In this document: piece by piece, positions 1-64,000 of the stretch | How positions within the stretch are numbered: position 1 is the first letter of the stretch | Layout of the letters: each line of letters begins with the position of its first letter | NCBI GenBank assembly: GCA_947502495.1 | Contig: CANNAC010000004.1 | Span: 186,001 to 250,000, forward strand | Reading direction: 5' to 3' | Length of the DNA: 64,000 nt | Origin: an uncultured Flavobacteriaceae bacterium | GTDB taxonomy: Bacteria; Bacteroidota; Bacteroidia; Flavobacteriales; Flavobacteriaceae | The notes under the pieces: model-generated | The model's input: only the letters and a program-made list of their open reading frames with translations | Databases searched by the model: none | Told to the model about the DNA's origin: nothing | Position numbers and translations under genes: made by a program

Positions 1-801
1 GTGAAAAGAGAAAATGTTGCAGCAGCTATGTGTGCAAAAATGGCTGTTAGTTTTAGGGGATATGATTTATACTTATCGCCTTTAAAGCATCCTGGTTGTT
101 ATAATTTGCTCTTTACAAAAGATATTCAATATCATGTTTTGTCGCAAGAAATGAAACAAGAGCTATTTCGTTATAAAATTCCTTCCAATAAAATCCAAGT
201 AATTACTCCGGCGATAGATATACCCTTTTTTACGTCAAATACCACTGTAGAAAAGAAAAATAGATTAGAACTAGTAACGGTTGCAAGACTACATTGGAAA
301 AAAGGATTGGTGTATACTTTAGAAGCATTAGCACTTTTAAAACAGTCGGGAATAGCCTTTCATTACACTATTATTGGAGCAGGAAGTGAAAAAGAGCGCC
401 TTGTTTTTGCAGCGTACCAATTGGGGGTTTTAGAAGATGTTACGTTTACTGGGAAATTAACCCAAGAGGAAGTGAAAAAGCAATTAGAACAGGCCGAAGT
501 TTATTTACAATACAGTATACAAGAAGGTTTTTGTAATGCCGTTATAGAAGCACAAGCTTTAGGTTTGCTCTGTGTGGTTTCTAATGCAGAAGGCTTAGCT
601 GAAAATGTATTAGATAGCAAAACGGGTTGGGTGGTGCCTAAGCGTAATCCAGTACTTTTAGCTGATAAAATAGAAGCAATAGTAAAACTATCGGAAGCAG
701 AAAAGCAAAAAATAAGTAAAAATGCCATTAGTAGAGTACATAAGGAGTTTGGTTTAATAAAACAACAAGAAGCATTTGTCCATTTTTATAGTGAAAATTA
801 A
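1..801 (+). CDS. GT4 family glycosyltransferase, 5' end outside the window
   Basis: The reading frame is open at the first base and codes for 266 residues ending at a TAA. GT4 enzymes are usually about 350-400 residues, so the N-terminal part of the acceptor domain lies upstream and the GTG at base 1 is probably not the start. What remains is mainly the nucleotide-sugar-binding GT-B domain: a VTVARLHWKKG strand-loop near residue 92 and the EX7E motif EGFCNAVIE near residues 175-183, followed by EAQALG. Family knowledge: retaining transferase moving a sugar from a nucleotide donor at the cytoplasmic side of the membrane. It is the first visible gene of the polysaccharide cluster; donor and acceptor cannot be told from sequence. 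Confidence 0.88.
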   Translation: MKRENVAAAMCAKMAVSFRGYDLYLSPLKHPGCYNLLFTKDIQYHVLSQEMKQELFRYKIPSNKIQVITPAIDIPFFTSNTTVEKKNRLELVTVARLHWKKGLVYTLEALALLKQSGIAFHYTIIGAGSEKERLVFAAYQLGVLEDVTFTGKLTQEEVKKQLEQAEVYLQYSIQEGFCNAVIEAQALGLLCVVSNAEGLAENVLDSKTGWVVPKRNPVLLADKIEAIVKLSEAEKQKISKNAISRVHKEFGLIKQQEAFVHFYSEN

Positions 802-922
802 GACACTAAAGTCTCTTTTTTGTTTTGCTGTATAGCTTTTGCTTAAACAATACCGTTTTTTAATTCATAATATCTATTATTGTACTATTATAAAATTAAA
901 AATATACTATCGATACGTAATT

Positions 923-1660
923 ATGACACAATATGAATTCCTGCGTTGGTTTACTTTTCCTATAATGACCACACATTTAGTAACCGTTCGCAATGACATA
1001 AAAAGATTGATAAAAGGGCATAAAACTAGTGGCGAGAAGCTAAGTCTTTTAGATGTTGGCGGACGAAAATCACCATATACCATTCAACTTCCCGCAAATG
1101 TTACTTTATTAGATGTGCCACAAGAAGAAGGAACTCGAGAGGAATTAAATTTAGGTTTTACCAAAGATATTTTAACAACCATACAGAAGAAGCGCAGTAA
1201 TATAAAAGATGTCATTATTCAAGATATGACAAAATCTACACTACCAGATGCTTCTTATGATGCCGTTGTTTGTATTGAAGTTATAGAACATGTGGAAGCA
1301 GATGCCATATTCATAAAAAACATAGCGAAAGTAATAGCCTCAGGAGGTTGGGCATATTTTACCACACCTAATGGGGATTATATAAAAAATGAGGGACCTA
1401 ATAAAAACCCAGATCATGTTAGGCATTATACACGATTAGAATTGCAGACGTTACTAGAAAAGTATTTCGATAGGGTAGATGTGCATTACGGTGTAAAAAC
1501 AGGGAAATACAGAGTGCAAGGATTAAGAAGTTATAGTTTAAAAAGACCCATTCAAACCCTTCAATCTATTTTTTCTAATGTTATCAATAGGATGCAATCT
1601 AAAGACGTAGCAGATACCGCTGAAGAAACAGCGCATTTAATTGCTATTGGGTATAAATAA
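923..1660 (+). CDS. class I SAM-dependent methyltransferase
   Basis: 245 residues from an ATG at 923; the frame is open further up to a TTG at 839, but the added 28 residues have no domain character. Motif I is LLDVGGRKSPY (about residue 43), with an acidic residue after the next strand (LLDVPQEE), and the later core has VVCIEVIEHVEAD followed by the FTTPNGDY loop, typical of Methyltransf_11/12 proteins. It lies in the same direction as the glycosyltransferases, 121 bases after the first one, so it probably methylates a sugar or a glycan end during polysaccharide synthesis. That role is inferred from context; the substrate is unknown. Confidence 0.75.
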   Translation: MTQYEFLRWFTFPIMTTHLVTVRNDIKRLIKGHKTSGEKLSLLDVGGRKSPYTIQLPANVTLLDVPQEEGTREELNLGFTKDILTTIQKKRSNIKDVIIQDMTKSTLPDASYDAVVCIEVIEHVEADAIFIKNIAKVIASGGWAYFTTPNGDYIKNEGPNKNPDHVRHYTRLELQTLLEKYFDRVDVHYGVKTGKYRVQGLRSYSLKRPIQTLQSIFSNVINRMQSKDVADTAEETAHLIAIGYK

Positions 1661-1686
1661 ATAAGAATCATTAAAAAACACATAAT

Positions 1687-2361
1687 ATGTTTCACAAAAT
1701 AATTTCTAAAGTTAGAAAATCTATAGGGTATCTTACAAAAACAACACAAGAAAGAAGACACTCGCTTTTAGGTAATCCTAGTGTTTGGAAGTATACTCGT
1801 GATTTTCAATTTCAATTTCTTTTAGATCAAGGTCTGCAAAAAACAGATACGCTAATGGATATTGGATGCGGAACACTTCGAGGAGGTATTCCATTAATTA
1901 AGTATCTTGATAATGGAAATTATTATGGCATTGATGTTAGGGAGAATGTTTTAGTTGAAGGTGAAAAAGAAATAAAAACGGCTAACTTAGAATCAAAAAA
2001 ACCGAATTTAATTGCATTCGAAGATTTTTCAGAAATAAAAATAGATCATGAATTTAATATTATGTTTGCCTTTTCCGTTTTGATACATTTTGATGATAAA
2101 ATTGCAGAAAACTGTTTTGAATTTGTCTCTAAATCATTAGCGAAAGGAGGCGTTTTTTATGCTAATGTTAATATTGCAACACATGAAAACGGAAAATGGG
2201 ATAGGTTCCCCATAGTATTTAGAAGTCAAGATTTTTATAAAAATTTAGCTAATAAAAATGGTTTAGAAGTAGAGGTTATGGGGAGTTTATTAGAATTAGG
2301 ACATGATACAGGTCGAAAGTCTGATAGACAACAAATCATGTTTAAATTCTTTAAAGTTTAA
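1687..2361 (+). CDS. class I SAM-dependent methyltransferase
   Basis: 224 residues, ATG start 26 bases after the previous methyltransferase gene. Motif I is LMDIGCGTLRGG near residue 56, followed by YYGIDVREN (acidic residue that binds the SAM ribose) and a FAFSVLIHFDD stretch in place of motif IV. It is only distantly like its neighbour, so this is not a simple recent duplication. Its position in the polysaccharide cluster suggests a glycan or polyprenyl-linked precursor as substrate, but this is inference. The specific methyl acceptor cannot be named. Confidence 0.75.
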   Translation: MFHKIISKVRKSIGYLTKTTQERRHSLLGNPSVWKYTRDFQFQFLLDQGLQKTDTLMDIGCGTLRGGIPLIKYLDNGNYYGIDVRENVLVEGEKEIKTANLESKKPNLIAFEDFSEIKIDHEFNIMFAFSVLIHFDDKIAENCFEFVSKSLAKGGVFYANVNIATHENGKWDRFPIVFRSQDFYKNLANKNGLEVEVMGSLLELGHDTGRKSDRQQIMFKFFKV

Positions 2362-2443
2362 TATAGATTTAGTTAATTCCAATTTTTATAATAAACACCT
2401 TTCTTATAAATAGAAGTTTACGCTTTTAATTAATAGTTTTAAA

Positions 2444-3052
2444 ATGAAACAAAAAGTATTTGTTATTGGGTTTCAAAAAACAGGAACTACCTCTTTAGAG
2501 CATGCACTGCAGTTTTTAGGATATCGTGTGTATGGAGGAGATAAAAACTTAATGAAATACTCGGATTCGGAAGCATTAAAAGCATATATAAAAAAGACAT
2601 TAGATTCTTGGGATGCCGTACAAGATATGCCTTGGCCTCTATTTTATAAAGAACTTTATGCCGTTTATCCAGATGCCAAGTATATACTAACTATACGAGA
2701 TACGAATAAATGGATTAGAAGCGTGGTTACTTATTTTGCAAGTATAAGGATACCACTTCATCAAAAAATTTATGATGTTCCATGTGCCGAAGGACATGAA
2801 GATAGATACATTGAAAGATATGAAAAAAGCAATAGAGATATTATTGCGTTTTTTGAAAACAAGCCAAATTTTTTAATTATGGAAATGGGTAAAAATTTTA
2901 ATTACCAAACTTTAGGGGCTTTTTTAAGTTTAGAAGATTTACCTAAAGAAGATTTTCCTCATGCTAGAAATAATAAAAAAAGGAAATTACCAAACTATAA
3001 ATTATATAGAAATATACGTTCTATATATTGGAATTATAAAAAGAACTATTAA
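2444..3052 (+). CDS. sulfotransferase-family protein
   Basis: 202 residues. The N-terminus carries the P-loop-like 5'-phosphosulfate motif GFQKTGTTS at residues 9-17, and ILTIRDTNKWIRSVVTYF near residue 82 fits the 3'-phosphate-binding helix (conserved Arg and Ser) of PAPS-dependent sulfotransferases. The length and the LQFLGYRVYGGD stretch after the P-loop resemble the Sulfotransfer_4 group. Family knowledge: transfers sulfate from PAPS to a hydroxyl. In this cluster the natural inference is sulfation of the surface polysaccharide, or of a lipid carrier. No catalytic test can be made from sequence and some members of this group have unknown substrates. Confidence 0.75.
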   Translation: MKQKVFVIGFQKTGTTSLEHALQFLGYRVYGGDKNLMKYSDSEALKAYIKKTLDSWDAVQDMPWPLFYKELYAVYPDAKYILTIRDTNKWIRSVVTYFASIRIPLHQKIYDVPCAEGHEDRYIERYEKSNRDIIAFFENKPNFLIMEMGKNFNYQTLGAFLSLEDLPKEDFPHARNNKKRKLPNYKLYRNIRSIYWNYKKNY

Positions 3053-3063
3053 AAACGAATCTC

Positions 3064-4140
3064 TTGAAAATTCTACTATTTCATACCTACAATCAAGGTT
3101 ATCTTTCCAGTTTTTTTCAGGAGTTGTCTGTAAAACTAATTCATGAAGGACATGAAGTGGTTAGTTTTTCATGGAAAACATCAGTAAGTGATCGTGTAAT
3201 AGATAGAGTACGAGTAGTTATAAAAAAAAAGAAAGGGTATGTAACGAATTATCGTAATGTTTATGGCCTCATTAAAAGGGAAAAGCCAGACATTATTTTG
3301 TCTAATTTCAGTTATGTGAATCCTGCATTATTATTTGGTAAACTATTTGGTGTACCACAAAATTTAGTTTGGTTTCATTCTTTAAATGCCCAAATGGCCT
3401 CTAGTAAAATGCAAGTTTTTATAAAAAAACAGTTTTTAAAACTAGCAGATGTAGTTTTTGCGAACTCGTATTTAACAAAAGAAGAATTACAATTATTTTA
3501 TGAGGTACCCAATAATAAAATTCAAGCTATCCCTTTTTGGAGCAATATAACAGAACAAGACAGTAAAGGCTCTAATTTAGAGTTCAACACCAATCGGAAA
3601 GTGCTTAAAATTGGTTGTCCAGGTAGATTAAAGTCGCATAAAAATCAAAAGATAGTTATAGAAGCGCTTTCCATATTAAAAAAGACGAATAATTATACAT
3701 TTCAATTGTATATAGCGGGAGAAGGTGAGGAGCTTTTGCATTTGAAAAAACAAGTGGAAACACGAGAACTAACAAATGAGGTTAGCTTTTTAAATCATTT
3801 GTCGGCAAATGATATGCTACACTTTTATAACGCTATGGATGTGGTGGTATTGCCAAGTTTACATGAAGCCTTTGGTTTGGTTTTTATTGAAGCGATTGCT
3901 TTAGGTACTCCAGTTATTGTTTCTTCTTCCTTTGGTGCTTTATCTTTTATTAATTCGAATGAAAATGAATTGGATACCTTTACTTTTAATCCGGAGTCTG
4001 CAAATGATTTGACGGCTAAATTAGTGCCATATTTTCATGATGAAGGTCTTTCGAAAGATTTTTTCAAACAATTATATAAGCAACATTTTGATAAAGAAGT
4101 TATTTTTAAAAGTTTCCTTAAAATCCTAAAAACAGCATAA
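3064..4140 (+). CDS. GT4 family glycosyltransferase
   Basis: 358 residues from a TTG start (TTGAAAATT) 11 bases after the sulfotransferase gene. The N-terminal GT-B half begins MKILLFHTYNQGY; the C-terminal half has IGCPGRLKSHKNQK near residue 183 and the EX7E motif EAFGLVFIE near residues 267-275 followed by AIALGTPVI. Full-length for the family. The stop codon overlaps the start of the next gene by one base, so the two are translationally coupled. It should add one sugar of the repeat unit; donor unknown. Confidence 0.87.
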   Translation: MKILLFHTYNQGYLSSFFQELSVKLIHEGHEVVSFSWKTSVSDRVIDRVRVVIKKKKGYVTNYRNVYGLIKREKPDIILSNFSYVNPALLFGKLFGVPQNLVWFHSLNAQMASSKMQVFIKKQFLKLADVVFANSYLTKEELQLFYEVPNNKIQAIPFWSNITEQDSKGSNLEFNTNRKVLKIGCPGRLKSHKNQKIVIEALSILKKTNNYTFQLYIAGEGEELLHLKKQVETRELTNEVSFLNHLSANDMLHFYNAMDVVVLPSLHEAFGLVFIEAIALGTPVIVSSSFGALSFINSNENELDTFTFNPESANDLTAKLVPYFHDEGLSKDFFKQLYKQHFDKEVIFKSFLKILKTA

Positions 4141-5465
4141 TGCTATTTCACTTTTTAAAATATTTACAACCAACCCATTATTTTCAGCTATTTACAAAAG
4201 CGAATACTTCTATTTTTCCGATTGTAAAAAGTATACCCGAATCTGTTTTATCGCAGTTAACAATGGATACAACCTATACCTCGGCTATAGCCCAAGATTA
4301 TGATTTGTCTTGGCAAGCAGTGCAAAAAGGATATATAGGAGAAGCCCCAACGTATACCACTTTTGAAAAATTGTCTGTTCAAGATAACTACCATTTTATA
4401 CGTAAGTATTTTAATAAAGCTTGGGTTTTCTATGTTTTAGTACTTCGTTTGTTTTCGTTTAAAAATCCTTTTACAGAAATTACAGCTTGGTTAAAAACGC
4501 GACAGGTACAACGTGTTTCTATAGGAAGTAATCCTATTGTGTATAGCGATTGGAATACTTTTGAATCGGCATTAGTAAAACAAAATCAAAAGGTAAGTGT
4601 GGTTATTCCTACGCTAAATCGTTATGATTATCTAAAAGAAGTGCTAAAAGATTTAGAGCAACAAGACTATACGAACTTTGAAGTTATTGTTGTGGATCAA
4701 TCCGAACCTTTTCATCCGGATTTCTACAAAGACTATACACTAGATATTAACTTAGTACGACAAGAAGAGAAAGCGCTCTGGTTAGCTAGAAATACAGCAA
4801 TTAAGAATGCAAAAGGGTCTTTTATAGCATTATCTGAAGATGATGTACGCATCGCTCCTAATTGGATTTCTAGTCATTTAAAATGTTTAGATTTTTTTAA
4901 AGCTGAGGTATCTGCGGGTGTTTTTTATCCAGAAGGAAAACAAATACCAATAGACAGATCCTTTTTTGCTATAGCTTCGCAATTTGCGACAGGAAATGCC
5001 ATGTTGTATAAAACCGTTTTTAAAACCGTAGGCTTATTTGATAGACAATTTGAAAAACAACGTATGGGAGATGGTGAGTTTGGAATGCGTCTTTATTTAG
5101 AAGCTATAAAAAGCGTATCAAACCCAATAGCATCTTGTATAGATGTAAAAGCGGGAACTGGCGGTTTACGCGAAATGGGAAGTTGGGATGCTTTTAGGCC
5201 ATCTAACTTTTTTGCACCAAGACCAATACCAAGTGTGTTATACTTTTTTAGAAAATATTTTGGCAATACCGCTTCCCGTTTAGCAATGCTACGGATGGTG
5301 CCTTTATCTATTTTTCCATACCAATTCAAAAAAAACAAACCCTTATTAGTAGTAGGTGTTTTACTAACGATGTTCATTTTACCTATCGTGTTTTATCAGG
5401 TTTTTAAATCTTGGAATCTTGCTAGTAAGAAGTTGCAGGAAGGGGATTTGATTGAGAAGTTATAA
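4140..5465 (+). CDS. GT2 family glycosyltransferase with N-terminal extension and C-terminal membrane helix
   Basis: 441 residues, ATG overlapping the previous TAA (TAATG). The GT-A domain begins near residue 150 with VSVVIPTLNRYDYLKEVL and VIVVDQSEP; the metal/donor-binding acidic motif is ALSEDDVRI near residue 233, with MGDGEFGMRLYLEA as the later ED-like motif. The first ~145 residues are not a GT-A fold I recognise and may bind the acceptor or a partner. A hydrophobic stretch near residues 400-420 followed by lysines suggests a single C-terminal anchor at the inner membrane. Role in polysaccharide assembly is inferred from the cluster. Confidence 0.82.
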   Translation: MLFHFLKYLQPTHYFQLFTKANTSIFPIVKSIPESVLSQLTMDTTYTSAIAQDYDLSWQAVQKGYIGEAPTYTTFEKLSVQDNYHFIRKYFNKAWVFYVLVLRLFSFKNPFTEITAWLKTRQVQRVSIGSNPIVYSDWNTFESALVKQNQKVSVVIPTLNRYDYLKEVLKDLEQQDYTNFEVIVVDQSEPFHPDFYKDYTLDINLVRQEEKALWLARNTAIKNAKGSFIALSEDDVRIAPNWISSHLKCLDFFKAEVSAGVFYPEGKQIPIDRSFFAIASQFATGNAMLYKTVFKTVGLFDRQFEKQRMGDGEFGMRLYLEAIKSVSNPIASCIDVKAGTGGLREMGSWDAFRPSNFFAPRPIPSVLYFFRKYFGNTASRLAMLRMVPLSIFPYQFKKNKPLLVVGVLLTMFILPIVFYQVFKSWNLASKKLQEGDLIEKL

Positions 5466-5753
5466 TTGAAAAGTTAAAAATTAATAATTAAAAATGAATA
5501 GTTAAAAAGGGAATATTTGTCAGTTGGAGTGATCCAGATGTTTTTATTAAATAGTGTATCGATAACAAGTTGAACTAAAGGCATATAAAACCCTTCCGTC
5601 TTTGATTTCTTTAGTGAGAATAAATCTACCTTTCCTTGAAAAAAAATGTGGAATTTTTGGGATTTGGGATAAATTGAAACTTAATTTTAAAAGGTTTTAG
5701 CGTTTAGAATAAGAAATAGGAGTAGAGAGCATATAAAAAGAGAATAACAAACT
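5466..5753 (+). other. 288-base gap inside the polysaccharide cluster, no gene seen
   Basis: The gap begins with a very A/T-rich run rich in TTAAAAA words and shows no reading frame of note on either strand. No clear TAnnTTTG promoter and no terminator hairpin was found. It separates two blocks of tightly packed genes (2444-5465 and 5754-7975), so it may hold a weak promoter or mark a past rearrangement. Confidence 0.4.
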
Positions 5754-6851
5754 TTGAAAAATAAACACATACTAATAGTTACTTCCGAGTTTCCGCCACA
5801 ACCTGGTGGCATAGGAAATCATGCGTATCATTTAGCGTTATCTTTGCGTGAAGCAAACTATAATGTGCAGGTGATTGCAGATCAGCGCTCATTAACAGGG
5901 GAAGAAGAAGCCGTGTTTGATAAAACGCTACCTTTTACCGTGGTTAGAATACAGCGATATAAACAGCGGTTTAAAATGTATTTGAAGCGTATAGTTGCTA
6001 CCAATAAAAGTTTTTCTAATGCTTCACATGTTATAGCAACTGGTAAATTCTCCCTTTGGAATGTTGCTTTTATTAATTTATTTAAAAAGAGGAAAACGTT
6101 AGCAGTGGTACATGGTAGTGAGGTTAATTTTAAATCTGTTCTATTAAAGAAATCTATAGATACCGCATTAAAAAAGATGGATACTATTGTTGCTGTTTCT
6201 ATGTATACAAAAAGCTTAATATCTCATTTAAATAAAGAAGTGGTGGTGATACCAAACGGTATTCAAATGGAAAATTGGGAAACAGAAGGTCTACCTGAAA
6301 TTATAGTAAAAGGAAATCCTGTTTTAACAACCGTAGGTCGAGTGAGTACTAGAAAAGGACAACTACAAGTTATTAAGCAAATTCCAGAGCTGTTAAAACA
6401 ATTTCCAGAATTGCAGTATCATTGTGTTGGTATTCCTACAGAAGCAGCTGACTTTTTAAAAGAAGCAAAAACATTAGGAGTAGCATCGCATATTACTTTT
6501 CACGGAAGTGTTACCGATGTTGTTTTAAAACAAATTCTATTAAAAACAGATGTGTTTGTTATGCTGAGTACCGAAAGTGAAACTGGAGATGTGGAAGGTT
6601 TTGGGATCGCTATTTTAGAAGCAAACGCTTTGGGTGTTCCTGCGATAGGATCTTTAAATTGCGGTATTGAAGATGCTATTAAACCGAATGTTTCCGGGGT
6701 TTTAATAGATGGAGAAAATACAATGCAATTCACGAAAGGAATAGAACGTATATTGCAATCTAAAGAAATGTTTTCTGCGGAAGCAAAAAAATGGGCAAAA
6801 CAACATGATTGGTCCACAATTATTAAACGTTATATTGCTTTATTATCATGA
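5754..6851 (+). CDS. GT4 family glycosyltransferase
   Basis: 365 residues from a TTG start (TTGAAAAAT). The N-terminus VTSEFPPQPGGIGNHAYHLA is the classic GT4 glycine-rich loop, and TTVGRVSTRKGQ near residue 195 opens the donor-binding domain. The EX7E motif is EGFGIAILE near residue 282, followed by ANALGVPAIG. Full-length. Its stop TGA overlaps the ATG of the following glycosyltransferase by four bases (ATGA), a sign of translational coupling. Likely function: sequential sugar addition to a polyprenyl-linked repeat unit; specificity unknown. Confidence 0.88.
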   Translation: MKNKHILIVTSEFPPQPGGIGNHAYHLALSLREANYNVQVIADQRSLTGEEEAVFDKTLPFTVVRIQRYKQRFKMYLKRIVATNKSFSNASHVIATGKFSLWNVAFINLFKKRKTLAVVHGSEVNFKSVLLKKSIDTALKKMDTIVAVSMYTKSLISHLNKEVVVIPNGIQMENWETEGLPEIIVKGNPVLTTVGRVSTRKGQLQVIKQIPELLKQFPELQYHCVGIPTEAADFLKEAKTLGVASHITFHGSVTDVVLKQILLKTDVFVMLSTESETGDVEGFGIAILEANALGVPAIGSLNCGIEDAIKPNVSGVLIDGENTMQFTKGIERILQSKEMFSAEAKKWAKQHDWSTIIKRYIALLS

Positions 6852-7975
6852 GAACCTTAACTATTATTTCGCATACAGAGCATTATAAAAAAGCAGACGG
6901 AACTATTGTTGGTCTAGGTTCTACAGTTACAGAAATAAATCATTTAATAGCTGTTTTTGATAGTGTAATACATGTTGCCATGCTGCATGAAGTTGCTGCG
7001 CCGCCAAGTGCATTACCATATACTTCAGATAAAATAACATTTGTAGCATTACCAGCAGTTGGAGGAACAAAAATTAAAGATAAATTGGCGATCCTTTTTC
7101 AAGCGCCCAACATAGTAGCGACAATAAAGAAAGCAATCCACCAAACCGATTATTTTCAATTTCGAGCACCAACAGGAATTGGTGTTTTTGTAATTCCGTA
7201 TATAACGCTTTTTAGTGCCAATAAAGGATGGTTTAAATATGCAGGGAATTGGAAACAAGAAAACGCGCCATTAGCATATCGTTTTCAGCGTTGGTTATTA
7301 CAAAAGCAAAAGCGAAAGGTTACTATAAATGGGGTATGGCCAGACCAACCTAAACAATGTCTCACTTTTGAAAATCCTTGCTTAACAGAAGCTGAGGTTG
7401 CTCTGGGACAAAGTATCAGTGAAAATAAAGTATTGGATAATGCATCGCTTCATTTTTGTTTTGTAGGAAGATTAGAGGAAGAAAAAGGAATTGGGGTATT
7501 GATTGAAGCATTTAAAATACTAACGGAAACAGAAAAGCGAAAGCTACATACAATTCATATTGTTGGGGACGGAAAAGCAAAACAAAAATATATAGATAGT
7601 ACTAAAAACAGCGGATTGCCATTTCAATTTCATGGTTTTCTGTCTCGTGAAGATGTACATAACATATATAAAACAGCACATGCTATTGTGTTGCCATCTG
7701 CATCCGAAGGTTTTCCAAAAGTTATAGCAGAAGCAATGAATTATGGATGTTTGCCAATAGTGTCTAATGTATCTTCTATTGGGCAATATGTGCAATCGGA
7801 TAAGAATGGGTTTTTATTAGATGCCATTTCTTCGGACAGTCTTGTAGCATCTATTCGTAAGGTTTTAGAATTAAAACCAGTACTATTTTCAGAAATGATA
7901 CAAACCCAAGGTGCAGCAATCCATAAATTCACCTATTCTTATTACAATACGAGGATAGTACATGAACTGTTATAA
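6848..7975 (+). CDS. GT4 family glycosyltransferase
   Basis: 375 residues; ATG start inside the ATGA overlap with the gene before it. The C-terminal half shows CFVGRLEEEKGIGVLIEAF near residue 203 and the EX7E motif EGFPKVIAE near residue 287 with AMNYGCLPIVS after it. The N-terminal half is more divergent than in the neighbouring GT4 proteins and lacks the GG loop, as expected for the acceptor side, which varies with substrate. Part of the polysaccharide operon. Confidence 0.86.
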   Translation: MRTLTIISHTEHYKKADGTIVGLGSTVTEINHLIAVFDSVIHVAMLHEVAAPPSALPYTSDKITFVALPAVGGTKIKDKLAILFQAPNIVATIKKAIHQTDYFQFRAPTGIGVFVIPYITLFSANKGWFKYAGNWKQENAPLAYRFQRWLLQKQKRKVTINGVWPDQPKQCLTFENPCLTEAEVALGQSISENKVLDNASLHFCFVGRLEEEKGIGVLIEAFKILTETEKRKLHTIHIVGDGKAKQKYIDSTKNSGLPFQFHGFLSREDVHNIYKTAHAIVLPSASEGFPKVIAEAMNYGCLPIVSNVSSIGQYVQSDKNGFLLDAISSDSLVASIRKVLELKPVLFSEMIQTQGAAIHKFTYSYYNTRIVHELL

Positions 7976-8087
7976 TCTGTTTTTTATCTACTTTTTGTGC
8001 CTTTTAAACCTGTTAGTTTTTAAAACATTAGGTCTAACAAAAAAAAAAAATTACATTTAACGTAAGCTATATAATTAATTTATCTGA

Positions 8088-8897
8088 ATGTTTTTAAAAA
8101 AAGTGTCTTGGTTCTTTAGGCGACACCATTTTCTATATATAACCCGTTTTAGGTTGCTATCCAGAAACTCTAGTATTACAGGTGTTGCTAGTTGCTCTTA
8201 TAACGAATGCAATCCAAAAAAAGACATTCCAGATAATTTTAAAGAAGTTAATGCTATTATTTTTAAGGAAACAAAACCTACAACAGACTTTGAGCAAGTA
8301 AAACAATTAAGTGTTTGGTTACAAAATAATATTAAAGGAGGTCCTGGTTTGAGTGAACCTTCGGATAGAGCATTGCATATTATGCTAGCTGGAAAAGGAG
8401 GTGTTTGTAGTGATATGGCGCAGATTTTTAATAATTTTTGTGTTATTAACTCCGTTAGAGTTCGGGAATGGGGAACTACGAGAGCTCCGTTTAACAAAGA
8501 GTTTGGCGGCCATTCTTTTAATGAGGTATTTAGTAAAGAATGGAATAAATGGATTCTTATTGATATATCCAGTAGCTTGTTGTTTTATTCTGATACTAGT
8601 GATGTGCCTTTGTCTGTAGTTGAATTGTACCAATTGATTAGAGTAAATAAAGCTGTTCATTTTAAAACCTTTAATGATGTAAAGCCTATTAAAGCAGCTA
8701 ATATTAAAAGAAATTACTTAGATCGAAATACTATACCTTTTTTAATCTGTAATTATTCGAACAGAACTTATGATTTATATTTAAGCATTTTTAGGCCTTA
8801 TGTTCCTGTCTTTATTATCCATTTTGTCTTGTATGCATTACGAAAAAGTTACTATTATCGTTTTCCTTTAGATAATTATAAAAAAATATATGATTAA
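8088..8897 (+). CDS. transglutaminase-like (papain-fold) protein in the polysaccharide cluster
   Basis: 269 residues. The core has the complete Cys-His-Asp triad in family order: GKGGVCSDMAQ (Cys), FGGHSFNEVF (His) and WILIDIS (Asp), roughly residues 100-160. This is the Transglut_core fold. The N-terminus has basic and aromatic residues but no clear signal peptide; the C-terminus has a hydrophobic patch (VFIIHFVLYALRK) that may be a membrane contact. Its place between a glycosyltransferase and the polymerase/ligase-like gene suggests a role in glycan maturation or in attaching or cutting an amide-bearing component. The reaction is not known; such proteins may be proteases, transamidases or non-enzymatic. 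Confidence 0.72.
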   Translation: MFLKKVSWFFRRHHFLYITRFRLLSRNSSITGVASCSYNECNPKKDIPDNFKEVNAIIFKETKPTTDFEQVKQLSVWLQNNIKGGPGLSEPSDRALHIMLAGKGGVCSDMAQIFNNFCVINSVRVREWGTTRAPFNKEFGGHSFNEVFSKEWNKWILIDISSSLLFYSDTSDVPLSVVELYQLIRVNKAVHFKTFNDVKPIKAANIKRNYLDRNTIPFLICNYSNRTYDLYLSIFRPYVPVFIIHFVLYALRKSYYYRFPLDNYKKIYD

Positions 8898-8992
8898 TAG
8901 ATTCTTATTTTAATTTAATAGTTTAGTTCTGCTTTTGATGTATTATTTTACCTTGCAAAATAAAATAAAACTATAATTTTTAAAGTAACTTA

Positions 8993-10345
8993 TTGAAAAC
9001 TAATATAACCTATATAACGGCTGTTGGATTGCATGTTCTTATAGGAATGCTTGTTTATATAAATGAAGGTTTAGCAAAAGTGTATTTTTTCTGCGCTTTG
9101 CTATTTTTTATTTATCGTATTATTCTATCTCCAAATCATTTAAAGACCTTTGAAGTATTAAAAGCCTGTGCTTATTTTGTTGGTGCTGAGGTGTTGTTTA
9201 GAACGACCAAGGGATCTATTTCTTATGAGGCTGCAAAGTATTTGGTGATTTTGTTTATGACTATTGGGATGTTTTATCAAGGCATTTCAGGTAAGGCATA
9301 TCCATATTTTTTATATCTCATGCTGTTAGTTCCCTCTATATTTGTTGCTTCTACCACCTTGAGTTTTGATGCTAATTTTAGAACCAATATAGCCTTTGTA
9401 TTAAGTGGTCCCGTTTGTTTAGGCTTTGCCGCCCTTTTTTGTTATGATAAAAAAATAAGCATAGGGCAGCTACAAAAAATACTATTGTATATGGTTTTGC
9501 CCATTATTGCGAATACTATATATATCTTTTTTTATAACCCTAGCGTGCGGGAAGTAATCTCTAATACAGGTTCTAATCGAGATTCCTCAGGAGGTTGGGG
9601 AGCAAACCAAGTAGCGACTATACTTGGTTTAGGTATGTTTGTTATGGCTGTCCGTATTTTTACCAAATCACCAAACCTTTTTTTGAAGGTTTTTAATATT
9701 GTACTTTTTTCAGCCATTTCTTTTCGGGCAATTGTTACTTTTAGTCGTGGCGGTGTTATTACTGGTATTCTTGCAATTATTGCTTTTTTATTGATGTATT
9801 TTCTAAAAGTATCTGCGAAACGAAAAAGTGAAATTGTAATGATGACTTTAGTATTTGCATTTAGTATGGTAGGGACTTGGGTTATTAGTTCTAGCCAGAC
9901 AGATGGGTTTATTGATATGCGTTATGCGAATGAAGACCATTTAGGACGAGAAAAAAATGATATAACGACAGGTAGAGGGGAATTGTTTCAAGAAGAATTA
10001 GCAGGTTTTATGTCTAATCCATTTTTTGGTATAGGTTCTAGTAGAGCTAAAGATGCACGGATAGAAAAGGATGGTCAAGGAGTTACCTCACATAGTGAAA
10101 CAAGTAGGTTATTAGCAGAACATGGTATGTTTGGTGTTATTATACTATTAATATTGATTTTTAAACCAATAGAGTTTCGGTCTAAAAATAAAAGCAGTTA
10201 CTTTTTTTATGCTTTTTTAGGTTTTTGGTTCGCGACTATTAATCACTCTTCCATGCGACTAGCAACACCCGCTTTTATTTATGCCTTGGCTTTATTAAAC
10301 GTGACTTATGAAAAAAATCCTATACATAGGAAACAACTTAAATAA
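8993..10345 (+). CDS. O-antigen ligase/polymerase-like membrane protein
   Basis: 450 residues from a TTG start (TTGAAAACT), with about ten to twelve hydrophobic segments. A large hydrophilic loop near residues 310-375 (GRGELFQEELAGFMSNPFFG, then HSETSRLLAEHG) is typical of the Wzy_C/WaaL family, where a conserved His/Glu/Arg-bearing periplasmic loop takes part in glycan transfer. Family knowledge: polymerises O-units or ligates glycan to lipid A core or another acceptor. Which of the two cannot be told. The end of the gene overlaps the next glycosyltransferase gene by 38 bases. Confidence 0.8.
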   Translation: MKTNITYITAVGLHVLIGMLVYINEGLAKVYFFCALLFFIYRIILSPNHLKTFEVLKACAYFVGAEVLFRTTKGSISYEAAKYLVILFMTIGMFYQGISGKAYPYFLYLMLLVPSIFVASTTLSFDANFRTNIAFVLSGPVCLGFAALFCYDKKISIGQLQKILLYMVLPIIANTIYIFFYNPSVREVISNTGSNRDSSGGWGANQVATILGLGMFVMAVRIFTKSPNLFLKVFNIVLFSAISFRAIVTFSRGGVITGILAIIAFLLMYFLKVSAKRKSEIVMMTLVFAFSMVGTWVISSSQTDGFIDMRYANEDHLGREKNDITTGRGELFQEELAGFMSNPFFGIGSSRAKDARIEKDGQGVTSHSETSRLLAEHGMFGVIILLILIFKPIEFRSKNKSSYFFYAFLGFWFATINHSSMRLATPAFIYALALLNVTYEKNPIHRKQLK

Positions 10346-11318
10346 TAAAAAAGCCAATACATCTGCGATACAGGTATTAGGAGCTTTGTTAGAAAAAGAA
10401 GGATACACGTTGTATTACGCATCTTCTAAAACGAATAAAGTTTTAAGATTGCTAGATATGGTAAAGGCTTGTGTTAGGTTATCTAAAAAAGTAGATTATG
10501 TACTTATAGATACCTATAGCACTACTAATTTTTATTATGCATTAGTGGTAAGTCAAATTTGCAACTTTCTAAAATTAAAATACATACCAATACTTCACGG
10601 TGGGAATTTACCATCTAGGTTAGAAAGTAGCCCGTTTTTATCTGAATTAATATTTAAAAATGCACACAATAATATTTCCCCTTCTTTATATTTATTAGAG
10701 GCGTTTAAAAATGCAGGTTATAATAATGTTGAGTTTATTCCGAATACCATTGAAATTGAAAAATACGCGTTCAAAAAACGAAACTTAGAAACCATCGATT
10801 TGCTTTGGGTTCGATCTTTTTCTAAAATTTATAATCCAAGTTTAGCTATTAAAGTTTTAAAAGGACTAAAAGAAGAAGGTGTTTCAGCAACACTTTGTAT
10901 GGTTGGTCCCGATAGTGATGGTACTTTTCAAGAAGTTAAACAATATGCTGAAGAATTACACGTAGACGTCCTTTTTACAGGAAAGTTAACCAAAGAAGAA
11001 TGGATACGCTTGTCTGAAAATTATACGCTATTTCTAAATACCACTAACTTCGATAATATGCCGGTAAGCGTAATAGAAGCAATGGCTTTAGGACTACCAG
11101 TTATTTCTACAAATGTGGGTGGCATGCCATTTCTAATAAAACATAAGGAGGAAGGCCTTCTAGTAGAAAAAGAGAATACAGCTAGTTTTATAAGCGCTAT
11201 TAAAGATCTCGTTAATGCCCCAAAGGAAGCGGAAAGGATGGCTAATAATGCAAGAAAAAAGGTAGAAACTTTGGATTGGGAAAATGTAAAACATAAATGG
11301 TTTAAAGTACTTGTCTAA
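10308..11318 (+). CDS. GT4 family glycosyltransferase
   Basis: 336 residues; the ATG lies 38 bases inside the end of the polymerase/ligase-like gene in another frame. The donor-binding part has LLWVRSFSKIYNPSLAIKVL near residue 163. The position of the EX7E motif reads DNMPVSVIE, with Asp in place of the first Glu, a change seen in some GT4 groups; AMALGLPVIS follows. The family fold is otherwise complete. Likely adds a sugar in the same pathway. Confidence 0.85.
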   Translation: MKKILYIGNNLNNKKANTSAIQVLGALLEKEGYTLYYASSKTNKVLRLLDMVKACVRLSKKVDYVLIDTYSTTNFYYALVVSQICNFLKLKYIPILHGGNLPSRLESSPFLSELIFKNAHNNISPSLYLLEAFKNAGYNNVEFIPNTIEIEKYAFKKRNLETIDLLWVRSFSKIYNPSLAIKVLKGLKEEGVSATLCMVGPDSDGTFQEVKQYAEELHVDVLFTGKLTKEEWIRLSENYTLFLNTTNFDNMPVSVIEAMALGLPVISTNVGGMPFLIKHKEEGLLVEKENTASFISAIKDLVNAPKEAERMANNARKKVETLDWENVKHKWFKVLV

Positions 11319-11322
11319 ATAC

Positions 11323-11352
11323 TTGGATTTTTATCTTAACTTATTATCTTTA
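11323..11352 (+). promoter_or_regulatory. Bacteroidetes-type promoter before the sugar-phosphate transferase gene
   Basis: TTG at 11323-11325, a 19-base spacer and TATCTTTA at 11345-11352 match the -33/-7 form used by the Bacteroidetes main sigma factor. The start codon follows at 11374, leaving a short leader. It suggests the priming transferase gene can be transcribed apart from the upstream cluster. Confidence 0.65.
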
Positions 11353-11373
11353 CCTTAAGGTTTCCCTAACTAC

Positions 11374-12768
11374 ATGACTAAAAAAAAAGACATTCATTTT
11401 AATATTTCTGAAAGGAAAATACTACTTCGTGTTTTCGATCTTGTTTTTATTCTGATATCACTTTACGGCATTGGTCATTTTTTTGAATTTGATTATTTTT
11501 ATATAACAACTGAAAACTGGGCATGGATTATTGTATTGGCTTTATACATTTCCGTTTTTGGTACGGTATTCGAGTTGTATGATTTGCAAAAAGCAAGTAA
11601 ACCAGAATCGGTACTTCCAAATATTGTATTAACAGCATCTGTTACCGTTTTGTTTTATTTACTAACGCCATATTTTACACCTTTTCTTCCTGAGAATAGA
11701 CTTCAAATTTTTTATTTCTATTTAGCCATAAATCTAGCTTTAGTACTTTGGAGGTTGGCTTATATTAATTTTATAACCTCTCCAAGATTTTATAAAAAAG
11801 CACTGATAGTAGGAGAAATTTCTAATATTCAACCCATAATTGATGCCTTTAAAGGTTCCGATCCAAATTATAAAATATTAGGTTTTATAAATTGTGAGGA
11901 AAAAAGTACGGAAACCATAGCTATTAATGGAGTTAAAGAGTTTCAGCCAAATCAGATTCATGAGATTATTGTCCAAGAAAATATTTCTGAAATTGTTGTA
12001 GCTAGCTATAATTCGGAAACGATTACTCCAGAGATTTATCATGATTTAATCACCCTTTTAGAAAGAGGTTTTCCTATTAAAGAATACACCCAAGTGTATG
12101 AAGACATGACGTATCGTGTTCCTGTTCAGTTTGTGGGTAAGGATTTCTATAAGTACTTTCCTTTTAGCAGAAGTAATCAAAATAAACTATACCAATTCTT
12201 TCATCGTTTTTTCGATATATTTTTCTCTATTATAGGAATTCTGGGTGGTATTGTTCTTTTGCCATTAATTGCACTAGGGAATTTAATAGCTAATAGAGGT
12301 TCTTTGTTTTATTTGCAAGAGCGTGTAGGAAAAAATGGTAAGACTTTTGAAATCATTAAGTTTCGAACCATGATAAAGGATGCAGAAAAAAATGGTGCGG
12401 TTTGGGCTACCAAAAATGACGCAAGAGTAACTTTATTTGGTAAGTTTTTAAGAAGATCTAGATTAGATGAAATACCTCAATTTATTAATATTCTTAAAGG
12501 AGATATGAGTTTAATTGGGCCTAGACCAGAACGACCATATTTTGTAGAAGAACTATCTCAAGTGATTCCTTTTTACGAAACGCGACATATTGTTAAACCC
12601 GGACTTACAGGTTGGGCACAAGTAAAAGTTAGATATGGTTCTAGTGTAGATGATAGTTTATTAAAACTGCAGTATGACTTGTATTATATTAAGCATAGAA
12701 GCTTCTTTCTTGATGCTAATATTATTATTAAGACCTTGAGTACTATGATCTTTTTTAGAGGACAATAG
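11374..12768 (+). CDS. polyprenyl-phosphate sugar-1-phosphate transferase (WbaP/WcaJ type)
   Basis: 464 residues. The first ~130 residues hold four hydrophobic helices, followed by a soluble CoA-binding-like region, a further membrane helix near residue 285 and the catalytic bacterial sugar transferase domain: LQERVGKNGKTFEIIKFRTM, then SRLDEIPQFINILKGDMSLI and GPRPERPYF, ending with KPGLTGWAQV. These are the signature blocks of the PF02397 family. It moves a sugar-1-phosphate from a nucleotide sugar to undecaprenyl phosphate, the first step of repeat-unit assembly. It is the last gene of the cluster and has its own promoter. Confidence 0.93.
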   Translation: MTKKKDIHFNISERKILLRVFDLVFILISLYGIGHFFEFDYFYITTENWAWIIVLALYISVFGTVFELYDLQKASKPESVLPNIVLTASVTVLFYLLTPYFTPFLPENRLQIFYFYLAINLALVLWRLAYINFITSPRFYKKALIVGEISNIQPIIDAFKGSDPNYKILGFINCEEKSTETIAINGVKEFQPNQIHEIIVQENISEIVVASYNSETITPEIYHDLITLLERGFPIKEYTQVYEDMTYRVPVQFVGKDFYKYFPFSRSNQNKLYQFFHRFFDIFFSIIGILGGIVLLPLIALGNLIANRGSLFYLQERVGKNGKTFEIIKFRTMIKDAEKNGAVWATKNDARVTLFGKFLRRSRLDEIPQFINILKGDMSLIGPRPERPYFVEELSQVIPFYETRHIVKPGLTGWAQVKVRYGSSVDDSLLKLQYDLYYIKHRSFFLDANIIIKTLSTMIFFRGQ

Positions 12769-12864
12769 TTGTAGTAATAAGGAATAACAGAAAAGGCATA
12801 AGATACGTTCTGTGAGGAATTGTAACTTAACGATATACAACGATATACCGACTAAATATAATGT

Positions 12865-14025
12865 CTAAGGTTTCTTTGTAAAGCAATGAATTAAATAAAT
12901 ATATCTAATTACTAGTGCTAGTAGCAACGGAATAAGCCCATAAGCGAACCTTTGTACGCCCATTATCCAATGAAATAATAGTAGGCATAAAAGTATAATT
13001 AGTAGCTTAATGTATTTAATAAACCAGGTTTTTGGTTGTGTTTTTAGTGCTTGGCCTATTACAAATACGTTTAATGCAAAAGCCCAAAGTAAGTTATAGT
13101 TATTCGCAGTTGCTGTATGGTCTGTTGCAAACCACAGTAATAAAATAAGTACGCCAATACTTCCAGTAAGGAAAAAGATACCAAAATCTAACCATGTACT
13201 TCGGTTGCCCTTTTTATGGTCGGTGTAGGTAATGAAAAGGATGAAAGCGCCTAACAAGCCAAAAATAAATATCGGACTACTAAAAAAGTTTTGTTCTTGC
13301 TTTTCTTCCGTTTTACTATAAACAATTTTCGATTGCTTAACTAAAGGTGTATTCGTGCTTTTTAATGTGGCAGTTTCAAAAAAGGTATGTATATATTTAG
13401 GTAAAAACATATAGTGGTACTGTGTTGCTTGTTGGTCTATTATAGACCCTAACGCAATATCAATACCAAGGCTTCCCCAAGAGTTCCAATATAAATTTTG
13501 CTGGATTAAATCTCTAAAAGTGCTTTTGTTTAAAGTTTCAATTTCATTAAAATGAATATTATTATTGGTTATTTCTTCGGCTACATCTCTAATTTTTGTT
13601 GCGCAATTGTCGTAAAAGAAATCGTATAAATACTCTCTATTTTGCGGTAGCGCATTGGTTTCTAAAAAAGCATGCATGTCTTGCTTTTCCTTTGTTGTAA
13701 AATCTAAAACTTGTTCTCTTATGGATCTATTTTGGCTTTTGTAAAAATCGATTACCGAGTAGGTATTACTATACCCTTGTGAATAAAGCAGTTTTCCTCT
13801 AGCAAAATTTAAATAGAAATTAGGATCGTTAAACGGAAACCTTCCGTAGTCATAGGTCACATCGCTATATGGTGTTTTAACACGAATTCCATTATGTCCA
13901 AAAGCATCGTTTAGCGACGTTCCTGGGCCAATAGTTAAAACACTTATTTCGGTGTTTTCGTATGCGTTTTGTGCTTGTGTGAGTACAAAGGAGAAAAGGA
14001 ATAAAACTAGGTATCGTTTTTTCAT
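12865..14025 (-). CDS. DUF4105-family envelope protein
   Basis: 386 residues with a signal peptide (MKKRYLVLFLFSFVLTQAQ). The N-terminal ~200 residues match what I know of the DUF4105/Lnb N-terminal periplasmic domain: LTIGPGTSLNDAFGHNGIRV, a Tyr/Phe-rich RFPFNDPNFYLNFARGKL block and YDFFYDNCATKIRD, with conserved His and Cys residues. The C-terminal part has four to five membrane helices. The biochemical role of the family is poorly known. It sits 15 bases downstream of the PorV/PorQ-like gene and is likely co-transcribed with it. Confidence 0.8.
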   Translation of the reverse strand: MKKRYLVLFLFSFVLTQAQNAYENTEISVLTIGPGTSLNDAFGHNGIRVKTPYSDVTYDYGRFPFNDPNFYLNFARGKLLYSQGYSNTYSVIDFYKSQNRSIREQVLDFTTKEKQDMHAFLETNALPQNREYLYDFFYDNCATKIRDVAEEITNNNIHFNEIETLNKSTFRDLIQQNLYWNSWGSLGIDIALGSIIDQQATQYHYMFLPKYIHTFFETATLKSTNTPLVKQSKIVYSKTEEKQEQNFFSSPIFIFGLLGAFILFITYTDHKKGNRSTWLDFGIFFLTGSIGVLILLLWFATDHTATANNYNLLWAFALNVFVIGQALKTQPKTWFIKYIKLLIILLCLLLFHWIMGVQRFAYGLIPLLLALVIRYIYLIHCFTKKP

Positions 14026-14040
14026 GCGAGAATTACTAAA

Positions 14041-15111
14041 TTATCGGAAGATACTTAAGTCTAGTTTTAGCGAAAACACGTTAGAATATAAGGCAACACT
14101 TTGGTCTCCAATATCTGTAAAGGCGTAATCTACTTGAATACCTTTGTATTTAAAACCAAGACCTATACTTGGTTGAAAGCTTAAGCTTTCCGAATTATCT
14201 ATTTGCAATTCATTTTGAAAATTTCCAACACCACCTCTTAAATATACCATATCTATATAGCCAACTTCAAAACCGGCAGAAGGCGTAATACTTGCAAATG
14301 AAGTAGAGATTATGTCATTGTTTTGTTCAAATCTAATATTTAAATCGACCTCGGCAAGAATAGAGAAATCGTAACGATAAATGAATTTTTTAGCGACACC
14401 AAATTGTAGTTTTGGTATGGTAAGTTCTGTAGTTTCTGGTAACTCTTGGTTTTGTCCTTCTACTGCATCTTGTACTTTAGCAAACTCGTCTTCGTCTATA
14501 GCCCAAGAATTAAAGGTCGTTGTTATATCTCTTGCCATAAGTCCGAATTTCCATTCATTCTTCGTTTCAAACTGTATTGCAGCATCTAATCCAAATCCCC
14601 AAGAATTGGCGAATTTACCAATAACACGACGGATTACTTTTGCATTGATACCATAATTAAATCCAGGAATAGGAAGTTTTCTAGAATACGAAAAAGTCAC
14701 ACCATAATCTGCAGTAGAAAATAAACTAACTCGGTCGTAGTTTATATTTCCATCGTCATCAATTAATTGTGTGGTATTTAAAATGTCATCGACAGCAAAA
14801 CGTATTAACGAAATACCAATAGCACTGTTATTATCTAAAGGCATTGCAAAAGCAGCATAGTCATAACTCGCAATATTAGCAAAGTAGCTAGAGTGCATTA
14901 ATGCCATTTGTTTATCTTCAATATTTACCAATCCTGCCGGATTCCAGTAACCAGAATTCACATCATGCGAGTAAGCGGTTACTGCGTTGCTCATTCCTAA
15001 AGCAGCAGCATCCACACCAATATTCATAAATTCATTTGAATATTTTCGAACTGTTTGCGCAGAGATAGTTACGCAAAAAGTTAATAGTAGTATAGTTAGT
15101 AGTCTTTTCAA
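14041..15111 (-). CDS. PorV/PorQ-family outer membrane beta-barrel protein
   Basis: The frame extends to an ATG at 15150, but the TTG at 15111 gives MKRLLTILLLTFCVTISAQ, a near-perfect signal peptide, in the TTGAAA context used by other genes here; I prefer it. The mature protein begins with a conserved NIGVDAAALGMSNA block and SGYWNPAGL, as in the FadL-like PorV/PorQ family, then alternating strands to a C-terminal LKLDLSIFR end. Family members include T9SS shuttle and attachment-complex parts, but this one may be only a relative. It is followed by the DUF4105 gene on the same strand. Confidence 0.78.
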   Translation of the reverse strand: MKRLLTILLLTFCVTISAQTVRKYSNEFMNIGVDAAALGMSNAVTAYSHDVNSGYWNPAGLVNIEDKQMALMHSSYFANIASYDYAAFAMPLDNNSAIGISLIRFAVDDILNTTQLIDDDGNINYDRVSLFSTADYGVTFSYSRKLPIPGFNYGINAKVIRRVIGKFANSWGFGLDAAIQFETKNEWKFGLMARDITTTFNSWAIDEDEFAKVQDAVEGQNQELPETTELTIPKLQFGVAKKFIYRYDFSILAEVDLNIRFEQNNDIISTSFASITPSAGFEVGYIDMVYLRGGVGNFQNELQIDNSESLSFQPSIGLGFKYKGIQVDYAFTDIGDQSVALYSNVFSLKLDLSIFR

Positions 15112-15350
15112 GTACAATTTTTTTACAAATATGCCATTATTTTTCAACATATTAAACTTGAAAAAGCAATAGATATTGTTTGATACCTTTTATACTTTGC
15201 AGATAATAGGAAATAAAGGCTTGTTTTTCTTGTTGACTATATATAGAAAAGGCAAGCATAGCCACAGATGCGATTGCTTTTTGTAAGGAGTTAAAAAGGA
15301 AAAGTAGGCATTTCATTATAATAAAATCGGCGTTTAAATAGTATAACTTT

Positions 15351-15382
15351 TGTTTTAGACGAAATTTGTTTGCTATTTTTAC
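15351..15382 (+). promoter_or_regulatory. promoter for pssA
   Basis: TTG at 15351-15353, 21-base spacer, TATTTTTA at 15375-15382, 15 bases before the ATG at 15398. The rest of the gap between the PorV/PorQ-like gene and pssA shows no other feature. Confidence 0.6.
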
Positions 15383-15397
15383 ATCTTATATAAAATT

Positions 15398-16147
15398 ATG
15401 CAACTAAAAAGCTACATTCCAAACTTTATAACCTTATTAAATTTATTCTGCGGAAGCATTGCCGTGCTATTAGCAGTAAATAATTTATTTGTTGCCTCGG
15501 CAGTATTCGTATTTCTAGGGATTTTCTTTGATTTCTTTGACGGATTCTTCGCAAGAAAACTAAATGTACAAAGCGAATTAGGCGTGCAGTTAGATTCTTT
15601 GGCAGATATGGTAACTAGTGGTTTGGTTCCAGGTATTATCATGTATAAGCTACTTTCTTTAGCTAATGAAGGTCCAGGAATACAATTTTCTTCTTGGAGT
15701 TCTTTTATGCAATGGGAAAGTTTTAAAATTGTTCCAATAGCATTAGTTGGTTTGTTTATTACTATGGCTTCTGCTTATCGATTGGCTAAATTTAATATAG
15801 ATGCAGACCAGCAATCCTATTTTAAAGGTTTGCCAACACCTGCAAATACCTTACTAATTATATCTTTACCATTAATTTTAGAGTTTCAAAATAGCGACGC
15901 TATGAATGCCATTATATTAAATAAATGGTTTTTGTTAGCAGTAACTGTTTTAAGCTGTTACTTATTAAATAGTACTATAAAACTCTTCGCATTAAAATTT
16001 AAAAACTATGGTTTTAAAGACAATGCAATACGCTATATCTTTATACTTTTAAGTTTGGTGTTTTTGGTGGTCTTCCATTTTGCAGCAATCCCTTTAATTA
16101 TCGTACTTTATATTCTTTTATCATTATTAAACACTAAAAATATTTAA
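15398..16147 (+). CDS. pssA: CDP-diacylglycerol-serine O-phosphatidyltransferase
   Basis: 249 residues with about seven membrane helices. The CDP-alcohol phosphatidyltransferase signature D-G-x2-A-R-x8-G-x3-D-x3-D is complete, from DGFFARKL near residue 48 to GVQLDSLADM. The N-terminal SYIPNFITLLNLFCGSIAV is typical of the PssA subgroup rather than PgsA. It makes phosphatidylserine from CDP-diacylglycerol and serine, the precursor of phosphatidylethanolamine, at the inner membrane. terC follows after three bases and is probably in the same transcript. Confidence 0.92.
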   Translation: MQLKSYIPNFITLLNLFCGSIAVLLAVNNLFVASAVFVFLGIFFDFFDGFFARKLNVQSELGVQLDSLADMVTSGLVPGIIMYKLLSLANEGPGIQFSSWSSFMQWESFKIVPIALVGLFITMASAYRLAKFNIDADQQSYFKGLPTPANTLLIISLPLILEFQNSDAMNAIILNKWFLLAVTVLSCYLLNSTIKLFALKFKNYGFKDNAIRYIFILLSLVFLVVFHFAAIPLIIVLYILLSLLNTKNI

Positions 16148-16150
16148 AAC

Positions 16151-16984
16151 ATGGCTGGAATTATTTTTACCCTATTCATGCTAATCATGCTGCAAGCTGT
16201 ATTAGGATTTGATAACCTTTTATACATTTCTTTAGAATCTAAAAAAGCCCCAGGTAGCGAGCAAAAAAGAGTTCGTAAAGTAGGGATATTGATTGCTATT
16301 GTTTTACGTATTGTTTTGTTATTTGTATTAGTATCCATAATCGATTTTTTTCAAGAACCGTTTTCTTTTTTAACAGGAGAGATAAAAGATATTATCCAAT
16401 TTGCTTTTAATGGGCATAGTTTAATTGTCTTAGCCGGTGGCGCATTTATTATTTATACCGCAATTAAAGAAATTTGGCACATGATTTCTACATCGGGACT
16501 TACAGTTGCAGAAATGGCATCTGGTAAAAGTACCAAGTCTGCTAATGCAGTTATTACCAGTATTGTAATTATGAACTTGGTGTTTTCTTTCGATTCTATT
16601 CTAGCAGCAATTGGTCTTACTAGCGATATAGAAAGTAGTACCACCGCATTTATTGTTATGGCAATTGCTATTGTGATTAGCGGATTGTTAATGTTGATTA
16701 TGGCAGATAAAATTTCTACGTTCTTATCTAAGAATAGAATGTATGAGGTGTTAGGACTTTTTATCTTATTTATAGTCGGAATCATGCTAGTTACCGAAGG
16801 TGGGCACTTAGCACATTTAAAACTCTTTGGAAACGAAATTGTTCCTATGAGTAAAACAACATTCTATTTTGTGTTGTTTATTTTGATTGTTGTTGATGTT
16901 GTGCAAGGTAGATATCAAAAACGACTTACGGCAGAAAAAGCATTACTCGAGGCGCAGAAAGGAAAAGAAGCAAAAGATATTTAA
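16151..16984 (+). CDS. TerC-family integral membrane protein
   Basis: 277 residues, about eight hydrophobic helices. The N-terminal block FTLFMLIMLQAVLGFDNLLY and the mid-protein VIMNLVFSFDSILAAIGLT carry the paired FD(N/S) acidic motifs that define TerC proteins. Family members are linked to metal (for example manganese) export or to loading of metalloproteins; the substrate here is unknown. The stop codon overlaps by three bases (16981-16983) with the end of the small convergent ribbon-helix-helix gene. Confidence 0.88.
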   Translation: MAGIIFTLFMLIMLQAVLGFDNLLYISLESKKAPGSEQKRVRKVGILIAIVLRIVLLFVLVSIIDFFQEPFSFLTGEIKDIIQFAFNGHSLIVLAGGAFIIYTAIKEIWHMISTSGLTVAEMASGKSTKSANAVITSIVIMNLVFSFDSILAAIGLTSDIESSTTAFIVMAIAIVISGLLMLIMADKISTFLSKNRMYEVLGLFILFIVGIMLVTEGGHLAHLKLFGNEIVPMSKTTFYFVLFILIVVDVVQGRYQKRLTAEKALLEAQKGKEAKDI

Positions 16985-17157
16985 TCGTTATCCTCAGGGT
17001 TTCTTTTTTTAGGATTTCGCTTTGCTTTTTTTAAACTTTCATTAAGCATCCATTCGATTTGGCCATTGGTGCTGCGGAATTCATCCGCAGCCCATTTTTC
17101 AATAGCTTTGATCATATCTTCATTTATACGTAATGCAAAAGCCTTTTTTTTAGCCAT
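16981..17157 (-). CDS. 58-residue Arc/ribbon-helix-helix DNA-binding protein
   Basis: A short gene: ATG at 17157, TAA at 16983-16981. The protein starts MAKKKAFALRINEDMIKAIE and continues with WAADEFRSTNGQIEWMLNES and a basic tail. A strand (FALRI), a first helix and a second helix with the conserved N-G-x-I-E-W-M-L fit the Arc/HicB ribbon-helix-helix fold, which binds DNA as a dimer. It lies 45 bases downstream of the SPFH gene on the same strand and its 3' end overlaps terC. It likely regulates this pair; the inverted repeat over the SPFH promoter is a candidate site (inference). Confidence 0.8.
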   Translation of the reverse strand: MAKKKAFALRINEDMIKAIEKWAADEFRSTNGQIEWMLNESLKKAKRNPKKRNPEDND

Positions 17158-17202
17158 TTAAATTGTTAATTTTCTTAATACGTTTATTTGTAAATATATT
17201 GA

Positions 17203-18063
17203 TTATTGATTTAAAGTACCTGTATTTAAAACAGGAGATGCGTCTTTATCTCCACAAAGAATAACCATTAAGTTGCTTACCATTGCAGCTTTTCGTTCAT
17301 CATCTAAATCCACAATGTTCTTTTTTCCTAATTCGTCCAAAGCCATTTCTACCATACTAACAGCACCTTCTACAATCTTATGTCTTGCTGCAACTATCGC
17401 TGTAGCTTGTTGTCTTTTAAGCATAGCACTAGCGATTTCTTGTGCATAGGCTAAATATCCTATTCGTGCTTCTAGTACTTCAATTCCTGCAATAGATAAG
17501 CGTTCGTCAATTTCTTTTTCAAGTGCTTCGCTCACTTCATTTACGCTAGAACGTAAGGTGATGTCTTCTACATGACCTTCATCTGCAAAATTATCATACG
17601 GATACATACTCGCTAACTTTCTAACTGCTGCATCGGTTTGTACGCGTACAAAGTTTTCATAATTATCTACATCAAACGATGCTTTGTAGGTATTGGTAAC
17701 GCGCCAAACTAAAATAGTACTAATCATTATAGGGTTTCCTAATTTGTCATTTACTTTTAAACGTTCACTGTCAAAATTACTAGCTCTTAAAGAGATGGTT
17801 CTTCTGCTGTACAAAGGGTTTACCCAAAAAAGACCATTCGATTTTATACTACCAATATATTTTCCGAATAACAGTAAAACTCTAGAATTGTTGGGGTTTA
17901 CAAGTACAAATCCTTTAAATAGTATAATTGCAAGAATTAGGAATAATGCATATTCCGGATTTTCAGTTGTAAACGTGAAATAGATACTGCTAACAATTAG
18001 TGCAATAGTAATTGCTAAAATGAAATAGCCATTAATTGGTTTGATTATTTTTTCTTGGTCCAT
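17203..18063 (-). CDS. SPFH/Band 7 membrane protein
   Basis: 286 residues. Two N-terminal hydrophobic segments (residues ~10-30 and 38-55) are followed by a Band 7 domain that opens LVNPNNSRVLLLFGKYIGSI, and a long helical part (VEDITLRSSVNEVSEALEKE). The stretch YLAYAQEIASAMLKRQQATA is typical of bacterial stomatin/slipin-like proteins that oligomerise on membranes. Such proteins form cage-like rings and act as scaffolds or protease regulators; the partner here is not visible, as no NfeD-type protease gene is nearby. It appears to form a two-gene unit with the ribbon-helix-helix gene downstream. Confidence 0.87.
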   Translation of the reverse strand: MDQEKIIKPINGYFILAITIALIVSSIYFTFTTENPEYALFLILAIILFKGFVLVNPNNSRVLLLFGKYIGSIKSNGLFWVNPLYSRRTISLRASNFDSERLKVNDKLGNPIMISTILVWRVTNTYKASFDVDNYENFVRVQTDAAVRKLASMYPYDNFADEGHVEDITLRSSVNEVSEALEKEIDERLSIAGIEVLEARIGYLAYAQEIASAMLKRQQATAIVAARHKIVEGAVSMVEMALDELGKKNIVDLDDERKAAMVSNLMVILCGDKDASPVLNTGTLNQ

Positions 18064-18078
18064 ATAGTTTTATTTAAA

Positions 18079-18106
18079 ATGATATTATTTTGATATCATA
18101 AAGATA
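18079..18106 (-). promoter_or_regulatory. promoter of the SPFH gene overlapped by an inverted repeat
   Basis: On the minus strand TATCTTTA (18106-18099) fits the -7 element. Just downstream of it, covering the expected transcript start, lies ATGATAT, seven bases, ATATCAT (18079-18099). The placement is that of a repressor operator. The ribbon-helix-helix protein encoded two genes down is the obvious candidate binder (inference). Confidence 0.5.
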
Positions 18107-18173
18107 TATAAAATTTTCACATTTAAGCTATTTTTTTATAAAATTTAATGGAATGGCTATTTTCTGAAAAACA

Positions 18174-18210
18174 AAACAGCTACACTCTTAACTTAAGAGT
18201 ATAGCTGTTT
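18174..18210 (-). terminator. terminator after lptB
   Basis: A long stem of about 17 pairs with a tiny loop (core CTCTTAA c TTAAGAG), followed on the minus strand by a T-rich run (TTTTGTTTTTC). It lies 27 bases downstream of the lptB stop codon. Confidence 0.75.
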
Positions 18211-18236
18211 CATTATAAATTTATGGAAGCCTGTGT

Positions 18237-18977
18237 TTAGAAATCTAGTTTCGTTCTACGTAATTCAAAATTCTGTCCTAGATACACTTTACGTACCATT
18301 TCGTCTTCGGCAAGTTCTTCTGGTTTTCCAGCTTTTAAAATACCACCTTCAAACATTAAGTAGGTTCTATCTGTAATAGCAAGTGTTTCTTGTACGTTGT
18401 GATCGGTAATAAGAATACCAATATTCTTTTTGGTAAGCTTTGCTATAATACGCTGAATATCTTCCACGGCAACAGGATCGACTCCTGCAAATGGTTCATC
18501 TAATAGAATGAAATTTGGATCGGTAGCAAGTGCACGCGCAATTTCTGTACGTCTTCGTTCCCCACCAGAAAGTAAATCTCCTCTGCTTTTACGAATATGT
18601 TCTAAACCAAACTCTTCAATTAGAGATTCCATTTTATGCAACTGTTCTTTCTTGCTTAATTTGGTAAGTTGTAGTACACTTAAAATATTATCTTCAATAC
18701 TTAATTTTCTAAAAACCGAAGCTTCTTGTGCTAAATAACCAATACCGTTTTGTGCACGTTTGTACATTGGGTATTTGGTAATGTTTGTGTCTTCCAAATA
18801 AATGTTTCCACCATTAGGTTTAATAAGTCCAACAATCATATAAAACGAAGTCGTTTTTCCTGCTCCATTCGGACCTAAAAGACCAACAATTTCTCCTTGA
18901 TTTACTTCTAGAGAAACGTCTTTTACCACTTTTCGTCCGCTATAGGACTTCATTAAATGTTCTGCTCTTAGTTTCAT
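18237..18977 (-). CDS. lptB: LPS export ABC transporter ATPase
   Basis: 246 residues from the ATG at 18977; an upstream ATG at 18995 would add six residues, but family proteins usually begin MKLRA. Walker A is GPNGAGKT, signature LSGGERRR, Walker [15 protein letters not shown]-loop TDHNV. The overall sequence ([19 protein letters not shown]) is characteristic of LptB rather than a generic ABC ATPase. It powers the LptBFGC complex that lifts lipopolysaccharide from the inner membrane to the outer membrane. The other lpt genes are not in the window. Confidence 0.93.
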
Positions 18978-19128
18978 GTTGTTTTTATTTGTCACATACT
19001 ATTTGCTAATAATCACTTATTTAGGTGATTTGCTTTCTAGTATGCTCGTTTCATAAATACATTACTGGTTGTTAAAAATAGTGAAAACCAAAATGCTATG
19101 GTATGTACACTAGTACTTTAAGTAAAGT

Positions 19129-19479
19129 TTAACCTTGTGCTTCTTCTAAAGCATCCCAATATTCATAGGCTCTTCGCATATGCGGAATGACAATAGTACC
19201 ACCAACTAAATTAGCAATACTTAAAGATTCTACCACTTGTTCTTTAGTAAGTCCTTCTTTATGGCAAGCTTCTAAATGGTATTTTACACAATCGTCACAA
19301 CGTAAAACCATAGATGCTACAAGACCTAAAAGCTCTTTTGTTTTTTTGTCTAGCGTTCCTTCCGCGAAAGCGTTAGTGTCTAAATTAAAAATTCGTTTGA
19401 TTACTTTATTATTATCTGCTAGAATTTTATCATTCATTTTAGAACGATATTCATTAAATTCGGTAACTATATTAGACAT
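19129..19479 (-). CDS. carboxymuconolactone decarboxylase/AhpD-like protein
   Basis: 116 residues. MVLRCDDCVKYHLEACHKEG gives the CxxC-x3-H motif of the AhpD branch, which relays electrons in peroxide defence, rather than the true decarboxylase. The C-terminal IANLVGGTIVIPHMRRAYEY is conserved in the small flavobacterial members. The start overlaps the end of tatC by eight bases, so it is the third gene of the kdsD-tatC unit. Redox role is from family knowledge; the reductant is unknown. Confidence 0.85.
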   Translation of the reverse strand: MSNIVTEFNEYRSKMNDKILADNNKVIKRIFNLDTNAFAEGTLDKKTKELLGLVASMVLRCDDCVKYHLEACHKEGLTKEQVVESLSIANLVGGTIVIPHMRRAYEYWDALEEAQG

Positions 19480-20314
19480 GCTTTTTTATTTTATTATCTG
19501 AAGATTTTTTAGCTTCGTTTTTAACTACAATTTTTGAAATATAAATACTTACTTGATATAGTATTAATATGGGTATGGCAACAATAATCTGACTTGCAAT
19601 ATCTGGTGGTGTTATAATTGCAGAAAGAATTAGTACGATTACTAAAGCGTATTTTCTGTATTTTTTTAGGAATTCTGGCGTTACTAATCCTACTTTGGTT
19701 AAGAAGTAGATAATAATAGGAAGCTCAAAAATTAATCCGGAAGCAATAACGGTCGCTCTTACCAATCCAATATAACTCGCTAAATCGAAATCGTTATGTA
19801 CTTCTTTACTTACCGAGTAGGTACCTAAAAAGTTTATGGATAAAGGCGTTACTATATAATATCCGAAAAGAACTCCTAGAAAGAATAATAAAGACGAAAC
19901 GATGATGAAACCTTTAGAATGTTTCTGTTCGTTTACATGCATTCCCGGACTTATAAACGACCAAAGTTGGTATAGTATATACGGAAACGAAACAATAAAA
20001 CCAGCATAAACCGAAGTCCATAAATGCGCAGAAAACTGTCCAGCTAAAGTTCTACTTTGTATTTCAAACGGAAAACTTTCCCCACAAAAGGAAGAGTTTT
20101 CGATTCCTATCAATTGACTGGCGCTACATAACCATCTGTAGGTTGGAAAAGACATTTCTTTTGGACCAAGAATGATAACATCAAAAATAAAACCTTTAAA
20201 CATAAAAGCCACAATACCGCAAAGTACGACTGCAATACTAATACGAACTAAATGCCATCTTAAATCTTCAAGATGATCTAAAAAAGACATCTCGTTTACA
20301 TTTTTTTTTGCCAT
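19472..20314 (-). CDS. tatC: Sec-independent protein translocase TatC
   Basis: 280 residues with six membrane helices. The N-terminal MSFLDHLEDLRWHLVRISIA is the hallmark of TatC, with the conserved Glu used in twin-arginine signal binding; FVSFPYILYQLWSFISPGMH and the C-terminal SAIITPPDIASQI region also match. It forms the receptor core of the Tat system in the inner membrane, exporting folded proteins. The ATG overlaps the kdsD stop codon by one base. No tatA gene is in the window. Confidence 0.95.
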   Translation of the reverse strand: MAKKNVNEMSFLDHLEDLRWHLVRISIAVVLCGIVAFMFKGFIFDVIILGPKEMSFPTYRWLCSASQLIGIENSSFCGESFPFEIQSRTLAGQFSAHLWTSVYAGFIVSFPYILYQLWSFISPGMHVNEQKHSKGFIIVSSLLFFLGVLFGYYIVTPLSINFLGTYSVSKEVHNDFDLASYIGLVRATVIASGLIFELPIIIYFLTKVGLVTPEFLKKYRKYALVIVLILSAIITPPDIASQIIVAIPILILYQVSIYISKIVVKNEAKKSSDNKIKKHV

Positions 20315-21279
20315 TATATAATACCTTCTCTTATTAAATCATGTACATGAACAACACCGGCGAATTTGCCATTGTCTTCTACTAGAATTTGTGAGATTCC
20401 GTAGGTTTCCATAACATCCATCGCTTCTACAGCCATCGCGTTAACATCTATTCGTTTTGGGTTTTCACTCATAATGTCTTTCGCCGTAAGTTTAGAAAAA
20501 TCGTCTACTTTGGTTAACATTCTACGTAAATCTCCATCGGTTATAATTCCTATAATTTTGTCCTCTTCGACCACAGCAGTCACACCAAGCATTTTTTCGG
20601 TGATTTCTACAATTACTTGTTTAATACCTGTGTTTAAAGAAACTTTTGGTTTTTGATTTATCGAAGATATATCGTGTACACGCAAATATAATTTTTTACC
20701 TAAAGCGCCTCCAGGATGATATTTAGCAAAGTCTTTGCTAGAAAAACCACGTAATTCTAATAGACAAACCGCTAAGGCATCTCCAAGAACTAGTTGCGCA
20801 GTTGTACTCGTTGTAGGAGCAAGATTATTTGGGCAAGCTTCTTTTTCAACATAAGCGTTTAAAACAAAATCTGCTTGTAGCCCTAAAAAGGAATCTTTAT
20901 TACCAGTAATAGCAATCATTTTATTCCCTGCATTCTTTATTAAAGGGACAAGTACTTTGATTTCTGGCGTGTTCCCACTCTTAGAAATACAAATAACTAC
21001 GTCGTCTTGAAGAATTAATCCTAAGTCACCATGAATCGCGTCTGCAGCATGCATAAAAATAGAAGGTGTACCTGTAGAGTTTAATGTCGCAACAATTTTT
21101 GTAGCAATTATAGCACTTTTACCAATTCCTGTAATAATAATTCTACCTTTGGCGTTATACATAAGGTTCACCGCATCTGCAAAATCGTCGTTAACTAAAC
21201 TAGATAAGTTTAAAATTGCTTTACTCTCTAATTCAATAGTTTGCTTGGCTGTAGATATAATAGAATGTGTGTTGCTCAA
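20314..21279 (-). CDS. kdsD: arabinose-5-phosphate isomerase (KpsF/GutQ family)
   Basis: 321 residues: an N-terminal SIS domain (RIIITGIGKSAIIATKIVAT near residue 47; SKSGNTPEI near residue 100) and two CBS domains in the C-terminal third (ITDGDLRRML; YGISQILVEDNGKFAGVVHV). This is the full domain order of KdsD, which turns ribulose 5-phosphate into arabinose 5-phosphate, the first step towards Kdo in the LPS inner core. First gene of the kdsD-tatC-AhpD-like unit, with a TAACTTTG promoter element about 95 bases upstream. Confidence 0.92.
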   Translation of the reverse strand: MSNTHSIISTAKQTIELESKAILNLSSLVNDDFADAVNLMYNAKGRIIITGIGKSAIIATKIVATLNSTGTPSIFMHAADAIHGDLGLILQDDVVICISKSGNTPEIKVLVPLIKNAGNKMIAITGNKDSFLGLQADFVLNAYVEKEACPNNLAPTTSTTAQLVLGDALAVCLLELRGFSSKDFAKYHPGGALGKKLYLRVHDISSINQKPKVSLNTGIKQVIVEITEKMLGVTAVVEEDKIIGIITDGDLRRMLTKVDDFSKLTAKDIMSENPKRIDVNAMAVEAMDVMETYGISQILVEDNGKFAGVVHVHDLIREGII

Positions 21280-21373
21280 AATTTATGAGTTTTTTAGGTT
21301 GTTGCTAATAAAGAATTTTTTATCTTTAATGTTGGTCAATTTCTTATAATTTGTATCCTGTAAAAATGTGATG

Positions 21374-21381
21374 CAAAGTTA
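21374..21381 (-). promoter_or_regulatory. -7 element upstream of kdsD
   Basis: CAAAGTTA on the plus strand reads TAACTTTG on the minus strand, an exact TAnnTTTG. No clear TTG was found at the -33 position. It would give a leader of roughly 90 bases before kdsD. Confidence 0.45.
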
Positions 21382-21476
21382 ACGAAAAATAAATGAGGTT
21401 GATTATATACACTACTAATTAATAGCAAAAAGAATTTAGTGTATTTTTATTATAATTTTAATATTAAAAACAATAC

Positions 21477-23678
21477 ATGTCTATTATTGAAAAGGACTTA
21501 CACGTCTCCCTAAAAAAATATTTCGGATTTAATAAGTTTAAAGGCTTACAAGAAGATGTTATACAAAGTCTTTTATCTGGCAAAAATACATTTGTTATTA
21601 TGCCTACTGGAGGTGGTAAATCTTTATGTTACCAATTACCAGCTTTAATGCATGAAGGAACAGCAATTGTTGTTTCTCCTTTAATTGCATTGATGAAGAA
21701 TCAAGTAGATGCTATACGCAGTGTATCCGAACACGATGGCGTTGCGCATGTTTTAAATTCTTCATTAAATAAAACCGAAGTAAAACAGGTAAAGCAAGAT
21801 ATTACAGATGGCGTTACTAAATTACTATATGTAGCCCCAGAATCTTTAACAAAAGAAGACAATGTAGAGTTTCTTCGTTCGGTAAAGATTTCTTTTATGG
21901 CTGTAGATGAAGCGCATTGTATTAGTGAATGGGGACACGATTTTAGACCCGAATACAGAAACTTAAAAAGTATTATTCAACGTATTGGAGATAATATTCC
22001 AATAATAGGTCTTACCGCTACGGCAACGCCAAAAGTACAAGAAGATATATTGAAAAATTTGGGTATGCCAGATGCTACCACTTTTAAAGCATCCTTTAAT
22101 AGACCCAATTTATATTACGAAATACGCCCAAAAACCAAAACCGTAGATGCCGATATTATTCGTTTTATTAAACAAAACGATGGTAAATCTGGTATTGTAT
22201 ACTGTTTAAGTAGAAAGCGCGTAGAAGAACTCGCACAAGCTTTGCAGGTAAATGGTATTAAAGCAGTGCCATATCATGCAGGTTTAGATGCCAAGACAAG
22301 ATCGAGACATCAAGACATGTTTTTAATGGAAGATATTGATGTTGTTGTGGCTACCATTGCATTTGGAATGGGAATTGACAAACCAGATGTTCGGTTTGTG
22401 ATACATCACGATATTCCAAAAAGTATAGAAAGTTATTACCAAGAAACAGGAAGAGCAGGACGTGATGGAGGAGAAGGACACTGTTTAGCGTACTATGCAT
22501 ACAAAGACATAGAAAAGTTAGAGAAGTTTATGTCCGGAAAACCGGTTGCGGAACAAGAAATCGGACATGCTTTACTGCAAGAAGTTGTCGCATTTGCGGA
22601 AACTTCTATTTCTAGAAGGAAATTTATTCTTCATTATTTTGGTGAAGAATTTGATAATGAAACTGGAGAAGGTGGAGACTTAGATGATAATGTTCGTCAT
22701 CCTAAAAAACAACAAGAGGCAAAAGAGCAAGTAAAATTAGCCTTAGAAATTGTTGCTAGTACCAATGAAAAATACAAGTCTAAAGACTTAGTAAATGTTA
22801 TTACAGGTAATGAAAATGCCTTAATAAATTCGCATAAAACAAACGAACAGCCATTTTTTGGTAAAGGGAAGCGTCATGATAAATCCTATTGGATGGCTTT
22901 AATTAGACAAGCACTTGTAGCTGGTTTATTAAAGAAGGATATAGAAACCTACGGGGTTATTATGTTAAAAGAAGATGGAAGAAATTTTATAGAGAATCCG
23001 AAATCTTTTATGATGACAGAAGATCACGTTTTTAACCAAACTACAGATGATTCTATCGTTACTGCCGCAAAAGGTAGTGGCGGCGTTGCAGATGCCACAT
23101 TAATGGCAATGCTAAAAGACTTAAGAAAGAAAAATGCGAAGAAACTAGGTGTACCACCATTTGTAATTTTTCAAGATCCTTCTTTAGAAGATATGTCTTT
23201 AAAATACCCGGTTACTTTAGAAGAACTTTCTAATGTACATGGTGTTGGGGATGGTAAATCGAAAAAATACGGAAAAGATTTCATTACACTAATTTCAAAT
23301 TATGTAGAAGAAAATGATATTGTCCGACCAGATGATATGATTGTGAAGTCTACAGGAATGAACTCTGCATTAAAGCTTTATATTATTCAAAACGTAGATA
23401 GAAAATTACCATTAGATGATATTGCTTCGGCAAAAGGAATGGAAATGGCTGCTTTTATAAAGGAAATGGAAGCTATTGTGTTCTCAGGAACCAAGTTAAA
23501 CATCGATTATTGGATTAATGATCTTTTAGACGAAGACCAGCAAGAAGAAATTCATGAGTACTTTATGGAGTCTCAAACCGATAAAATAGATGCTGCCATT
23601 GATGAGTTTGATGGCGATTATGATGATGAAGAATTACGTCTTTACAGAATTAAGTTTATTAGTGAAGTAGCAAATTAG
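21477..23678 (+). CDS. recQ: ATP-dependent DNA helicase RecQ
   Basis: 733 residues. Motif I is MPTGGGKSLCYQLPA near residue 42, motif II DEAHCISEWGHDFRPEY near residue 144, motif III GLTATATPKV, and motif VI QETGRAGRDGGEG; the RecQ-C/winged-helix and HRDC-like parts follow, giving the long flavobacterial form. A 3'-5' helicase for replication restart and recombination. It stands alone, divergent from kdsD, and ends against a terminator-like hairpin shared with a convergent gene. Confidence 0.95.
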   Translation: MSIIEKDLHVSLKKYFGFNKFKGLQEDVIQSLLSGKNTFVIMPTGGGKSLCYQLPALMHEGTAIVVSPLIALMKNQVDAIRSVSEHDGVAHVLNSSLNKTEVKQVKQDITDGVTKLLYVAPESLTKEDNVEFLRSVKISFMAVDEAHCISEWGHDFRPEYRNLKSIIQRIGDNIPIIGLTATATPKVQEDILKNLGMPDATTFKASFNRPNLYYEIRPKTKTVDADIIRFIKQNDGKSGIVYCLSRKRVEELAQALQVNGIKAVPYHAGLDAKTRSRHQDMFLMEDIDVVVATIAFGMGIDKPDVRFVIHHDIPKSIESYYQETGRAGRDGGEGHCLAYYAYKDIEKLEKFMSGKPVAEQEIGHALLQEVVAFAETSISRRKFILHYFGEEFDNETGEGGDLDDNVRHPKKQQEAKEQVKLALEIVASTNEKYKSKDLVNVITGNENALINSHKTNEQPFFGKGKRHDKSYWMALIRQALVAGLLKKDIETYGVIMLKEDGRNFIENPKSFMMTEDHVFNQTTDDSIVTAAKGSGGVADATLMAMLKDLRKKNAKKLGVPPFVIFQDPSLEDMSLKYPVTLEELSNVHGVGDGKSKKYGKDFITLISNYVEENDIVRPDDMIVKSTGMNSALKLYIIQNVDRKLPLDDIASAKGMEMAAFIKEMEAIVFSGTKLNIDYWINDLLDEDQQEEIHEYFMESQTDKIDAAIDEFDGDYDDEELRLYRIKFISEVAN

Positions 23679-23734
23679 TCCATAATTACAGTAGATAATA
23701 CATTAAGAAATACTTTTGAGTAATCGCGTCACCG

Positions 23735-23768
23735 TGTCTTTTCTTTAGAAGAGCGTCTAAAAAAGACA
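23735..23768. terminator. hairpin between convergent recQ and a hypothetical gene
   Basis: TGTCTTTT..TTAGA pairs with TCTAAAAAAGACA across a six-base loop, giving about 13 pairs with a small bulge. Both strands carry T-rich arms, so it can serve as a two-way terminator. It ends at the base next to the stop codon of the minus-strand gene. Confidence 0.55.
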
Positions 23769-24203
23769 TTACTCTTCGTTATATACCGTAAAAACAACTT
23801 CTTTTTTCTTAATAGTAAGTGTGAGTTGTTTCATTGTAGATCGCTTTAATTTTTCAACAGTATTTTTTTCAATCTCAAAATCAATCTTTGTAACATAAGC
23901 ATCTAATGGGCTAGCTGGTTCCGATTCGAGTTCAGACATATCCGAATTTAGTTCTAACCTATAATCGTTACCTTCAATTATAAGTTTAGCACCATCTTTT
24001 GTTTTGCTTTTTAAGCGTCCAATGATAAACGTTTGTAAGTAATAATAACCGCCAAGTTCATTGTAGCCAACGTAAATTAGGTTGTTGTTAGAACCGCCTA
24101 AAGGTACATCGTTACTAGATTTTATTATAGATTCGATATATTTATCGTCCTCTAGTTGGTCTTCCTTTTGTTTACCTCCAAACAGCTTAGTAAAAACTCC
24201 CAT
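23769..24203 (-). CDS. hypothetical protein
   Basis: 144 residues, not assigned to a named family. It starts MGVFTKLFGGKQKEDQ, a basic amphipathic start with no signal peptide, then has acidic and beta-rich parts (LIYVGYNELGGYYYLQTFII; LIIEGNDYRLELNSD) and ends with a lysine-rich strand pair. The profile suggests a small cytoplasmic beta protein. It has its own promoter element and is convergent with recQ. No function is proposed. Confidence 0.7.
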   Translation of the reverse strand: MGVFTKLFGGKQKEDQLEDDKYIESIIKSSNDVPLGGSNNNLIYVGYNELGGYYYLQTFIIGRLKSKTKDGAKLIIEGNDYRLELNSDMSELESEPASPLDAYVTKIDFEIEKNTVEKLKRSTMKQLTLTIKKKEVVFTVYNEE

Positions 24204-24223
24204 ATTTTATATTAATTTGATTT

Positions 24224-24231
24224 CAAAGCTA
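24224..24231 (-). promoter_or_regulatory. -7 element for the hypothetical gene at 23769-24203
   Basis: CAAAGCTA on the plus strand reads TAGCTTTG on the minus strand, an exact TAnnTTTG, 20 bases before the ATG. No good TTG at -33 was seen. Confidence 0.5.
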
Positions 24232-24503
24232 AGAAAATTTTAAAGGAATTTGTAAAAGTGCTATGCTTTTTGCATCTAAGTTTTCGAGTTTCGCTTTATA
24301 ATTGGATGTATTTCAGACTATAATATCCGTGAAAATAGGTGTCTAAAAGGAGTATGCATTTCGTATGTAAGAAGGTGCCATTATTCCGTAAAAATCCTAA
24401 TGCATCTGCAATAACCATATGAATTAGATGTTATTAGACACATATTATGAATGTAGTTCTTCAAAAATTGTTATTCGTTATTCGTAAATCTCAAATCATT
24501 CCC
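24232..24503. other. gene-free stretch before the cyclophilin-FKBP gene
   Basis: Most of this ~270-base stretch (part of a 330-base gap between start codons) shows no gene I can support. An eight-base inverted repeat GTGTCTAA/TTAGACAC (24339-24346 and 24434-24441) is present but its arms are 87 bases apart and it may be chance. Confidence 0.4.
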
Positions 24504-24511
24504 TATCTTTG
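24504..24511 (+). promoter_or_regulatory. -7 element that fixes the start of the cyclophilin-FKBP gene
   Basis: TATCTTTG followed by CAC, an exact TAnnTTTG element 22 bases before the ATG at 24534. A transcript starting just after it would not contain the in-frame ATG at 24447, so the downstream ATG must be the true start. Confidence 0.6.
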
Positions 24512-24533
24512 CACTTTATTAAAAAACAACAAG

Positions 24534-25466
24534 ATGCAAGACGGATTATACGCAAAATTTAATACAACAAAAGGCGAAATATTAGTAGCTTTAGAATACC
24601 AGAAAACTCCAGGAACAGTAGGTAACTTTGTTGCTTTAGCAGAAGGGAACTTAGAAAACAATGCAAAACCACAAGGAACTCCTTATTATGATGGTTTACA
24701 ATTTCATAGAGTAATTCCAGATTTTATGATTCAAGGAGGTTGTCCTCAAGGAACAGGAACTGGAAATCCAGGTTATAAATTTGCTGATGAATTTCATGCC
24801 GATTTAAAACATGATACTCCAGGAGTCTTATCTATGGCAAATGCAGGACCAGGAACGAATGGGAGTCAGTTTTTTATCACACACATTGCAACACCTTGGT
24901 TAGATAATAATCATACCGTTTTTGGTAAAGTGGTAACTGGACAAGATATTGTAGATGCCATTGCACAAGGAGATGCCATTGAAAGTTTAGAAATTGTAAG
25001 AGTAGGAGCAGAAGCTGAAGGTTTTAAAGCAGTAGAAGCTTTTAGAACTTTTGAAGGTTCTCGCGATAAGATTTTAGCCGAAGCTAAAGCGAAACAAGAT
25101 GCTGCATTAGACAAAATTTCTGCAGGATTTAGTAAAACGGAAAGTGGTTTACGTTACCAGATTTTACAAGAAGGAAACGGAGCAAAAGCAGAAAAAGGGA
25201 AAACCGTTTCTGTACACTATAAAGGACAATTAGCAGACGGAACTGTATTTGATTCGTCTTATAAAAGAAAAGAACCAATTGAGTTTCCATTAGGAGTAGG
25301 TCAAGTTATTTCTGGTTGGGATGAAGGAGTACAACTTTTAAAAATTGGAGATAAAGCACGTTTTGTAATTCCTAGCCATTTAGGTTATGGTAGCGCTGGA
25401 GCTGGAGGAGTAATTCCACCAGATGCAACACTGATTTTTGATGTAGAGTTAATGGATGTGAAATAG
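24534..25466 (+). CDS. cyclophilin-FKBP fusion peptidyl-prolyl isomerase
   Basis: 310 residues from the ATG at 24534; the promoter element at 24504 excludes the ATG at 24447. Residues ~1-160 are a cyclophilin domain (FHRVIPDFMIQGGCPQGTGT, NGSQFFITH, NHTVFGKV); residues ~215-310 are an FKBP domain (VSVHYKGQLADGTVFDSS, VISGWDEGVQL, IPSHLGYG, IPPDATLIFDVELM). Both active sites look intact. No signal peptide is seen, so it acts in the cytoplasm on proline bonds of folding proteins. This two-domain form is known in Bacteroidetes. A strong terminator follows. Confidence 0.92.
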   Translation: MQDGLYAKFNTTKGEILVALEYQKTPGTVGNFVALAEGNLENNAKPQGTPYYDGLQFHRVIPDFMIQGGCPQGTGTGNPGYKFADEFHADLKHDTPGVLSMANAGPGTNGSQFFITHIATPWLDNNHTVFGKVVTGQDIVDAIAQGDAIESLEIVRVGAEAEGFKAVEAFRTFEGSRDKILAEAKAKQDAALDKISAGFSKTESGLRYQILQEGNGAKAEKGKTVSVHYKGQLADGTVFDSSYKRKEPIEFPLGVGQVISGWDEGVQLLKIGDKARFVIPSHLGYGSAGAGGVIPPDATLIFDVELMDVK

Positions 25467-25486
25467 TTTTTCCATATAATAAGCTT

Positions 25487-25523
25487 AAAAGTCGCCTCAT
25501 TTATAATGAGGCGACTTTTTTTT
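25487..25523 (+). terminator. Rho-independent terminator after the cyclophilin-FKBP gene
   Basis: A 14-base stem with arms GTCGCCTCAT/ATGAGGCGAC flanked by AAAA/TTTT, a five-base loop TTATA and a run of eight T residues. Confidence 0.9.
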
Positions 25524-25630
25524 GTTAAAATAATGCTCGTCAAAAGGTGTGATTTTTCCTATAATCAGATCGTTTTCTATGCAAATCGTATTTTGTTTTT
25601 TTTATTTGGACTATTAGCTTGAAATGTTTT

Positions 25631-25658
25631 TTGTAAACCTTTTAAATTCATAGCTTTG
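25631..25658 (+). promoter_or_regulatory. promoter of the gene at 25693
   Basis: TTG at 25631-25633, a 17-base spacer and TAGCTTTG at 25651-25658, a full match to the Bacteroidetes -33/-7 form. The ATG lies 34 bases further on. Confidence 0.7.
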
Positions 25659-25692
25659 CGTCATAATTGTATTAACCCCAAAGCTATACAAT

Positions 25693-26121
25693 ATGAAAAG
25701 TATTAAAGAAACCAACCTATATATCGAAGTTTTAAAAGAGTTTAATTATACCTTCGGAAACGTTTTTATTTTCGATGGCTATGTGGTTTCCGAAATTAGC
25801 GAAGGAATTGTTTTTTCGTGGGAAGCCCATGCAGAACAAATTACTATAGATATAGCTTCTTTTTTAGAAACGGACGGCTCCGATGTAATTTACATTTCTA
25901 ATCGCGTGCATTCCTATTCTGTTATGGCAGCAGACTGGCACAAATTTTTTAAAAATTGTTATAATCTACAAGGCTATTATGTAGTTGGTCAGGAGAAATG
26001 TAGTATAATAAATACTATGTTTGAAAATCTTTTTTTTAAATCTAAAATCAGAAAATTCACGAATATTGAATCCGCTGTTGCGCTAGCAAAAGAATACAAA
26101 TCTAAAGTAGTAGAAGTTTAG
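25693..26121 (+). CDS. hypothetical protein, possibly SpoIIAA/STAS-like fold
   Basis: 142 residues with no signal peptide. The pattern of strands and helices (NVFIFDGYVVSEISEGIVFSW; TIDIASFLE; DVIYISNRVHSYSVMAADWH; SIINTMFENLFFK; FTNIESAVALAKEY) resembles the small SpoIIAA-like proteins with an alternating beta-alpha layout, but I cannot match a named family with confidence. It stands as a single gene with a consensus promoter and a terminator, so it is probably expressed on its own. No function is proposed. Confidence 0.7.
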   Translation: MKSIKETNLYIEVLKEFNYTFGNVFIFDGYVVSEISEGIVFSWEAHAEQITIDIASFLETDGSDVIYISNRVHSYSVMAADWHKFFKNCYNLQGYYVVGQEKCSIINTMFENLFFKSKIRKFTNIESAVALAKEYKSKVVEV

Positions 26122-26166
26122 TCTTTTTTAATTGGAATAAAATAGTAACAAAATTTAAAAAGTATC

Positions 26167-26193
26167 GTCTCATTTGTAATGAGGCTTTTTTTT
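26167..26193 (+). terminator. terminator after the gene at 25693
   Basis: Stem GTCTCATT/AATGAGGC with a three-base loop TGT followed by eight T residues. The stem sequence is similar to the terminator at 25487-25523 (both contain CTCATT and AATGAGGC-like arms). Confidence 0.7.
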
Positions 26194-26225
26194 AGTCCTT
26201 ACGTAATCCATAAAATCCGATTCCA

Positions 26226-26930
26226 ATGAAGACAAGAACATTACTATTATCTTTAATTGCCAGCATAATAATTTCTAGTTGTTCTAAGAATGTAAATTAT
26301 ACTTCCGAATTTATAGCGCAAACTTCCGGAAGGTATTTATTTAATCCAGATGATGTTATTGAAGTGTTTTATGAAAACAATAAACTGTTTGTAAAATGGC
26401 GAGGAGCCGAAAAAATAGAACCTGTTGTTATTGATGAAAACACTTTTTTTATCGTAGATATGTATAAGAAACTTCGGTTTGTTCAGGATCCAGAAACAAA
26501 AAAACGATACTTATCTATAATTCCGAAAGAGAACGAATCGACAATTACTTATGATTATTTAAAAGTAACGGACTCTTTTAAAACACCAAGTATGTATTTA
26601 AAGAGTGGTAATTATGAGAAGGCATTAACCGGATTTTTAGCAATTAAAAACCAGGATTCTACCAATGTATTAATTAATGAAAATGAATTTAATACGATTG
26701 GTTATGAGTTGTTAAGAAAGGAAGAATACCAAAATGCGATAGCTGTATTTAATATTAATGTGGCATTATATCCCGAAAGTGACAATGCTTATGATAGTTT
26801 AGCGGATGCTTATTTACGTAGCGGCGACAGTTTACAAGCATTTCAGAATTATAAAAAAGCATTGACATTTAATAATCGAAATAATAGAGCAAAACGATTT
26901 GTTAAAGCGTATTCTGAAAATAAAAATTAA
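26226..26930 (+). CDS. TPR-containing lipoprotein
   Basis: 234 residues. The N-terminus MKTRTLLLSLIASIIISSC is a lipoprotein signal with the lipid Cys at residue 19. Residues ~25-110 form a beta-rich region (YLFNPDDVIEVFYENNKLFV), and residues ~120-230 hold two to three tetratricopeptide repeats (YEKALTGFLAIKNQDSTNVL; YQNAIAVFNINVALYPESDN; DSLADAYLRSGDSLQAFQNY). The layout recalls C-terminal TPR parts of flavobacterial beta-lactamase-like proteins, here without the enzyme. Probably a periplasmic protein-protein contact module; partner unknown. Confidence 0.75.
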   Translation: MKTRTLLLSLIASIIISSCSKNVNYTSEFIAQTSGRYLFNPDDVIEVFYENNKLFVKWRGAEKIEPVVIDENTFFIVDMYKKLRFVQDPETKKRYLSIIPKENESTITYDYLKVTDSFKTPSMYLKSGNYEKALTGFLAIKNQDSTNVLINENEFNTIGYELLRKEEYQNAIAVFNINVALYPESDNAYDSLADAYLRSGDSLQAFQNYKKALTFNNRNNRAKRFVKAYSENKN

Positions 26931-26955
26931 ATCTTATCATATTAATTGTAATAAT

Positions 26956-26983
26956 AAAGCGCTTCTTTTGAGGTGCTTTTTTT
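26956..26983 (+). terminator. terminator after the TPR lipoprotein gene
   Basis: AAAGCGCTTC pairs with GAGGTGCTTT (10 pairs, two G-U) around a TTTT loop, with a run of eight T residues overlapping the 3' arm. It ends 11 bases before the bstA start, which argues against the longer frame from 26973. Confidence 0.7.
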
Positions 26984-26993
26984 ATATTTAGGG

Positions 26994-27539
26994 ATGACAA
27001 ATAACGCATTAGAAAAACTTCGATTTCCGATTGGGCCATTTAGTTGTCCAAAGAATATAACACCGCAACATATTCAAGAATGGATTGCTGTATTAGAATA
27101 TTTCCCTAATCGATTGGAAAAACTAGTAGCTACTTTAAATGATGAACAACTAGATACTGCATATCGATTGGAAGGTTGGACAATTAGACAAGTGATTCAT
27201 CACCTTGCAGATAGTCACCATCATAGTTATATTCGTTTTAAATGGGCTTTAACTGAAGACAAACCGGTTATTAAATATTATTACGAACAACTTTGGGCCG
27301 AATTAGACGACGCTAAAACAGCGCCCATCGAAATGTCTATACTCCATCTAAAAGCAATACATGCTAAATTAGTGTATGTGCTCAAAAGTTTGAGCGATGC
27401 AGATTTAAACAAATCTTTTATACATCCAGAACATAATGAAGAAGTGCCTTTAAAAAAGAATGTTGGTATTTATGCATGGCATAGTAATCATCATTTTGCA
27501 CATATTGAGAATGTGATGACGCGTAAAGGTTGGTTGTAA
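26994..27539 (+). CDS. DinB/YfiT-type metal-dependent thiol transferase
   Basis: 181 residues from the ATG at 26994; an earlier in-frame ATG at 26973 lies inside a terminator hairpin. The sequence is a close fit to the YfiT/BstA group of the DinB four-helix bundle: LRFPIGPFSCP at the start, LEGWTIRQVIHHLADSHHHS with the first metal His, and AWHSNHHFAHIENV with the last pair. BstA proteins bind a divalent metal and, in Bacillus, transfer bacillithiol to toxic compounds. Whether this organism makes bacillithiol cannot be told here, so the thiol substrate is inferred. Confidence 0.85.
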   Translation: MTNNALEKLRFPIGPFSCPKNITPQHIQEWIAVLEYFPNRLEKLVATLNDEQLDTAYRLEGWTIRQVIHHLADSHHHSYIRFKWALTEDKPVIKYYYEQLWAELDDAKTAPIEMSILHLKAIHAKLVYVLKSLSDADLNKSFIHPEHNEEVPLKKNVGIYAWHSNHHFAHIENVMTRKGWL

Positions 27540-27626
27540 ATCGCCAGAAGTTTATAGCTTGTATCGATAGTGATGATAGCTTTCTTTATACTTCCATTTT
27601 TAGTAATTATATACGTTATAGTTTGG

Positions 27627-28562
27627 CTAGTTCTTTCTGCTAAATGTTTTTATAATGGCACTAAGGTCTTGTACTGCTTTTTCACTTTCTGCTAAATAAG
27701 TCCCTACAAAAATGTAATAACCGCCATCAGTATCAAACAATATAACTTGATACATTTCTTCTTCCGTATTCTCGTTATTTTTTGCGAAAAGCGCAAACCC
27801 TTTTAGATGGTCGATTTCAATTTCATTAATGCCTTTGCTTGTAATTACAGAATAGTTTTCTGGATAGTTTTTTAATCTAGAAATGCAAAAGATTTTTTGG
27901 TTTTCAATGGCAACTTGCGCAAATGATTTATCCGTAATTAAAGATGCCTTGTCGATGCTTTCTGTTGGAGTTTTTAAATCTCGGTTAAATAACATGCCAT
28001 TTCCTATTACCGATATAAATTGTAGAGAACCAACATTTTCATCTAAGGAATAATCTAGTGCTTCTCTCGGGTTACTTTTTAATTGTGCATCCACAATAGT
28101 TGATAAAACACTTTTCTTTATTTTTTCTCCTAATGCTAAAGAGTCTTTTAAGTAAACGCCATTTATAAGCGTACTAGACTTTTCATCTCCGTAAATTAAA
28201 ATCTGTTTTGAAAATACCATACCGTTAGCTGCTTGGTCTAATTCAATAAGTAACCCGTCAAAATCGGCTACTTTAATCTCCTTTTTAGTTTTTAATTCCA
28301 TACCTCTAGTTTTTAGCATTTCGGAATTAAAACCTTTGGAGACCTCCAAATATGGTCCCGGAATTTCCAGTATCATAATCATGGAAGTTTGGTCATTCGG
28401 GTTTTGAAAGCCTTTAAAATTATTGGAAGACACATAAGAAACAGGTGGAATCATGAAGATGTTTGTTCCTTCAATCAAGAGATGATTATCCGTTTTTTCT
28501 GTTGGTAACTCTTGTGCAAAACCAATAAATGAAATCCATAATAATAAAATAGTCTGTTTCAT
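27627..28562 (-). CDS. hypothetical secreted protein
   Basis: 311 residues from the ATG at 28562 (an ATG at 28574 adds four residues and spoils the signal peptide). MKQTILLLWISFIGFAQ is a short signal peptide. The rest has few motifs; FMIPPVSYVSSNNFKGFQN, IPGPYLEVSKGFN and a C-terminal YYIFVGTYLAESEKAVQDL are notable. A family of flavobacterial exported proteins with this layout exists, but no function is known to me. It lies 49 bases downstream of oxyR on the same strand. Confidence 0.7.
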   Translation of the reverse strand: MKQTILLLWISFIGFAQELPTEKTDNHLLIEGTNIFMIPPVSYVSSNNFKGFQNPNDQTSMIMILEIPGPYLEVSKGFNSEMLKTRGMELKTKKEIKVADFDGLLIELDQAANGMVFSKQILIYGDEKSSTLINGVYLKDSLALGEKIKKSVLSTIVDAQLKSNPREALDYSLDENVGSLQFISVIGNGMLFNRDLKTPTESIDKASLITDKSFAQVAIENQKIFCISRLKNYPENYSVITSKGINEIEIDHLKGFALFAKNNENTEEEMYQVILFDTDGGYYIFVGTYLAESEKAVQDLSAIIKTFSRKN

Positions 28563-28611
28563 TTTAGAGCGCATAGTTTTCTTTTAGTGGTATGTTAGAA
28601 TTCATACTGGT

Positions 28612-29553
28612 TTATTTTTTAGCTAACGGACTAATAATTTCTACATTTTGAAATGCAATTGCACCTCTTATAATTCCTGCAATAACATCTTGTAATGCTT
28701 CAATAATTTGCATTTTAAGTTCGCTTTTATGATATATAATACTTACTTCTCTAGCAGGAGAAGGATCATTAAAGTAACGGATGTTTTCTTTTGCCTTTTC
28801 ATGCATGTCTAAAGTGTGTAAATAGGGCAATAAAGTCATTCCTAAACCTTCGTTAGATAGTTTTATAAGGGTTTCAATGCTTCCGCTTTCTAGTTGAAAT
28901 TGATCTTCTTTATGGTCTTTAAACGTTTTACATAAATTAATAACGCCATCTCTAAAACAATGCCCATCTTCAAGTAAAAGCATATCGTCGATATCTAAAT
29001 CGCTAGTGCTAATTTTCTTGTTAGCATGTAATCTGTGGCTTTGCGGAATATATCCTACAAAAGGTTCAAAATAAAGTACGCGTTCTTTTATGTTTTCATT
29101 TAATAAAGGTGTCGCAGCAATTGCAGCATCTAAATGTCCTTCGTTAATTCTATAAATAATTTCTTCGGTGGTAAGCTCTTCAATAATAAGCTTCACTTTT
29201 GGGTATTTCTTTATAAATGATTTTAAAAACATAGGAAGTAGTGTCGGCATGACAGTAGGTATAATTCCCAATTTAAATTCACCACCAATAAACCCTTTTT
29301 GCTGATCTACAATATCTTTAATTCTATACGATTCGTTAACGATGTTTTTTGCTTGGTTTACAATCTTTTTACCAACGTTTGTAAGCTCTATTGGTTTCTT
29401 GCTTCTATCAAAAATAAGTATGTCTAATTCGCTTTCTAACTTTTGTATTTGCATACTTAATGTAGGTTGTGTAACAAAACATTTTTCGGCAGCTTTGGTG
29501 AAATTCTGGTTTTCGGCAACAGCCAGAACGTAGTATAATTGTGTAATTGTCAT
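28612..29553 (-). CDS. oxyR: hydrogen peroxide-responsive LysR-type regulator OxyR
   Basis: 313 residues from the ATG at 29553 (a start at 29562 adds three residues). The N-terminal winged helix is LYYVLAVAENQNFTKAAEKC with VTQPTLSMQIQKLE; the effector domain carries LLEDGHCFRDGVINLC near residue 195, in which the two Cys correspond to the peroxide-sensing pair of OxyR. It is divergent from dps with a 105-base shared control region, the usual OxyR arrangement. Regulation of dps by peroxide is therefore a strong inference. Confidence 0.9.
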   Translation of the reverse strand: MTITQLYYVLAVAENQNFTKAAEKCFVTQPTLSMQIQKLESELDILIFDRSKKPIELTNVGKKIVNQAKNIVNESYRIKDIVDQQKGFIGGEFKLGIIPTVMPTLLPMFLKSFIKKYPKVKLIIEELTTEEIIYRINEGHLDAAIAATPLLNENIKERVLYFEPFVGYIPQSHRLHANKKISTSDLDIDDMLLLEDGHCFRDGVINLCKTFKDHKEDQFQLESGSIETLIKLSNEGLGMTLLPYLHTLDMHEKAKENIRYFNDPSPAREVSIIYHKSELKMQIIEALQDVIAGIIRGAIAFQNVEIISPLAKK

Positions 29554-29571
29554 GAGTATCAATTTAGACTA

Positions 29572-29579
29572 TAAAAATA
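29572..29579 (-). promoter_or_regulatory. possible -7 element of oxyR
   Basis: TAAAAATA on the plus strand reads TATTTTTA on the minus strand, 19 bases before the oxyR ATG. CTAT words at 29569-29572 and 29585-29588 lie nearby and could be OxyR half sites, but their spacing does not fit the E. coli site. Confidence 0.35.
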
Positions 29580-29624
29580 TAAAAACTATCAATAAAACTT
29601 ATGATTAAAATCGTTAATAATAGA

Positions 29625-29632
29625 ATAAATTT
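29625..29632 (+). promoter_or_regulatory. -7 element of dps
   Basis: TAAATTTG, an exact TAnnTTTG, 27 bases before the dps ATG. No consensus TTG is at -33, which fits a promoter that needs an activator such as OxyR. Confidence 0.5.
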
Positions 29633-29658
29633 GTGGAACAAATAAAATCAGAATAGTT

Positions 29659-30138
29659 ATGACACTAAATAGTATAGGATTAGACTCAAAAATCACGAAA
29701 GAATTAGCACAAGATTTAAATGGTTTGTTAGCTAATTTTCAAACCTATTATCAAAATTTAAGAGGTATACATTGGAATATTAAAGGACGTGGGTTTTTTG
29801 ATCTTCATGTAAAATTTGAAGAATTATACACAGACGCAAATATGAAAGTAGATGAAATTGCAGAGCGTATTTTGACTTTAGGCGAAACACCGTTGCATAC
29901 TTTTGAAGATTATAATAAACATGCTAAAGTTCCTGTTGGGAAAAATATATCTCAAGATACGAAAGCAGTACAATTAATTGTAGATTCTTTAGGGGAATTA
30001 TTACAAATAGAGCGCGCTATTTTAAATAAATCTGGCGATGCTAATGATGAAGGAACTAACGCTATGATGGGTGGTTTTATTGCAGAACAAGAAAAAACAG
30101 TATGGATGATGAAAGCTTGGTTGAATGAAACCGTCTAA
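29659..30138 (+). CDS. dps: Dps/ferritin-like DNA-protecting protein
   Basis: 159 residues. The ferroxidase motif is complete: NLRGIHWNIKGRGFFDLH followed by KFEELYTDANMKVDEIAERI. Family knowledge: dodecameric shell that oxidises Fe(II) with peroxide and stores it, protecting DNA. The N-terminus lacks a lysine-rich DNA-binding tail, so direct DNA binding is uncertain. Divergent from oxyR; followed by a strong terminator. Confidence 0.93.
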   Translation: MTLNSIGLDSKITKELAQDLNGLLANFQTYYQNLRGIHWNIKGRGFFDLHVKFEELYTDANMKVDEIAERILTLGETPLHTFEDYNKHAKVPVGKNISQDTKAVQLIVDSLGELLQIERAILNKSGDANDEGTNAMMGGFIAEQEKTVWMMKAWLNETV

Positions 30139-30180
30139 GCTAATAGTTATTCCCTAAATAACTAATTGATAGTTAGTGAG

Positions 30181-30217
30181 AAAGCCGCGAAAACATTGTG
30201 TTTCGTGGCTTTTTATT
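30181..30217 (+). terminator. Rho-independent terminator after dps
   Basis: A 12-pair stem AAAGCCGCGAAA/TTTCGTGGCTTT (one G-U) with an eight-base loop and a T-rich tail. Confidence 0.85.
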
Positions 30218-30234
30218 TTATACGAATTTAAGTC

Positions 30235-30690
30235 TTAAATACGAATCGTAATATGTAAATCTTCTTTTTCTTTAACAACAAGTTTGGCAGCCTCAAAAGT
30301 TGGTGGTCCATAAAGAACAGGATTATTAGACATGCCATAGTTTTCTTTAGGCATTCCGTTTAGTTCAAAATCCATTTGTTTGTTATCATTCTCATCATGC
30401 ACACACATAATAGCATATGCACCAGGAGCTACATTTTTATAGATAACGGTTACCGTGTTTCCCGTAATAGTGGTTGCTGCGGATTGAATTCCTTCTTTTC
30501 CTTTCATAAAAGTAGTTTCATCATGTAAGGATGCTAATATTTTTCCGTTCGTGTTTCTAATGTTTTCTACAGTAACCGTAATGGTGTTTCCTGTAGTTTT
30601 GTTTTGTGCTTGACTACTAAAAGCAGATGCCATAAATAGCGCAATTAGTACTATAGATTTACTTACCGATTTTAATTTGTTGTTTTTCAT
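30235..30690 (-). CDS. DUF2141 secreted protein
   Basis: 151 residues from the ATG at 30690; an ATG at 30702 is also in frame. A long signal peptide ends at AFSSQAQ. The domain shows the DUF2141 pattern: ITVTVENIRNTNGKILASLH, VIYKNVAPGAYAIMCVHDEN, DNKQMDFELNGMPKENYGMS and a final beta strand. These are periplasmic or surface beta-sandwich proteins of unknown role. It is convergent with dps across the terminator. Confidence 0.85.
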   Translation of the reverse strand: MKNNKLKSVSKSIVLIALFMASAFSSQAQNKTTGNTITVTVENIRNTNGKILASLHDETTFMKGKEGIQSAATTITGNTVTVIYKNVAPGAYAIMCVHDENDNKQMDFELNGMPKENYGMSNNPVLYGPPTFEAAKLVVKEKEDLHITIRI

Positions 30691-30860
30691 TGAAAAGATC
30701 ATGGTGTATGTTTTTATTGGTTACCATGTAAAGATGCTGTAAATATGAAGGGCTTCTAAAAAAGGTTTACCGAGATGTAGATTAATGCCGATGAATTGTA
30801 TTATAAAACTTAAATGCCATAAATTGCAGCGTTTAAAAATTAAAATTTTCAAATAGTTTT

Positions 30861-31478
30861 ATGTTTTATATCATCGATATTTTAGGAACCATTGCTTTTG
30901 CAATTTCTGGGGTTTTAATTGCTATGAATAAAAGGATGGACCCTTTTGGTATTCTTATTATTGCATTTGTTACTGCAGTAGGAGGAGGAACTTTACGGGA
31001 TATTCTTATTGGGCAAACACCAGTTGCTTGGATGACAGATATGACCTTTACCTATGTGATCTTAATCACTACAGTTTTGACGATACTCTTTAGAAGTAAG
31101 ATTAATTACTTAAGAACCTCGTTGTTTTTATTTGATACTATTGGTATTGGTTTGTACACGGTTGTGGGAATAGAAAAAGGACTTTCGGCAGGATTACATC
31201 CTATAATTTGTATTGCACTTGGTACTATTTCGGCTTGTTTTGGAGGAGTTATACGTGATATTTTATGTAATGAAATTCCTGTGATTTTTAGAAAAGAGAT
31301 TTATGCAACAGCTTGTATTCTTGGAGGACTTACCTATTTTTTAATACGAAAATTACCAATAGAGAATAATTTTGTTTTTGTTATTGCCGGAGTTGTAGTA
31401 ATTATAGTAAGGCTAATAGCAGTGAAATTTAAAATCAGTTTGCCTAACCTATATAAGAAGCAGTCGGAAGGTATCTAG
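30861..31478 (+). CDS. trimeric intracellular cation channel family protein
   Basis: 205 residues, seven hydrophobic helices. Two related halves each carry the glycine-rich GG-x-RD motif (VGGGTLRDILIG near residue 45 and FGGVIRDILCNEIP near residue 130), the hallmark of the bacterial TRIC/UPF0126 family. Family knowledge: homotrimeric inner-membrane channel with a K+-permeable pore per subunit, though some members have been linked to glycine transport. No partner gene is nearby. Confidence 0.88.
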   Translation: MFYIIDILGTIAFAISGVLIAMNKRMDPFGILIIAFVTAVGGGTLRDILIGQTPVAWMTDMTFTYVILITTVLTILFRSKINYLRTSLFLFDTIGIGLYTVVGIEKGLSAGLHPIICIALGTISACFGGVIRDILCNEIPVIFRKEIYATACILGGLTYFLIRKLPIENNFVFVIAGVVVIIVRLIAVKFKISLPNLYKKQSEGI

Positions 31479-31530
31479 AAATATAGTCTGTATTTGTTTC
31501 TCTCTTTGGTTAAGCCGAAGTGATTTTCTT

Positions 31531-31575
31531 TAAAAAGAAAAATTCGGAGTGTTTTAATAAAAACAGTCTCCGAAT
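31531..31575 (-). terminator. terminator between the TRIC gene and the M3 peptidase gene
   Basis: ATTCGGAG and CTCCGAAT arms (31542-31549 and 31568-31575) with an inner GTTTT/AAAAC stem form a long hairpin. Downstream on the minus strand the sequence is TTTTTCTTTTT, so it terminates the peptidase transcript best. Confidence 0.7.
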
Positions 31576-31598
31576 CTTACTTAATAATGTATCTTACT

Positions 31599-33734
31599 TT
31601 ATTCCGTAATCGGAAAACCTCTGTCTTTCATTAATGCTTCCATTTTAGCATCACGACCTCTAAACAATCGATATGCTTCCGCAGGATCCATTGCATTTCT
31701 AGGCGCAAATAAATATTTCACTAGTTTGTCTGCAGTTTCTTTATCGTAAAAACCATCAGGAGCTTCTGCAAAAGCTTCCGAAGCATCGCTAGTTAAAACA
31801 TCTGCCCACATATAACCATAATATGCTGTAGCATATCCTTCCCCAGAAAAAACATGTCCGAAGTGTGGCGTTCTATGGCGCATTGGTAATTCCTTAGGCA
31901 TTTTTAAATCGGCTAAAGTTTCTCTTTCAAAAGCATCAATATCGATATTTGTTGGATCTGCAAGATGTAATTTCATGTCTATTAAAGCAGAAGCCAAATA
32001 TTCTGTCGTCCCAAATCCTTGATTAAAGGTAGCCGCTTTTTTAATTTTTGTAACTAAGGACGCAGGAATAGGTTCTCCTGTTTTATAGTGGACTAGAAAC
32101 TTATTGATGACTTGATCTGTAGATAGCCAACGTTCTAGTAATTGCGATTGGAACTCGGTGTAATCTCTAACGCCTCCGTTTAAAGTTGGGTATTTCACGT
32201 TTGAAGAAAAGAAGTGTAATGCATGTCCGAATTCATGAAAGAAAGTAGTAGCATCATCCCACGAAACAAGTACGGCTTCTCCCGGAGCAGGTTTTACAAA
32301 GTTAGAATTGTTGGATGCAAGTACATTGGTTTCGCCTTCAAAATTAGTATAGCTTCTGTAGGTTGTAGCCCAAGCGCCAGAGCGTTTTCCTTCACGCGCA
32401 AAAGGATCTAAATACCATAATCCAATATGTTTTCCAGAATCTTTATCGGTAACTTCCCAAACGTTTACATCTTCTTGAAATACAGGAACGCTACCTTCTT
32501 TTACTGGAGTGAATTTATAGTTAAATACCTTTTCGGCAGTAAAGAATAATGCTTCCGTTAATTTATCTAATTGTAAATATTGCTTTACTTCATCACTATC
32601 CAGATCGTATTTCTTTTTTCTTACTTTTTCAGCATAAAAGCGATAATCCCAAGGTTCTATTGTAATGTTATCTCCATTGTCATTGGCAACAGTTTGCATA
32701 TCTGCAACTTCTTCTGCAACTCTACCAATTGCAGCAGGCCAAACCGCCATCATTAAATCCATAGCGTTTTCTGGCGTTTTTGCCATTCTATCTTGTAAAC
32801 GCCATTCCGCATAATTATTATATCCCATTAAAGCGACACGCTCTTTACGCAGTTTTAATATTTGTGCTATAATAGCGTTGTTGTCAAACTCGTCTCCGTT
32901 ATCTCCTCTAGAATAATAGTTTTCCCAAACCTGCTTACGCAATGCGCGATTGGTAGCGTATGTAAGAAAAGGATCCATAGAAGATCGCGTATTTGTAATC
33001 GCGTATGTACCGTCTTGTCCTTTATCTGTAGCTATTTTTGCCGCAGATTTTATAAAACCTTCCGATAAACCATCTAATTGATCTTGATTTAAATAGGTTA
33101 CATAATTCTCTTCATCGTGTAAAACGTTATCCGAAAACGTATTGTATAAAGAAGAAAGTTCTTTGTTAATGGCAGCATAACGTTCTTTTTGAGCAGGATC
33201 TAGGTTGGCGCCATTCATCTCATACTTTTTATACGTAAGATCTACAACACGTTGCTCTTGTAATTCTAATGGTGTTTCTTGCGATGCATCATAAACAGCT
33301 TTTATGCGTTGGAAAAGTTTTTCGTTTTGTGTTATTTTAGAGCTGTATTCCGATAATTTCGGCGCTAATTCGGACTGAATACTTCTAAATTCAGGCGAAG
33401 ACATATTACTACTTAAAATACCATAGTAGTTAAAAACCCTATCTAATGTTTTTCCGGAAGCTTCTAAAGCAGCAATCGTATTCGTGAAGTTTGGTGCTTC
33501 TGTATTGTTAGCTATTTTATCAATGTCTGCTAAGCTTTCGGTCATACCAAATTCTATAGCTTCTTGAATGTCTGTAACTTTCATAGTATCGAAAGCAGGA
33601 ACACCTTGATAAGGGCCAGTCCATTCTTGTGTTAATATATTTTCACTCATTTTTTTAGCATCTTGTTTTTCTTCTTGTTTGCAATTGGTAAACGTAATTA
33701 GAACGCAGACGCTTATTGCTTTTAGGTATCGCAT
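31599..33734 (-). CDS. M3-family metallopeptidase (peptidyl-dipeptidase Dcp type), lipoprotein
   Basis: 711 residues. The signal MRYLKAISVCVLITFTNC ends in a likely lipid Cys. The zinc site FFHEFGHALHFF near residue 497 is HExxH with the downstream Glu region; the C-terminal FGHVFSGEGYATAYYGYMWA, with the substrate-binding His and Tyr residues, is typical of the Dcp/oligopeptidase A group. It should cut small peptides in the periplasm or at the outer membrane. Size matches the family plus the lipoprotein leader. Confidence 0.92.
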   Translation of the reverse strand: MRYLKAISVCVLITFTNCKQEEKQDAKKMSENILTQEWTGPYQGVPAFDTMKVTDIQEAIEFGMTESLADIDKIANNTEAPNFTNTIAALEASGKTLDRVFNYYGILSSNMSSPEFRSIQSELAPKLSEYSSKITQNEKLFQRIKAVYDASQETPLELQEQRVVDLTYKKYEMNGANLDPAQKERYAAINKELSSLYNTFSDNVLHDEENYVTYLNQDQLDGLSEGFIKSAAKIATDKGQDGTYAITNTRSSMDPFLTYATNRALRKQVWENYYSRGDNGDEFDNNAIIAQILKLRKERVALMGYNNYAEWRLQDRMAKTPENAMDLMMAVWPAAIGRVAEEVADMQTVANDNGDNITIEPWDYRFYAEKVRKKKYDLDSDEVKQYLQLDKLTEALFFTAEKVFNYKFTPVKEGSVPVFQEDVNVWEVTDKDSGKHIGLWYLDPFAREGKRSGAWATTYRSYTNFEGETNVLASNNSNFVKPAPGEAVLVSWDDATTFFHEFGHALHFFSSNVKYPTLNGGVRDYTEFQSQLLERWLSTDQVINKFLVHYKTGEPIPASLVTKIKKAATFNQGFGTTEYLASALIDMKLHLADPTNIDIDAFERETLADLKMPKELPMRHRTPHFGHVFSGEGYATAYYGYMWADVLTSDASEAFAEAPDGFYDKETADKLVKYLFAPRNAMDPAEAYRLFRGRDAKMEALMKDRGFPITE

Positions 33735-33810
33735 AGGTGGTTGGGTTTTTGATTTATTTTTTTTTGTTTAAGGTTTTAAAGATACAGATTGCGCACTAGA
33801 AAACAGGTCA

Positions 33811-34518
33811 TTATTCCAGTATCTCTACCTTTTTTATATATACATTATGTAAAGGCCATTCGGCATTATCGGTTTCTTGTTGTGCAATCTCATCTACGAC
33901 ATCCATGCCGCGAATCACTTTACCAAAAATGGTATAATCGCCATCTAAATGGTAGGCGCCATCTTTTTTCTGAACAATAAAAAACTGATACGGAGAAGCC
34001 AATTTATGCGGATTTTCAATAGCGCCACTTGGCATACTTAAAACGCCTCTGTCATGTCTGTAACCGCGTTTCGTGTCTGTTGGTAATAAATATTTACCAA
34101 TTTGTTTTCGTTTGCGTTTTACTTTAGCGTCATCGGTGCTACCACCTTGAATGATAAAATTATTTACAACTCTATAAAACTGTGTGTCATCAAAATAGCC
34201 TTGTTTGGTTAAAAAGATGAAATTGGCACGATGAAATTTCGTTTTGTCAAAAAGTAAAACGTCTATTTCGCCAAATTGCGTGGTGATTCTTACTTTATCT
34301 TCTTTGTTATGCTTTTCGTATTCTAAAAAGAACTCCATAGCATTATCGTCTGTTAACAACGGGAATTCTCTTTCTGAGACGATTACAGAATCTTTTTCTG
34401 GTACTTCTTTTTCTTCGGAAGTATTTTGAACTACTTTTGAAGTGTTCTTTGTTTCCGTTTTTTTATCTTGACAATTCAGAAATAGAAAAGAAATAAAACA
34501 TAATAATACAAGTCGCAT
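33811..34518 (-). CDS. cyclophilin-type peptidyl-prolyl isomerase, lipoprotein
   Basis: 235 residues. The start MRLVLLCFISFLFLNC suggests a lipoprotein with Cys at residue 16, then a charged linker. The cyclophilin domain follows: FGEIDVLLFDKTKFHRANFI, FYRVVNNFIIQGG, the SPYQFFIVQK block and YTIFGKVIRGMDVVD. Key Arg, Phe and Gln positions are present, though the loops are shorter than in the cytoplasmic enzyme at 24534. It acts on exported proteins. The start codon is only two bases from that of the divergent Nudix gene. Confidence 0.88.
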   Translation of the reverse strand: MRLVLLCFISFLFLNCQDKKTETKNTSKVVQNTSEEKEVPEKDSVIVSEREFPLLTDDNAMEFFLEYEKHNKEDKVRITTQFGEIDVLLFDKTKFHRANFIFLTKQGYFDDTQFYRVVNNFIIQGGSTDDAKVKRKRKQIGKYLLPTDTKRGYRHDRGVLSMPSGAIENPHKLASPYQFFIVQKKDGAYHLDGDYTIFGKVIRGMDVVDEIAQQETDNAEWPLHNVYIKKVEILE

Positions 34519-34520
34519 AG

Positions 34521-35162
34521 ATGAATTTTAATCAGTTTTTAAAAGCAACATCAAAAATAAGCAATCTAGAGCTTCCGGCCGAAGCATCGCAATTTAAAAT
34601 GTCGCCTCCTTTTCGGGGAGATCTTTTACAAAAGCAACAAGGCAAAATAAAAAACGCAAAACAATCTGCAGTTTTGGCACTGTTTTATCCTGATGAAGCA
34701 CAAGAAACGAAGTTTGTTTTAATTTTACGAAAAACCTATAAAGGCGTACATTCTGCACAAGTTGGTTTTCCTGGAGGTAAAGTAGAAGTAGCCGATACCT
34801 CATTAAAACATACCGCGTTGCGCGAAACCGAAGAAGAAATAGGTGTGCCAATGCACAGTATTGAAACCCTTAAAGCATTAACGCAAGTATATATTCCGCC
34901 AAGTAATTTTTACGTGCAACCGTTTATTGGTTATAGTAACAGTACGCCTCATTTTATTAAGCAAGAAAGTGAAGTCGAAGCTATAATAGAAGTATCGCTC
35001 GCTCATTTTTTAGATGAGCAGCGCGTTATAACTAAAACGGTTTCAACGTCTTATAAGGTCGATGTTGCGGTTCCAGCTTTTCATCTTAATAATCATGTGG
35101 TTTGGGGAGCAACAGCGATGATGCTAAGTGAAATTAAAGACTTGTTAAAACTAGCCTTGTAA
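34521..35162 (+). CDS. Nudix hydrolase, CoA pyrophosphatase type
   Basis: 213 residues. The Nudix box begins GGKVEVADTSLKHTALRETE and ends EEIGVP, giving the G-x5-E-x7-REVxEExGU pattern (with D in the spacer). The upstream VLILRKTYKGVHSAQVGFPG is the NuBaA-type signature of CoA-diphosphatases such as NudL. It would hydrolyse CoA or its oxidised or acyl forms, or trim nucleoside diphosphates. Divergent from the cyclophilin gene with a two-base gap. Confidence 0.87.
   Translation: MNFNQFLKATSKISNLELPAEASQFKMSPPFRGDLLQKQQGKIKNAKQSAVLALFYPDEAQETKFVLILRKTYKGVHSAQVGFPGGKVEVADTSLKHTALRETEEEIGVPMHSIETLKALTQVYIPPSNFYVQPFIGYSNSTPHFIKQESEVEAIIEVSLAHFLDEQRVITKTVSTSYKVDVAVPAFHLNNHVVWGATAMMLSEIKDLLKLAL
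34552..34559 (-). promoter_or_regulatory. -7 element of the cyclophilin lipoprotein gene, inside the Nudix gene
   Basis: CAAAAATA on the plus strand reads TATTTTTG on the minus strand, an exact TAnnTTTG. It lies within codons 11-13 of the divergent Nudix gene, since there is no room between the two start codons. Confidence 0.4.
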
Positions 35163-35184
35163 ACGCTTAGTTTTACTACATTTG
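35157..35184 (+). promoter_or_regulatory. promoter of the PlsC-like gene
   Basis: TTG at 35157-35159 (within the last codons of the Nudix gene), a 17-base spacer and TACATTTG at 35177-35184; ATG at 35213. Full -33/-7 match. Confidence 0.65.
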
Positions 35185-35212
35185 TATTCTAATTTAATAG
35201 CAAAATATACTT

Positions 35213-36025
35213 ATGGGATTATTTGATAAAAATCCTTTTGGACATAATCTTTTTATAAAAAAGTGGTTGATTCGTATTTTAGGTGCGATTTCGCATAGAC
35301 GTTTTCGTGGCTTTAATGAACTACAGATTGAAGGTTCAGAGATTATAAAAAACCTTCCGGATACTAACGTATTGTTTATTTCTAATCACCAAACCTATTT
35401 TGCAGATGTAGTTTCTATGTTTCATGTATTTAACGCTAGTTTAAGTAATAGAGACGATTCTATAAAAAATATTGGATACCTATGGAATCCTAAATTAAAC
35501 TTGTATTACGTGGCTGCAAAAGAAACGATGAGTGCAGGTTTGTTGCCTAAAATATTAGCTTATGTTGGCTCTATTAGTATCGAACGTACTTGGAGAGCAA
35601 AAGGAGAAGATGTAAACAGACAAGTTAAAATGAGTGATATCTCTAATATCAGTAAGGCATTAGATGATGGTTGGGTTATTACTTTTCCGCAAGGAACAAC
35701 AACTCCTTTTAAGCCAATTAGAAAAGGAACAGCGCACATTATTAAAAGATACAAGCCAATTGTTGTACCAATAGTAATTGATGGTTTTAGACGTAGCTTT
35801 GATAAAAAAGGATTGCGTATTAAAAAGAAAAATATCATGCAGTCTTTTGAAATCAAACAACCTTTAGAAATTGATTATGAAAACGAAAGTATTGCAAGTA
35901 TTGTTGAAAAAATAGAATATGCTATAGAGCAACATCCTTCTTTTTTGAAAGTAATTCCTCAAGCAGAGCTTGCTTTACAAGAGGAACTTAATAAGAAGCG
36001 TAAATGGAAAGTGGAAGAATCTTAA
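35213..36025 (+). CDS. PlsC-like 1-acylglycerol-3-phosphate acyltransferase family protein
   Basis: 270 residues. The catalytic site reads NHQTYFAD, which is HX5D rather than the usual HX4D; the acceptor-binding block is FPQGTTTPFKPIRKGTA, with Gln where FPEGTRS has Glu. GSISIERTWRAKG fits motif II and PIVVPIVI motif IV. There is a basic N-terminus but no clear membrane helix. The fold is that of the PlsC family, yet the two changed motifs leave the acyl acceptor in doubt. Last four bases overlap the convergent membrane-protein gene. Confidence 0.8.
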   Translation: MGLFDKNPFGHNLFIKKWLIRILGAISHRRFRGFNELQIEGSEIIKNLPDTNVLFISNHQTYFADVVSMFHVFNASLSNRDDSIKNIGYLWNPKLNLYYVAAKETMSAGLLPKILAYVGSISIERTWRAKGEDVNRQVKMSDISNISKALDDGWVITFPQGTTTPFKPIRKGTAHIIKRYKPIVVPIVIDGFRRSFDKKGLRIKKKNIMQSFEIKQPLEIDYENESIASIVEKIEYAIEQHPSFLKVIPQAELALQEELNKKRKWKVEES

Positions 36026-36666
36026 ATCTCTAATTTCTTTAACTCTTTATAGTTGCTATTTAAGCGCTTCAGTAAAATGCCATACACCAAGTAGTAAAAC
36101 AATAATAATATCGCTACTACTACTATTAATACTAAAAGAACTCCTAGTATTAATCCTGCATAAAATTTAAAAACGTGACCATTAGCGGTTGCGTTTTCTA
36201 TTAGACTCATGGTATGTTGATCATGATTCATTACATAAGGTAGCATCACTACAACGCTAATAACCATAAAAGCCAAATTAAAACCAACATACTGTTTTAC
36301 GGTACGTCTCGTTTTAAGGATGTTCTCCATTAATTTACTAGCATTATCCGTACTGTTTATGGTTTTATAATTCATATAAAACTTATAAAAGAAATACGCC
36401 AATACCGAATAAGAAATAACAGAAAGCACGATGAATAAAGTGGTGGATTCTATATTTGCAATATTCTCGTTTTTGCCATTTGCTTTCATAAGCAAGGAAA
36501 ATGCGATCCAGAAAACAAATTCTAGGATGCTTATAATGAAAATCCATTTTACAATAGAAGAAGATTTCTTCAATATCATACGGTATATATCATTATAGGA
36601 AAGTTTAGGATAGCGTTTTGTATCTTCTTTTTTCCAGTCTTTTTTTAATAATTCTAATTCATCCAT
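36022..36666 (-). CDS. membrane protein, possible partner of the ECF sigma factor
   Basis: 214 residues. A ~35-residue cytoplasmic start (MDELELLKKDWKKEDTKRYP) precedes four hydrophobic helices arranged as two pairs (residues ~40-60, 75-95, 135-155, 175-205). It begins four bases after the sigma factor stop codon, so the genes are co-transcribed. The first residues, with their DELELLKKDWK helix, are a common start of small Bacteroidetes proteins found beside ECF sigma factors. An anti-sigma role is likely by position but no zinc-binding motif is seen. Confidence 0.7.
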   Translation of the reverse strand: MDELELLKKDWKKEDTKRYPKLSYNDIYRMILKKSSSIVKWIFIISILEFVFWIAFSLLMKANGKNENIANIESTTLFIVLSVISYSVLAYFFYKFYMNYKTINSTDNASKLMENILKTRRTVKQYVGFNLAFMVISVVVMLPYVMNHDQHTMSLIENATANGHVFKFYAGLILGVLLVLIVVVAILLLFYYLVYGILLKRLNSNYKELKKLEI

Positions 36667-36670
36667 AGGT

Positions 36671-37165
36671 TTACGGATTTAAAATGGTTCTTAATTTGTT
36701 TTTCACTCTGTTCATTTTCACTCTTGCATTTACTTCACTAATTCCCATTGTTTCGCTAATTTCTTTATAGTTTTTGTCTTCTAAGTATAAAAAGACAAGT
36801 GCTTTTTCAATGTCGTTTAATTGGTGTACTGCTTTGTATAATAGCTTTAATTGTTCTTCTTCGGTATCATCATACTCATCTGCTTTAATTCTAAATTGTA
36901 CCGCGTCAAAATCTTGTGTACTAACTCTACGTTTACTTTTTCTGTAAAGTGTTATGGCTGTGTTTAATCCAACACGATACATCCATGTACTAAACTTAGC
37001 GTCTCCTCTAAATTTAGGGAAGGCACGCCAAAGCTGTATGGTTATCTCTTGAAACAAATCATTGTGCGCATCTTGATTGTTGGTATATAACCTACAAACT
37101 TTATGTACAATGTTTTGATGCTTTTCAAGCTGTTCTACAAAACTATGTTCTAACTCTTTATTCAA
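36671..37165 (-). CDS. ECF-type RNA polymerase sigma factor
   Basis: 164 residues from a TTG start (TTGAATAAAG). Region 2 has NNQDAHNDLFQEITIQLWRA and FSTWMYRVGLNTAITLYRKS; region 4 has LVFLYLEDKNYKEISETMGI with SEVNARVKMNRVKNKLR as the -35 recognition helix. Standard length for the ECF group. Likely responds to an envelope signal through the membrane protein encoded just downstream. Divergent from ndh. Confidence 0.9.
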   Translation of the reverse strand: MNKELEHSFVEQLEKHQNIVHKVCRLYTNNQDAHNDLFQEITIQLWRAFPKFRGDAKFSTWMYRVGLNTAITLYRKSKRRVSTQDFDAVQFRIKADEYDDTEEEQLKLLYKAVHQLNDIEKALVFLYLEDKNYKEISETMGISEVNARVKMNRVKNKLRTILNP

Positions 37166-37261
37166 ATTGGTGGTTTAGTTATTCTATAAGTAGCATTAAT
37201 TCTAAAATGTTACAGTATATGTTAAGATTCTTTAAAAATAGTGTTTAAGATGGTAAATTAG

Positions 37262-37269
37262 TATCTTTG
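37262..37269 (+). promoter_or_regulatory. -7 element of ndh
   Basis: TATCTTTG, an exact TAnnTTTG, 26 bases before the ATG at 37296. No clear TTG at -33. Confidence 0.5.
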
Positions 37270-37295
37270 TATTGCTAATTTTTTAGTCTTCATTT

Positions 37296-38573
37296 ATGAA
37301 TATTCCTGAATCCAAAAATCCTAGAATTGTTATTGTAGGTGGTGGTTTTGCTGGTGTTAAACTGGCTAGGTCTCTAAAAAACAAAAAAGTTCAAGTTGTT
37401 TTAATCGATAAACATAATTACCATACTTTTCAGCCTTTATTATACCAAGTGTCTAGTGCGGGATTAGAACCAGATTCTATTGCATACCCTTTACGGAAAA
37501 TTATAAAGAAACATGAAAATGCTTTTTTTAGATTGGCTGAAGTAGAACAGATTTTTCCGGAAACAAAATCCATTCAAACCAATATTGGGGATTTAAGCTA
37601 TGATTATTTGGTTATTGCTACTGGTACTAAGACAAATTATTTTGGTAATGCCGCTATTGAAAAATATAGTATGGCAATGAAAACGATTCCGCAGGCTTTA
37701 GATATTAGGAGCTTAATGCTTCAGAACTTAGAAAAAGCTGCTATTGCAGGATCGAATAGCGATAGAAAAGCTTTTCTAAATTTTGTAATTGTTGGCGGCG
37801 GTCCGACAGGAGTGGAGTTAGCCGGTGCCATTGCGGAGCTTAAAAATAATATCCTTCCAAGAGATTATAGAGATTTGAATCCTAGTGATATGCAAATTCA
37901 TTTATTAGAAGGTAGTTCTAGAGTATTGCCGCCAATGAGTGAACATGCTTCTAAAAAAGCAACAAAATTTTTATTAGATTTAGGGGTGCAAGTGCATTGT
38001 GATACGTTTGTAAAAGGTTATGATGGCAAAACAGTACTAACGAACTCGGATCTAAAATTAGAATCGGAAACGCTTATTTGGGCTGCCGGTGTAACGGGAA
38101 GCCCCGTTCACGGATTAAACGCAGATGTACTAGTGGAACGTGTAAATCGATATGCAGTAAATACGTATAGTCAGGTGAATGGTTATCCATCTATTTTTGC
38201 ATTAGGAGATATTGCTTTAATGAAAACAGAAGCGTATCCTAATGGACACCCTCAAGTTGCGCAACCTGCAATTCAGCAAGGGGAACTTCTTTCTAAGAAT
38301 ATAATAAATCTAATAGAGGGGAAACCGTTAAAAGAGTTTGTCTATAAAGACAAAGGTTCTATGGCTACTATTGGTAGAAATAAAGCGGTTGTAGATTTAA
38401 GTCACTATAAGTTTGCTGGATTTTTTGCTTGGTTTGTATGGATGTTTGTACACCTAATGTCCTTAGTGGGATTTAGAAATAGAATTATCGTTTTCTTTAA
38501 TTGGACGTATAATTATATTAACTTTGATAAAGCAGCTAGGTTAATCATTAGACCTTTTAAAAGATTGGATTGA
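37296..38573 (+). CDS. ndh: type II NADH:quinone oxidoreductase (NDH-2)
   Basis: 425 residues. Two dinucleotide folds: IVIVGGGFAGVKLARSL near residue 10 for FAD and FVIVGGGPTGVELAGAIAEL near residue 165 for NADH. The FQPLLYQVSSAGLEPDSIAY block and AQPAIQQGELLSKNI near the quinone site, plus the C-terminal amphipathic region with WFVWMFVHLMSLVGFRN, match NDH-2. It oxidises NADH and reduces menaquinone at the inner membrane without pumping protons. Transcribed alone. Confidence 0.9.
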   Translation: MNIPESKNPRIVIVGGGFAGVKLARSLKNKKVQVVLIDKHNYHTFQPLLYQVSSAGLEPDSIAYPLRKIIKKHENAFFRLAEVEQIFPETKSIQTNIGDLSYDYLVIATGTKTNYFGNAAIEKYSMAMKTIPQALDIRSLMLQNLEKAAIAGSNSDRKAFLNFVIVGGGPTGVELAGAIAELKNNILPRDYRDLNPSDMQIHLLEGSSRVLPPMSEHASKKATKFLLDLGVQVHCDTFVKGYDGKTVLTNSDLKLESETLIWAAGVTGSPVHGLNADVLVERVNRYAVNTYSQVNGYPSIFALGDIALMKTEAYPNGHPQVAQPAIQQGELLSKNIINLIEGKPLKEFVYKDKGSMATIGRNKAVVDLSHYKFAGFFAWFVWMFVHLMSLVGFRNRIIVFFNWTYNYINFDKAARLIIRPFKRLD

Positions 38574-38744
38574 TCATTTAGAATAGGTCTTGTACGGTAT
38601 TGGTAAATAGGCTTTTGGTTCTGTTGTATAGATTTAATCTATGGTTGCTTTCATGCATCAAAAACAGCACGAAATACAGCTAAAAAAAGTTATGGTTTTA
38701 GAAGACCAACTTCCTACGGATTCTGTTTTAGAGTACTTGTTTTA

Positions 38745-38978
38745 TTAATCTACCCATTCACCACGATGTGGTTTTAAAGTGTCTCTAAAGACAGTTTTGT
38801 CTTCTTCATTTATAATCATAAAAGCAATAGTGTGCATGTCGTTAATCGTTTCATGACCAGTTGCATCTACATTTGTGGTTTGGGTTTGTATGTATTCTTT
38901 TAAATGAATAACATGGTGTTGTGCTGTTCTTTCTGCAGCAGGACCTCTAAAATCCCAGATAAGTTTAAGTTTACGCAT
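38745..38978 (-). CDS. small hypothetical protein
   Basis: 77 residues from the ATG at 38978, which overlaps the end of the SRPBCC gene by eight bases; an ATG at 39005 adds nine residues. It starts MRKLKLIWDFRGPAAERTAQ, then HHVIHLKEYIQ and HTIAFMIINEEDKTVFRDTL, ending KPHRGEW. The pattern belongs to a small conserved protein seen in Flavobacteria whose function I do not know. His-rich and soluble, no signal. Confidence 0.7.
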   Translation of the reverse strand: MRKLKLIWDFRGPAAERTAQHHVIHLKEYIQTQTTNVDATGHETINDMHTIAFMIINEEDKTVFRDTLKPHRGEWVD

Positions 38979-39426
38979 TTTGGATAGATGTTTGGTTTTT
39001 GGCAAATTTTTTAAAATCTACTAAATATTTTTCAGATTGTTTTTTAAATGCTCCGGGCATTAATAATAGCATCATTCGATATCGAAAACTAATTGGTATA
39101 AATTCGTTTTCACTTACCCATTTGGTATCATTTTCTGCAGTTTTATAGAACATATTCCTTTGTATGTTATGCATTCCTTTGGTTTCATAACTCAAGTGGA
39201 TTTCATGTGGTAAATTGGTATGCGTTATGGTTTCCATAAGTGCAATTTTACGTTTACCTATGGTGTAATTTAATAGCATTTTATTACCAATAGTTCCTGG
39301 CGTTCCAGAAACATGCTCGAAGCTTGTTAAGTCTTCTTGCCAATGTTTCATATTATCCGCATTAAAAAACTTTTTTATAAATGCTTCTAAAGGAATTTTA
39401 ATAACAATCTCTGTAGTGTATTTCAT
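38971..39426 (-). CDS. SRPBCC (START-like) family protein
   Basis: 151 residues from the ATG at 39426; an upstream ATG at 39492 adds 22 residues without SRPBCC character. A TATCTTTA promoter element just upstream supports the shorter form. MKYTTEIVIKIPLEAFIKKF opens the fold, with the helix NADNMKHWQEDLTSFEHVSG and a curved sheet ending in a long helix (GAFKKQSEKYLVDFKKFAK). The fold binds hydrophobic ligands in general; no ligand can be named. The small protein gene downstream overlaps and is coupled. Confidence 0.8.
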   Translation of the reverse strand: MKYTTEIVIKIPLEAFIKKFFNADNMKHWQEDLTSFEHVSGTPGTIGNKMLLNYTIGKRKIALMETITHTNLPHEIHLSYETKGMHNIQRNMFYKTAENDTKWVSENEFIPISFRYRMMLLLMPGAFKKQSEKYLVDFKKFAKNQTSIQNA

Positions 39427-39534
39427 ATAGATGAAATGATTAATATAGCCTAAAGATAGTTTTTTTTGAAGTTTGTAAAAAATAAAAGCCATCTAAAATA
39501 GATGGCTTATACTGTTTCCTAAAAAGCACTTAAC

Positions 39535-40386
39535 TTATAAAATAGTTTTAAGTGTTTTAATGCCGCTTTGCGATTGTAGCCTAACTAAATAAAGCTGATT
39601 TGCTTTCAACTCTAAATTAAAACTTGCGTTAGAATTAAGGGATACATCACTATAGGTTTTAACTAATTGACCTGTTAAGTTATAGATGTTAATGTTAACA
39701 GACTCGTTTGATGTCCCGTGTAAATGACCTTTTATAATTTTATAATTGGTTTTTGTGGCAAATGCTTCGGTACTTAAAACAGACTCTGTAAAGGAGTATG
39801 CTAAAGTTTCGATATTAAAGGAGATATCATAATCTGCATTAGAAGGAATAGTAATATTTGCAGAATTTGGCATTGCCGTTCCTGTTAAGCCAGTGCCTCC
39901 GTAATTTGCAGACCAATTTGCATCTCTTCTAAATTTTAACTCTCCAGTGGTTAGGGCTACATCTGTAGCGGTATAGTTTATGTTATCGGTTGTAGATAAA
40001 ACAAAATCTCCTGCCCAAGCATTAAAGTCTCCAATAATACTTACGTTTTGATTGGATGGCGCTACCGCAGTGAAAGAATATGCTGTAGTTACTATATCCA
40101 TGCTAATATCGTAAAATCCTGCAGTTACAGGAATGTTATTGTTAGACCATGTTCCGTTAGGAAATGTATCTCCTCCCCAGGAATTTGTCCAACCATCATC
40201 TTGTCTGAATTTTAATCCCGTTGCAGGCAAATAGTAATTGCTTAAGGTGAAAATAGTGTTGTCTGTAGTAGTCATGTTTACGTCATTTCCCCAATCATTA
40301 AAATCACCCAAAAAGCCAATATCCTGAGCATTTACAAGAAATGAAGAAAGAAATAATGTTAAAATAAAAAGTAGTTTTGCTTTCAT
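39535..40386 (-). CDS. T9SS-secreted protein with two SusE/F-like carbohydrate-binding repeats
   Basis: 283 residues from the ATG at 40386, which gives the signal peptide MKAKLLFILTLFLSSFLVNA. Two tandem ~90-residue repeats follow: FLGDFNDWGNDVNMTTTDN...LKFRQDDGWTNSWGGD and IIGDFNAWAGDFVLSTTDN...LKFRRDANWSANYGG, with conserved Trp and Arg residues like the SusE/SusF starch-binding modules. The C-terminal ~75 residues are a type A sorting domain (VNINIYNLTGQLVKTY, LYLVRLQSQSGIKTLKTIL). It should be exported by T9SS to the cell surface or outside. Sugar target unknown. Confidence 0.85.
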   Translation of the reverse strand: MKAKLLFILTLFLSSFLVNAQDIGFLGDFNDWGNDVNMTTTDNTIFTLSNYYLPATGLKFRQDDGWTNSWGGDTFPNGTWSNNNIPVTAGFYDISMDIVTTAYSFTAVAPSNQNVSIIGDFNAWAGDFVLSTTDNINYTATDVALTTGELKFRRDANWSANYGGTGLTGTAMPNSANITIPSNADYDISFNIETLAYSFTESVLSTEAFATKTNYKIIKGHLHGTSNESVNINIYNLTGQLVKTYSDVSLNSNASFNLELKANQLYLVRLQSQSGIKTLKTIL

Positions 40387-40521
40387 GTTGTTTGTTTTTA
40401 GGTAATTATACAAATAATATTTAGGAAGTATTTTACTACAAGGTTTTCGTGTTAATAACTTTTGTGCAATCCTTGCTAATTTCAAATAAAAACAATGTTA
40501 TTAATGCTTTGTTAATACAGC

Positions 40522-40551
40522 TTGCTAAATAGGTTTATATTTCTATTTTTG
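40522..40551 (+). promoter_or_regulatory. promoter of the chaperone operon
   Basis: TTG at 40522-40524, a 19-base spacer and TATTTTTG at 40544-40551, a full consensus match; ATG at 40585. It should drive the four genes to 45758, since gaps between them are nil or one base. Confidence 0.75.
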
Positions 40552-40584
40552 CAAGAACCTATATATTATATATTTATCTAGATT

Positions 40585-42519
40585 ATGAGATTTTTTTTAA
40601 CCCTTTTCTTTTTAGTATTTACTTTAAGTTTTCAAGCGCAAGACCAAAGTAGAGAAGTTCTTTTTACTGTAGATGAAGAACCTGTTTATGCTTCGGAATT
40701 TATTCGTGTTTTTAATAAAAATTTGGACTTAGTTAAAGATGAGTCACAAAAGGATGTAGATGCATATTTAGAGCTTTTTGTAAACTATAAGCTTAAATTA
40801 AAAGAAGCAAAGACATTGGGGTTTGATACCATGCCTAAATATAAAAGGGAGTTGAGCAATTATAAAAATCAACTAGCTAAAAACTATTTAACCGATACCA
40901 AAGTAACCGATGCTTTAGTCGAAGAGGCTTATTATCGTGTTTCTAACGAGGTAAATGCTAGTCATATTTTAATTAGAGTCGACGAAGATGCAAGTCCAAA
41001 AGATACTTTAGCCGTGTATAATGAATTGCTTAAACTTAGAGATCGAGTTTTAACAGAAGGATATAAAGCAGTACAAAAAGAAGTACACGATGGTAAAACG
41101 CGGTATGCAGAAGATTTAGGTTATTTTTCTGGCTTTAAAATGGTTTATCCTTTTGAGAACGTAGCGTTTAATACGGAAATCGGAGAAGTTTCATTACCAT
41201 TTAGGACCCAATTTGGTTATCACATAATAAATGTTTTAGATAAACGAGAATCTAGAGGGCAAAGAGAGATTGCGCATATTATGATTAGCTTGGAAAAGGA
41301 AGATGCCGAAAGTAGAATTCAAGATATATACAAAAAGTTACAACAAGGCGAAGACTTTGCCTCTTTAGCAAAGCAATTTTCGGAAGATAAAAGTACTTCG
41401 ACTAAAGGTGGGAAGTTAGCTCCTTTTTCTAGTGGCGAATTACGTTCTCAAGAATTTGAAGACGAAGCTTTCACCATAGAAACGGAAGGAACCTACACCG
41501 AGCCATTTCAATCTGATTTTGGATGGCATATTATGAAGCTTATCAAAAAGATAGAAACGGCTCCTTTTGAAGAAATGAAGTCTACGTTAGAGGCAAAAGT
41601 AAAACGAGATAGCCGATCTAAATTAATAAGCACTTCTAGAATAAATAAACTAAAACAACGTTATGTAATATCTAATGTAGATGAGGATTTAGTATATTTT
41701 ACGTCGATATTAAATGCGGATTATTATAAAAGTAAATGGAAAGCACCATTAGGTTTTCCAATGGAGAACGCTTTTGTTAAAATCGAAAACAAACAGTTTA
41801 CGTATAATGATTTTGCGAACTTCTTAATTAAAAGCCAACGAAGCAAAAGTACAAAACAATTACCTTTTGCAGATATAGTAGCAAATGCATATACTGCGTT
41901 TTTAGACGAAAATATACTTGCGTATCAAGAAGAAAATCTAGAATTTGAAAATGAAGATTTTGCAAACATTCTTGGCGAATATCGCGATGGCTTGTTATTG
42001 TTTGATTTAATGGAAAATGAAATCTGGAAAGCTGCTGCTAATGATTCGGTAGCCGTGCAATCCTTTTATGCTGCAAACAAAGAGAATTACTTTTTTAATG
42101 AACGTGTGGATGCAGTTGTTGCTTCTTCCGCAAAAAAGAAAGATATCAGTAAAGTATCTAAATTACTTAAAAAAGGGAATAGCATTGCCGAAATAAAAAA
42201 CACGGTGAATACCAAAGACCAAGTGAATGTGATCTTTACTTCGGGACTTATGGATATAGAGCATCAGGCATTACCAAAAGGTTTTTCGTTTAAAAAAGGC
42301 GTATCCAAAGTGCTTAGTCATAACGATTCTTATGTGGTAGTAAAAGTGAATGAGGTGCTTCCAAAAGCATACAAGACATTGGAAGAAGCAAAAGGGAAAG
42401 TATCCAGTGACTTTCAAGATGCAAAAGAAAAAAACTGGTTAATAGAATTAAAAAACAAGTATAGCGTTTCTATTCATCAAGAAGTATTAGAAACCGTGAA
42501 ATCTAAATTAAATAAATAA
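40585..42519 (+). CDS. SurA/PpiC-type peptidyl-prolyl isomerase with two parvulin domains
   Basis: 644 residues, signal peptide MRFFLTLFFLVFTLSFQAQ. An N-terminal helical chaperone region (residues ~20-115) is followed by two parvulin domains: VNASHILIRVDEDASPKDTL to FGYHIINVL, and IAHIMISLEKEDAESRIQDI to FGWHIMKLI. The C-terminal ~250 residues form a further helical domain. Family knowledge: periplasmic folding of outer membrane proteins. First gene of an operon with two more SurA-like genes; the next starts right after the stop codon. Confidence 0.9.
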   Translation: MRFFLTLFFLVFTLSFQAQDQSREVLFTVDEEPVYASEFIRVFNKNLDLVKDESQKDVDAYLELFVNYKLKLKEAKTLGFDTMPKYKRELSNYKNQLAKNYLTDTKVTDALVEEAYYRVSNEVNASHILIRVDEDASPKDTLAVYNELLKLRDRVLTEGYKAVQKEVHDGKTRYAEDLGYFSGFKMVYPFENVAFNTEIGEVSLPFRTQFGYHIINVLDKRESRGQREIAHIMISLEKEDAESRIQDIYKKLQQGEDFASLAKQFSEDKSTSTKGGKLAPFSSGELRSQEFEDEAFTIETEGTYTEPFQSDFGWHIMKLIKKIETAPFEEMKSTLEAKVKRDSRSKLISTSRINKLKQRYVISNVDEDLVYFTSILNADYYKSKWKAPLGFPMENAFVKIENKQFTYNDFANFLIKSQRSKSTKQLPFADIVANAYTAFLDENILAYQEENLEFENEDFANILGEYRDGLLLFDLMENEIWKAAANDSVAVQSFYAANKENYFFNERVDAVVASSAKKKDISKVSKLLKKGNSIAEIKNTVNTKDQVNVIFTSGLMDIEHQALPKGFSFKKGVSKVLSHNDSYVVVKVNEVLPKAYKTLEEAKGKVSSDFQDAKEKNWLIELKNKYSVSIHQEVLETVKSKLNK

Positions 42520-43383
42520 TTGAAGTTTACCTCATACATATTCCTTTTCGCTACTGTATTCCTATTCTTTTCTTGTGATTTTTTCCAAGAAACAGATAAT
42601 AGAACTCCTGTAGCTAGAGTCAAAGATGCTTATTTGTATCAAGAAGATATACAGGATTTAATCTCTTCAGATGCATCTAAAGAAGACAGCATTGTTTTAA
42701 TCAACAATTATATTAAAGGTTGGGCAACACAGCAATTATTGGTGCAAGGGGCAAAACTGAATTTGAACGAAACAAAACTGAATCAATATAATAGATTAGT
42801 GGAGCAATATAAAAACGATTTGTATTCTAAAGCATATTTGGAAGCATTAGTAAATAGAGATTTAGATACCGTAGTTTCCCAAGAAGAAGCAGAGAAGTAT
42901 TATGCAGATAATAAAGAAGCCTTTAAATTAAACGAAGAGCTTATTATGTTTCGCTATATTAATTTGGATGATAAAATGAAAGAAGCCGATGCCATTGAAA
43001 TCGCTAAAAAGTTTAGAAGGTTTGATGCAAAGGATAAAAGGGACTTAGATTCTATGTCCATTCAGTTTAAATCCTACTCGCTAAATGATTCTATTTGGAT
43101 TAGATGGAACCAAATAGTAGGTAAAATACCTGTAATTAATACAGATAATAAAGACGAACTGTTAAAAAAATCTAATTTTATACAACTCAAAGATTCATTA
43201 GGTTTATATTTGATGCAAATTAATGACGTACTATTGCAAAACAGTACAGCTCCTTTAGAGTATGTAAAGCCAACAATAGACCAAATTGTTATTAATAAGA
43301 GGAAGTTAGAGAAAATAAGAGAATTAGAAAAGGATATTACTAAAGATGCAATTACAAACAAAAAATTTGAAATCTACAAATAA
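42520..43383 (+). CDS. SurA-like lipoprotein without a clear parvulin domain
   Basis: 287 residues from a TTG start directly after the previous TAA. MKFTSYIFLFATVFLFFSC is a lipoprotein signal with Cys at residue 19. The N-terminal helices (VARVKDAYLYQEDIQDLI; LINNYIKGWATQQLLVQGAK) match the SurA N-domain, but the catalytic parvulin motifs (HILI.., FGYH..) are missing. It probably acts as a periplasmic holdase paired with its neighbours. Another start cannot be ruled out but the signal peptide supports this one. Confidence 0.8.
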   Translation: MKFTSYIFLFATVFLFFSCDFFQETDNRTPVARVKDAYLYQEDIQDLISSDASKEDSIVLINNYIKGWATQQLLVQGAKLNLNETKLNQYNRLVEQYKNDLYSKAYLEALVNRDLDTVVSQEEAEKYYADNKEAFKLNEELIMFRYINLDDKMKEADAIEIAKKFRRFDAKDKRDLDSMSIQFKSYSLNDSIWIRWNQIVGKIPVINTDNKDELLKKSNFIQLKDSLGLYLMQINDVLLQNSTAPLEYVKPTIDQIVINKRKLEKIRELEKDITKDAITNKKFEIYK

Positions 43384-43384
43384 A

Positions 43385-44803
43385 TTGAAACACCTATTTA
43401 TACTAAGTATAGCAGTATTAATTACAAATGTATTAACTGCTCAAGAGATCATAGAAGATCAAGTAAAGGAAGAAGTTGCAACAGATAGCGTAAAGGCATC
43501 TTTGTCGAATCAAGCAACAAAAATTGATGGTGTAGCTGCGGTTGTTGGAGAGCATATTATCTTAGAATCGGATATAGACAAAACCATTTTGCAAATGAAA
43601 GCGCAAGGGGTATCTACAGATGATATTCCTAGATGTCAATTATTTGGTTCTCTTTTAGAAAACAAACTATATGCACATCATGCAGTACAAGATAGTATTG
43701 AGGTTTCGGATGCAGAAATAAGAAGCAATGTAGATTATCAAATACAACAATTTTTGTCGCAAACAGGAGGAGATATGCAAGAGCTTCTAGACTTTTACAA
43801 AAAAGACGATGAAAAGAGTTTTAGAGAAGAAATGTTTGAGATTAATAAAGGCAATGAACTAGCAAAGCGTATGCAAGGTAGTATTATTGATGAGGTGGAA
43901 GTTACACCAGAAGAAGTTAGAATCTTTTTTAATAAAATACCAGTAGACGAAAGACCTAGATTTGGAACAGAACTTAAAGTGTCTCAAATTGTAATAGAGC
44001 CTAAAATAGCGCCAGAAGAAACGCAAAAGGTAATCAACAGACTTAAAGAATTTAAAACAGACGTATTAGAAAACGGTGCAAGTTTCCGTTCTAAAGTGGT
44101 GTTGTATACCGATGATAAAGCATCTGTAGCAAAAGGAGGTTTATATACTTTAAATAGAGAAAAGCCATTAATGGTAAAAGAGTTTAGAGATATTGCTTTT
44201 TCATTACAAGAAGGTGAAATATCCGATCCATTTGAAACAGACTTTGGGTACCATATTATTCAATTAGAAAAAATTAGAGGACAAGAATTTGATGTTCGTC
44301 ATATTCTACTTATCCCACAAGTTTCAGAATCTGCAATTACAGAAGCTAAAGATGCTTTAGAAGATGTACGCCAAAAAGTAGTAAGTGGAGAAATGACTTT
44401 TGAGGATGCTGCAAGAAAGTATAGTGATGAAAAAGAAACGAAAAGTGAAGGCGGATTTTTAATAAATCCAGCAACGCAAGATTATAATTTCGAATTAACT
44501 AAAATAGATACCGAATTATATACGCTAATTCAAGACTTAAAAGAAGGGGAAGTAAGTTTAGTGCAAACAGAACAAGACAGAACTGGAAAAGTAAAATTCA
44601 AAATATTACGTGTTACAGATAGAGTAGATGAGCACGAAGCAGATTACGCACGTGATTATTTAAAAATTAAAGAACTAGCATTAACAGAAAAACGTTTCAC
44701 TGCTATCGAGAAATGGCAAGATGAAAAAATCCTAGATACCTATATCAAAATTAATGGAGCACATAGAGATTGTGATTTTTCTAGTAACTGGTTAAAGAAA
44801 TAA
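43385..44803 (+). CDS. SurA-type periplasmic chaperone/peptidyl-prolyl isomerase
   Basis: 472 residues from the TTG at 43385, one base after the previous stop codon; it gives a clean signal peptide (MKHLFILSIAVLITNVLTAQ) and fits the TTGAAA habit of this genome. An ATG at 43346 overlaps the gene before it and would put 13 polar residues in front. N-domain (IDGVAAVVGEHIILESDIDK), then two parvulin domains (LKVSQIVIEPKIAPEETQKV, FGYHIIQLEKIR; FDVRHILLIPQVSE, KYSDEKETKSEGG). Layout is that of SurA, which guides outer membrane proteins through the periplasm. Confidence 0.9.
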   Translation: MKHLFILSIAVLITNVLTAQEIIEDQVKEEVATDSVKASLSNQATKIDGVAAVVGEHIILESDIDKTILQMKAQGVSTDDIPRCQLFGSLLENKLYAHHAVQDSIEVSDAEIRSNVDYQIQQFLSQTGGDMQELLDFYKKDDEKSFREEMFEINKGNELAKRMQGSIIDEVEVTPEEVRIFFNKIPVDERPRFGTELKVSQIVIEPKIAPEETQKVINRLKEFKTDVLENGASFRSKVVLYTDDKASVAKGGLYTLNREKPLMVKEFRDIAFSLQEGEISDPFETDFGYHIIQLEKIRGQEFDVRHILLIPQVSESAITEAKDALEDVRQKVVSGEMTFEDAARKYSDEKETKSEGGFLINPATQDYNFELTKIDTELYTLIQDLKEGEVSLVQTEQDRTGKVKFKILRVTDRVDEHEADYARDYLKIKELALTEKRFTAIEKWQDEKILDTYIKINGAHRDCDFSSNWLKK

Positions 44804-44804
44804 T

Positions 44805-45758
44805 ATGTCTGACGTAGCAGCTGTAGAACAATTTGTAAAAAAATACAAAGACTTAAGACAAGAGATTGCTAAAGTCATTGTAGGACAAGATGAAGTAGTA
44901 AACCAAATCCTGATCGCTATATTTTCAGGAGGACATGCGCTTCTAATTGGTGTACCAGGTTTGGCAAAAACCCTAATGGTAAATACAATTGCACAAACGC
45001 TAGGATTAGATTTTAAAAGAATACAGTTTACTCCAGATTTAATGCCTAGTGATATTTTAGGTAGTGAAATCCTAGACGAAAACAGAAACTTCAAGTTTAT
45101 AAAAGGACCAATATTTGCTAATATTATTTTAGCAGATGAAATCAATAGAACGCCTCCTAAAACACAAGCAGCACTTTTAGAAGCAATGCAAGAAAGAGCG
45201 GTTACTGTTTCTGGACATCATTATAAATTAAGTTTACCCTATTTTGTTTTAGCGACACAAAACCCAATTGAGCAAGAAGGAACATACCCGTTACCAGAAG
45301 CGCAGTTAGATAGATTTATGTTTGCTATACATTTAGATTATCCTTCTTTTCAAGAAGAAGTTCAAGTGGTAAAAGCTACAACATCCGATGTGAAAGCAAA
45401 AGTGAATACGTTGTTTTCTGCGGAAGAAATCATTGGTTTTCAACAACTTATTCGTCGTATTCCAGTTGCAGATAATGTAATAGAATATGCAGTGAAAATG
45501 GTGGCTAAAACAAGACCCAATAGCGATACTGCAGCCGATTTAGTTAAAAATTATATCGATTGGGGAGCAGGACCAAGAGCTTCTCAAAACTTAATATTAG
45601 CAGCAAAAACACATGCCGTTATAAACGGTAAATTTTCTCCGGATATGGAAGACGTTCAAGCAGTAGCTACCAGTATTCTTCGTCATCGTATTATCAAAAA
45701 TTATAAAGCGGAAGCAGAAGGTATTTCCGAAGAACAAATAATTAAAAGCTTATTTTAA
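44805..45758 (+). CDS. MoxR-type AAA+ ATPase
   Basis: 317 residues, ATG one base after the SurA-like stop codon. Walker A is GVPGLAKT near residue 51, Walker B IILADEINR near residue 112, sensor LATQNPIEQEGTYPLPEAQ, then the MoxR lid with NYIDWGAGPRASQNL. MoxR ATPases act with VWA/DUF58 proteins in assembly or metal insertion of envelope proteins. No DUF58 or VWA gene follows here; it is the last gene of the chaperone operon. Confidence 0.92.
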   Translation: MSDVAAVEQFVKKYKDLRQEIAKVIVGQDEVVNQILIAIFSGGHALLIGVPGLAKTLMVNTIAQTLGLDFKRIQFTPDLMPSDILGSEILDENRNFKFIKGPIFANIILADEINRTPPKTQAALLEAMQERAVTVSGHHYKLSLPYFVLATQNPIEQEGTYPLPEAQLDRFMFAIHLDYPSFQEEVQVVKATTSDVKAKVNTLFSAEEIIGFQQLIRRIPVADNVIEYAVKMVAKTRPNSDTAADLVKNYIDWGAGPRASQNLILAAKTHAVINGKFSPDMEDVQAVATSILRHRIIKNYKAEAEGISEEQIIKSLF

Positions 45759-46188
45759 TATATTCTTCTTACCTAGAATCACTTTTATAGTACCATATTA
45801 CCTGCTTCTCTTCTAAATATTTTCCTCGTAATATTAATTTAGAACGGTTACAAATAGATTGTTTAGCAATATTTCGAACTTCATTTATTAATTTACTATT
45901 TTTCACTTCTTAAATTATCGTATTCGCAATGACGAGTCTCAAAAGAGTCGTTTTGTTGGTGTATATTTAATCATTCCAGCATATCTTTAATTATTTTTTA
46001 AACTCTTCTAAATTTTGTAATTTCGCTTGATATTTTAAAAAATCAACCTTTTATCTTTTTTACAAATGCATATTTTTTCATTAATATAATTTAAGTATTA
46101 GCGAAACCAACGAAAACGTTTGATATATAACATTTTCTCAAAATAAAATTCCATTTAAGTAAGATTGAAAAGAATTATTCCAGTTAAT
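45759..46188. other. 430-base gap before acnB, no gene seen
   Basis: A/T-rich, with no reading frame of interest. TAATTTCG near 46009-46016 is a loose match to the -7 element and could serve acnB with a long leader. A short inverted repeat ACGA..TCGT with an AAAA loop lies near 45932-45953. No terminator with a T-run was found after the MoxR gene. Confidence 0.4.
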
Positions 46189-48963
46189 ATGAACACATAT
46201 AAAGATTACCTTAAAGAGATTGAAGACAGAAAAGAATTAGGTCTTCACCCTAAGCCAATTGATGGTGCTGAATTACTTAGCGAAATTATTACTCAAATTA
46301 AAGATGTAGATAATGCGGATAGAGAAGAATCTCTAAACTTCTTTATTTATAATGTTTTACCTGGTACAACAAGTGCTGCAAGTGTTAAAGCTAAGTTTCT
46401 AAAAGAAATCATTTTAGGAGAGTCTACTGTGGAAGAGATTACTCCAACTTTTGCTTTAGAGCAATTGTCGCACATGAAAGGTGGACCTTCAGTAAAGGTA
46501 TTGTTAGATATAGCTTTAGGTAATGATGCTGGTTTGGCAAAACAGGCTGCTGAAATTTTAAAAACACAAGTTTTCCTTTACGAAGCAGATACTTCCCGTT
46601 TAGAAGAAGCATTCAAAGCAGGTAGTGAAATAGCAAAAGATATTATAGAAAGTTATGCGAAGGCAGAATTTTTCACGAAACTTCCGGAAATAGAGGAAAC
46701 AATAGACGTAGTTACTTATGTTGCTGGAGTTGGTGATATCTCTACCGATTTATTATCTCCAGGAGGAGATGCACACTCAAGATCCGATCGTGAGTTACAT
46801 GGTCAATGTATGTTCGAACATAATAAAGACATGCAAAATGAATTATTAGCTTTAAAAGAACAACATCCAGATAAGCGTGTAATGCTAATTGCAGAAAAAG
46901 GAACCATGGGAGTTGGTTCTTCTAGAATGTCTGGTGTAAACAATGTGGCTTTATGGACAGGTGTTCCTTTTAGTCCATATGTACCATTTATTAATTTTGC
47001 TCCTGTAATTGCAGGGACTAATGGTATTGCTCCAATTTTCTTAACAACAGTTGGTGTAACAGGAGGTATTGGTTTAGATCTTAAAAACTGGGTACAACAA
47101 AAAGATGCAGAAGGAAATACTATTCGTGATGCAGATGGGGAGCCAATATTAAAAGAAATGTATTCTGTAGCTACAGGTACCATTCTTACCATTAATACAA
47201 AAGAGAAAAAATTATACAACGGAGATAAAGAACTTAAAGATATTTCTGCAGCATTTACACCACAAAAAATGGAGTTTATGAAAGCAGGTGGTTCTTATGC
47301 TGTTGTTTTTGGTAAAAAATTACAAACCTTTGCTGCAAAAACCTTAGGAATTGAAGCGCCTCAAGTATATGCTACTTCTAAAGAAGTGTCTATCGAAGGA
47401 CAAGGTTTAACAGCGGTTGAAAAAATATTTAATAAAAATGCAGTAGGAACTTCAGGAGCAACTTTACATGCTGGTTCTTACGTACGTGCAGAAGTTAATA
47501 TCGTAGGTTCTCAAGATACTACAGGATTAATGACTTCTCAAGAATTAGAGATGATGGCTGCTACAGTGATTTCTCCAATTGTGGATGGAGCATACCAATC
47601 TGGTTGTCATACCGCTTCGGTTTGGGATGATAAGTCTAAAGCTAACATTCCAAGATTAATGAGCTTCATGAACGATTTTGGTTTAATTACTGGTCGTGAT
47701 CCTAAAGGGAAGTACTTTCCAATGACAGACGTTATTCATAAAGTACTTAATGATATTACCGTAGGAGATTGGGATATCATTATTGGTGGAGATTCTCACA
47801 CGCGTATGTCTAAAGGTGTTGCTTTTGGAGCAGATTCAGGAACCGTTGCCTTGGCATTAGCTACAGGTGAGGCTTCAATGCCAATTCCAGAGTCGGTTAA
47901 AGTAACTTTTAAAGGACAAATGAAATCGTATATGGATTTCCGTGATGTTGTTCACGCAACACAATCGCAAATGTTAAAACAATTTGGTGGTGAAAACGTA
48001 TTCCAAGGTCGTGTGATCGAAGTACATATTGGTACTTTAACGGCCGATGAAGCATTTACTTTTACAGATTGGACTGCAGAAATGAAAGCAAAAGCATCTA
48101 TTTGTATTTCTGAAGATGATACTTTGATTGAATCTTTAGAGATTGCAAAAGGTCGTATCCAAATCATGATTGAAAAAGGAATGGACAATGCGAAACAAGT
48201 ACTTCAAGGTTTAGTAAATAAAGCAGAAACTAGAATTATAGAGCTTAAAACGGGTATGAAACCATCTTTAAGACCTGATGCTAACGCTAAATATCATGCA
48301 GAAGTTATTATTGATTTAGATGAAATTTCGGAACCAATGATCGCAGATCCAGATGTAAATAACGATGATGTTTCTAAACGTTACACACATGATAATATTA
48401 GACCATTATCTTTTTACGGAGGAACTAAAAAAGTAGATTTAGGTTTCGTAGGATCTTGTATGGTTCACAAAGGGGATATGAAAATATTAGCTCAAATGTT
48501 GAAAAACGTAGAAGCGCAATATGGTAAAGTAGAATTTAAAGCACCTTTAATAGTTGCACCGCCTACTTATAATATTGTAGATGAGTTGAAAGCCGAAGGA
48601 GATTGGGAAGTTTTAGTAAGATACTCTGGTTTCGAGTTCGATGACAATGCGCCTAAAGGAGAAGCACGTACCGGATACGAAAACATGTTATACTTAGAGC
48701 GTCCAGGATGTAACTTATGTATGGGGAACCAAGAAAAAGCGGCACCAGGAGATACAGTAATGGCAACTTCAACTCGTTTATTCCAAGGTAGAGTTGTAAA
48801 AGATTCTGGAGAGAAAAAAGGGGAATCCTTATTGTCTTCTACACCGGTTGTAGTTTTATCTACCATTTTAGGAAGAACTCCTACTATGGCAGAATATGAA
48901 GCTGCTGTAGATGGTATTGTTTTAACAAAATTCAAGCCATCAACTAAACAATTAGTTAGATAA
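46189..48963 (+). CDS. acnB: aconitate hydratase B
   Basis: 924 residues from the ATG at 46189; an in-frame TTG at 46165 would add eight residues, but family proteins begin MNTYKDYLKEIEDRK. An N-terminal HEAT-like domain (about 160 residues, with LEQLSHMKGGPSVKVLLDIA) is followed by the swivel domain and the three catalytic domains, the order of AcnB. The [4Fe-4S] cysteines are in GFVGSCMVHKGDM and GCNLCMGNQ; GGDSHTRMSKGVAFGADSG holds active-site residues. It interconverts citrate and isocitrate. It is followed by a terminator, not by acnA directly. Confidence 0.95.
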   Translation: MNTYKDYLKEIEDRKELGLHPKPIDGAELLSEIITQIKDVDNADREESLNFFIYNVLPGTTSAASVKAKFLKEIILGESTVEEITPTFALEQLSHMKGGPSVKVLLDIALGNDAGLAKQAAEILKTQVFLYEADTSRLEEAFKAGSEIAKDIIESYAKAEFFTKLPEIEETIDVVTYVAGVGDISTDLLSPGGDAHSRSDRELHGQCMFEHNKDMQNELLALKEQHPDKRVMLIAEKGTMGVGSSRMSGVNNVALWTGVPFSPYVPFINFAPVIAGTNGIAPIFLTTVGVTGGIGLDLKNWVQQKDAEGNTIRDADGEPILKEMYSVATGTILTINTKEKKLYNGDKELKDISAAFTPQKMEFMKAGGSYAVVFGKKLQTFAAKTLGIEAPQVYATSKEVSIEGQGLTAVEKIFNKNAVGTSGATLHAGSYVRAEVNIVGSQDTTGLMTSQELEMMAATVISPIVDGAYQSGCHTASVWDDKSKANIPRLMSFMNDFGLITGRDPKGKYFPMTDVIHKVLNDITVGDWDIIIGGDSHTRMSKGVAFGADSGTVALALATGEASMPIPESVKVTFKGQMKSYMDFRDVVHATQSQMLKQFGGENVFQGRVIEVHIGTLTADEAFTFTDWTAEMKAKASICISEDDTLIESLEIAKGRIQIMIEKGMDNAKQVLQGLVNKAETRIIELKTGMKPSLRPDANAKYHAEVIIDLDEISEPMIADPDVNNDDVSKRYTHDNIRPLSFYGGTKKVDLGFVGSCMVHKGDMKILAQMLKNVEAQYGKVEFKAPLIVAPPTYNIVDELKAEGDWEVLVRYSGFEFDDNAPKGEARTGYENMLYLERPGCNLCMGNQEKAAPGDTVMATSTRLFQGRVVKDSGEKKGESLLSSTPVVVLSTILGRTPTMAEYEAAVDGIVLTKFKPSTKQLVR

Positions 48964-48988
48964 TCAACAGATTAGCTTACCATAAATC

Positions 48989-49019
48989 AAAATCCCGAGT
49001 CTTAGATTCGGGATTTTTG
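48989..49019 (+). terminator. terminator after acnB
   Basis: AAATCCCGA pairs with TTCGGGATTT around an eight-base loop and is followed by T residues. The segment TCTTAGATTCGGG recurs in the second hairpin at 49364-49394. Confidence 0.8.
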
Positions 49020-49067
49020 TTTTAAACGCATTTCTATTCATTCTCAAGTATCCGTTGTTGCGTCCAT

Positions 49068-49226
49068 AATTTGGGCGTTACCACAAGGGTCGGGCTTTCC
49101 GCTATATCTTTTTTTAACATCATCGTAAAAAAGGAACAATAGGATAGCATCTTAAATAAACCTTTTAATACGTATTTAGGTCCTTATAAAAAAAAAGGAT
49201 GCCACTGCAATCCCTAACGCAAATAA
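49068..49226. repeat. structured intergenic element between acnB and acnA
   Basis: The ends pair: ATTTG-gg-CGTTA-type sequence near 49069-49080 (GCGTTA at 49075-49080) with TAACGCAAAT near 49215-49224, giving about 10 pairs with a two-base bulge. Inside are GGTCGGGCTTTCCGCTATAT on the left and GGATGCC..GCAATCC on the right. From memory, blocks like these (GGGCGTTACC, GGGTCGGGCTTTCCGC and CAATCCCTAACGC) recur between genes in many Bacteroidetes genomes, which suggests a dispersed repeat or structured RNA remnant. Not coding. Function unknown. Confidence 0.5.
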
Positions 49227-49293
49227 TCGAGAGTTCTAAAACCTAAGTATTCGTGTAGATTTACCATTTCATTGTCCCCTTGAGTATTATTGA

Positions 49294-49313
49294 AATGAAA
49301 ATATCTTTTCATT
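49294..49313. other. short hairpin in the acnB-acnA gap
   Basis: AATGAAAA and TTTTCATT pair perfectly across TATC. Could be a weak terminator or chance in A/T-rich sequence. Confidence 0.3.
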
Positions 49314-49363
49314 GAAGATACCGAGCGTAGGGCATAGGGGTGTTTTTAGAAGTAAAGCATATA

Positions 49364-49394
49364 AAAAGCCTGAATCTTAGATTCGGGCTTTTTT
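49364..49394 (+). terminator. second terminator-like hairpin in the acnB-acnA gap
   Basis: AAGCCTGAATC pairs with GATTCGGGCTT around a TTA loop (one mismatch-like G-T), followed by six T residues. Shares TCTTAGATTCGGG with the terminator at 48989-49019. No gene lies between the two, so this one has no clear client. Confidence 0.7.
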
Positions 49395-49556
49395 GTGTTT
49401 TAAAGTTTCCGAGTATTATAGAATATATCCTTTTAAATTTGGAGCAAGTACCGCATAGAAAAAACTTATTTTGGTATCATTATTTATATGTTAATTCCGT
49501 TTTTAAAGTCATTCTACATTTTGTATATTAGTAGGATAAAATTAAAACAAAATACT

Positions 49557-51827
49557 ATGGCATTCGATATTGATATGATCAAGAAGGTTTATGCACAAAT
49601 GGCAGAACGCGTGGATAAAGCACGTGAAGTTGTTGGTAAGCCGTTAACACTTTCAGAAAAAATACTATATAATCACCTTTGGGATGGAAGTCCGACCGAG
49701 GCATTCACTAGAGGAAAAGATTATGTAGACTTTGCTCCAGATCGTATTGCTTGTCAAGATGCAACGGCACAAATGGCATTATTGCAATTTATGCAAGCTG
49801 GTAAGCCACAAGTAGCAGTACCAACTACGGTACATTGTGATCACTTAATTCAAGCAAAAGACGGAGCGACAACAGATTTAAAACACGCAAACTCGGTAAG
49901 TAGTGAAGTGTTTGATTTTCTAGCTTCTGTATCTAATAAATATGGTATCGGTTTTTGGAAACCAGGAGCAGGAATTATTCACCAAGTAGTACTTGAAAAT
50001 TATGCATTTCCAGGAGGAATGATGATTGGTACCGATTCCCATACGGTAAATGCTGGTGGATTAGGTATGGTTGCTATTGGAGTTGGTGGAGCAGATGCTG
50101 TAGATGTGATGGCAGGAATGGCTTGGGAGCTTAAATTCCCTAAATTAATAGGTGTTAAATTAACCGGAAAACTTTCAGGTTGGACAGCACCAAAAGATGT
50201 AATATTAAAGGTTGCTGGTATCGTTTCTGCAAAAGGAGGAACGGGAGCAATTGTAGAATATTTCGGACCAGGAGCCACTTCTATGTCTTGTACAGGAAAA
50301 GGAACTATTTGTAATATGGGAGCAGAAATTGGAGCTACCACATCTACATTTGGTTATGATGACTCTATGGAACGCTATTTACGTGCTACCGATAGAGCAG
50401 ATGTTGCAGATGAAGCAAATAAAGTAAGAGAATATTTAACAGGAGATGCAGAAGTGTATGCAAATCCAGAACAATACTTTGATCAAGTTATTGAAATTAA
50501 CTTATCCGAATTAGGACCATTATTAAATGGGCCTTTTACGCCAGATTTATCTACGCCTGTTGGTAAAAAAATGGGAGAACAAGCAAAAGCTAACGATTGG
50601 CCTTTAGCTGTAGAATGGGGTTTAATCGGTTCTTGTACCAACTCTTCGTATGAAGATTTATCCAGAGCATCTTCTATTGCACAACAAGCTTTAGATAAAG
50701 GTTTAAAAATGAAATCAGAACTTGGTATTAACCCAGGATCTGAACAAGTAAGATATACCGCAGCTCGTGATGGTATTTTAGGAATCTTTGAAAAACTAGA
50801 CGCAAAAATATTCACGAATGCTTGTGGACCATGTATCGGACAATGGGCAAGATATAGTGATCCTAAAAATGCACCAAAAAATAGTATCGTACACTCGTTT
50901 AATAGAAACTTTGCGAAACGTGCGGATGGTAATCCAAATACACACGCTTTTGTAGCTTCACCTGAAATAACGGCAGCAATCGCCATTGCAGGTAGATTAG
51001 ATTTTAATCCGTTAACAGATTCTTTAATTAATGAAGAAGGGCAAGAAGTAAGGTTCGATGAGCCAACAGGATGGGAATTACCTCCAAAAGGATTTGCAGT
51101 AGAAGATGCTGGTTTTGTTGAACCAGTTGCAGATGGTAGTAAAGTAGAAGTTTCTGTTAGTCCAACTTCAGAACGTTTACAATTACTTACACCATTTGAA
51201 CCATTAGGGAATACCATTAATGGCGCTAAGCTATTAATTAAAGCTTTTGGAAAATGTACCACAGATCATATTTCTATGGCTGGACCTTGGTTACGCTTTA
51301 GAGGACATCTAGATAATATTTCTAACAACTGTTTAATTGGGGCTGTAAATGCTTTTGGAAAGAAAACAAACTTTGTTAAAAATCAATTAACTGGTGATTT
51401 TGGTGGCGTGCCAGATACTGCAAGAGCATATAAAGCGGCAGGGATAAAAACGGTTGTTGTTGGAGATCATAATTACGGAGAAGGTTCTTCTCGTGAACAT
51501 GCAGCAATGGAGCCAAGACACTTAGGTGTTGCCGCAGTTATTGTAAAATCTTTTGCACGTATTCATGAAACAAACCTTAAAAAACAAGGGATGTTAGGAT
51601 TGACATTTGCTAACGAAGCAGATTACGATTTAATTCAAGAGGATGATACATTTAACTTTACAGATTTAAATGCATTTGCACCCGGAAAACAATTAACATT
51701 AGAAGTGGTTCATGCAGATGGAACTAAAGATATTGTGATGTTGGATCACACCTATAACCAACCACAAATTGATTGGTATAATGAAGGTTCTGCCTTGAAT
51801 TTAATCAAGAAGGAAAATAACTCCTAA
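49557..51827 (+). CDS. acnA: aconitate hydratase A (mitochondrial-like form)
   Basis: 756 residues from the ATG at 49557; an ATG at 49488 is in frame, but family members begin [12 protein letters not shown]. Catalytic blocks: [30 protein letters not shown] near residue 359 and ACGPCIGQW near residue 422 for the three cluster cysteines; a C-terminal swivel domain with [20 protein letters not shown]. This is the compact mitochondrial-type aconitase common in Bacteroidetes, unlike the AcnB enzyme upstream. Both aconitases are encoded within 6 kb. Confidence 0.95.
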
Positions 51828-51848
51828 CATATTCGTTAAAAGAATATG
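51828..51848 (+). other. inverted repeat after acnA
   Basis: CATATTC, seven bases, GAATATG, starting right behind the acnA stop codon. May form a small hairpin before the terminator. Confidence 0.35.
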
Positions 51849-51857
51849 AATATATTG

Positions 51858-51888
51858 AAAACTCCTAAAGAAATTTAGGAGTTTTTTT
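51858..51888 (+). terminator. Rho-independent terminator after acnA
   Basis: A 12-pair stem AAAACTCCTAAA/TTTAGGAGTTTT with a GAAA tetraloop and a T run. Confidence 0.9.
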
Positions 51889-51953
51889 GTGCTTATGTGT
51901 AAGTTTTTATGACAATCCACGACCATTAATCAAATCCTTTAAATAAAATAACG

Positions 51954-52625
51954 ATGAATTCACTTTGGTTTTTTGACGATGTAAATCTCTTTAAAGTACT
52001 ATGTCCTCATAAATTTAAAACCTATAAGAAAGCGCATAGTTTTGATGCTTATAAGAAGAAGGATTATATCTATTTTGAAGAAGATTCCGCCAACAAAGTA
52101 TACCTAATAGAAAAAGGAAAAGTAAAGATTGGTTACTACAATGAAGAAGGAGATGAAATAGTAAAAGCAATCTTAACTCGAGGAGAACTGTTTGGGGAAA
52201 AAGCAATTTTAGGACAAATCACCAGAAAAGAGTTTGCACAATCGGTAGATAACCTAACTTCTATTTGTCCTATTGGTGTTGATACCATGCATGATTTAAT
52301 GCGAGACAATCAAACCTTCAGTTTTAAAATATATAAGTTTATCGGATTTAAATTTCAAAAACTAGAACGAAGATTACAATTACTTTTATTTAAAGATACT
52401 AAATCCCGTTTAAAAGAATTTTTAAATGAGTTATGTGATGAATATGGTTATAACTGTCCTAAAACAGGAGATCATGTCATTAAACATCCATATACACAAA
52501 AGGATATTGCTTCCTTAATAGGCACTTCAAGACCGACATTAAATATCCTTTTAAATGAATTAAAAGAAGAGAAAGTGCTTGATTTCAATAGAAAAGAAAT
52601 AAGAATTTATAAAAAAAGCGCTTAG
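51954..52625 (+). CDS. Crp/Fnr-family transcription regulator
   Basis: 223 residues. The cyclic-nucleotide-like domain has YIYFEEDSANKVYLIEKGKV and TRGELFGEKAIL; the long dimer helix is FKFQKLERRLQLLLFKDTKS; the winged helix has YTQKDIASLIGTSRPTLNIL as the DNA-reading helix. There are Cys residues but not the Fnr iron-sulfur set at the N-terminus, so the signal is unknown. It is followed at once by a perfect 7-2-7 palindrome and the lipoprotein gene, which it may activate. Confidence 0.88.
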   Translation: MNSLWFFDDVNLFKVLCPHKFKTYKKAHSFDAYKKKDYIYFEEDSANKVYLIEKGKVKIGYYNEEGDEIVKAILTRGELFGEKAILGQITRKEFAQSVDNLTSICPIGVDTMHDLMRDNQTFSFKIYKFIGFKFQKLERRLQLLLFKDTKSRLKEFLNELCDEYGYNCPKTGDHVIKHPYTQKDIASLIGTSRPTLNILLNELKEEKVLDFNRKEIRIYKKSA

Positions 52626-52641
52626 TGTTAGCTGGCTAACA
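52626..52641. promoter_or_regulatory. palindromic site, candidate Crp/Fnr operator
   Basis: TGTTAGC, TG, GCTAACA: perfect two-fold symmetry. Its centre (52633.5) lies about 42 bases before the start expected from the -7 element at 52663-52670, the spacing of a class II activator site. The adjacent regulator gene makes it a likely target (inference). Confidence 0.5.
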
Positions 52642-52662
52642 TTTAGTTATTGCTATAAGATA

Positions 52663-52670
52663 TAATTTTG
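52663..52670 (+). promoter_or_regulatory. -7 element of the RskA-like lipoprotein gene
   Basis: TAATTTTG, an exact TAnnTTTG, 28 bases before the ATG at 52698. There is no TTG at the -33 position; the palindrome sits upstream instead, as expected for an activator-dependent promoter. Confidence 0.55.
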
Positions 52671-52697
52671 ACCTATAAATAATAAAATTATAAAGCA

Positions 52698-53573
52698 ATG
52701 ATTAGAAAAACAATTTTAGCAGTTATGGCATTAGGGATTTTTGCCACTTCATGCAGTAGTGATGACGATAATAACAGCACTCCTTCAACAGCAGATTTAA
52801 CATTAAACCTAGCAGGTTTAGAAGCACTAGGATCCGATTTCGTTTACGAAGGATGGATTATTGTAGACGGTTCTCCGGTTTCTACAGGAACTTTTACAGA
52901 CGTAACTTTTCCAAAAACATTTACAGTAGATGCGACACAATTAACAGCAGCAACAACATTTGTATTGTCTATTGAACCAGCAGTAGATGCTGATCCTGCA
53001 CCAGCAGCAACAAAAATTTTAGCTGGAGATTTTTCAGGGACTTCTGCAAATGTAAATTCTAATTTAGTAGCAGATTTTTCTGCAGCAACAGGAACATACA
53101 TTTTAGCGACTCCTACAGATACGGATGATACTAATGAAGCTAGTGGTGTTTGGTTTTTAGATAACACTTCTGGAACAGCAGTAACAGGGTTAGACTTACC
53201 AGCACTTGCAGATGGATGGAAATATGAAGGTTGGGCGGTAATTGACGGTACACCAGTAAGTACAGGAACTTTTACAGATGCTGCAATGGCAGATGATAAC
53301 GCAGCAACATCACCATTTAAAGGAGATGCTGGAAATGGTCCAGGATATCCAGGAGAAGACTTTTTGCAAAATGCACCAGCAGGAATGACATTTCCTACAG
53401 ACTTAAAAGGAGCAACTATCGTTGTTTCTGTAGAACCTAGTCCAGATAATAGTGCAGCACCATTTACATTAAAACCATTAGCACATGTGGTTCCTGCAGA
53501 CGCAATGAACCATACAACTATTGCAATGGGAGCGGGACCTGTAGTATCTCTTTCAGGATCGGTAACTAGATAA
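52698..53573 (+). CDS. lipoprotein with two RskA-like domains
   Basis: 291 residues. MIRKTILAVMALGIFATSC is a lipoprotein signal; the next residues SSDDDNNS are an export-type acidic tail common in surface lipoproteins. Two repeats follow, each opening YEGW-V/I-I-V/I-DG-PVSTGTFTD and closing with a VLSIEP or VVSVEP-type strand, which resembles the C-terminal domain of anti-sigma-K factor RskA. There is no membrane helix or N-terminal sigma-binding part, so it is not itself an anti-sigma factor of the usual kind. Likely surface-exposed; function unknown. Possibly controlled by the Crp/Fnr gene upstream. Confidence 0.75.
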   Translation: MIRKTILAVMALGIFATSCSSDDDNNSTPSTADLTLNLAGLEALGSDFVYEGWIIVDGSPVSTGTFTDVTFPKTFTVDATQLTAATTFVLSIEPAVDADPAPAATKILAGDFSGTSANVNSNLVADFSAATGTYILATPTDTDDTNEASGVWFLDNTSGTAVTGLDLPALADGWKYEGWAVIDGTPVSTGTFTDAAMADDNAATSPFKGDAGNGPGYPGEDFLQNAPAGMTFPTDLKGATIVVSVEPSPDNSAAPFTLKPLAHVVPADAMNHTTIAMGAGPVVSLSGSVTR

Positions 53574-53611
53574 ATAATAATAGAGGTTTAATCCTTGTTT
53601 TTTGTTAGATT

Positions 53612-53648
53612 TGAAGCGTTGTTTACTTATAAATAACGCTTCATTTTG
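53612..53648 (+). terminator. hairpin between the RskA-like gene and the thioredoxin gene
   Basis: TGAAGCGTT and AACGCTTCA (nine perfect pairs) around a 14-base A/T-rich loop, followed by ATTTTGTTTT. It overlaps the end of a TAGATTTG promoter-like box at 53606-53613, so it could be a terminator or a leader hairpin of the next gene. Confidence 0.6.
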
Positions 53649-53655
53649 TTTTATT

Positions 53656-54207
53656 ATGAATACATCAAAACTTAAAAATATACTCTTTTTTGTAATCATT
53701 GTTCTTCTGATTATACCGCAAACAAGAAAACCCATACAAGTTATGCTACATAAAGGTTTTGCTTTGTTCAGTCCTTCTGTTAAAACGGAAGCGGATAGTA
53801 AGGTGGTACACTATGCTAGTTGGCAATTACGAGATATAGAAGGAAATACGGTGAATTTTAAAGATTTAAAAGGAAAGGTAGTGCTAATAAATTTCTGGGC
53901 TACTTGGTGTCCGCCTTGTATTGCAGAAATGCCTAACCTTCAGAAGTTGCATGATGCCTATAAAGATAAGGTCGTGTTTCTATTTGTTTCCAACGAAAAA
54001 AAGGAAAAAATAGATGCCTTTTTATCTAAAAACAAGTATTCGTTTAACGTGTTTAGTCCTTTAGAGAATCCTTCAGAATTTGAAGTATCCAGTATTCCTA
54101 GAACATTGCTAATAAACAAAGAAGGAAAAATTATAATAGATAAGGAAGGTGCTGCAAATTGGAATAGTGAAACCGTTAGAGAAACACTGGATAATTTACT
54201 AAAATAG
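53656..54207 (+). CDS. TlpA/ResA-like thioredoxin-family protein
   Basis: 183 residues from the ATG at 53656; the frame is open to a TTG at 53602, but that falls in the hairpin region. A single N-terminal membrane helix (residues ~8-25, NILFFVIIVLLIIPQ) anchors it. The thioredoxin domain has VVLINFWATWCPPCIAEMP with the WCPPC active site near residue 84 and cis-Pro in SSIPRTLLINKEG. It is a periplasmic reductant or disulfide-handling protein. Partner not visible. Confidence 0.87.
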   Translation: MNTSKLKNILFFVIIVLLIIPQTRKPIQVMLHKGFALFSPSVKTEADSKVVHYASWQLRDIEGNTVNFKDLKGKVVLINFWATWCPPCIAEMPNLQKLHDAYKDKVVFLFVSNEKKEKIDAFLSKNKYSFNVFSPLENPSEFEVSSIPRTLLINKEGKIIIDKEGAANWNSETVRETLDNLLK

Positions 54208-54222
54208 AAAGGTGTAAAAATA

Positions 54223-54256
54223 GAAAAAGAGAAGCCAACTCGGACTTCCCTTTTTC
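54223..54256 (+). terminator. terminator after the thioredoxin-family gene
   Basis: AAAAAG-a-GAAG pairs with CTTC-c-CTTTTT (one internal mismatch) with a 10-base loop, and ends in a T run. Confidence 0.6.
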
Positions 54257-54270
54257 AAAAAAAACGAATT

Positions 54271-54338
54271 AATAGCTTCTTTTATTTCTTAATGAAACGT
54301 TTCATGTTTTTGGCTAAAATTATTTCCATAGGCGCTAG
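54271..54338 (-). pseudogene. remnant of a T9SS gene end
   Basis: On the minus strand this codes for a short tail ending MKRFIKK and TAA, just like the end of the large T9SS gene at 54777 (VKRFIKK, TAA). Bases 54271-54302 match 54766-54797 with one change in 32, covering stop codon and downstream sequence. It lies directly after the stop of the small lipoprotein gene. I read it as a left-over C-terminus from a duplicated gene. Confidence 0.55.
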
Positions 54339-54695
54339 TTATGATTGTAAATTAAGAACAATTTCCTGTTCTGTTATCCCTCCAAAACCATCGGAAGCCA
54401 CGACTAAAATGGTGTTTTCTCCAGATAAAAATAGGTTGTATTCAATGATGTACGTTAAAGTATTAAGATCTTCAATTATCAAATCGCCATTTAAGTAAAC
54501 GGCATAGATAACTTCGTGGTTATCTGGATCTACAGAGGCAGTCCAATTAATAGTTAAACCTGTGTTTGTTTCTGCTCCTTGAGTTACTGTAAAAGCACTT
54601 GGATTATTATTAATTGTTGGTTGGTTATCATCTGAATTACAGCTAAAAACCAATAGTATTAAGCTGGTTAAAAATAATATTTTAAGAGTTTTCAT
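54339..54695 (-). CDS. small lipoprotein with a fibronectin-III-like domain
   Basis: 118 residues. MKTLKILFLTSLILLVFSC is a lipoprotein signal with acidic NSDDNQ after the Cys. The ~85-residue rest is a single beta domain: SAFTVTQGAETNTGLTINWT, DHEVIYAVYLNG, YIIEYNLFLSGENTILVVAS, resembling FN3 or PKD-like modules. Short for a stand-alone protein, and it ends directly before a remnant of a T9SS gene tail, so it may have lost its C-terminal part. Confidence 0.65.
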   Translation of the reverse strand: MKTLKILFLTSLILLVFSCNSDDNQPTINNNPSAFTVTQGAETNTGLTINWTASVDPDNHEVIYAVYLNGDLIIEDLNTLTYIIEYNLFLSGENTILVVASDGFGGITEQEIVLNLQS

Positions 54696-54776
54696 GATTT
54701 TTTTAAGTTAGATTGTTAAATATAAGGGAACTCTTCATTAGACTTCTCTTTATAAAGAGTTGATAAATAGCTTCTT

Positions 54777-56855
54777 TTATTTCTTAATAAAACGTTTTAC
54801 CGTTTTGGAATTATCTTTAGATATTATTTTTAAAATATACATGCCTTGCAATAAGTTGGAAACATCTATCGTTTTTGTTTCCGCTTTTAAAACTTCTTTT
54901 CCTAAAATGGAATAGATGGTAACAGCTTCAATATCTTCACTAGATTTTATGTTTAAAGTTGCACGTGTCGGGTTTGGATATATTGAAATGTCATTAGTTT
55001 GCTCATAGAAATCTTGAGTATTTAAGGAGAAATTTGAACATTCTGTATTATATTGATAAAACTCTGTTATTGTATCTTTCATTGAATTATTTAAACTAAA
55101 AGCAGGGTCATCTACAAAAACACAAGTTAACATAGGCGAACCAGCAGTTTCTATAAACAAATTATTGGCTACATTGGTGCCTGTTCTCAAATCAATATTA
55201 GTTAATATGCTTCCATTTGAATATATGTAATTGATATTTGTATTAGTTGACAAGTCTAAATTTGTTATATTATTTACGTATTGTGCTTCAAAATATTGTA
55301 GGCTAGTATTGGTTGATAAATCAATATCTATTAAACTCGTTTCACTAATATTAAGTGTAGTTATTGAGCTTAAACCGTTAATATTTAATGACGTTAAAGG
55401 ATTATCTCTAACATGCAATCCTGTTAAAGACCTATTAGCTCTAAGATCCATAGTTGAGACATTGTTATAACTTAAATCTAGGTTAGTGGCATTTACGAAT
55501 GCTTGCAGTCCTGTAATATCTTGGATTCCGCTAGTGCTGAGATAAAGACCTACTGTATAATCTCTAGCTTCCGCTACTTGTATTTCTGAATCTCCATTGC
55601 TGTTTATCGATGTATTATTTAATAAGCTAGTCCTTAAAGCAATATCTGGTATATTGACATTCGCTGTATTACAATTAAGTGAAAAAATGGTATAGGCATT
55701 AATATTTGTCCAATTTGTATTACTGTAACTCACATCATCAACCTCAATACAATACAAACCGTAATTATTTAGCACATTAAAATTAGCAGTACTTATATTA
55801 GAATTATTACCATTTTGAATATTTAGAGTTATTAATTGATTGTTATTTGCCTCTAAACTTGTTAAAGCTGTATTGCTAGACACATCTAAATGTTCTAAAT
55901 TATTATTACTAATATCTAAACCTGATATGTTTACAAATGCTTCTAAACCTTTGCTATTACCAATGTTTAGATTTGCCACATTAATTGTACCAGTATAATT
56001 TATAGCTTCTGCAGGTTGTATTTCCGAATCTGAATTAGTATTTATAGTAGCATCACTTACCAAAGCTGTTTTTAAGTTAGCGTCTGGAATATCTACTACC
56101 AAGCCATTATTATACAATGCATTTACTTCGGCAGCTGTAATTTTACGCTCAAAATAATAAATATCATCCATTACTCCGTCATATCTATTATTACCAGTTG
56201 TGCCTCCTGTTAAAGCATTATATAAATCTCCACTATTTAACATGCCAACTTCCTGAACACCATTAAAAGGGACAGTCGTTAAGACAATGTCAAGTTCTAG
56301 AACATTATCAATGTATAATTGCTTGATATATTGTTGATCAACTCCATCATTTTCCTTTCCAACAATTGCTACAATATGGTGCCAATTATTATCTAAAACA
56401 TTACTAGATATATATTGGTTGTCTGGAAAACTACCACATGAATAACCATAAGCGCAAAAATAACCTGTCTTATAAGATATTGAATTACCATTAAGTCCTA
56501 AAATCCAACCATTTTCTTGAACATTATCGTATTGATGAAATAAAATACCGTCTGTCGTCGATTTGATCCAAAAACTTAGGGATAATTGGTTACCAGGATA
56601 ACCAGAACGGTTTGGCATTAAACCCATGTTATAATGTCCGTTATTTAAGTCGACAGCAGAATTTGAATTACCAAAACGGTCGTCTACAAAAGTTGGAGTC
56701 CCATATCCTGTGTTTACAACTAAATCATAATTACTACTTGCTTGATTTGTTATATCGCCATTTGTAAAGGAATAATGCTTAGTTGCATCTGATGGAAATT
56801 GCGCAAAAGCATAACTACTAATAAATAGTAGTAAAAAAAGTAATCGTGTTTTCAT
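54777..56855 (-). CDS. T9SS-secreted protein with LamG-like and leucine-rich repeat domains
   Basis: 692 residues from the ATG at 56855 (an ATG at 56885 is in frame but gives a poor signal). Signal peptide MKTRLLFLLLFISSYAFAQ. Residues ~25-235 form a LamG/concanavalin-like domain (NQLSLSFWIKSTTDGILFHQ; LDNNWHHIVAIVGK; RYDGVMDDIYYFERKITAAE). Two LRR blocks follow, each starting with a PDANLKTALVSD or PDIALRTSLLNN unit and running as LDISNNNLEHLDVSSNTALT-type repeats. The last ~75 residues are a type A sorting domain (ISIYPNPTRATLNIKSS, VKRFIKK). Surface adhesin or recognition protein, ligand unknown. Confidence 0.88.
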   Translation of the reverse strand: MKTRLLFLLLFISSYAFAQFPSDATKHYSFTNGDITNQASSNYDLVVNTGYGTPTFVDDRFGNSNSAVDLNNGHYNMGLMPNRSGYPGNQLSLSFWIKSTTDGILFHQYDNVQENGWILGLNGNSISYKTGYFCAYGYSCGSFPDNQYISSNVLDNNWHHIVAIVGKENDGVDQQYIKQLYIDNVLELDIVLTTVPFNGVQEVGMLNSGDLYNALTGGTTGNNRYDGVMDDIYYFERKITAAEVNALYNNGLVVDIPDANLKTALVSDATINTNSDSEIQPAEAINYTGTINVANLNIGNSKGLEAFVNISGLDISNNNLEHLDVSSNTALTSLEANNNQLITLNIQNGNNSNISTANFNVLNNYGLYCIEVDDVSYSNTNWTNINAYTIFSLNCNTANVNIPDIALRTSLLNNTSINSNGDSEIQVAEARDYTVGLYLSTSGIQDITGLQAFVNATNLDLSYNNVSTMDLRANRSLTGLHVRDNPLTSLNINGLSSITTLNISETSLIDIDLSTNTSLQYFEAQYVNNITNLDLSTNTNINYIYSNGSILTNIDLRTGTNVANNLFIETAGSPMLTCVFVDDPAFSLNNSMKDTITEFYQYNTECSNFSLNTQDFYEQTNDISIYPNPTRATLNIKSSEDIEAVTIYSILGKEVLKAETKTIDVSNLLQGMYILKIISKDNSKTVKRFIKK

Positions 56856-56985
56856 AATAAATTGGGTTTTATAATTATGAAACAAAAATCACTAATCGTT
56901 GTAAGAAAATTTTTATTTTTTTTGTGAACGGTAAGGTTTTACTAATGAATGGGAAATAAAAATGGTTTTTAGTTTTTCAGTATAA

Positions 56986-57738
56986 TTAAAAGACTCTATT
57001 AATAATTTCCATGAAATCCTCTTTACGTTCACGAGCAATAGGAATACTTTTATTATTACTCATAATGACTTGTAAACCATCTTTTTTGGTAATCTCATTC
57101 ATGTATTTTAAATTGATAAGAAAGGAGCGATGGGGTTTATAAAACAATGGTTTATTGCTTAGTTGTTCTGTAAAGTGTTTTAACGTTTTGCAAATGAGTT
57201 CTGTTTTACCATTATGTAAATACACTTTGGTGTAGGCGCCATCTGCTTCAAAAAATAAAATATCTTCATAAGAAACAAACCGAATACCTTTAGGTACTTC
57301 TAAAGCAATTTTATTTAATGCTAACTGCTCAAAATTACGCTCTAGATTGATTAGTTTTTCTTTTATGAAATTTTCCTCAATATTATTAGAGGCTTTAGAA
57401 ACAGCAGTTTTTATTTCTTCAATATCTATTGGTTTTAAAAGGTAGTCTACAGCAGATAATTTAAATGCTTCTATGGCATAATGGCCATAAGCAGTAGTGA
57501 ATATGATTTGAAAATGGATCGGCTCGTTTTTAAAAAACTCTAAAATTTGTAATCCAGAATGGTTAGGCATTTCAATATCTAAAAATACAATATCTGGTTT
57601 TTCGGTTTTAATTATAGACACGCCATCCTTTAAGTTTTCAGCTTCAAGAATCGTTTTAACTTCTGGGCATTCTTCCTTAATTATCGTGCTTAGTATTCTT
57701 CTAGCTCGTTTTTCGTCATCTATAATTATTGCTTTCAT
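56986..57738 (-). CDS. LytTR-type response regulator
   Basis: 250 residues. Receiver domain: AIIIDDEKRARR at the start, phosphoacceptor Asp in VFLDIEMPN near residue 54, and Lys in YLLKPIDIEE. The C-terminal LytTR DNA-binding domain has KTLKHFTEQLSNKPLFYKPH and FLINLKYMNEITKKDG. It begins 10 bases after the kinase stop codon and is the partner of that kinase. LytTR regulators usually bind direct repeats upstream of envelope genes; targets here are unknown. Confidence 0.93.
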   Translation of the reverse strand: MKAIIIDDEKRARRILSTIIKEECPEVKTILEAENLKDGVSIIKTEKPDIVFLDIEMPNHSGLQILEFFKNEPIHFQIIFTTAYGHYAIEAFKLSAVDYLLKPIDIEEIKTAVSKASNNIEENFIKEKLINLERNFEQLALNKIALEVPKGIRFVSYEDILFFEADGAYTKVYLHNGKTELICKTLKHFTEQLSNKPLFYKPHRSFLINLKYMNEITKKDGLQVIMSNNKSIPIARERKEDFMEIINRVF

Positions 57739-57748
57739 TACTTTAAGT

Positions 57749-60664
57749 TTAAAGCGTTAATGTTATTTTAATGGTCACTTTGGTTCCTTGTACTTCCAAG
57801 TTTTTGTCTACAACATCTTCGACCGTTAAGGTTACTTTTTTATTCTGACTTCTGTTTATTAAGTCAATCCGTTTTTGGTTCGCAGAAGTAGCAAAGGGTT
57901 TGTGATTTATGGTTTGCTGATTTCTAATCCATTCCGAAGCTTTTCGACCAATACCATTATCTATAATTTCGCAGATTAAGAAATTGGAAGTGCTACCTTT
58001 TAAAAAGTTTAATTGAATTTTTTTATCATTTACCTTATGAAGTAGTCCGTGTTTTAACGCATTCTCTACATAAGGTTGAATAAATAATGAAGGCACAAAT
58101 ATGTTGTCAATATCCAGATTTTCGTCTACATGAATACGAAAGGAAAGATCGTCGTCAAATCGCTCTTTTTCTAATTCTAAGTATAAATTTAATGTCTGTA
58201 TTTCTTCTTTTAAGGAAACTTCATTTTGCTGACTATGCTCTAAGTACGTTCGTATTAATTTAGAAAACTTCACTAAGTAGGCTCTGGCAAGTTTGGTTTC
58301 ATTTAAAATAATATAATCTTGTATAGAATTGAGCGCATTAAAAATAAAATGCGGATTCATTTGAGAACGTAAATTCTCTAATTGGGTTAAAACAAGCTCT
58401 TTGCTAATATTCGCTTTTTCAAGCTTTACTTTTTGAGCCTTTTTTAACCGTTTTGTTTTTGTATTAAAGTAAATCCATATTAAGGAAGCAATGACTATTA
58501 GCATTAATAAATAGAATAGCCAGGTCTTGTAAAAAGGGGAGGTTATCTTTAATTGTATGCTTATTGGCTTAGAATATGCTGTACTGAATTTGTTTTTTGC
58601 TTTCACTCGGAATGTATATTTTCCGCCTGGTAAGGTATTTATTTTTACAAAGTTGATATTGTTCTCTAGTGTTGTCCATTGTTTATTGTAACCTTCAATG
58701 AGGTAAGCATATTCAATAAATTCTTTGGTTTGAAATCCGTTAGTATTAAATGCTATTTTTATTTCAGAATTATCTTGTTTTAGGGTGTAAGCCGATTGAA
58801 GGATGGTGTCTTTTTCGGCAATAGAAATTGTTGTGAAATACGGATTTAATACGTGTCTTTCTTTTTCGATATTATTTATGTTAAAAGCGAATAATCCTAG
58901 ATTTGACCCAAATAAAACTTGATCCTCAATAACTTTTAGGGTATTGATATTTCCAGATGTTAAGCCATCTTGTTTGGTGATGTTCTGCGTTTTCTTTGTA
59001 ATGTAATTATAACTTTGTATACCTTTATCTGTAGCTACCCAAACTGTATTATTCTTAAATTGTAACCCATTAATTATATTGGATTGCAATCCGTTTTCCA
59101 TATTAAAACTAAATACTTTTTTATTGTCTTGAAAACCCAAAATGCCGTTGTTATGCGTGGCAATACAAACAAGGCCGTTGTTACTTATTGCGACTATGGA
59201 ACCTAATACGGGTTTGTTTTCGTTGGAGATTTCTGTTGTGGTATTCGTATTTAAATCATGAACCCGAAACCCATCTATATAACTTATATATGCTTTATTT
59301 GTATTGGTGTCATATACCGAACTATAGCTACGTGCATCATACAAATGGGTAATAGAATCTTTAGCGCTGTTATAAATAGAAGCTTTATAGGGTAAGCTTA
59401 CTAGGTAATTATCTTTGTCAATGGCGGTAATAGATTTTGAATAAAACCGAAAAATAGATTTTTTCTTTTTTGTTTTTAAGTTGTAAATAATATTAGACTC
59501 TCTACTGGAAACTAAAAGTTCATCCGCTTGTATATTATAAGCAATATTAAAAATCTCATTAGCATTATTAATATTTAAGGCTTCTATTTTATGGGGAGAT
59601 ATTTTTGATATTTTTCCGTTAAGCGTGGCAACAAAAAAGTTTGAAGAATCTATTAAAGAAATATCACTAATATCGGTTTTGTTATTTTTGTAAATAGAAC
59701 TAAAAACCTTTAAGCCTTGATTTGGTATTACAAAAATACCATCATTAATTGTGGTAAACCAATAATTTAGGTTGGTGTCGATTAGCATGTCTGAAACAAA
59801 ATTTTCAGGATACAAATGGTCTATTTGCTCAAATGTATTATTGGTGATGTTGCCAATAAAAACACCTTTATTGGTCAGTATCCATAATTTTTCATCTAAA
59901 ACATAGACATGGTTAATATTTACATCTGCAAATAAATTTGGAATTGCGATAGGAATATTTTTATTATTCTCAATCTTATTAAGTATTACCTTGTTGTTAA
60001 TGGAGAGTTGTTTCTTGAAATAATATAAATCCTCCTTAAATTCAAATAATTTCCCATTAATACGTTCGGAAGCTTTAAGATACAACTGGTTGCTTAACTT
60101 CTCTTTTAATGTAAAAAACGGATCTTTTATTTTGTATAGGTAATTATCTAAACTTTCGTAGAAATAACCATTAGAAGTTTGAATATCTGTAAATGAATTT
60201 CCATGTTCTATTTGTTTTGTTGCAATTGTTTCTTGTTTGCTATCTATATTTACAATTAATCCTTCCGTTTGGTTTTTTATAATTAAGTGGTTTTTAAAAA
60301 TTATAAAATCGGTAAGTGTAGATACGTTTTCAAATTCCTTAAATAATATCAGTTCATTGTTTTCTACATAAAAAAACTGACCTACTAAATTATTACACCA
60401 CAAACGTCCTTTTGCATCAAAGGTAAATCCGAATAAGGACCTTCCCTTTTTTTGTGGATTGGTAAATAACGTATATTCACTACCATTATATCTGTAAAGA
60501 CCTTTGTCTGCAGCAAGCCAAATATAACCTTGTTTGTCTTCAGCTATATCATAAAACTCAATATCTGGTAAGCCATCTTTTTCTGTTAGGTGAATGCTAA
60601 CAGATTGCTGCGCATAATTAAAATGAGTAGCGAGTAAACAAATTAGAAATAGAAACTTTCTCAA
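57749..60664 (-). CDS. two-component regulator propeller / Y_Y_Y sensor histidine kinase (LytS-like)
   Basis: 971 residues from a TTG start, signal peptide MRKFLFLICLLATHFNYAQ. Residues ~20-630 contain Reg_prop repeats (DIAEDKQGYIWLAADKGLYR; NTVWVATDKGIQSY) and a Y_Y_Y domain (YAYLIEGYNKQWTTLENN; GKYTFRVKAKNKF). One membrane helix (TWLFYLLMLIVIASLIWIYF) leads to a His kinase domain with the acceptor His in NPHFIFNALNSIQDYI and an ATPase domain (PYVENALKHG; IIDNGIGR). It senses an external signal, probably glycan-related by analogy with hybrid systems, and phosphorylates the LytTR regulator. Confidence 0.92.
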   Translation of the reverse strand: MRKFLFLICLLATHFNYAQQSVSIHLTEKDGLPDIEFYDIAEDKQGYIWLAADKGLYRYNGSEYTLFTNPQKKGRSLFGFTFDAKGRLWCNNLVGQFFYVENNELILFKEFENVSTLTDFIIFKNHLIIKNQTEGLIVNIDSKQETIATKQIEHGNSFTDIQTSNGYFYESLDNYLYKIKDPFFTLKEKLSNQLYLKASERINGKLFEFKEDLYYFKKQLSINNKVILNKIENNKNIPIAIPNLFADVNINHVYVLDEKLWILTNKGVFIGNITNNTFEQIDHLYPENFVSDMLIDTNLNYWFTTINDGIFVIPNQGLKVFSSIYKNNKTDISDISLIDSSNFFVATLNGKISKISPHKIEALNINNANEIFNIAYNIQADELLVSSRESNIIYNLKTKKKKSIFRFYSKSITAIDKDNYLVSLPYKASIYNSAKDSITHLYDARSYSSVYDTNTNKAYISYIDGFRVHDLNTNTTTEISNENKPVLGSIVAISNNGLVCIATHNNGILGFQDNKKVFSFNMENGLQSNIINGLQFKNNTVWVATDKGIQSYNYITKKTQNITKQDGLTSGNINTLKVIEDQVLFGSNLGLFAFNINNIEKERHVLNPYFTTISIAEKDTILQSAYTLKQDNSEIKIAFNTNGFQTKEFIEYAYLIEGYNKQWTTLENNINFVKINTLPGGKYTFRVKAKNKFSTAYSKPISIQLKITSPFYKTWLFYLLMLIVIASLIWIYFNTKTKRLKKAQKVKLEKANISKELVLTQLENLRSQMNPHFIFNALNSIQDYIILNETKLARAYLVKFSKLIRTYLEHSQQNEVSLKEEIQTLNLYLELEKERFDDDLSFRIHVDENLDIDNIFVPSLFIQPYVENALKHGLLHKVNDKKIQLNFLKGSTSNFLICEIIDNGIGRKASEWIRNQQTINHKPFATSANQKRIDLINRSQNKKVTLTVEDVVDKNLEVQGTKVTIKITLTL

Positions 60665-60693
60665 AGAAATAGCAATGTGGTTTTAGTTATATG

Positions 60694-60701
60694 TAAAGCT
60701 A
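60694..60701 (-). promoter_or_regulatory. -7 element upstream of the kinase gene
   Basis: TAAAGCTA on the plus strand reads TAGCTTTA on the minus strand, 29 bases before the TTG start codon. Confidence 0.4.
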
Positions 60702-60784
60702 TTAAATTAGAAATAATAATGTAAGAAATCTTTGTAAAATGCGCAATTCTTCTTATGAATGGTAGAAAATAAAAGAAAGTGCTA

Positions 60785-60901
60785 TTTCATATTAATAGTG
60801 CGCACGAGAAGATTCGAACTTCCACGAACTAATGTCCACCAACCCCTCAAGCTGGCGCGTCTACCAATTCCGCCACGTGCGCATTACTATTTAATATGAA
60901 A
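60785..60901. repeat. inverted repeat flanking tRNA-Leu
   Basis: TTTCATATTAATAGT at 60785-60799 and ACTATTTAATATGAAA at 60886-60901 are inverted copies (one base longer on one side). In the primary transcript the leader and trailer of the tRNA can pair to about 14 base pairs beyond the acceptor stem. Confidence 0.6.
60799..60882 (-). tRNA. tRNA-Leu, anticodon GAG
   Basis: 84 bases on the minus strand. Acceptor stem GCGCACG/CGTGCGC with discriminator A, D arm starting GCGGAATTGGTAGACGC, anticodon stem CCAGC/GTTGG with loop TTGAGGG (anticodon GAG, reading CTC and CTT), a long class II variable arm GGAC..GTTC, and T arm with TTCGAAT. The CCA end is not encoded (ACT follows). Leader and trailer form an extra stem. 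A terminator-like hairpin lies 16 bases upstream of the 5' end. Confidence 0.95.
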
Positions 60902-60924
60902 AAAGTTAAGCAGTTGGGCTTAAC
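60899..60924 (-). terminator. terminator-like hairpin just upstream of tRNA-Leu
   Basis: GTTAAGC, six bases, GCTTAAC, then TTTTTT on the minus strand. It lies between a promoter-like box (60962-60969) and tRNA-Leu, where a terminator would block expression. Its stem is the same as that of the terminator after the second tRNA-Lys gene (63001-63018). Confidence 0.6.
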
Positions 60925-60961
60925 TCATGGAACGTATTCGAATAGAATATAGGCCAAAGGA

Positions 60962-60969
60962 CAAATATA
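60962..60969 (-). promoter_or_regulatory. -7 element upstream of tRNA-Leu
   Basis: CAAATATA on the plus strand reads TATATTTG on the minus strand, identical to the boxes of the two tRNA-Lys genes. No gene lies between it and the hairpin at 60899-60924. No matching TTG at -33 was found. Confidence 0.5.
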
Positions 60970-61056
60970 AATCATTTGAAATTTTAAAACTATTTGAAAA
61001 CTAATAATTTTAGAAACTATATAGCATGTAGGGATCGGCTTTGCTGGTAGAAGATG

Positions 61057-61626
61057 TTATTTATTGAATAAGTCAATTGTTTTTTCGAGTGCTTTGTCAA
61101 AATTATCCCAAGAATCTTGCGAGGATAAATCCGTAGTAATAAATGTTTTATTGAATTTAGATAAGAGCGTAAGATAGACATAACCACCAATCATTAGTTG
61201 AAGCGCATGGTTAAGCGAACTATCTTTATCTGAAATGGAAAATACTTTATCTATTTGTTGATTACTAAACTTGAATAGATCACGAGTTGCATCATTGTTT
61301 TCTAACAATTGCCAACGTAAAATCTCTTGGGTTAGTTTATTTTCACGAAGCTCTTTTGTACCTGATTTAGCAAAATCCTTAACGCTTTCAACCGTTTCTA
61401 AATCGTTATTTTGAAGCGTTAACAGCGTTTTAAAAAAATCTCCTTTTTTTGCTAGTTGTAATAGTAGTCCTTGTAAACCTCCAAAATAACGGTAAATAAG
61501 TTCTTTAGAAACACCCGCTTTTTTAGCTATGGCATTGATCCCAACTGCTTGTGGTCCTTTTTCTTCCAAAAGGCTTAAAAAACTTTCATATATTTTTGAT
61601 TCGGTCGCAGCTCTATCTTTTTTCAT
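61057..61626 (-). CDS. TetR/AcrR-family transcription regulator
   Basis: 189 residues. The N-terminal helix-turn-helix is ESFLSLLEEKGPQAVGINAI with AKKAGVSKELIYRYFGGLQG, the usual TetR pattern. The C-terminal ligand domain is not close to a named subgroup. Its ATG overlaps the stop codon of the transglutaminase gene by one base, so the two are translationally coupled and the regulator probably controls its own operon. Ligand unknown. Confidence 0.87.
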   Translation of the reverse strand: MKKDRAATESKIYESFLSLLEEKGPQAVGINAIAKKAGVSKELIYRYFGGLQGLLLQLAKKGDFFKTLLTLQNNDLETVESVKDFAKSGTKELRENKLTQEILRWQLLENNDATRDLFKFSNQQIDKVFSISDKDSSLNHALQLMIGGYVYLTLLSKFNKTFITTDLSSQDSWDNFDKALEKTIDLFNK

Positions 61627-62288
61627 TATAATTCATTTAGGTTTAAAACCATTCCCAATTCAATATTACTGGTGTGTAATGCAGGGTAAGTTTCCTTCAT
61701 TAAATCAAACATATATAAAAGAGGAACGTGGTCAAAGGTTCCATAATCTTCTAAATATTCCATAAACGCCGTGTTGCCAGAATTATCGAACGATTGAAAT
61801 AGAGAATCGTTGATGCCATCAAAGTCTAAAGGAGCTACATTTAATTTTTCACACAGTGTTTTATTAAAAGCCGGAGTTGCTTTCACCCATTTATCATTTA
61901 AGAATATTTCAACATAACCATGAGGAACCAATACATCGTTGCCAAATTTCTCAACAATATCTTCCACAGCAATATGATTTTTTACTTTCGACAAACCTAA
62001 ACGTGCTGGTATGTTTTTACCACGTAAAACACTTATTAAAAGGATCGCTTTATCCAAACAATGGCCCGAAGTATGTTTGCAAATTTCGGATGCTTTCCAA
62101 TCTTTTTCAATTAAACTAAAACGATAGGGGTTATATAACCAAGTATCTCGTATGTAATAGTACGCGTTTAGAGTGAAATCAAAGGAAGAGATTTGTGAAT
62201 CGCCATTATTGATCTTTTCTATTAAGTGCTTTATAACGTCTGAGGTATAATCAAAATTACTGTTTGCTTCTAAAAAAGTAGGTTCCAT
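61626..62288 (-). CDS. transglutaminase-like protein (ATPAF subgroup)
   Basis: 220 residues. The nucleophile Cys is in TSGHCLDKAILLISVLRGKN and the His in VPHGYVEIFLN; the place of the third residue reads WVKATPAFN, with Thr where many family members have Asp. The KATPAF variant occurs in a recognised group of bacterial transglutaminase-like proteins, so this is not a simple loss. The C-terminal MEYLEDYGTFDHVPL is also typical. It is cytoplasmic by lack of signal and coupled to the TetR gene. Reaction unknown. Confidence 0.8.
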   Translation of the reverse strand: MEPTFLEANSNFDYTSDVIKHLIEKINNGDSQISSFDFTLNAYYYIRDTWLYNPYRFSLIEKDWKASEICKHTSGHCLDKAILLISVLRGKNIPARLGLSKVKNHIAVEDIVEKFGNDVLVPHGYVEIFLNDKWVKATPAFNKTLCEKLNVAPLDFDGINDSLFQSFDNSGNTAFMEYLEDYGTFDHVPLLYMFDLMKETYPALHTSNIELGMVLNLNEL

Positions 62289-62733
62289 AAAATTCTTAGT
62301 AATACTAGGTTAATTGTTGTCTTGTTGTGATTTGTTTCTTTTAAAACGGAAGTGTTTTTACGATTACATCTTCTTTCTTTTACCAATATAAGTTTTTTAT
62401 GGCAACATGTAACCATGTGGTCACATATATTATTGTTAAGTATGTTATCAGGAAATATTAGCTTAAGAAGCTTCAAGGAAATAGGAAGGAATCCTGTAAT
62501 TTGGAAGTACACCCGAGGAATAAACTCATAAAACTGGAAAGGAATACCTATATGAGAATCTAAAGGAAGGTATACGAAATATAAATACTACTTTATTTTG
62601 TTGGAAAACAGTAATAGATTAGCCAAATACGTTTTTAGTTATTGGATGATTTGTTAACGTGTTATCTATTTACTGCGTGGCTATGGAGCTTTTTAAAGAA
62701 TGTGATGGAGTAGTAATAAGATGTTCTAAAATG
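62289..62733. other. 445-base gene-free stretch
   Basis: A/T-rich sequence between the transglutaminase start and the tRNA-Lys terminator. Reading frames of up to ~80 codons exist on the minus strand but their products look random (Asn/Leu/Cys-rich, no domain character). No promoter with a good -33/-7 pair was found for the transglutaminase-TetR pair. Confidence 0.45.
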
Positions 62734-62768
62734 AAAAAACCTTGACAATCATAAGATTATCAAGGTTT
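62734..62768 (-). terminator. terminator after the first tRNA-Lys gene
   Basis: AAACCTTGA.AATC pairs with GATT.TCAAGGTTT around TTAT and is followed by TTTTTT on the minus strand. A small CGGAAT-GA-ATTCCG palindrome (62775-62788) lies between it and the tRNA. Confidence 0.8.
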
Positions 62769-62790
62769 ACGTTTCGGAATGAATTCCGAT

Positions 62791-62866
62791 TGGTGACCGG
62801 GCTGGGGCTCGAACCCAGGACCCTCTCCTTAAAAGGGAGATGCTCTACCAACTGAGCTACCAGGTC
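62791..62866 (-). tRNA. tRNA-Lys, anticodon TTT (copy with encoded CCA)
   Basis: 73 bases plus an encoded CCA (62793-62791). Acceptor GACCTGG/CCCGGTC with discriminator A and one U-C mismatch at pair 5-68; D arm GCTC..GAGC; anticodon stem TCTCC/GGAGA with loop CTTTTAA; T arm CTGGG/CCCAG with TTCGAGC. Same sequence as the copy at 63027-63099. Has its own consensus promoter. Confidence 0.95.
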
Positions 62867-62893
62867 ATTCTTGTTTTCGCCGTAACGAGGTTG

Positions 62894-62923
62894 CAAATAT
62901 AGAAAGTTTTATTAATAAAACAA
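62894..62923 (-). promoter_or_regulatory. promoter of the first tRNA-Lys gene
   Basis: On the minus strand TTG (62923-62921), a 19-base spacer and TATATTTG (62901-62894), a full consensus. Confidence 0.8.
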
Positions 62924-62941
62924 TACTTTTTAGGTGGTAGT

Positions 62942-62968
62942 GCGTCTACCAATTCCGAAAACATGCGG
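62942..62968 (-). pseudogene. decayed fragment of tRNA-Leu
   Basis: GCGTCTACCAATTCCG at 62942-62957 is identical to 60857-60872 in the tRNA-Leu gene (16 of 16), and the next bases (ATGCGG) keep a weak match to its 5' end. The rest of the tRNA is missing. It lies behind the terminator of the second tRNA-Lys gene, as the intact tRNA-Leu lies behind a similar hairpin. Confidence 0.6.
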
Positions 62969-62991
62969 AAAATTAAAAAAGCGCAATACAT

Positions 62992-63024
62992 AAAAAAAAA
63001 GTTAAGCACTTGCTTAACTTTTTT
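62992..63024 (-). terminator. terminator after the second tRNA-Lys gene
   Basis: GTTAAGC, four bases, GCTTAAC, with A/T runs on both sides, nine T residues on the minus strand. Confidence 0.8.
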
Positions 63025-63026
63025 AG

Positions 63027-63099
63027 TGACCGGGCTGGGGCTCGAACCCAGGACCCTCTCCTTAAAAGGGAGATGCTCTACCAACTGAGCTACCAGGTC
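63027..63099 (-). tRNA. tRNA-Lys, anticodon TTT (copy without encoded CCA)
   Basis: 73 bases, identical in the tRNA body to the copy at 62794-62866, including the U-C mismatch at pair 5-68. ACT follows the discriminator base, so CCA must be added after transcription. It has its own promoter. The sequence upstream of both copies is also closely similar, marking a tandem duplication. Confidence 0.95.
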
Positions 63100-63125
63100 A
63101 TTTTTGGCTCGCTGTAACGAGGGTG

Positions 63126-63155
63126 CAAATATAGAAGGTTTTATTAATAAAACAA
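63126..63155 (-). promoter_or_regulatory. promoter of the second tRNA-Lys gene
   Basis: On the minus strand TTG (63155-63153), a 19-base spacer and TATATTTG (63133-63126), a full consensus, copy of the promoter at 62894-62923. Confidence 0.8.
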
Positions 63156-63241
63156 TGCTTTTAATTAATTTTTTTTATTTTTTTTTTGTTTTTTTGCCAA
63201 GCAATTATGTATGTTTTTAATAATCAATTTATAACGTCGAA

Positions 63242-63760
63242 ATGATAATAGTTTTACTTGGGTATATGGCATCTGGAAAATCCTATTTTGGGAAGAAAAT
63301 AGCAGATATTTTAGAATATGAGTTTGTAGATTTAGATGAATTTATAGAAAAAGAAGAAAATACAACCATTAAAGAACTGTTTTCAAGCAAAGGAGAAATC
63401 TATTTCAGAAAAAAAGAACATGATTATTTGAAAAAACTAGTTTCTACTAAAACAAAAACGGTAATTAGTTTGGGAGGAGGAACACCTTGTTATGGAAATA
63501 ATATGGACTTGCTTTTAAATAATGCTAAGGTTCAAACATTTTACTTACAAGTTACAATTCCAAATTTGGTAGAAAGAGTGCTAAGTGAAACAGATAAAAG
63601 ACCGTTAATTTCTCATCTTAAAACAAAAGAAGAATTAATGGAGTTTATTGGTAAGCACCTTTTCGAAAGACTTGGATATTATTCGCAAGCAGAACATACT
63701 GTGGACGCCAATAAAAATGAAAAGGAAGTTTTAGAATCTATTATTAAACAATTACTTTAA
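63242..63760 (+). CDS. aroK: shikimate kinase
   Basis: 172 residues, the family size. Walker A is LLGYMASGKSYFGKKIA near residue 5; the shikimate-binding DLDEFIEKEE and YFRKKEHDYL follow, then ISLGGGTPCY and the lid Arg region SETDKRPLI. It phosphorylates shikimate with ATP in aromatic amino acid synthesis. No other aro gene is in the window. Its 3' end faces the phosphoribosyltransferase gene, seven bases apart. Confidence 0.95.
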   Translation: MIIVLLGYMASGKSYFGKKIADILEYEFVDLDEFIEKEENTTIKELFSSKGEIYFRKKEHDYLKKLVSTKTKTVISLGGGTPCYGNNMDLLLNNAKVQTFYLQVTIPNLVERVLSETDKRPLISHLKTKEELMEFIGKHLFERLGYYSQAEHTVDANKNEKEVLESIIKQLL

Positions 63761-63766
63761 AAAAGC

Positions 63767-64000
63767 TTCAAAATTGTTTCCTTCTAAAACAACATCAATA
63801 TGTTCGTGTAATGAAGTAGAAAGTGAAATCCCCTTAAAATCGGCTTTTACTGGGTACTTTTTGTGGTTTCTATTTACCAATACCGCAGTTTTAAATTGTT
63901 TTAATGGTACATCCAAAAAATGTTTAACGCCATATACTAAAGTAGTGCCGCTATTTAGTACATCATCTATTAAGATAACAGATTTATTTGTGTAATCTGT
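63767..64000 (-). CDS. phosphoribosyltransferase, 3' part only, with possible frameshift at the C-terminus
   Basis: The last 77 codons of a gene that continues past the window. SVILIDDVLNSGTTLVYG is the PRPP-binding loop of type I phosphoribosyltransferases (PyrR-like). The frame ends at a TGA after LEGKQF. In the next frame the sequence reads EGNNFEAFLK and then TAA at 63753-63751, which looks like the normal family end; removing one G of a GGG run near 63779-63781 would join the two. So either a true one-base insertion shortened the tail by a few residues or there is a sequence error. Substrate (uracil, hypoxanthine or pyrR-like regulation) unknown. Confidence 0.8.

Follow-up and report, generated by a model that had tools for sequence, protein, structure and literature searches.

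The Element between the Two Aconitase Genes

The window, that is, the whole stretch of 64,000 nucleotides analyzed here, comes from an uncultured Flavobacteriaceae bacterium whose genome is called G000 below; G060, G062 (a single contig), G064, and G065 are its congeners. In the window, two plus-strand genes, acnB (NF006690, ending at 48963) and a mitochondrial-type aconitase gene (TIGR01340, ORF 49488-51827), are separated by a spacer containing an element that cmscan matches to the Rfam family Flavo-1 (RF01705). The match is on the minus strand, from 49225 to 49084, and its 46.6 bits pass the curated gathering cut-off of 42 bits (E = 7e-7 over the whole window), so an element that the earlier note had described from the letters alone, without being able to name it, belongs to a known family. 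The alignment spans a long loop that has no counterpart in the Rfam model.

Table 1. Parts of the Flavo-1 element of the window; sequences are written in the sense of the element.
Feature	Position	Strand	Basis
Whole Flavo-1 element	49069..49224	-	RF01705 match; same element in congeners G060, G062, and G065
Closing stem P1, 5' side, GCGTTA	49215..49220	-	P1 covariation in other copies
P1 extension, ATTT	49221-49224	-	pairs with 49069-49072
Arm A, 5' side, GGGATTGCAGTGGCATCC and T run	49188..49214	-	RF01705 match; covarying arm A pairs
Arm A variable loop	49116..49187	.	28 of 73 aligned columns identical to G065 (left core, 42 of 45)
Arm A, 3' side, A run and GATATAGCGGAAAGCCC	49092..49115	-	RF01705 match; covariation
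Arm B, short form, ACCCTTGTGG	49081..49090	-	not part of the Rfam model; copy alignment and covariation
Closing stem P1, 3' side, TAACGC	49075..49080	-	P1 covariation
Bulge, CC	49073-49074	-	between P1 and outer pairing
Outer pairing partner of 49221-49224	49069-49072	-	sequence reading; other copies

The pairing of the ends proposed in the earlier note is right, GCGTTA with TAACGC and, beyond the two bulged bases, ATTT with AAAT. The interior blocks to which it drew attention, GGTCGGGCTTTCCGC and GGATGCC..GCAATCC, are also present and are parts of the two sides of arm A. Two similar terminator-like hairpins with a TCTTAGATTCGGG core, found by eye, flank the Flavo-1 copy within the acn spacer (48984-49020 and 49368-49396).

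Copies and Distribution

Besides the window copy, G000 contains at least 46 RF01705 matches, 39 of them above the cut-off, as obtained by scoring 150 of 1086 candidates; the element's own DNA, used as a query, finds 62 pieces in this genome at E values up to 10, itself included. A model of our own, R1, has 58 matches in G000, 60 in G062, and 59 in G060, and 74 and 85 matches in G033 and G044, respectively. Within the family, RF01705 matches occur in 42 of 60 genomes, and 18 have no match; G033 has the most, at least 65, a number that equals that of the candidates scored. Across the phylum, R1 applied with stricter filters has matches in 23 of 148 genomes, of which the copy-rich G077, G145, and G191 represent other families, and among the matches listed all are full length (1-88). 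The window copy itself is missed by R1, which gives it 14.5 bits in the wrong register because of its long loop; absences based on R1 are therefore not firm.

Dozens of Flavo-1 copies adjoin unrelated genes. A mechanically called ORF of at least 70 aa encloses the element at 3 of 30 loci in G000 and at none of 30 in G062. Flavo-1 is a dispersed repeat of the ERIC-like kind: multi-copy, intergenic, gene-less, structured, and present in both orientations to genes.

A Three-Way Junction and the Strand That Folds

When 35 copies from G000 are compared, the whole element appears as a three-way junction, of which Rfam models one arm only. The closing stem, P1, is GCGTTA/TAACGC, with covarying variants across the copies (GCG/CGC, GTG/CAC, GCA/TGC, and GCGTG/CACGC); outside it there is usually a bulged C or CC and, further out, ATTT/AAAT. 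Arm A is the part modeled by Rfam, in which a T run and an A run surround a variable loop, which is unconstrained and around 72 bases long in the window copy. Arm B is a stem that varies greatly in sequence and in length, from ACCTTTAGGT up to more than 50 bases. A terminator role for the GGAT..ATCC of the element with its T run was considered and rejected: the variable bases have their covarying partners on the far side of the arm, not in ATCC.

Covariation was counted in an alignment of 27 copies, namely the 35 extracted from G000 minus seven atypical ones and L037, with the loops shortened and with a structure drawn from the same sequences. In this alignment, 93.7% of the cells are paired, and two-sided changes occur at 16 of the 25 pairs; they amount to 90 cells, as against 27.0 +/- 5.9 after shuffling and 6-17 in slid controls. 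Further pair types, one of five covariation measures, are weakly above the shuffles, 18 out of 500 of which reach it. A larger alignment, fitted to the model and comprising 87 distinct copies from seven genera, has 94.9% of its cells paired, two-sided changes at 21 of the 25 pairs, and 260 such cells versus 60 shuffled. The single sequence is uninformative in this respect, the folding of the window copy alone being not significantly above that of shuffles (RNA z of 0.14 for the minus strand and -1.40 for the plus strand; DNA z of -1.34 for the plus strand), so that it is the copies and their covariation that place the element beyond chance. Both the other copies and the covarying pairs on which the earlier note had made its proposal depend are thus there.

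Within the 27 copies, four G.A juxtapositions (A14.G58, G17.A55, A19.G53, and G22.A50) are near-invariant, and the neighboring Watson-Crick pairs vary freely: columns A14, G58, A55, A19, G53, G22, and A50 are invariant, and G17 is nearly so. The complementary strand would show pyrimidine mismatches at these four places.

Which strand folds can also be approached by counting the wobble pairs. Strand-symmetric mutation without selection would lead to equal numbers of G.T and A.C. In the core of 157 copies, from which pair 10-77, the T-run/A-run pairs, and arm B were left out, the sense strand has 50 G.T and 11 A.C, a count made on model-fitted alignments of related copies, orthologues included. 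The excess is found both in the 72 copies with both neighboring genes against the sense strand (26 G.T versus 5 A.C) and in the 36 copies with both neighbors along it (9 versus 0). It is not found in the three copies for which no gene is called on the 5' side (3 versus 4) or in the T-run/A-run pairs A2 and A3 (9 G.T and 11 A.C); arm B has 36 G.T versus 4 A.C. Because G.T exceeds A.C even where it is the opposite strand that the neighboring mRNAs contain, selection appears to have favored folding of the sense strand, which would therefore fold either as single-stranded DNA or as an independent sense transcript. For the window copy, this means that the minus strand appears to be the one that folds, as DNA or in a transcript of its own; the aconitase mRNA has the opposite strand. 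Tolerance of G.U and G.A pairs is typical of RNA too.

Neighboring Genes, Promoters, and Transcription

In 20 of 52 copies in G000, 22 of 60 in G062, and 9 of 30 in G060, a gene running into the element has its stop codon at most 15 nt from the 3' end of the element; for the 5' end, the counts are 7, 9, and 5, respectively. These distances are approximate, the ORFs having been called mechanically with a minimum of 60 or 70 aa. The two sides differ by a paired Wilcoxon test in G000 (p 0.0003) and G062 (p 0.001), with orthologues common to the genomes. One explanation would be that the element belongs to the untranslated regions of the neighboring mRNAs, at their 3' or 5' ends, as a terminator, a stabilizer, or a leader. 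However, the two sides do not differ significantly in G060 (p 0.07), nor do they in six other genera, where 9 of 55 copies have the 3' end and one the 5' end near a stop codon and the distances are alike (p 0.31). Moreover, both orientations occur, and an mRNA running against the sense strand has the strand that is not selected to fold (the 72 copies above). A role in untranslated regions is accordingly very improbable.

Another possibility is that Flavo-1 is the non-coding RNA that Rfam, which types it as sRNA, takes it for, with a small sense transcript from each copy, either as a family of sRNAs or as an RNA that titrates a protein. The table of PMC2864571, in the part available, lists Flavo-1 for Bacteroidetes as probably an RNA and not cis-regulatory; it is likewise given as a probable RNA or small RNA, with its role unknown, in the available parts of PMC2864571, PMC9723704, and PMC9029176, the last of which is a review that has it in a section on the most abundant small RNAs. 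The strong covariation and the excess of G.T over A.C on one strand are what such an RNA would display.

Promoters have been sought upstream of the copies. The word TAnnTTTG is a flavobacterial promoter word; it is not in excess there, with 6 of 53 copies versus 5.7 after shuffling in G000 and 5 of 29 versus 4.2 in other genera. A stricter two-box pattern is found in 3 of 53 copies in G000, where 0.8 are expected, a point for the RNA, and in 1 of 29 versus 0.5 in the other genera. Orthologous copies from different genera have dissimilar 5' flanks, as judged by eye, and there are dozens of copies in each genome, which also speaks against a small RNA from each. According to the part of PMC9723704 available, Flavo-1 matches in F. 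psychrophilum lie indistinctly in the sense or the antisense of transcripts, and many lie outside transcribed regions. It is this, together with the lack of a clear promoter excess, that leads us to prefer DNA over RNA as the folding molecule; an independent RNA is the main rival to this DNA reading and a real, if minority, possibility. Of the earlier note's alternatives, a dispersed mobile repeat or a structured RNA, the dispersal and the structure have both held, and the RNA nature has the same minority standing.

Conserved Places

Orthologues of the window copy are present in G060, G062, and G065; the acn-spacer element is absent from the congener G064, and the acnB query has no match in two other congeners. 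A comparison between the window and G065 gives 42 of 45 identical positions for the left core and 30 of 36 for the right core (the last four bases of which are flank), as against 173 of 202 for the acnB coding sequence, 72 of 106 for the upstream spacer, and 28 of 73 for the loop, which is unrecognizable. In a named collection of 80 acnB loci, part of which are cut short, R1 finds a copy in one acn spacer, that of Polaribacter sp. MSW5, in the same orientation. As R1 can overlook copies with long loops, an Rfam scan was added for 40 of these loci, with the same single spacer copy as the result.

The location of the element between two genes for the same step had led the earlier note to raise the possibility of a regulatory RNA, and a regulatory RNA specific to the aconitase pair might also be suggested by the Polaribacter copy. 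What was found goes the other way: the folding strand is antisense to both genes and so is not in the acn mRNA, the element is absent in G064, a spacer copy is rare (1 of 80 loci by R1 and 1 of 40 by Rfam), and dozens of members of the same family adjoin unrelated genes. Regulation of acn is thus unsupported, and an RNA of this kind is scarcely credible. Flavo-1 resembles a folded DNA element more closely than an RNA that regulates the acn genes.

Flavo-1 copies also lie 2.4-2.7 kb past acnB, at four Algibacter loci and at one Flavobacterium locus. The Algibacter copies are at a near-equal distance, 2.5-2.7 kb past the end of the gene (L065:6258-6376, L066:6277-6434, L076:6077-6188, and L081:6205-6353), and perhaps represent another place-conserved copy, here in a named genus.

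Genome-wide, 78 reciprocal ortholog pairs exist among three congeners. Conservation of place extends to five other genera, where 9 of 31 loci have both neighbors and the orientation as in a spacer in which the window's genus has the element (L337, L355, L345, L362, L356, L350, L342, and two in L379); the loci of other genera are a non-random sample, made up of the best-scoring loci, five a genome (L341, too short, was dropped), plus copies from stretches of G033 and G044. One-sided neighbor matches, with L352, L384, L339, and L359, were excluded. The chance expectation, a rough, uncomputed estimate from about 60 copies among some 3000 spacers, is less than one. One further place is common to G017 and G036, where the copy is 20 nt before a gene for a ComEB-like deaminase; the G017 copy L359:2856-2949 is outside the examined set. 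Details of position are sometimes kept as well: a copy lies 15 nt before the gene for 3-hydroxyanthranilate 3,4-dioxygenase in both G000 and G044, and L305 of G062 and L342 of G017 align in their distance from the stop codon and in their long arm B. In G033, none of 25 copies has both neighbors as in the window's genus at the thresholds used, and a loop sequence particular to G033 recurs in several copies, which, as far as sequence can tell, suggests recent spread. Conservation of place could partly be the result of repeated insertion at hot spots.

Exchange of Arms at Fixed Sites

Arm A occurs in more than one form. In type b (TTTGTTNGAGCTC ... AGCGA), P1, the base of arm A, and arm B are as in type a; seven of eight type b loci have no Rfam match at E values up to 0.1, and the eighth, L191, has a score of 32.9, which falls short of the cut-off. 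G000 and G062 have different arms at seven sites where the neighbors are the same: L147/L252, L152/L259 (L311), L001/L264, L028/L263, L143/L319, L327/L203, and L331/L221. Four of these exchanges (L143/L319, L152/L311, L327/L203, and L331/L221) are among the 34 ortholog pairs between G000 and G062, and the L147, L001, and L028 sites are outside that list. The exchanges were counted by reading, as automatic arm typing is wrong for L033 and L295; L154/L312, which are on opposite strands in one spacer, were not counted, and L336/L275 and L277/L320, the immediate flanks of which differ, were excluded. Arms also differ across genera at common places (L305/L342, L309/L350, and L212/L379), and arm B and the loops change alone too (L144/L257, L149/L253, and L163/L255).

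A G.G mismatch is found at the base of arm A in L319 and L327, as if the two sides derived from different copies. The simplest reading is that the arms are exchanged by conversion or template switching between copies via their short conserved bases. A further distal arm A type, AAAGCCCACA ... GAGGACTTGT, is present in L354, L360, and L366 of G036 and in L379:5674-5775 of G044.

The Search for a Mover or Partner

Other dispersed extragenic structured repeats are the REPs and REPINs, which have a RAYT (Y1) transposase as partner (PMC3116915 and PMC2817692, in the parts available). G000 has one Y1, RAYT-like transposase gene above the cut-off, L061 (around G000:C9:21318-21554), and a second, sub-threshold match, L062. 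The L061 gene sits in a dense cluster of REPs of its own, GCGCGGATTTGCAATCCGTG, and not of Flavo-1; GGATTGCA is common to both. Nor do Y1 genes track Flavo-1, as G017, G049, G005, G039, and G003 have 13-29 copies and no Y1 match. Because copy-rich genomes lack Y1 matches and the RAYT of G000 has its own REP, the Y1/RAYT partner was rejected, and Flavo-1 differs here from the REP/REPIN systems, in which the partner gene is present and linked.

A different precedent is that of IS200/IS605 transposition, for which a folded single DNA strand is the substrate, as it would be for Flavo-1. Flavo-1, though, has no replication-strand bias in G062, where 33 of 60 copies are with the leading strand (p 0.52) if the terminus is opposite dnaA and 31-34 of 60 if other termini are assumed; the origin was set by dnaA, the GC skew in 20 stretches being too noisy. 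A resemblance to integron attC sites was dropped by eye.

Autonomous relatives were sought in a few stretches and with one pattern scan. Viral contigs have no match to one exact half-element pattern, phage records have no match to the element, and plasmids yield one 27-base match, on a Capnocytophaga plasmid. The ends pair over about 6-10 bp, but no clean empty site or target-site duplication was found at the loci compared. In G033, two near-identical copies of Flavo-1 in the same orientation bracket an ORF of 478 aa beside four tandem similar genes (L367:2291-4142, G033:C45). This ORF, from the one close pair read in the search for a bracketed transposase gene, has no match in NCBIfam or Pfam. 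The Y1, plasmid, phage, viral, and G033 bracketing searches found no mobilizing enzyme, and no binding protein came to light.

These results bear on whether the copies are simply remnants of transposition in trans, that is, a passive miniature mobile element (MITE or REP-like) of no use to the host. A multi-copy, mostly intergenic distribution with no gene of its own, the loop sequences common within G033, and a patchy presence, with 18 of 60 family genomes lacking a match, are all consistent with this. Yet places are conserved between genera, which, should complete genomes bear it out, a neutral repeat would not survive unless repaired by conversion; the core evolves more slowly than coding sequence in the comparison with G065, and there are compensatory changes; the lack of Y1 matches in the five copy-rich genomes and of matches to an exact half-element pattern in viral contigs and to the element in phage records argues in the same direction. 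A passive element is, on balance, rather unlikely. As for the word "mobile" in the earlier note, spread must have happened, as the common loops of G033 indicate, but many copies in the window's genus are stable in place, and neither a mobilizing enzyme nor a clean empty site came to light.

An Ancient Repeat Proposed to Act as Folded DNA

The nearest likeness in kind is to the enterobacterial ERIC repeats, or intergenic repeat units, which are of similar size (RU-1, 127 bp; RU-2, 168 bp; RU-3, 103 bp) and which the available part of PMC2759123 describes as small mobile-looking sequences in many intergenic regions. There are also differences: ERIC is from another phylum, and Flavo-1 has a three-way junction, interchangeable arms, and sites shared across genera. 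ERIC repeats are gene-less, foldable, and found in both orientations. Our best reading, to which we give a probability of roughly 0.5, is that Flavo-1 is an ERIC-like dispersed DNA repeat that is ancient and selected, and that the window copy is one such chromosomal intergenic repeat, an extended Flavo-1 acting through one folded DNA strand.

A possible sequence of events is as follows. The sense strand would become single-stranded during replication or transcription or under supercoiling, and then fold; a protein would bind the folded strand, recognizing it by its junction and its G.A-rich arm and not by its loops; and this binding would give each site a role in the chromosome, at the level of the nucleoid, the fork, or a transcript boundary, which purifying selection would preserve. 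Copies would spread rarely, and resident copies would swap arms by ectopic conversion or template switching via the short conserved arm bases. An unlikely variant is that Flavo-1 behaves as a drive-like DNA element: a nuclease or recombinase would read the folded sense strand of the junction and copy arms between resident elements, thereby keeping dozens of sites at fixed places over genus-level time with distal arms that are interchangeable.

The relation to RF01705 is one of extension. Arm A of the window element scores above the gathering cut-off, and both are from Bacteroidetes, whereas the 76-position model corresponds to one arm and is missing the closing stem, arm B, and the alternative distal arms. 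The available parts of PMC2864571, PMC9723704, and PMC9029176 do not mention the multi-copy, place-conserved behavior of Flavo-1, and the literature on its sequence words and on flavobacterial repeats, PMC12306157 included, was not found to treat it as a dispersed DNA element; subscription papers are mostly not represented in that body of work. Flavo-1 is, then, a known family of which the anatomy and behavior were not found described in the literature covered. If it is a folded DNA repeat, its listing among small RNAs in the available part of PMC9029176, and many genome annotations, would be misleading.

Deletion tests could start from the places common to several genera, and the exchange of arms at fixed sites documents, in natural genomes, conversion through short homologies among dispersed repeats of bacteria, a process that is otherwise hard to observe.

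Two other repeats occur within Flavo-1. One is small and palindromic, CCTGCCTGCCGGCAGGCAGG with near variants; it is inserted in the copies L037, L042, L182, L200, L255, and L300, repeatedly at an identical position on the 3' side of arm A. The other, a dispersed repeat (GTTCGAGTG ... GTATCGAGAACAAG), lies within the arm A loops of many copies (L014, L022, L035, L037, L197, and L199), so that the loops of Flavo-1 seem to tolerate foreign repeats.
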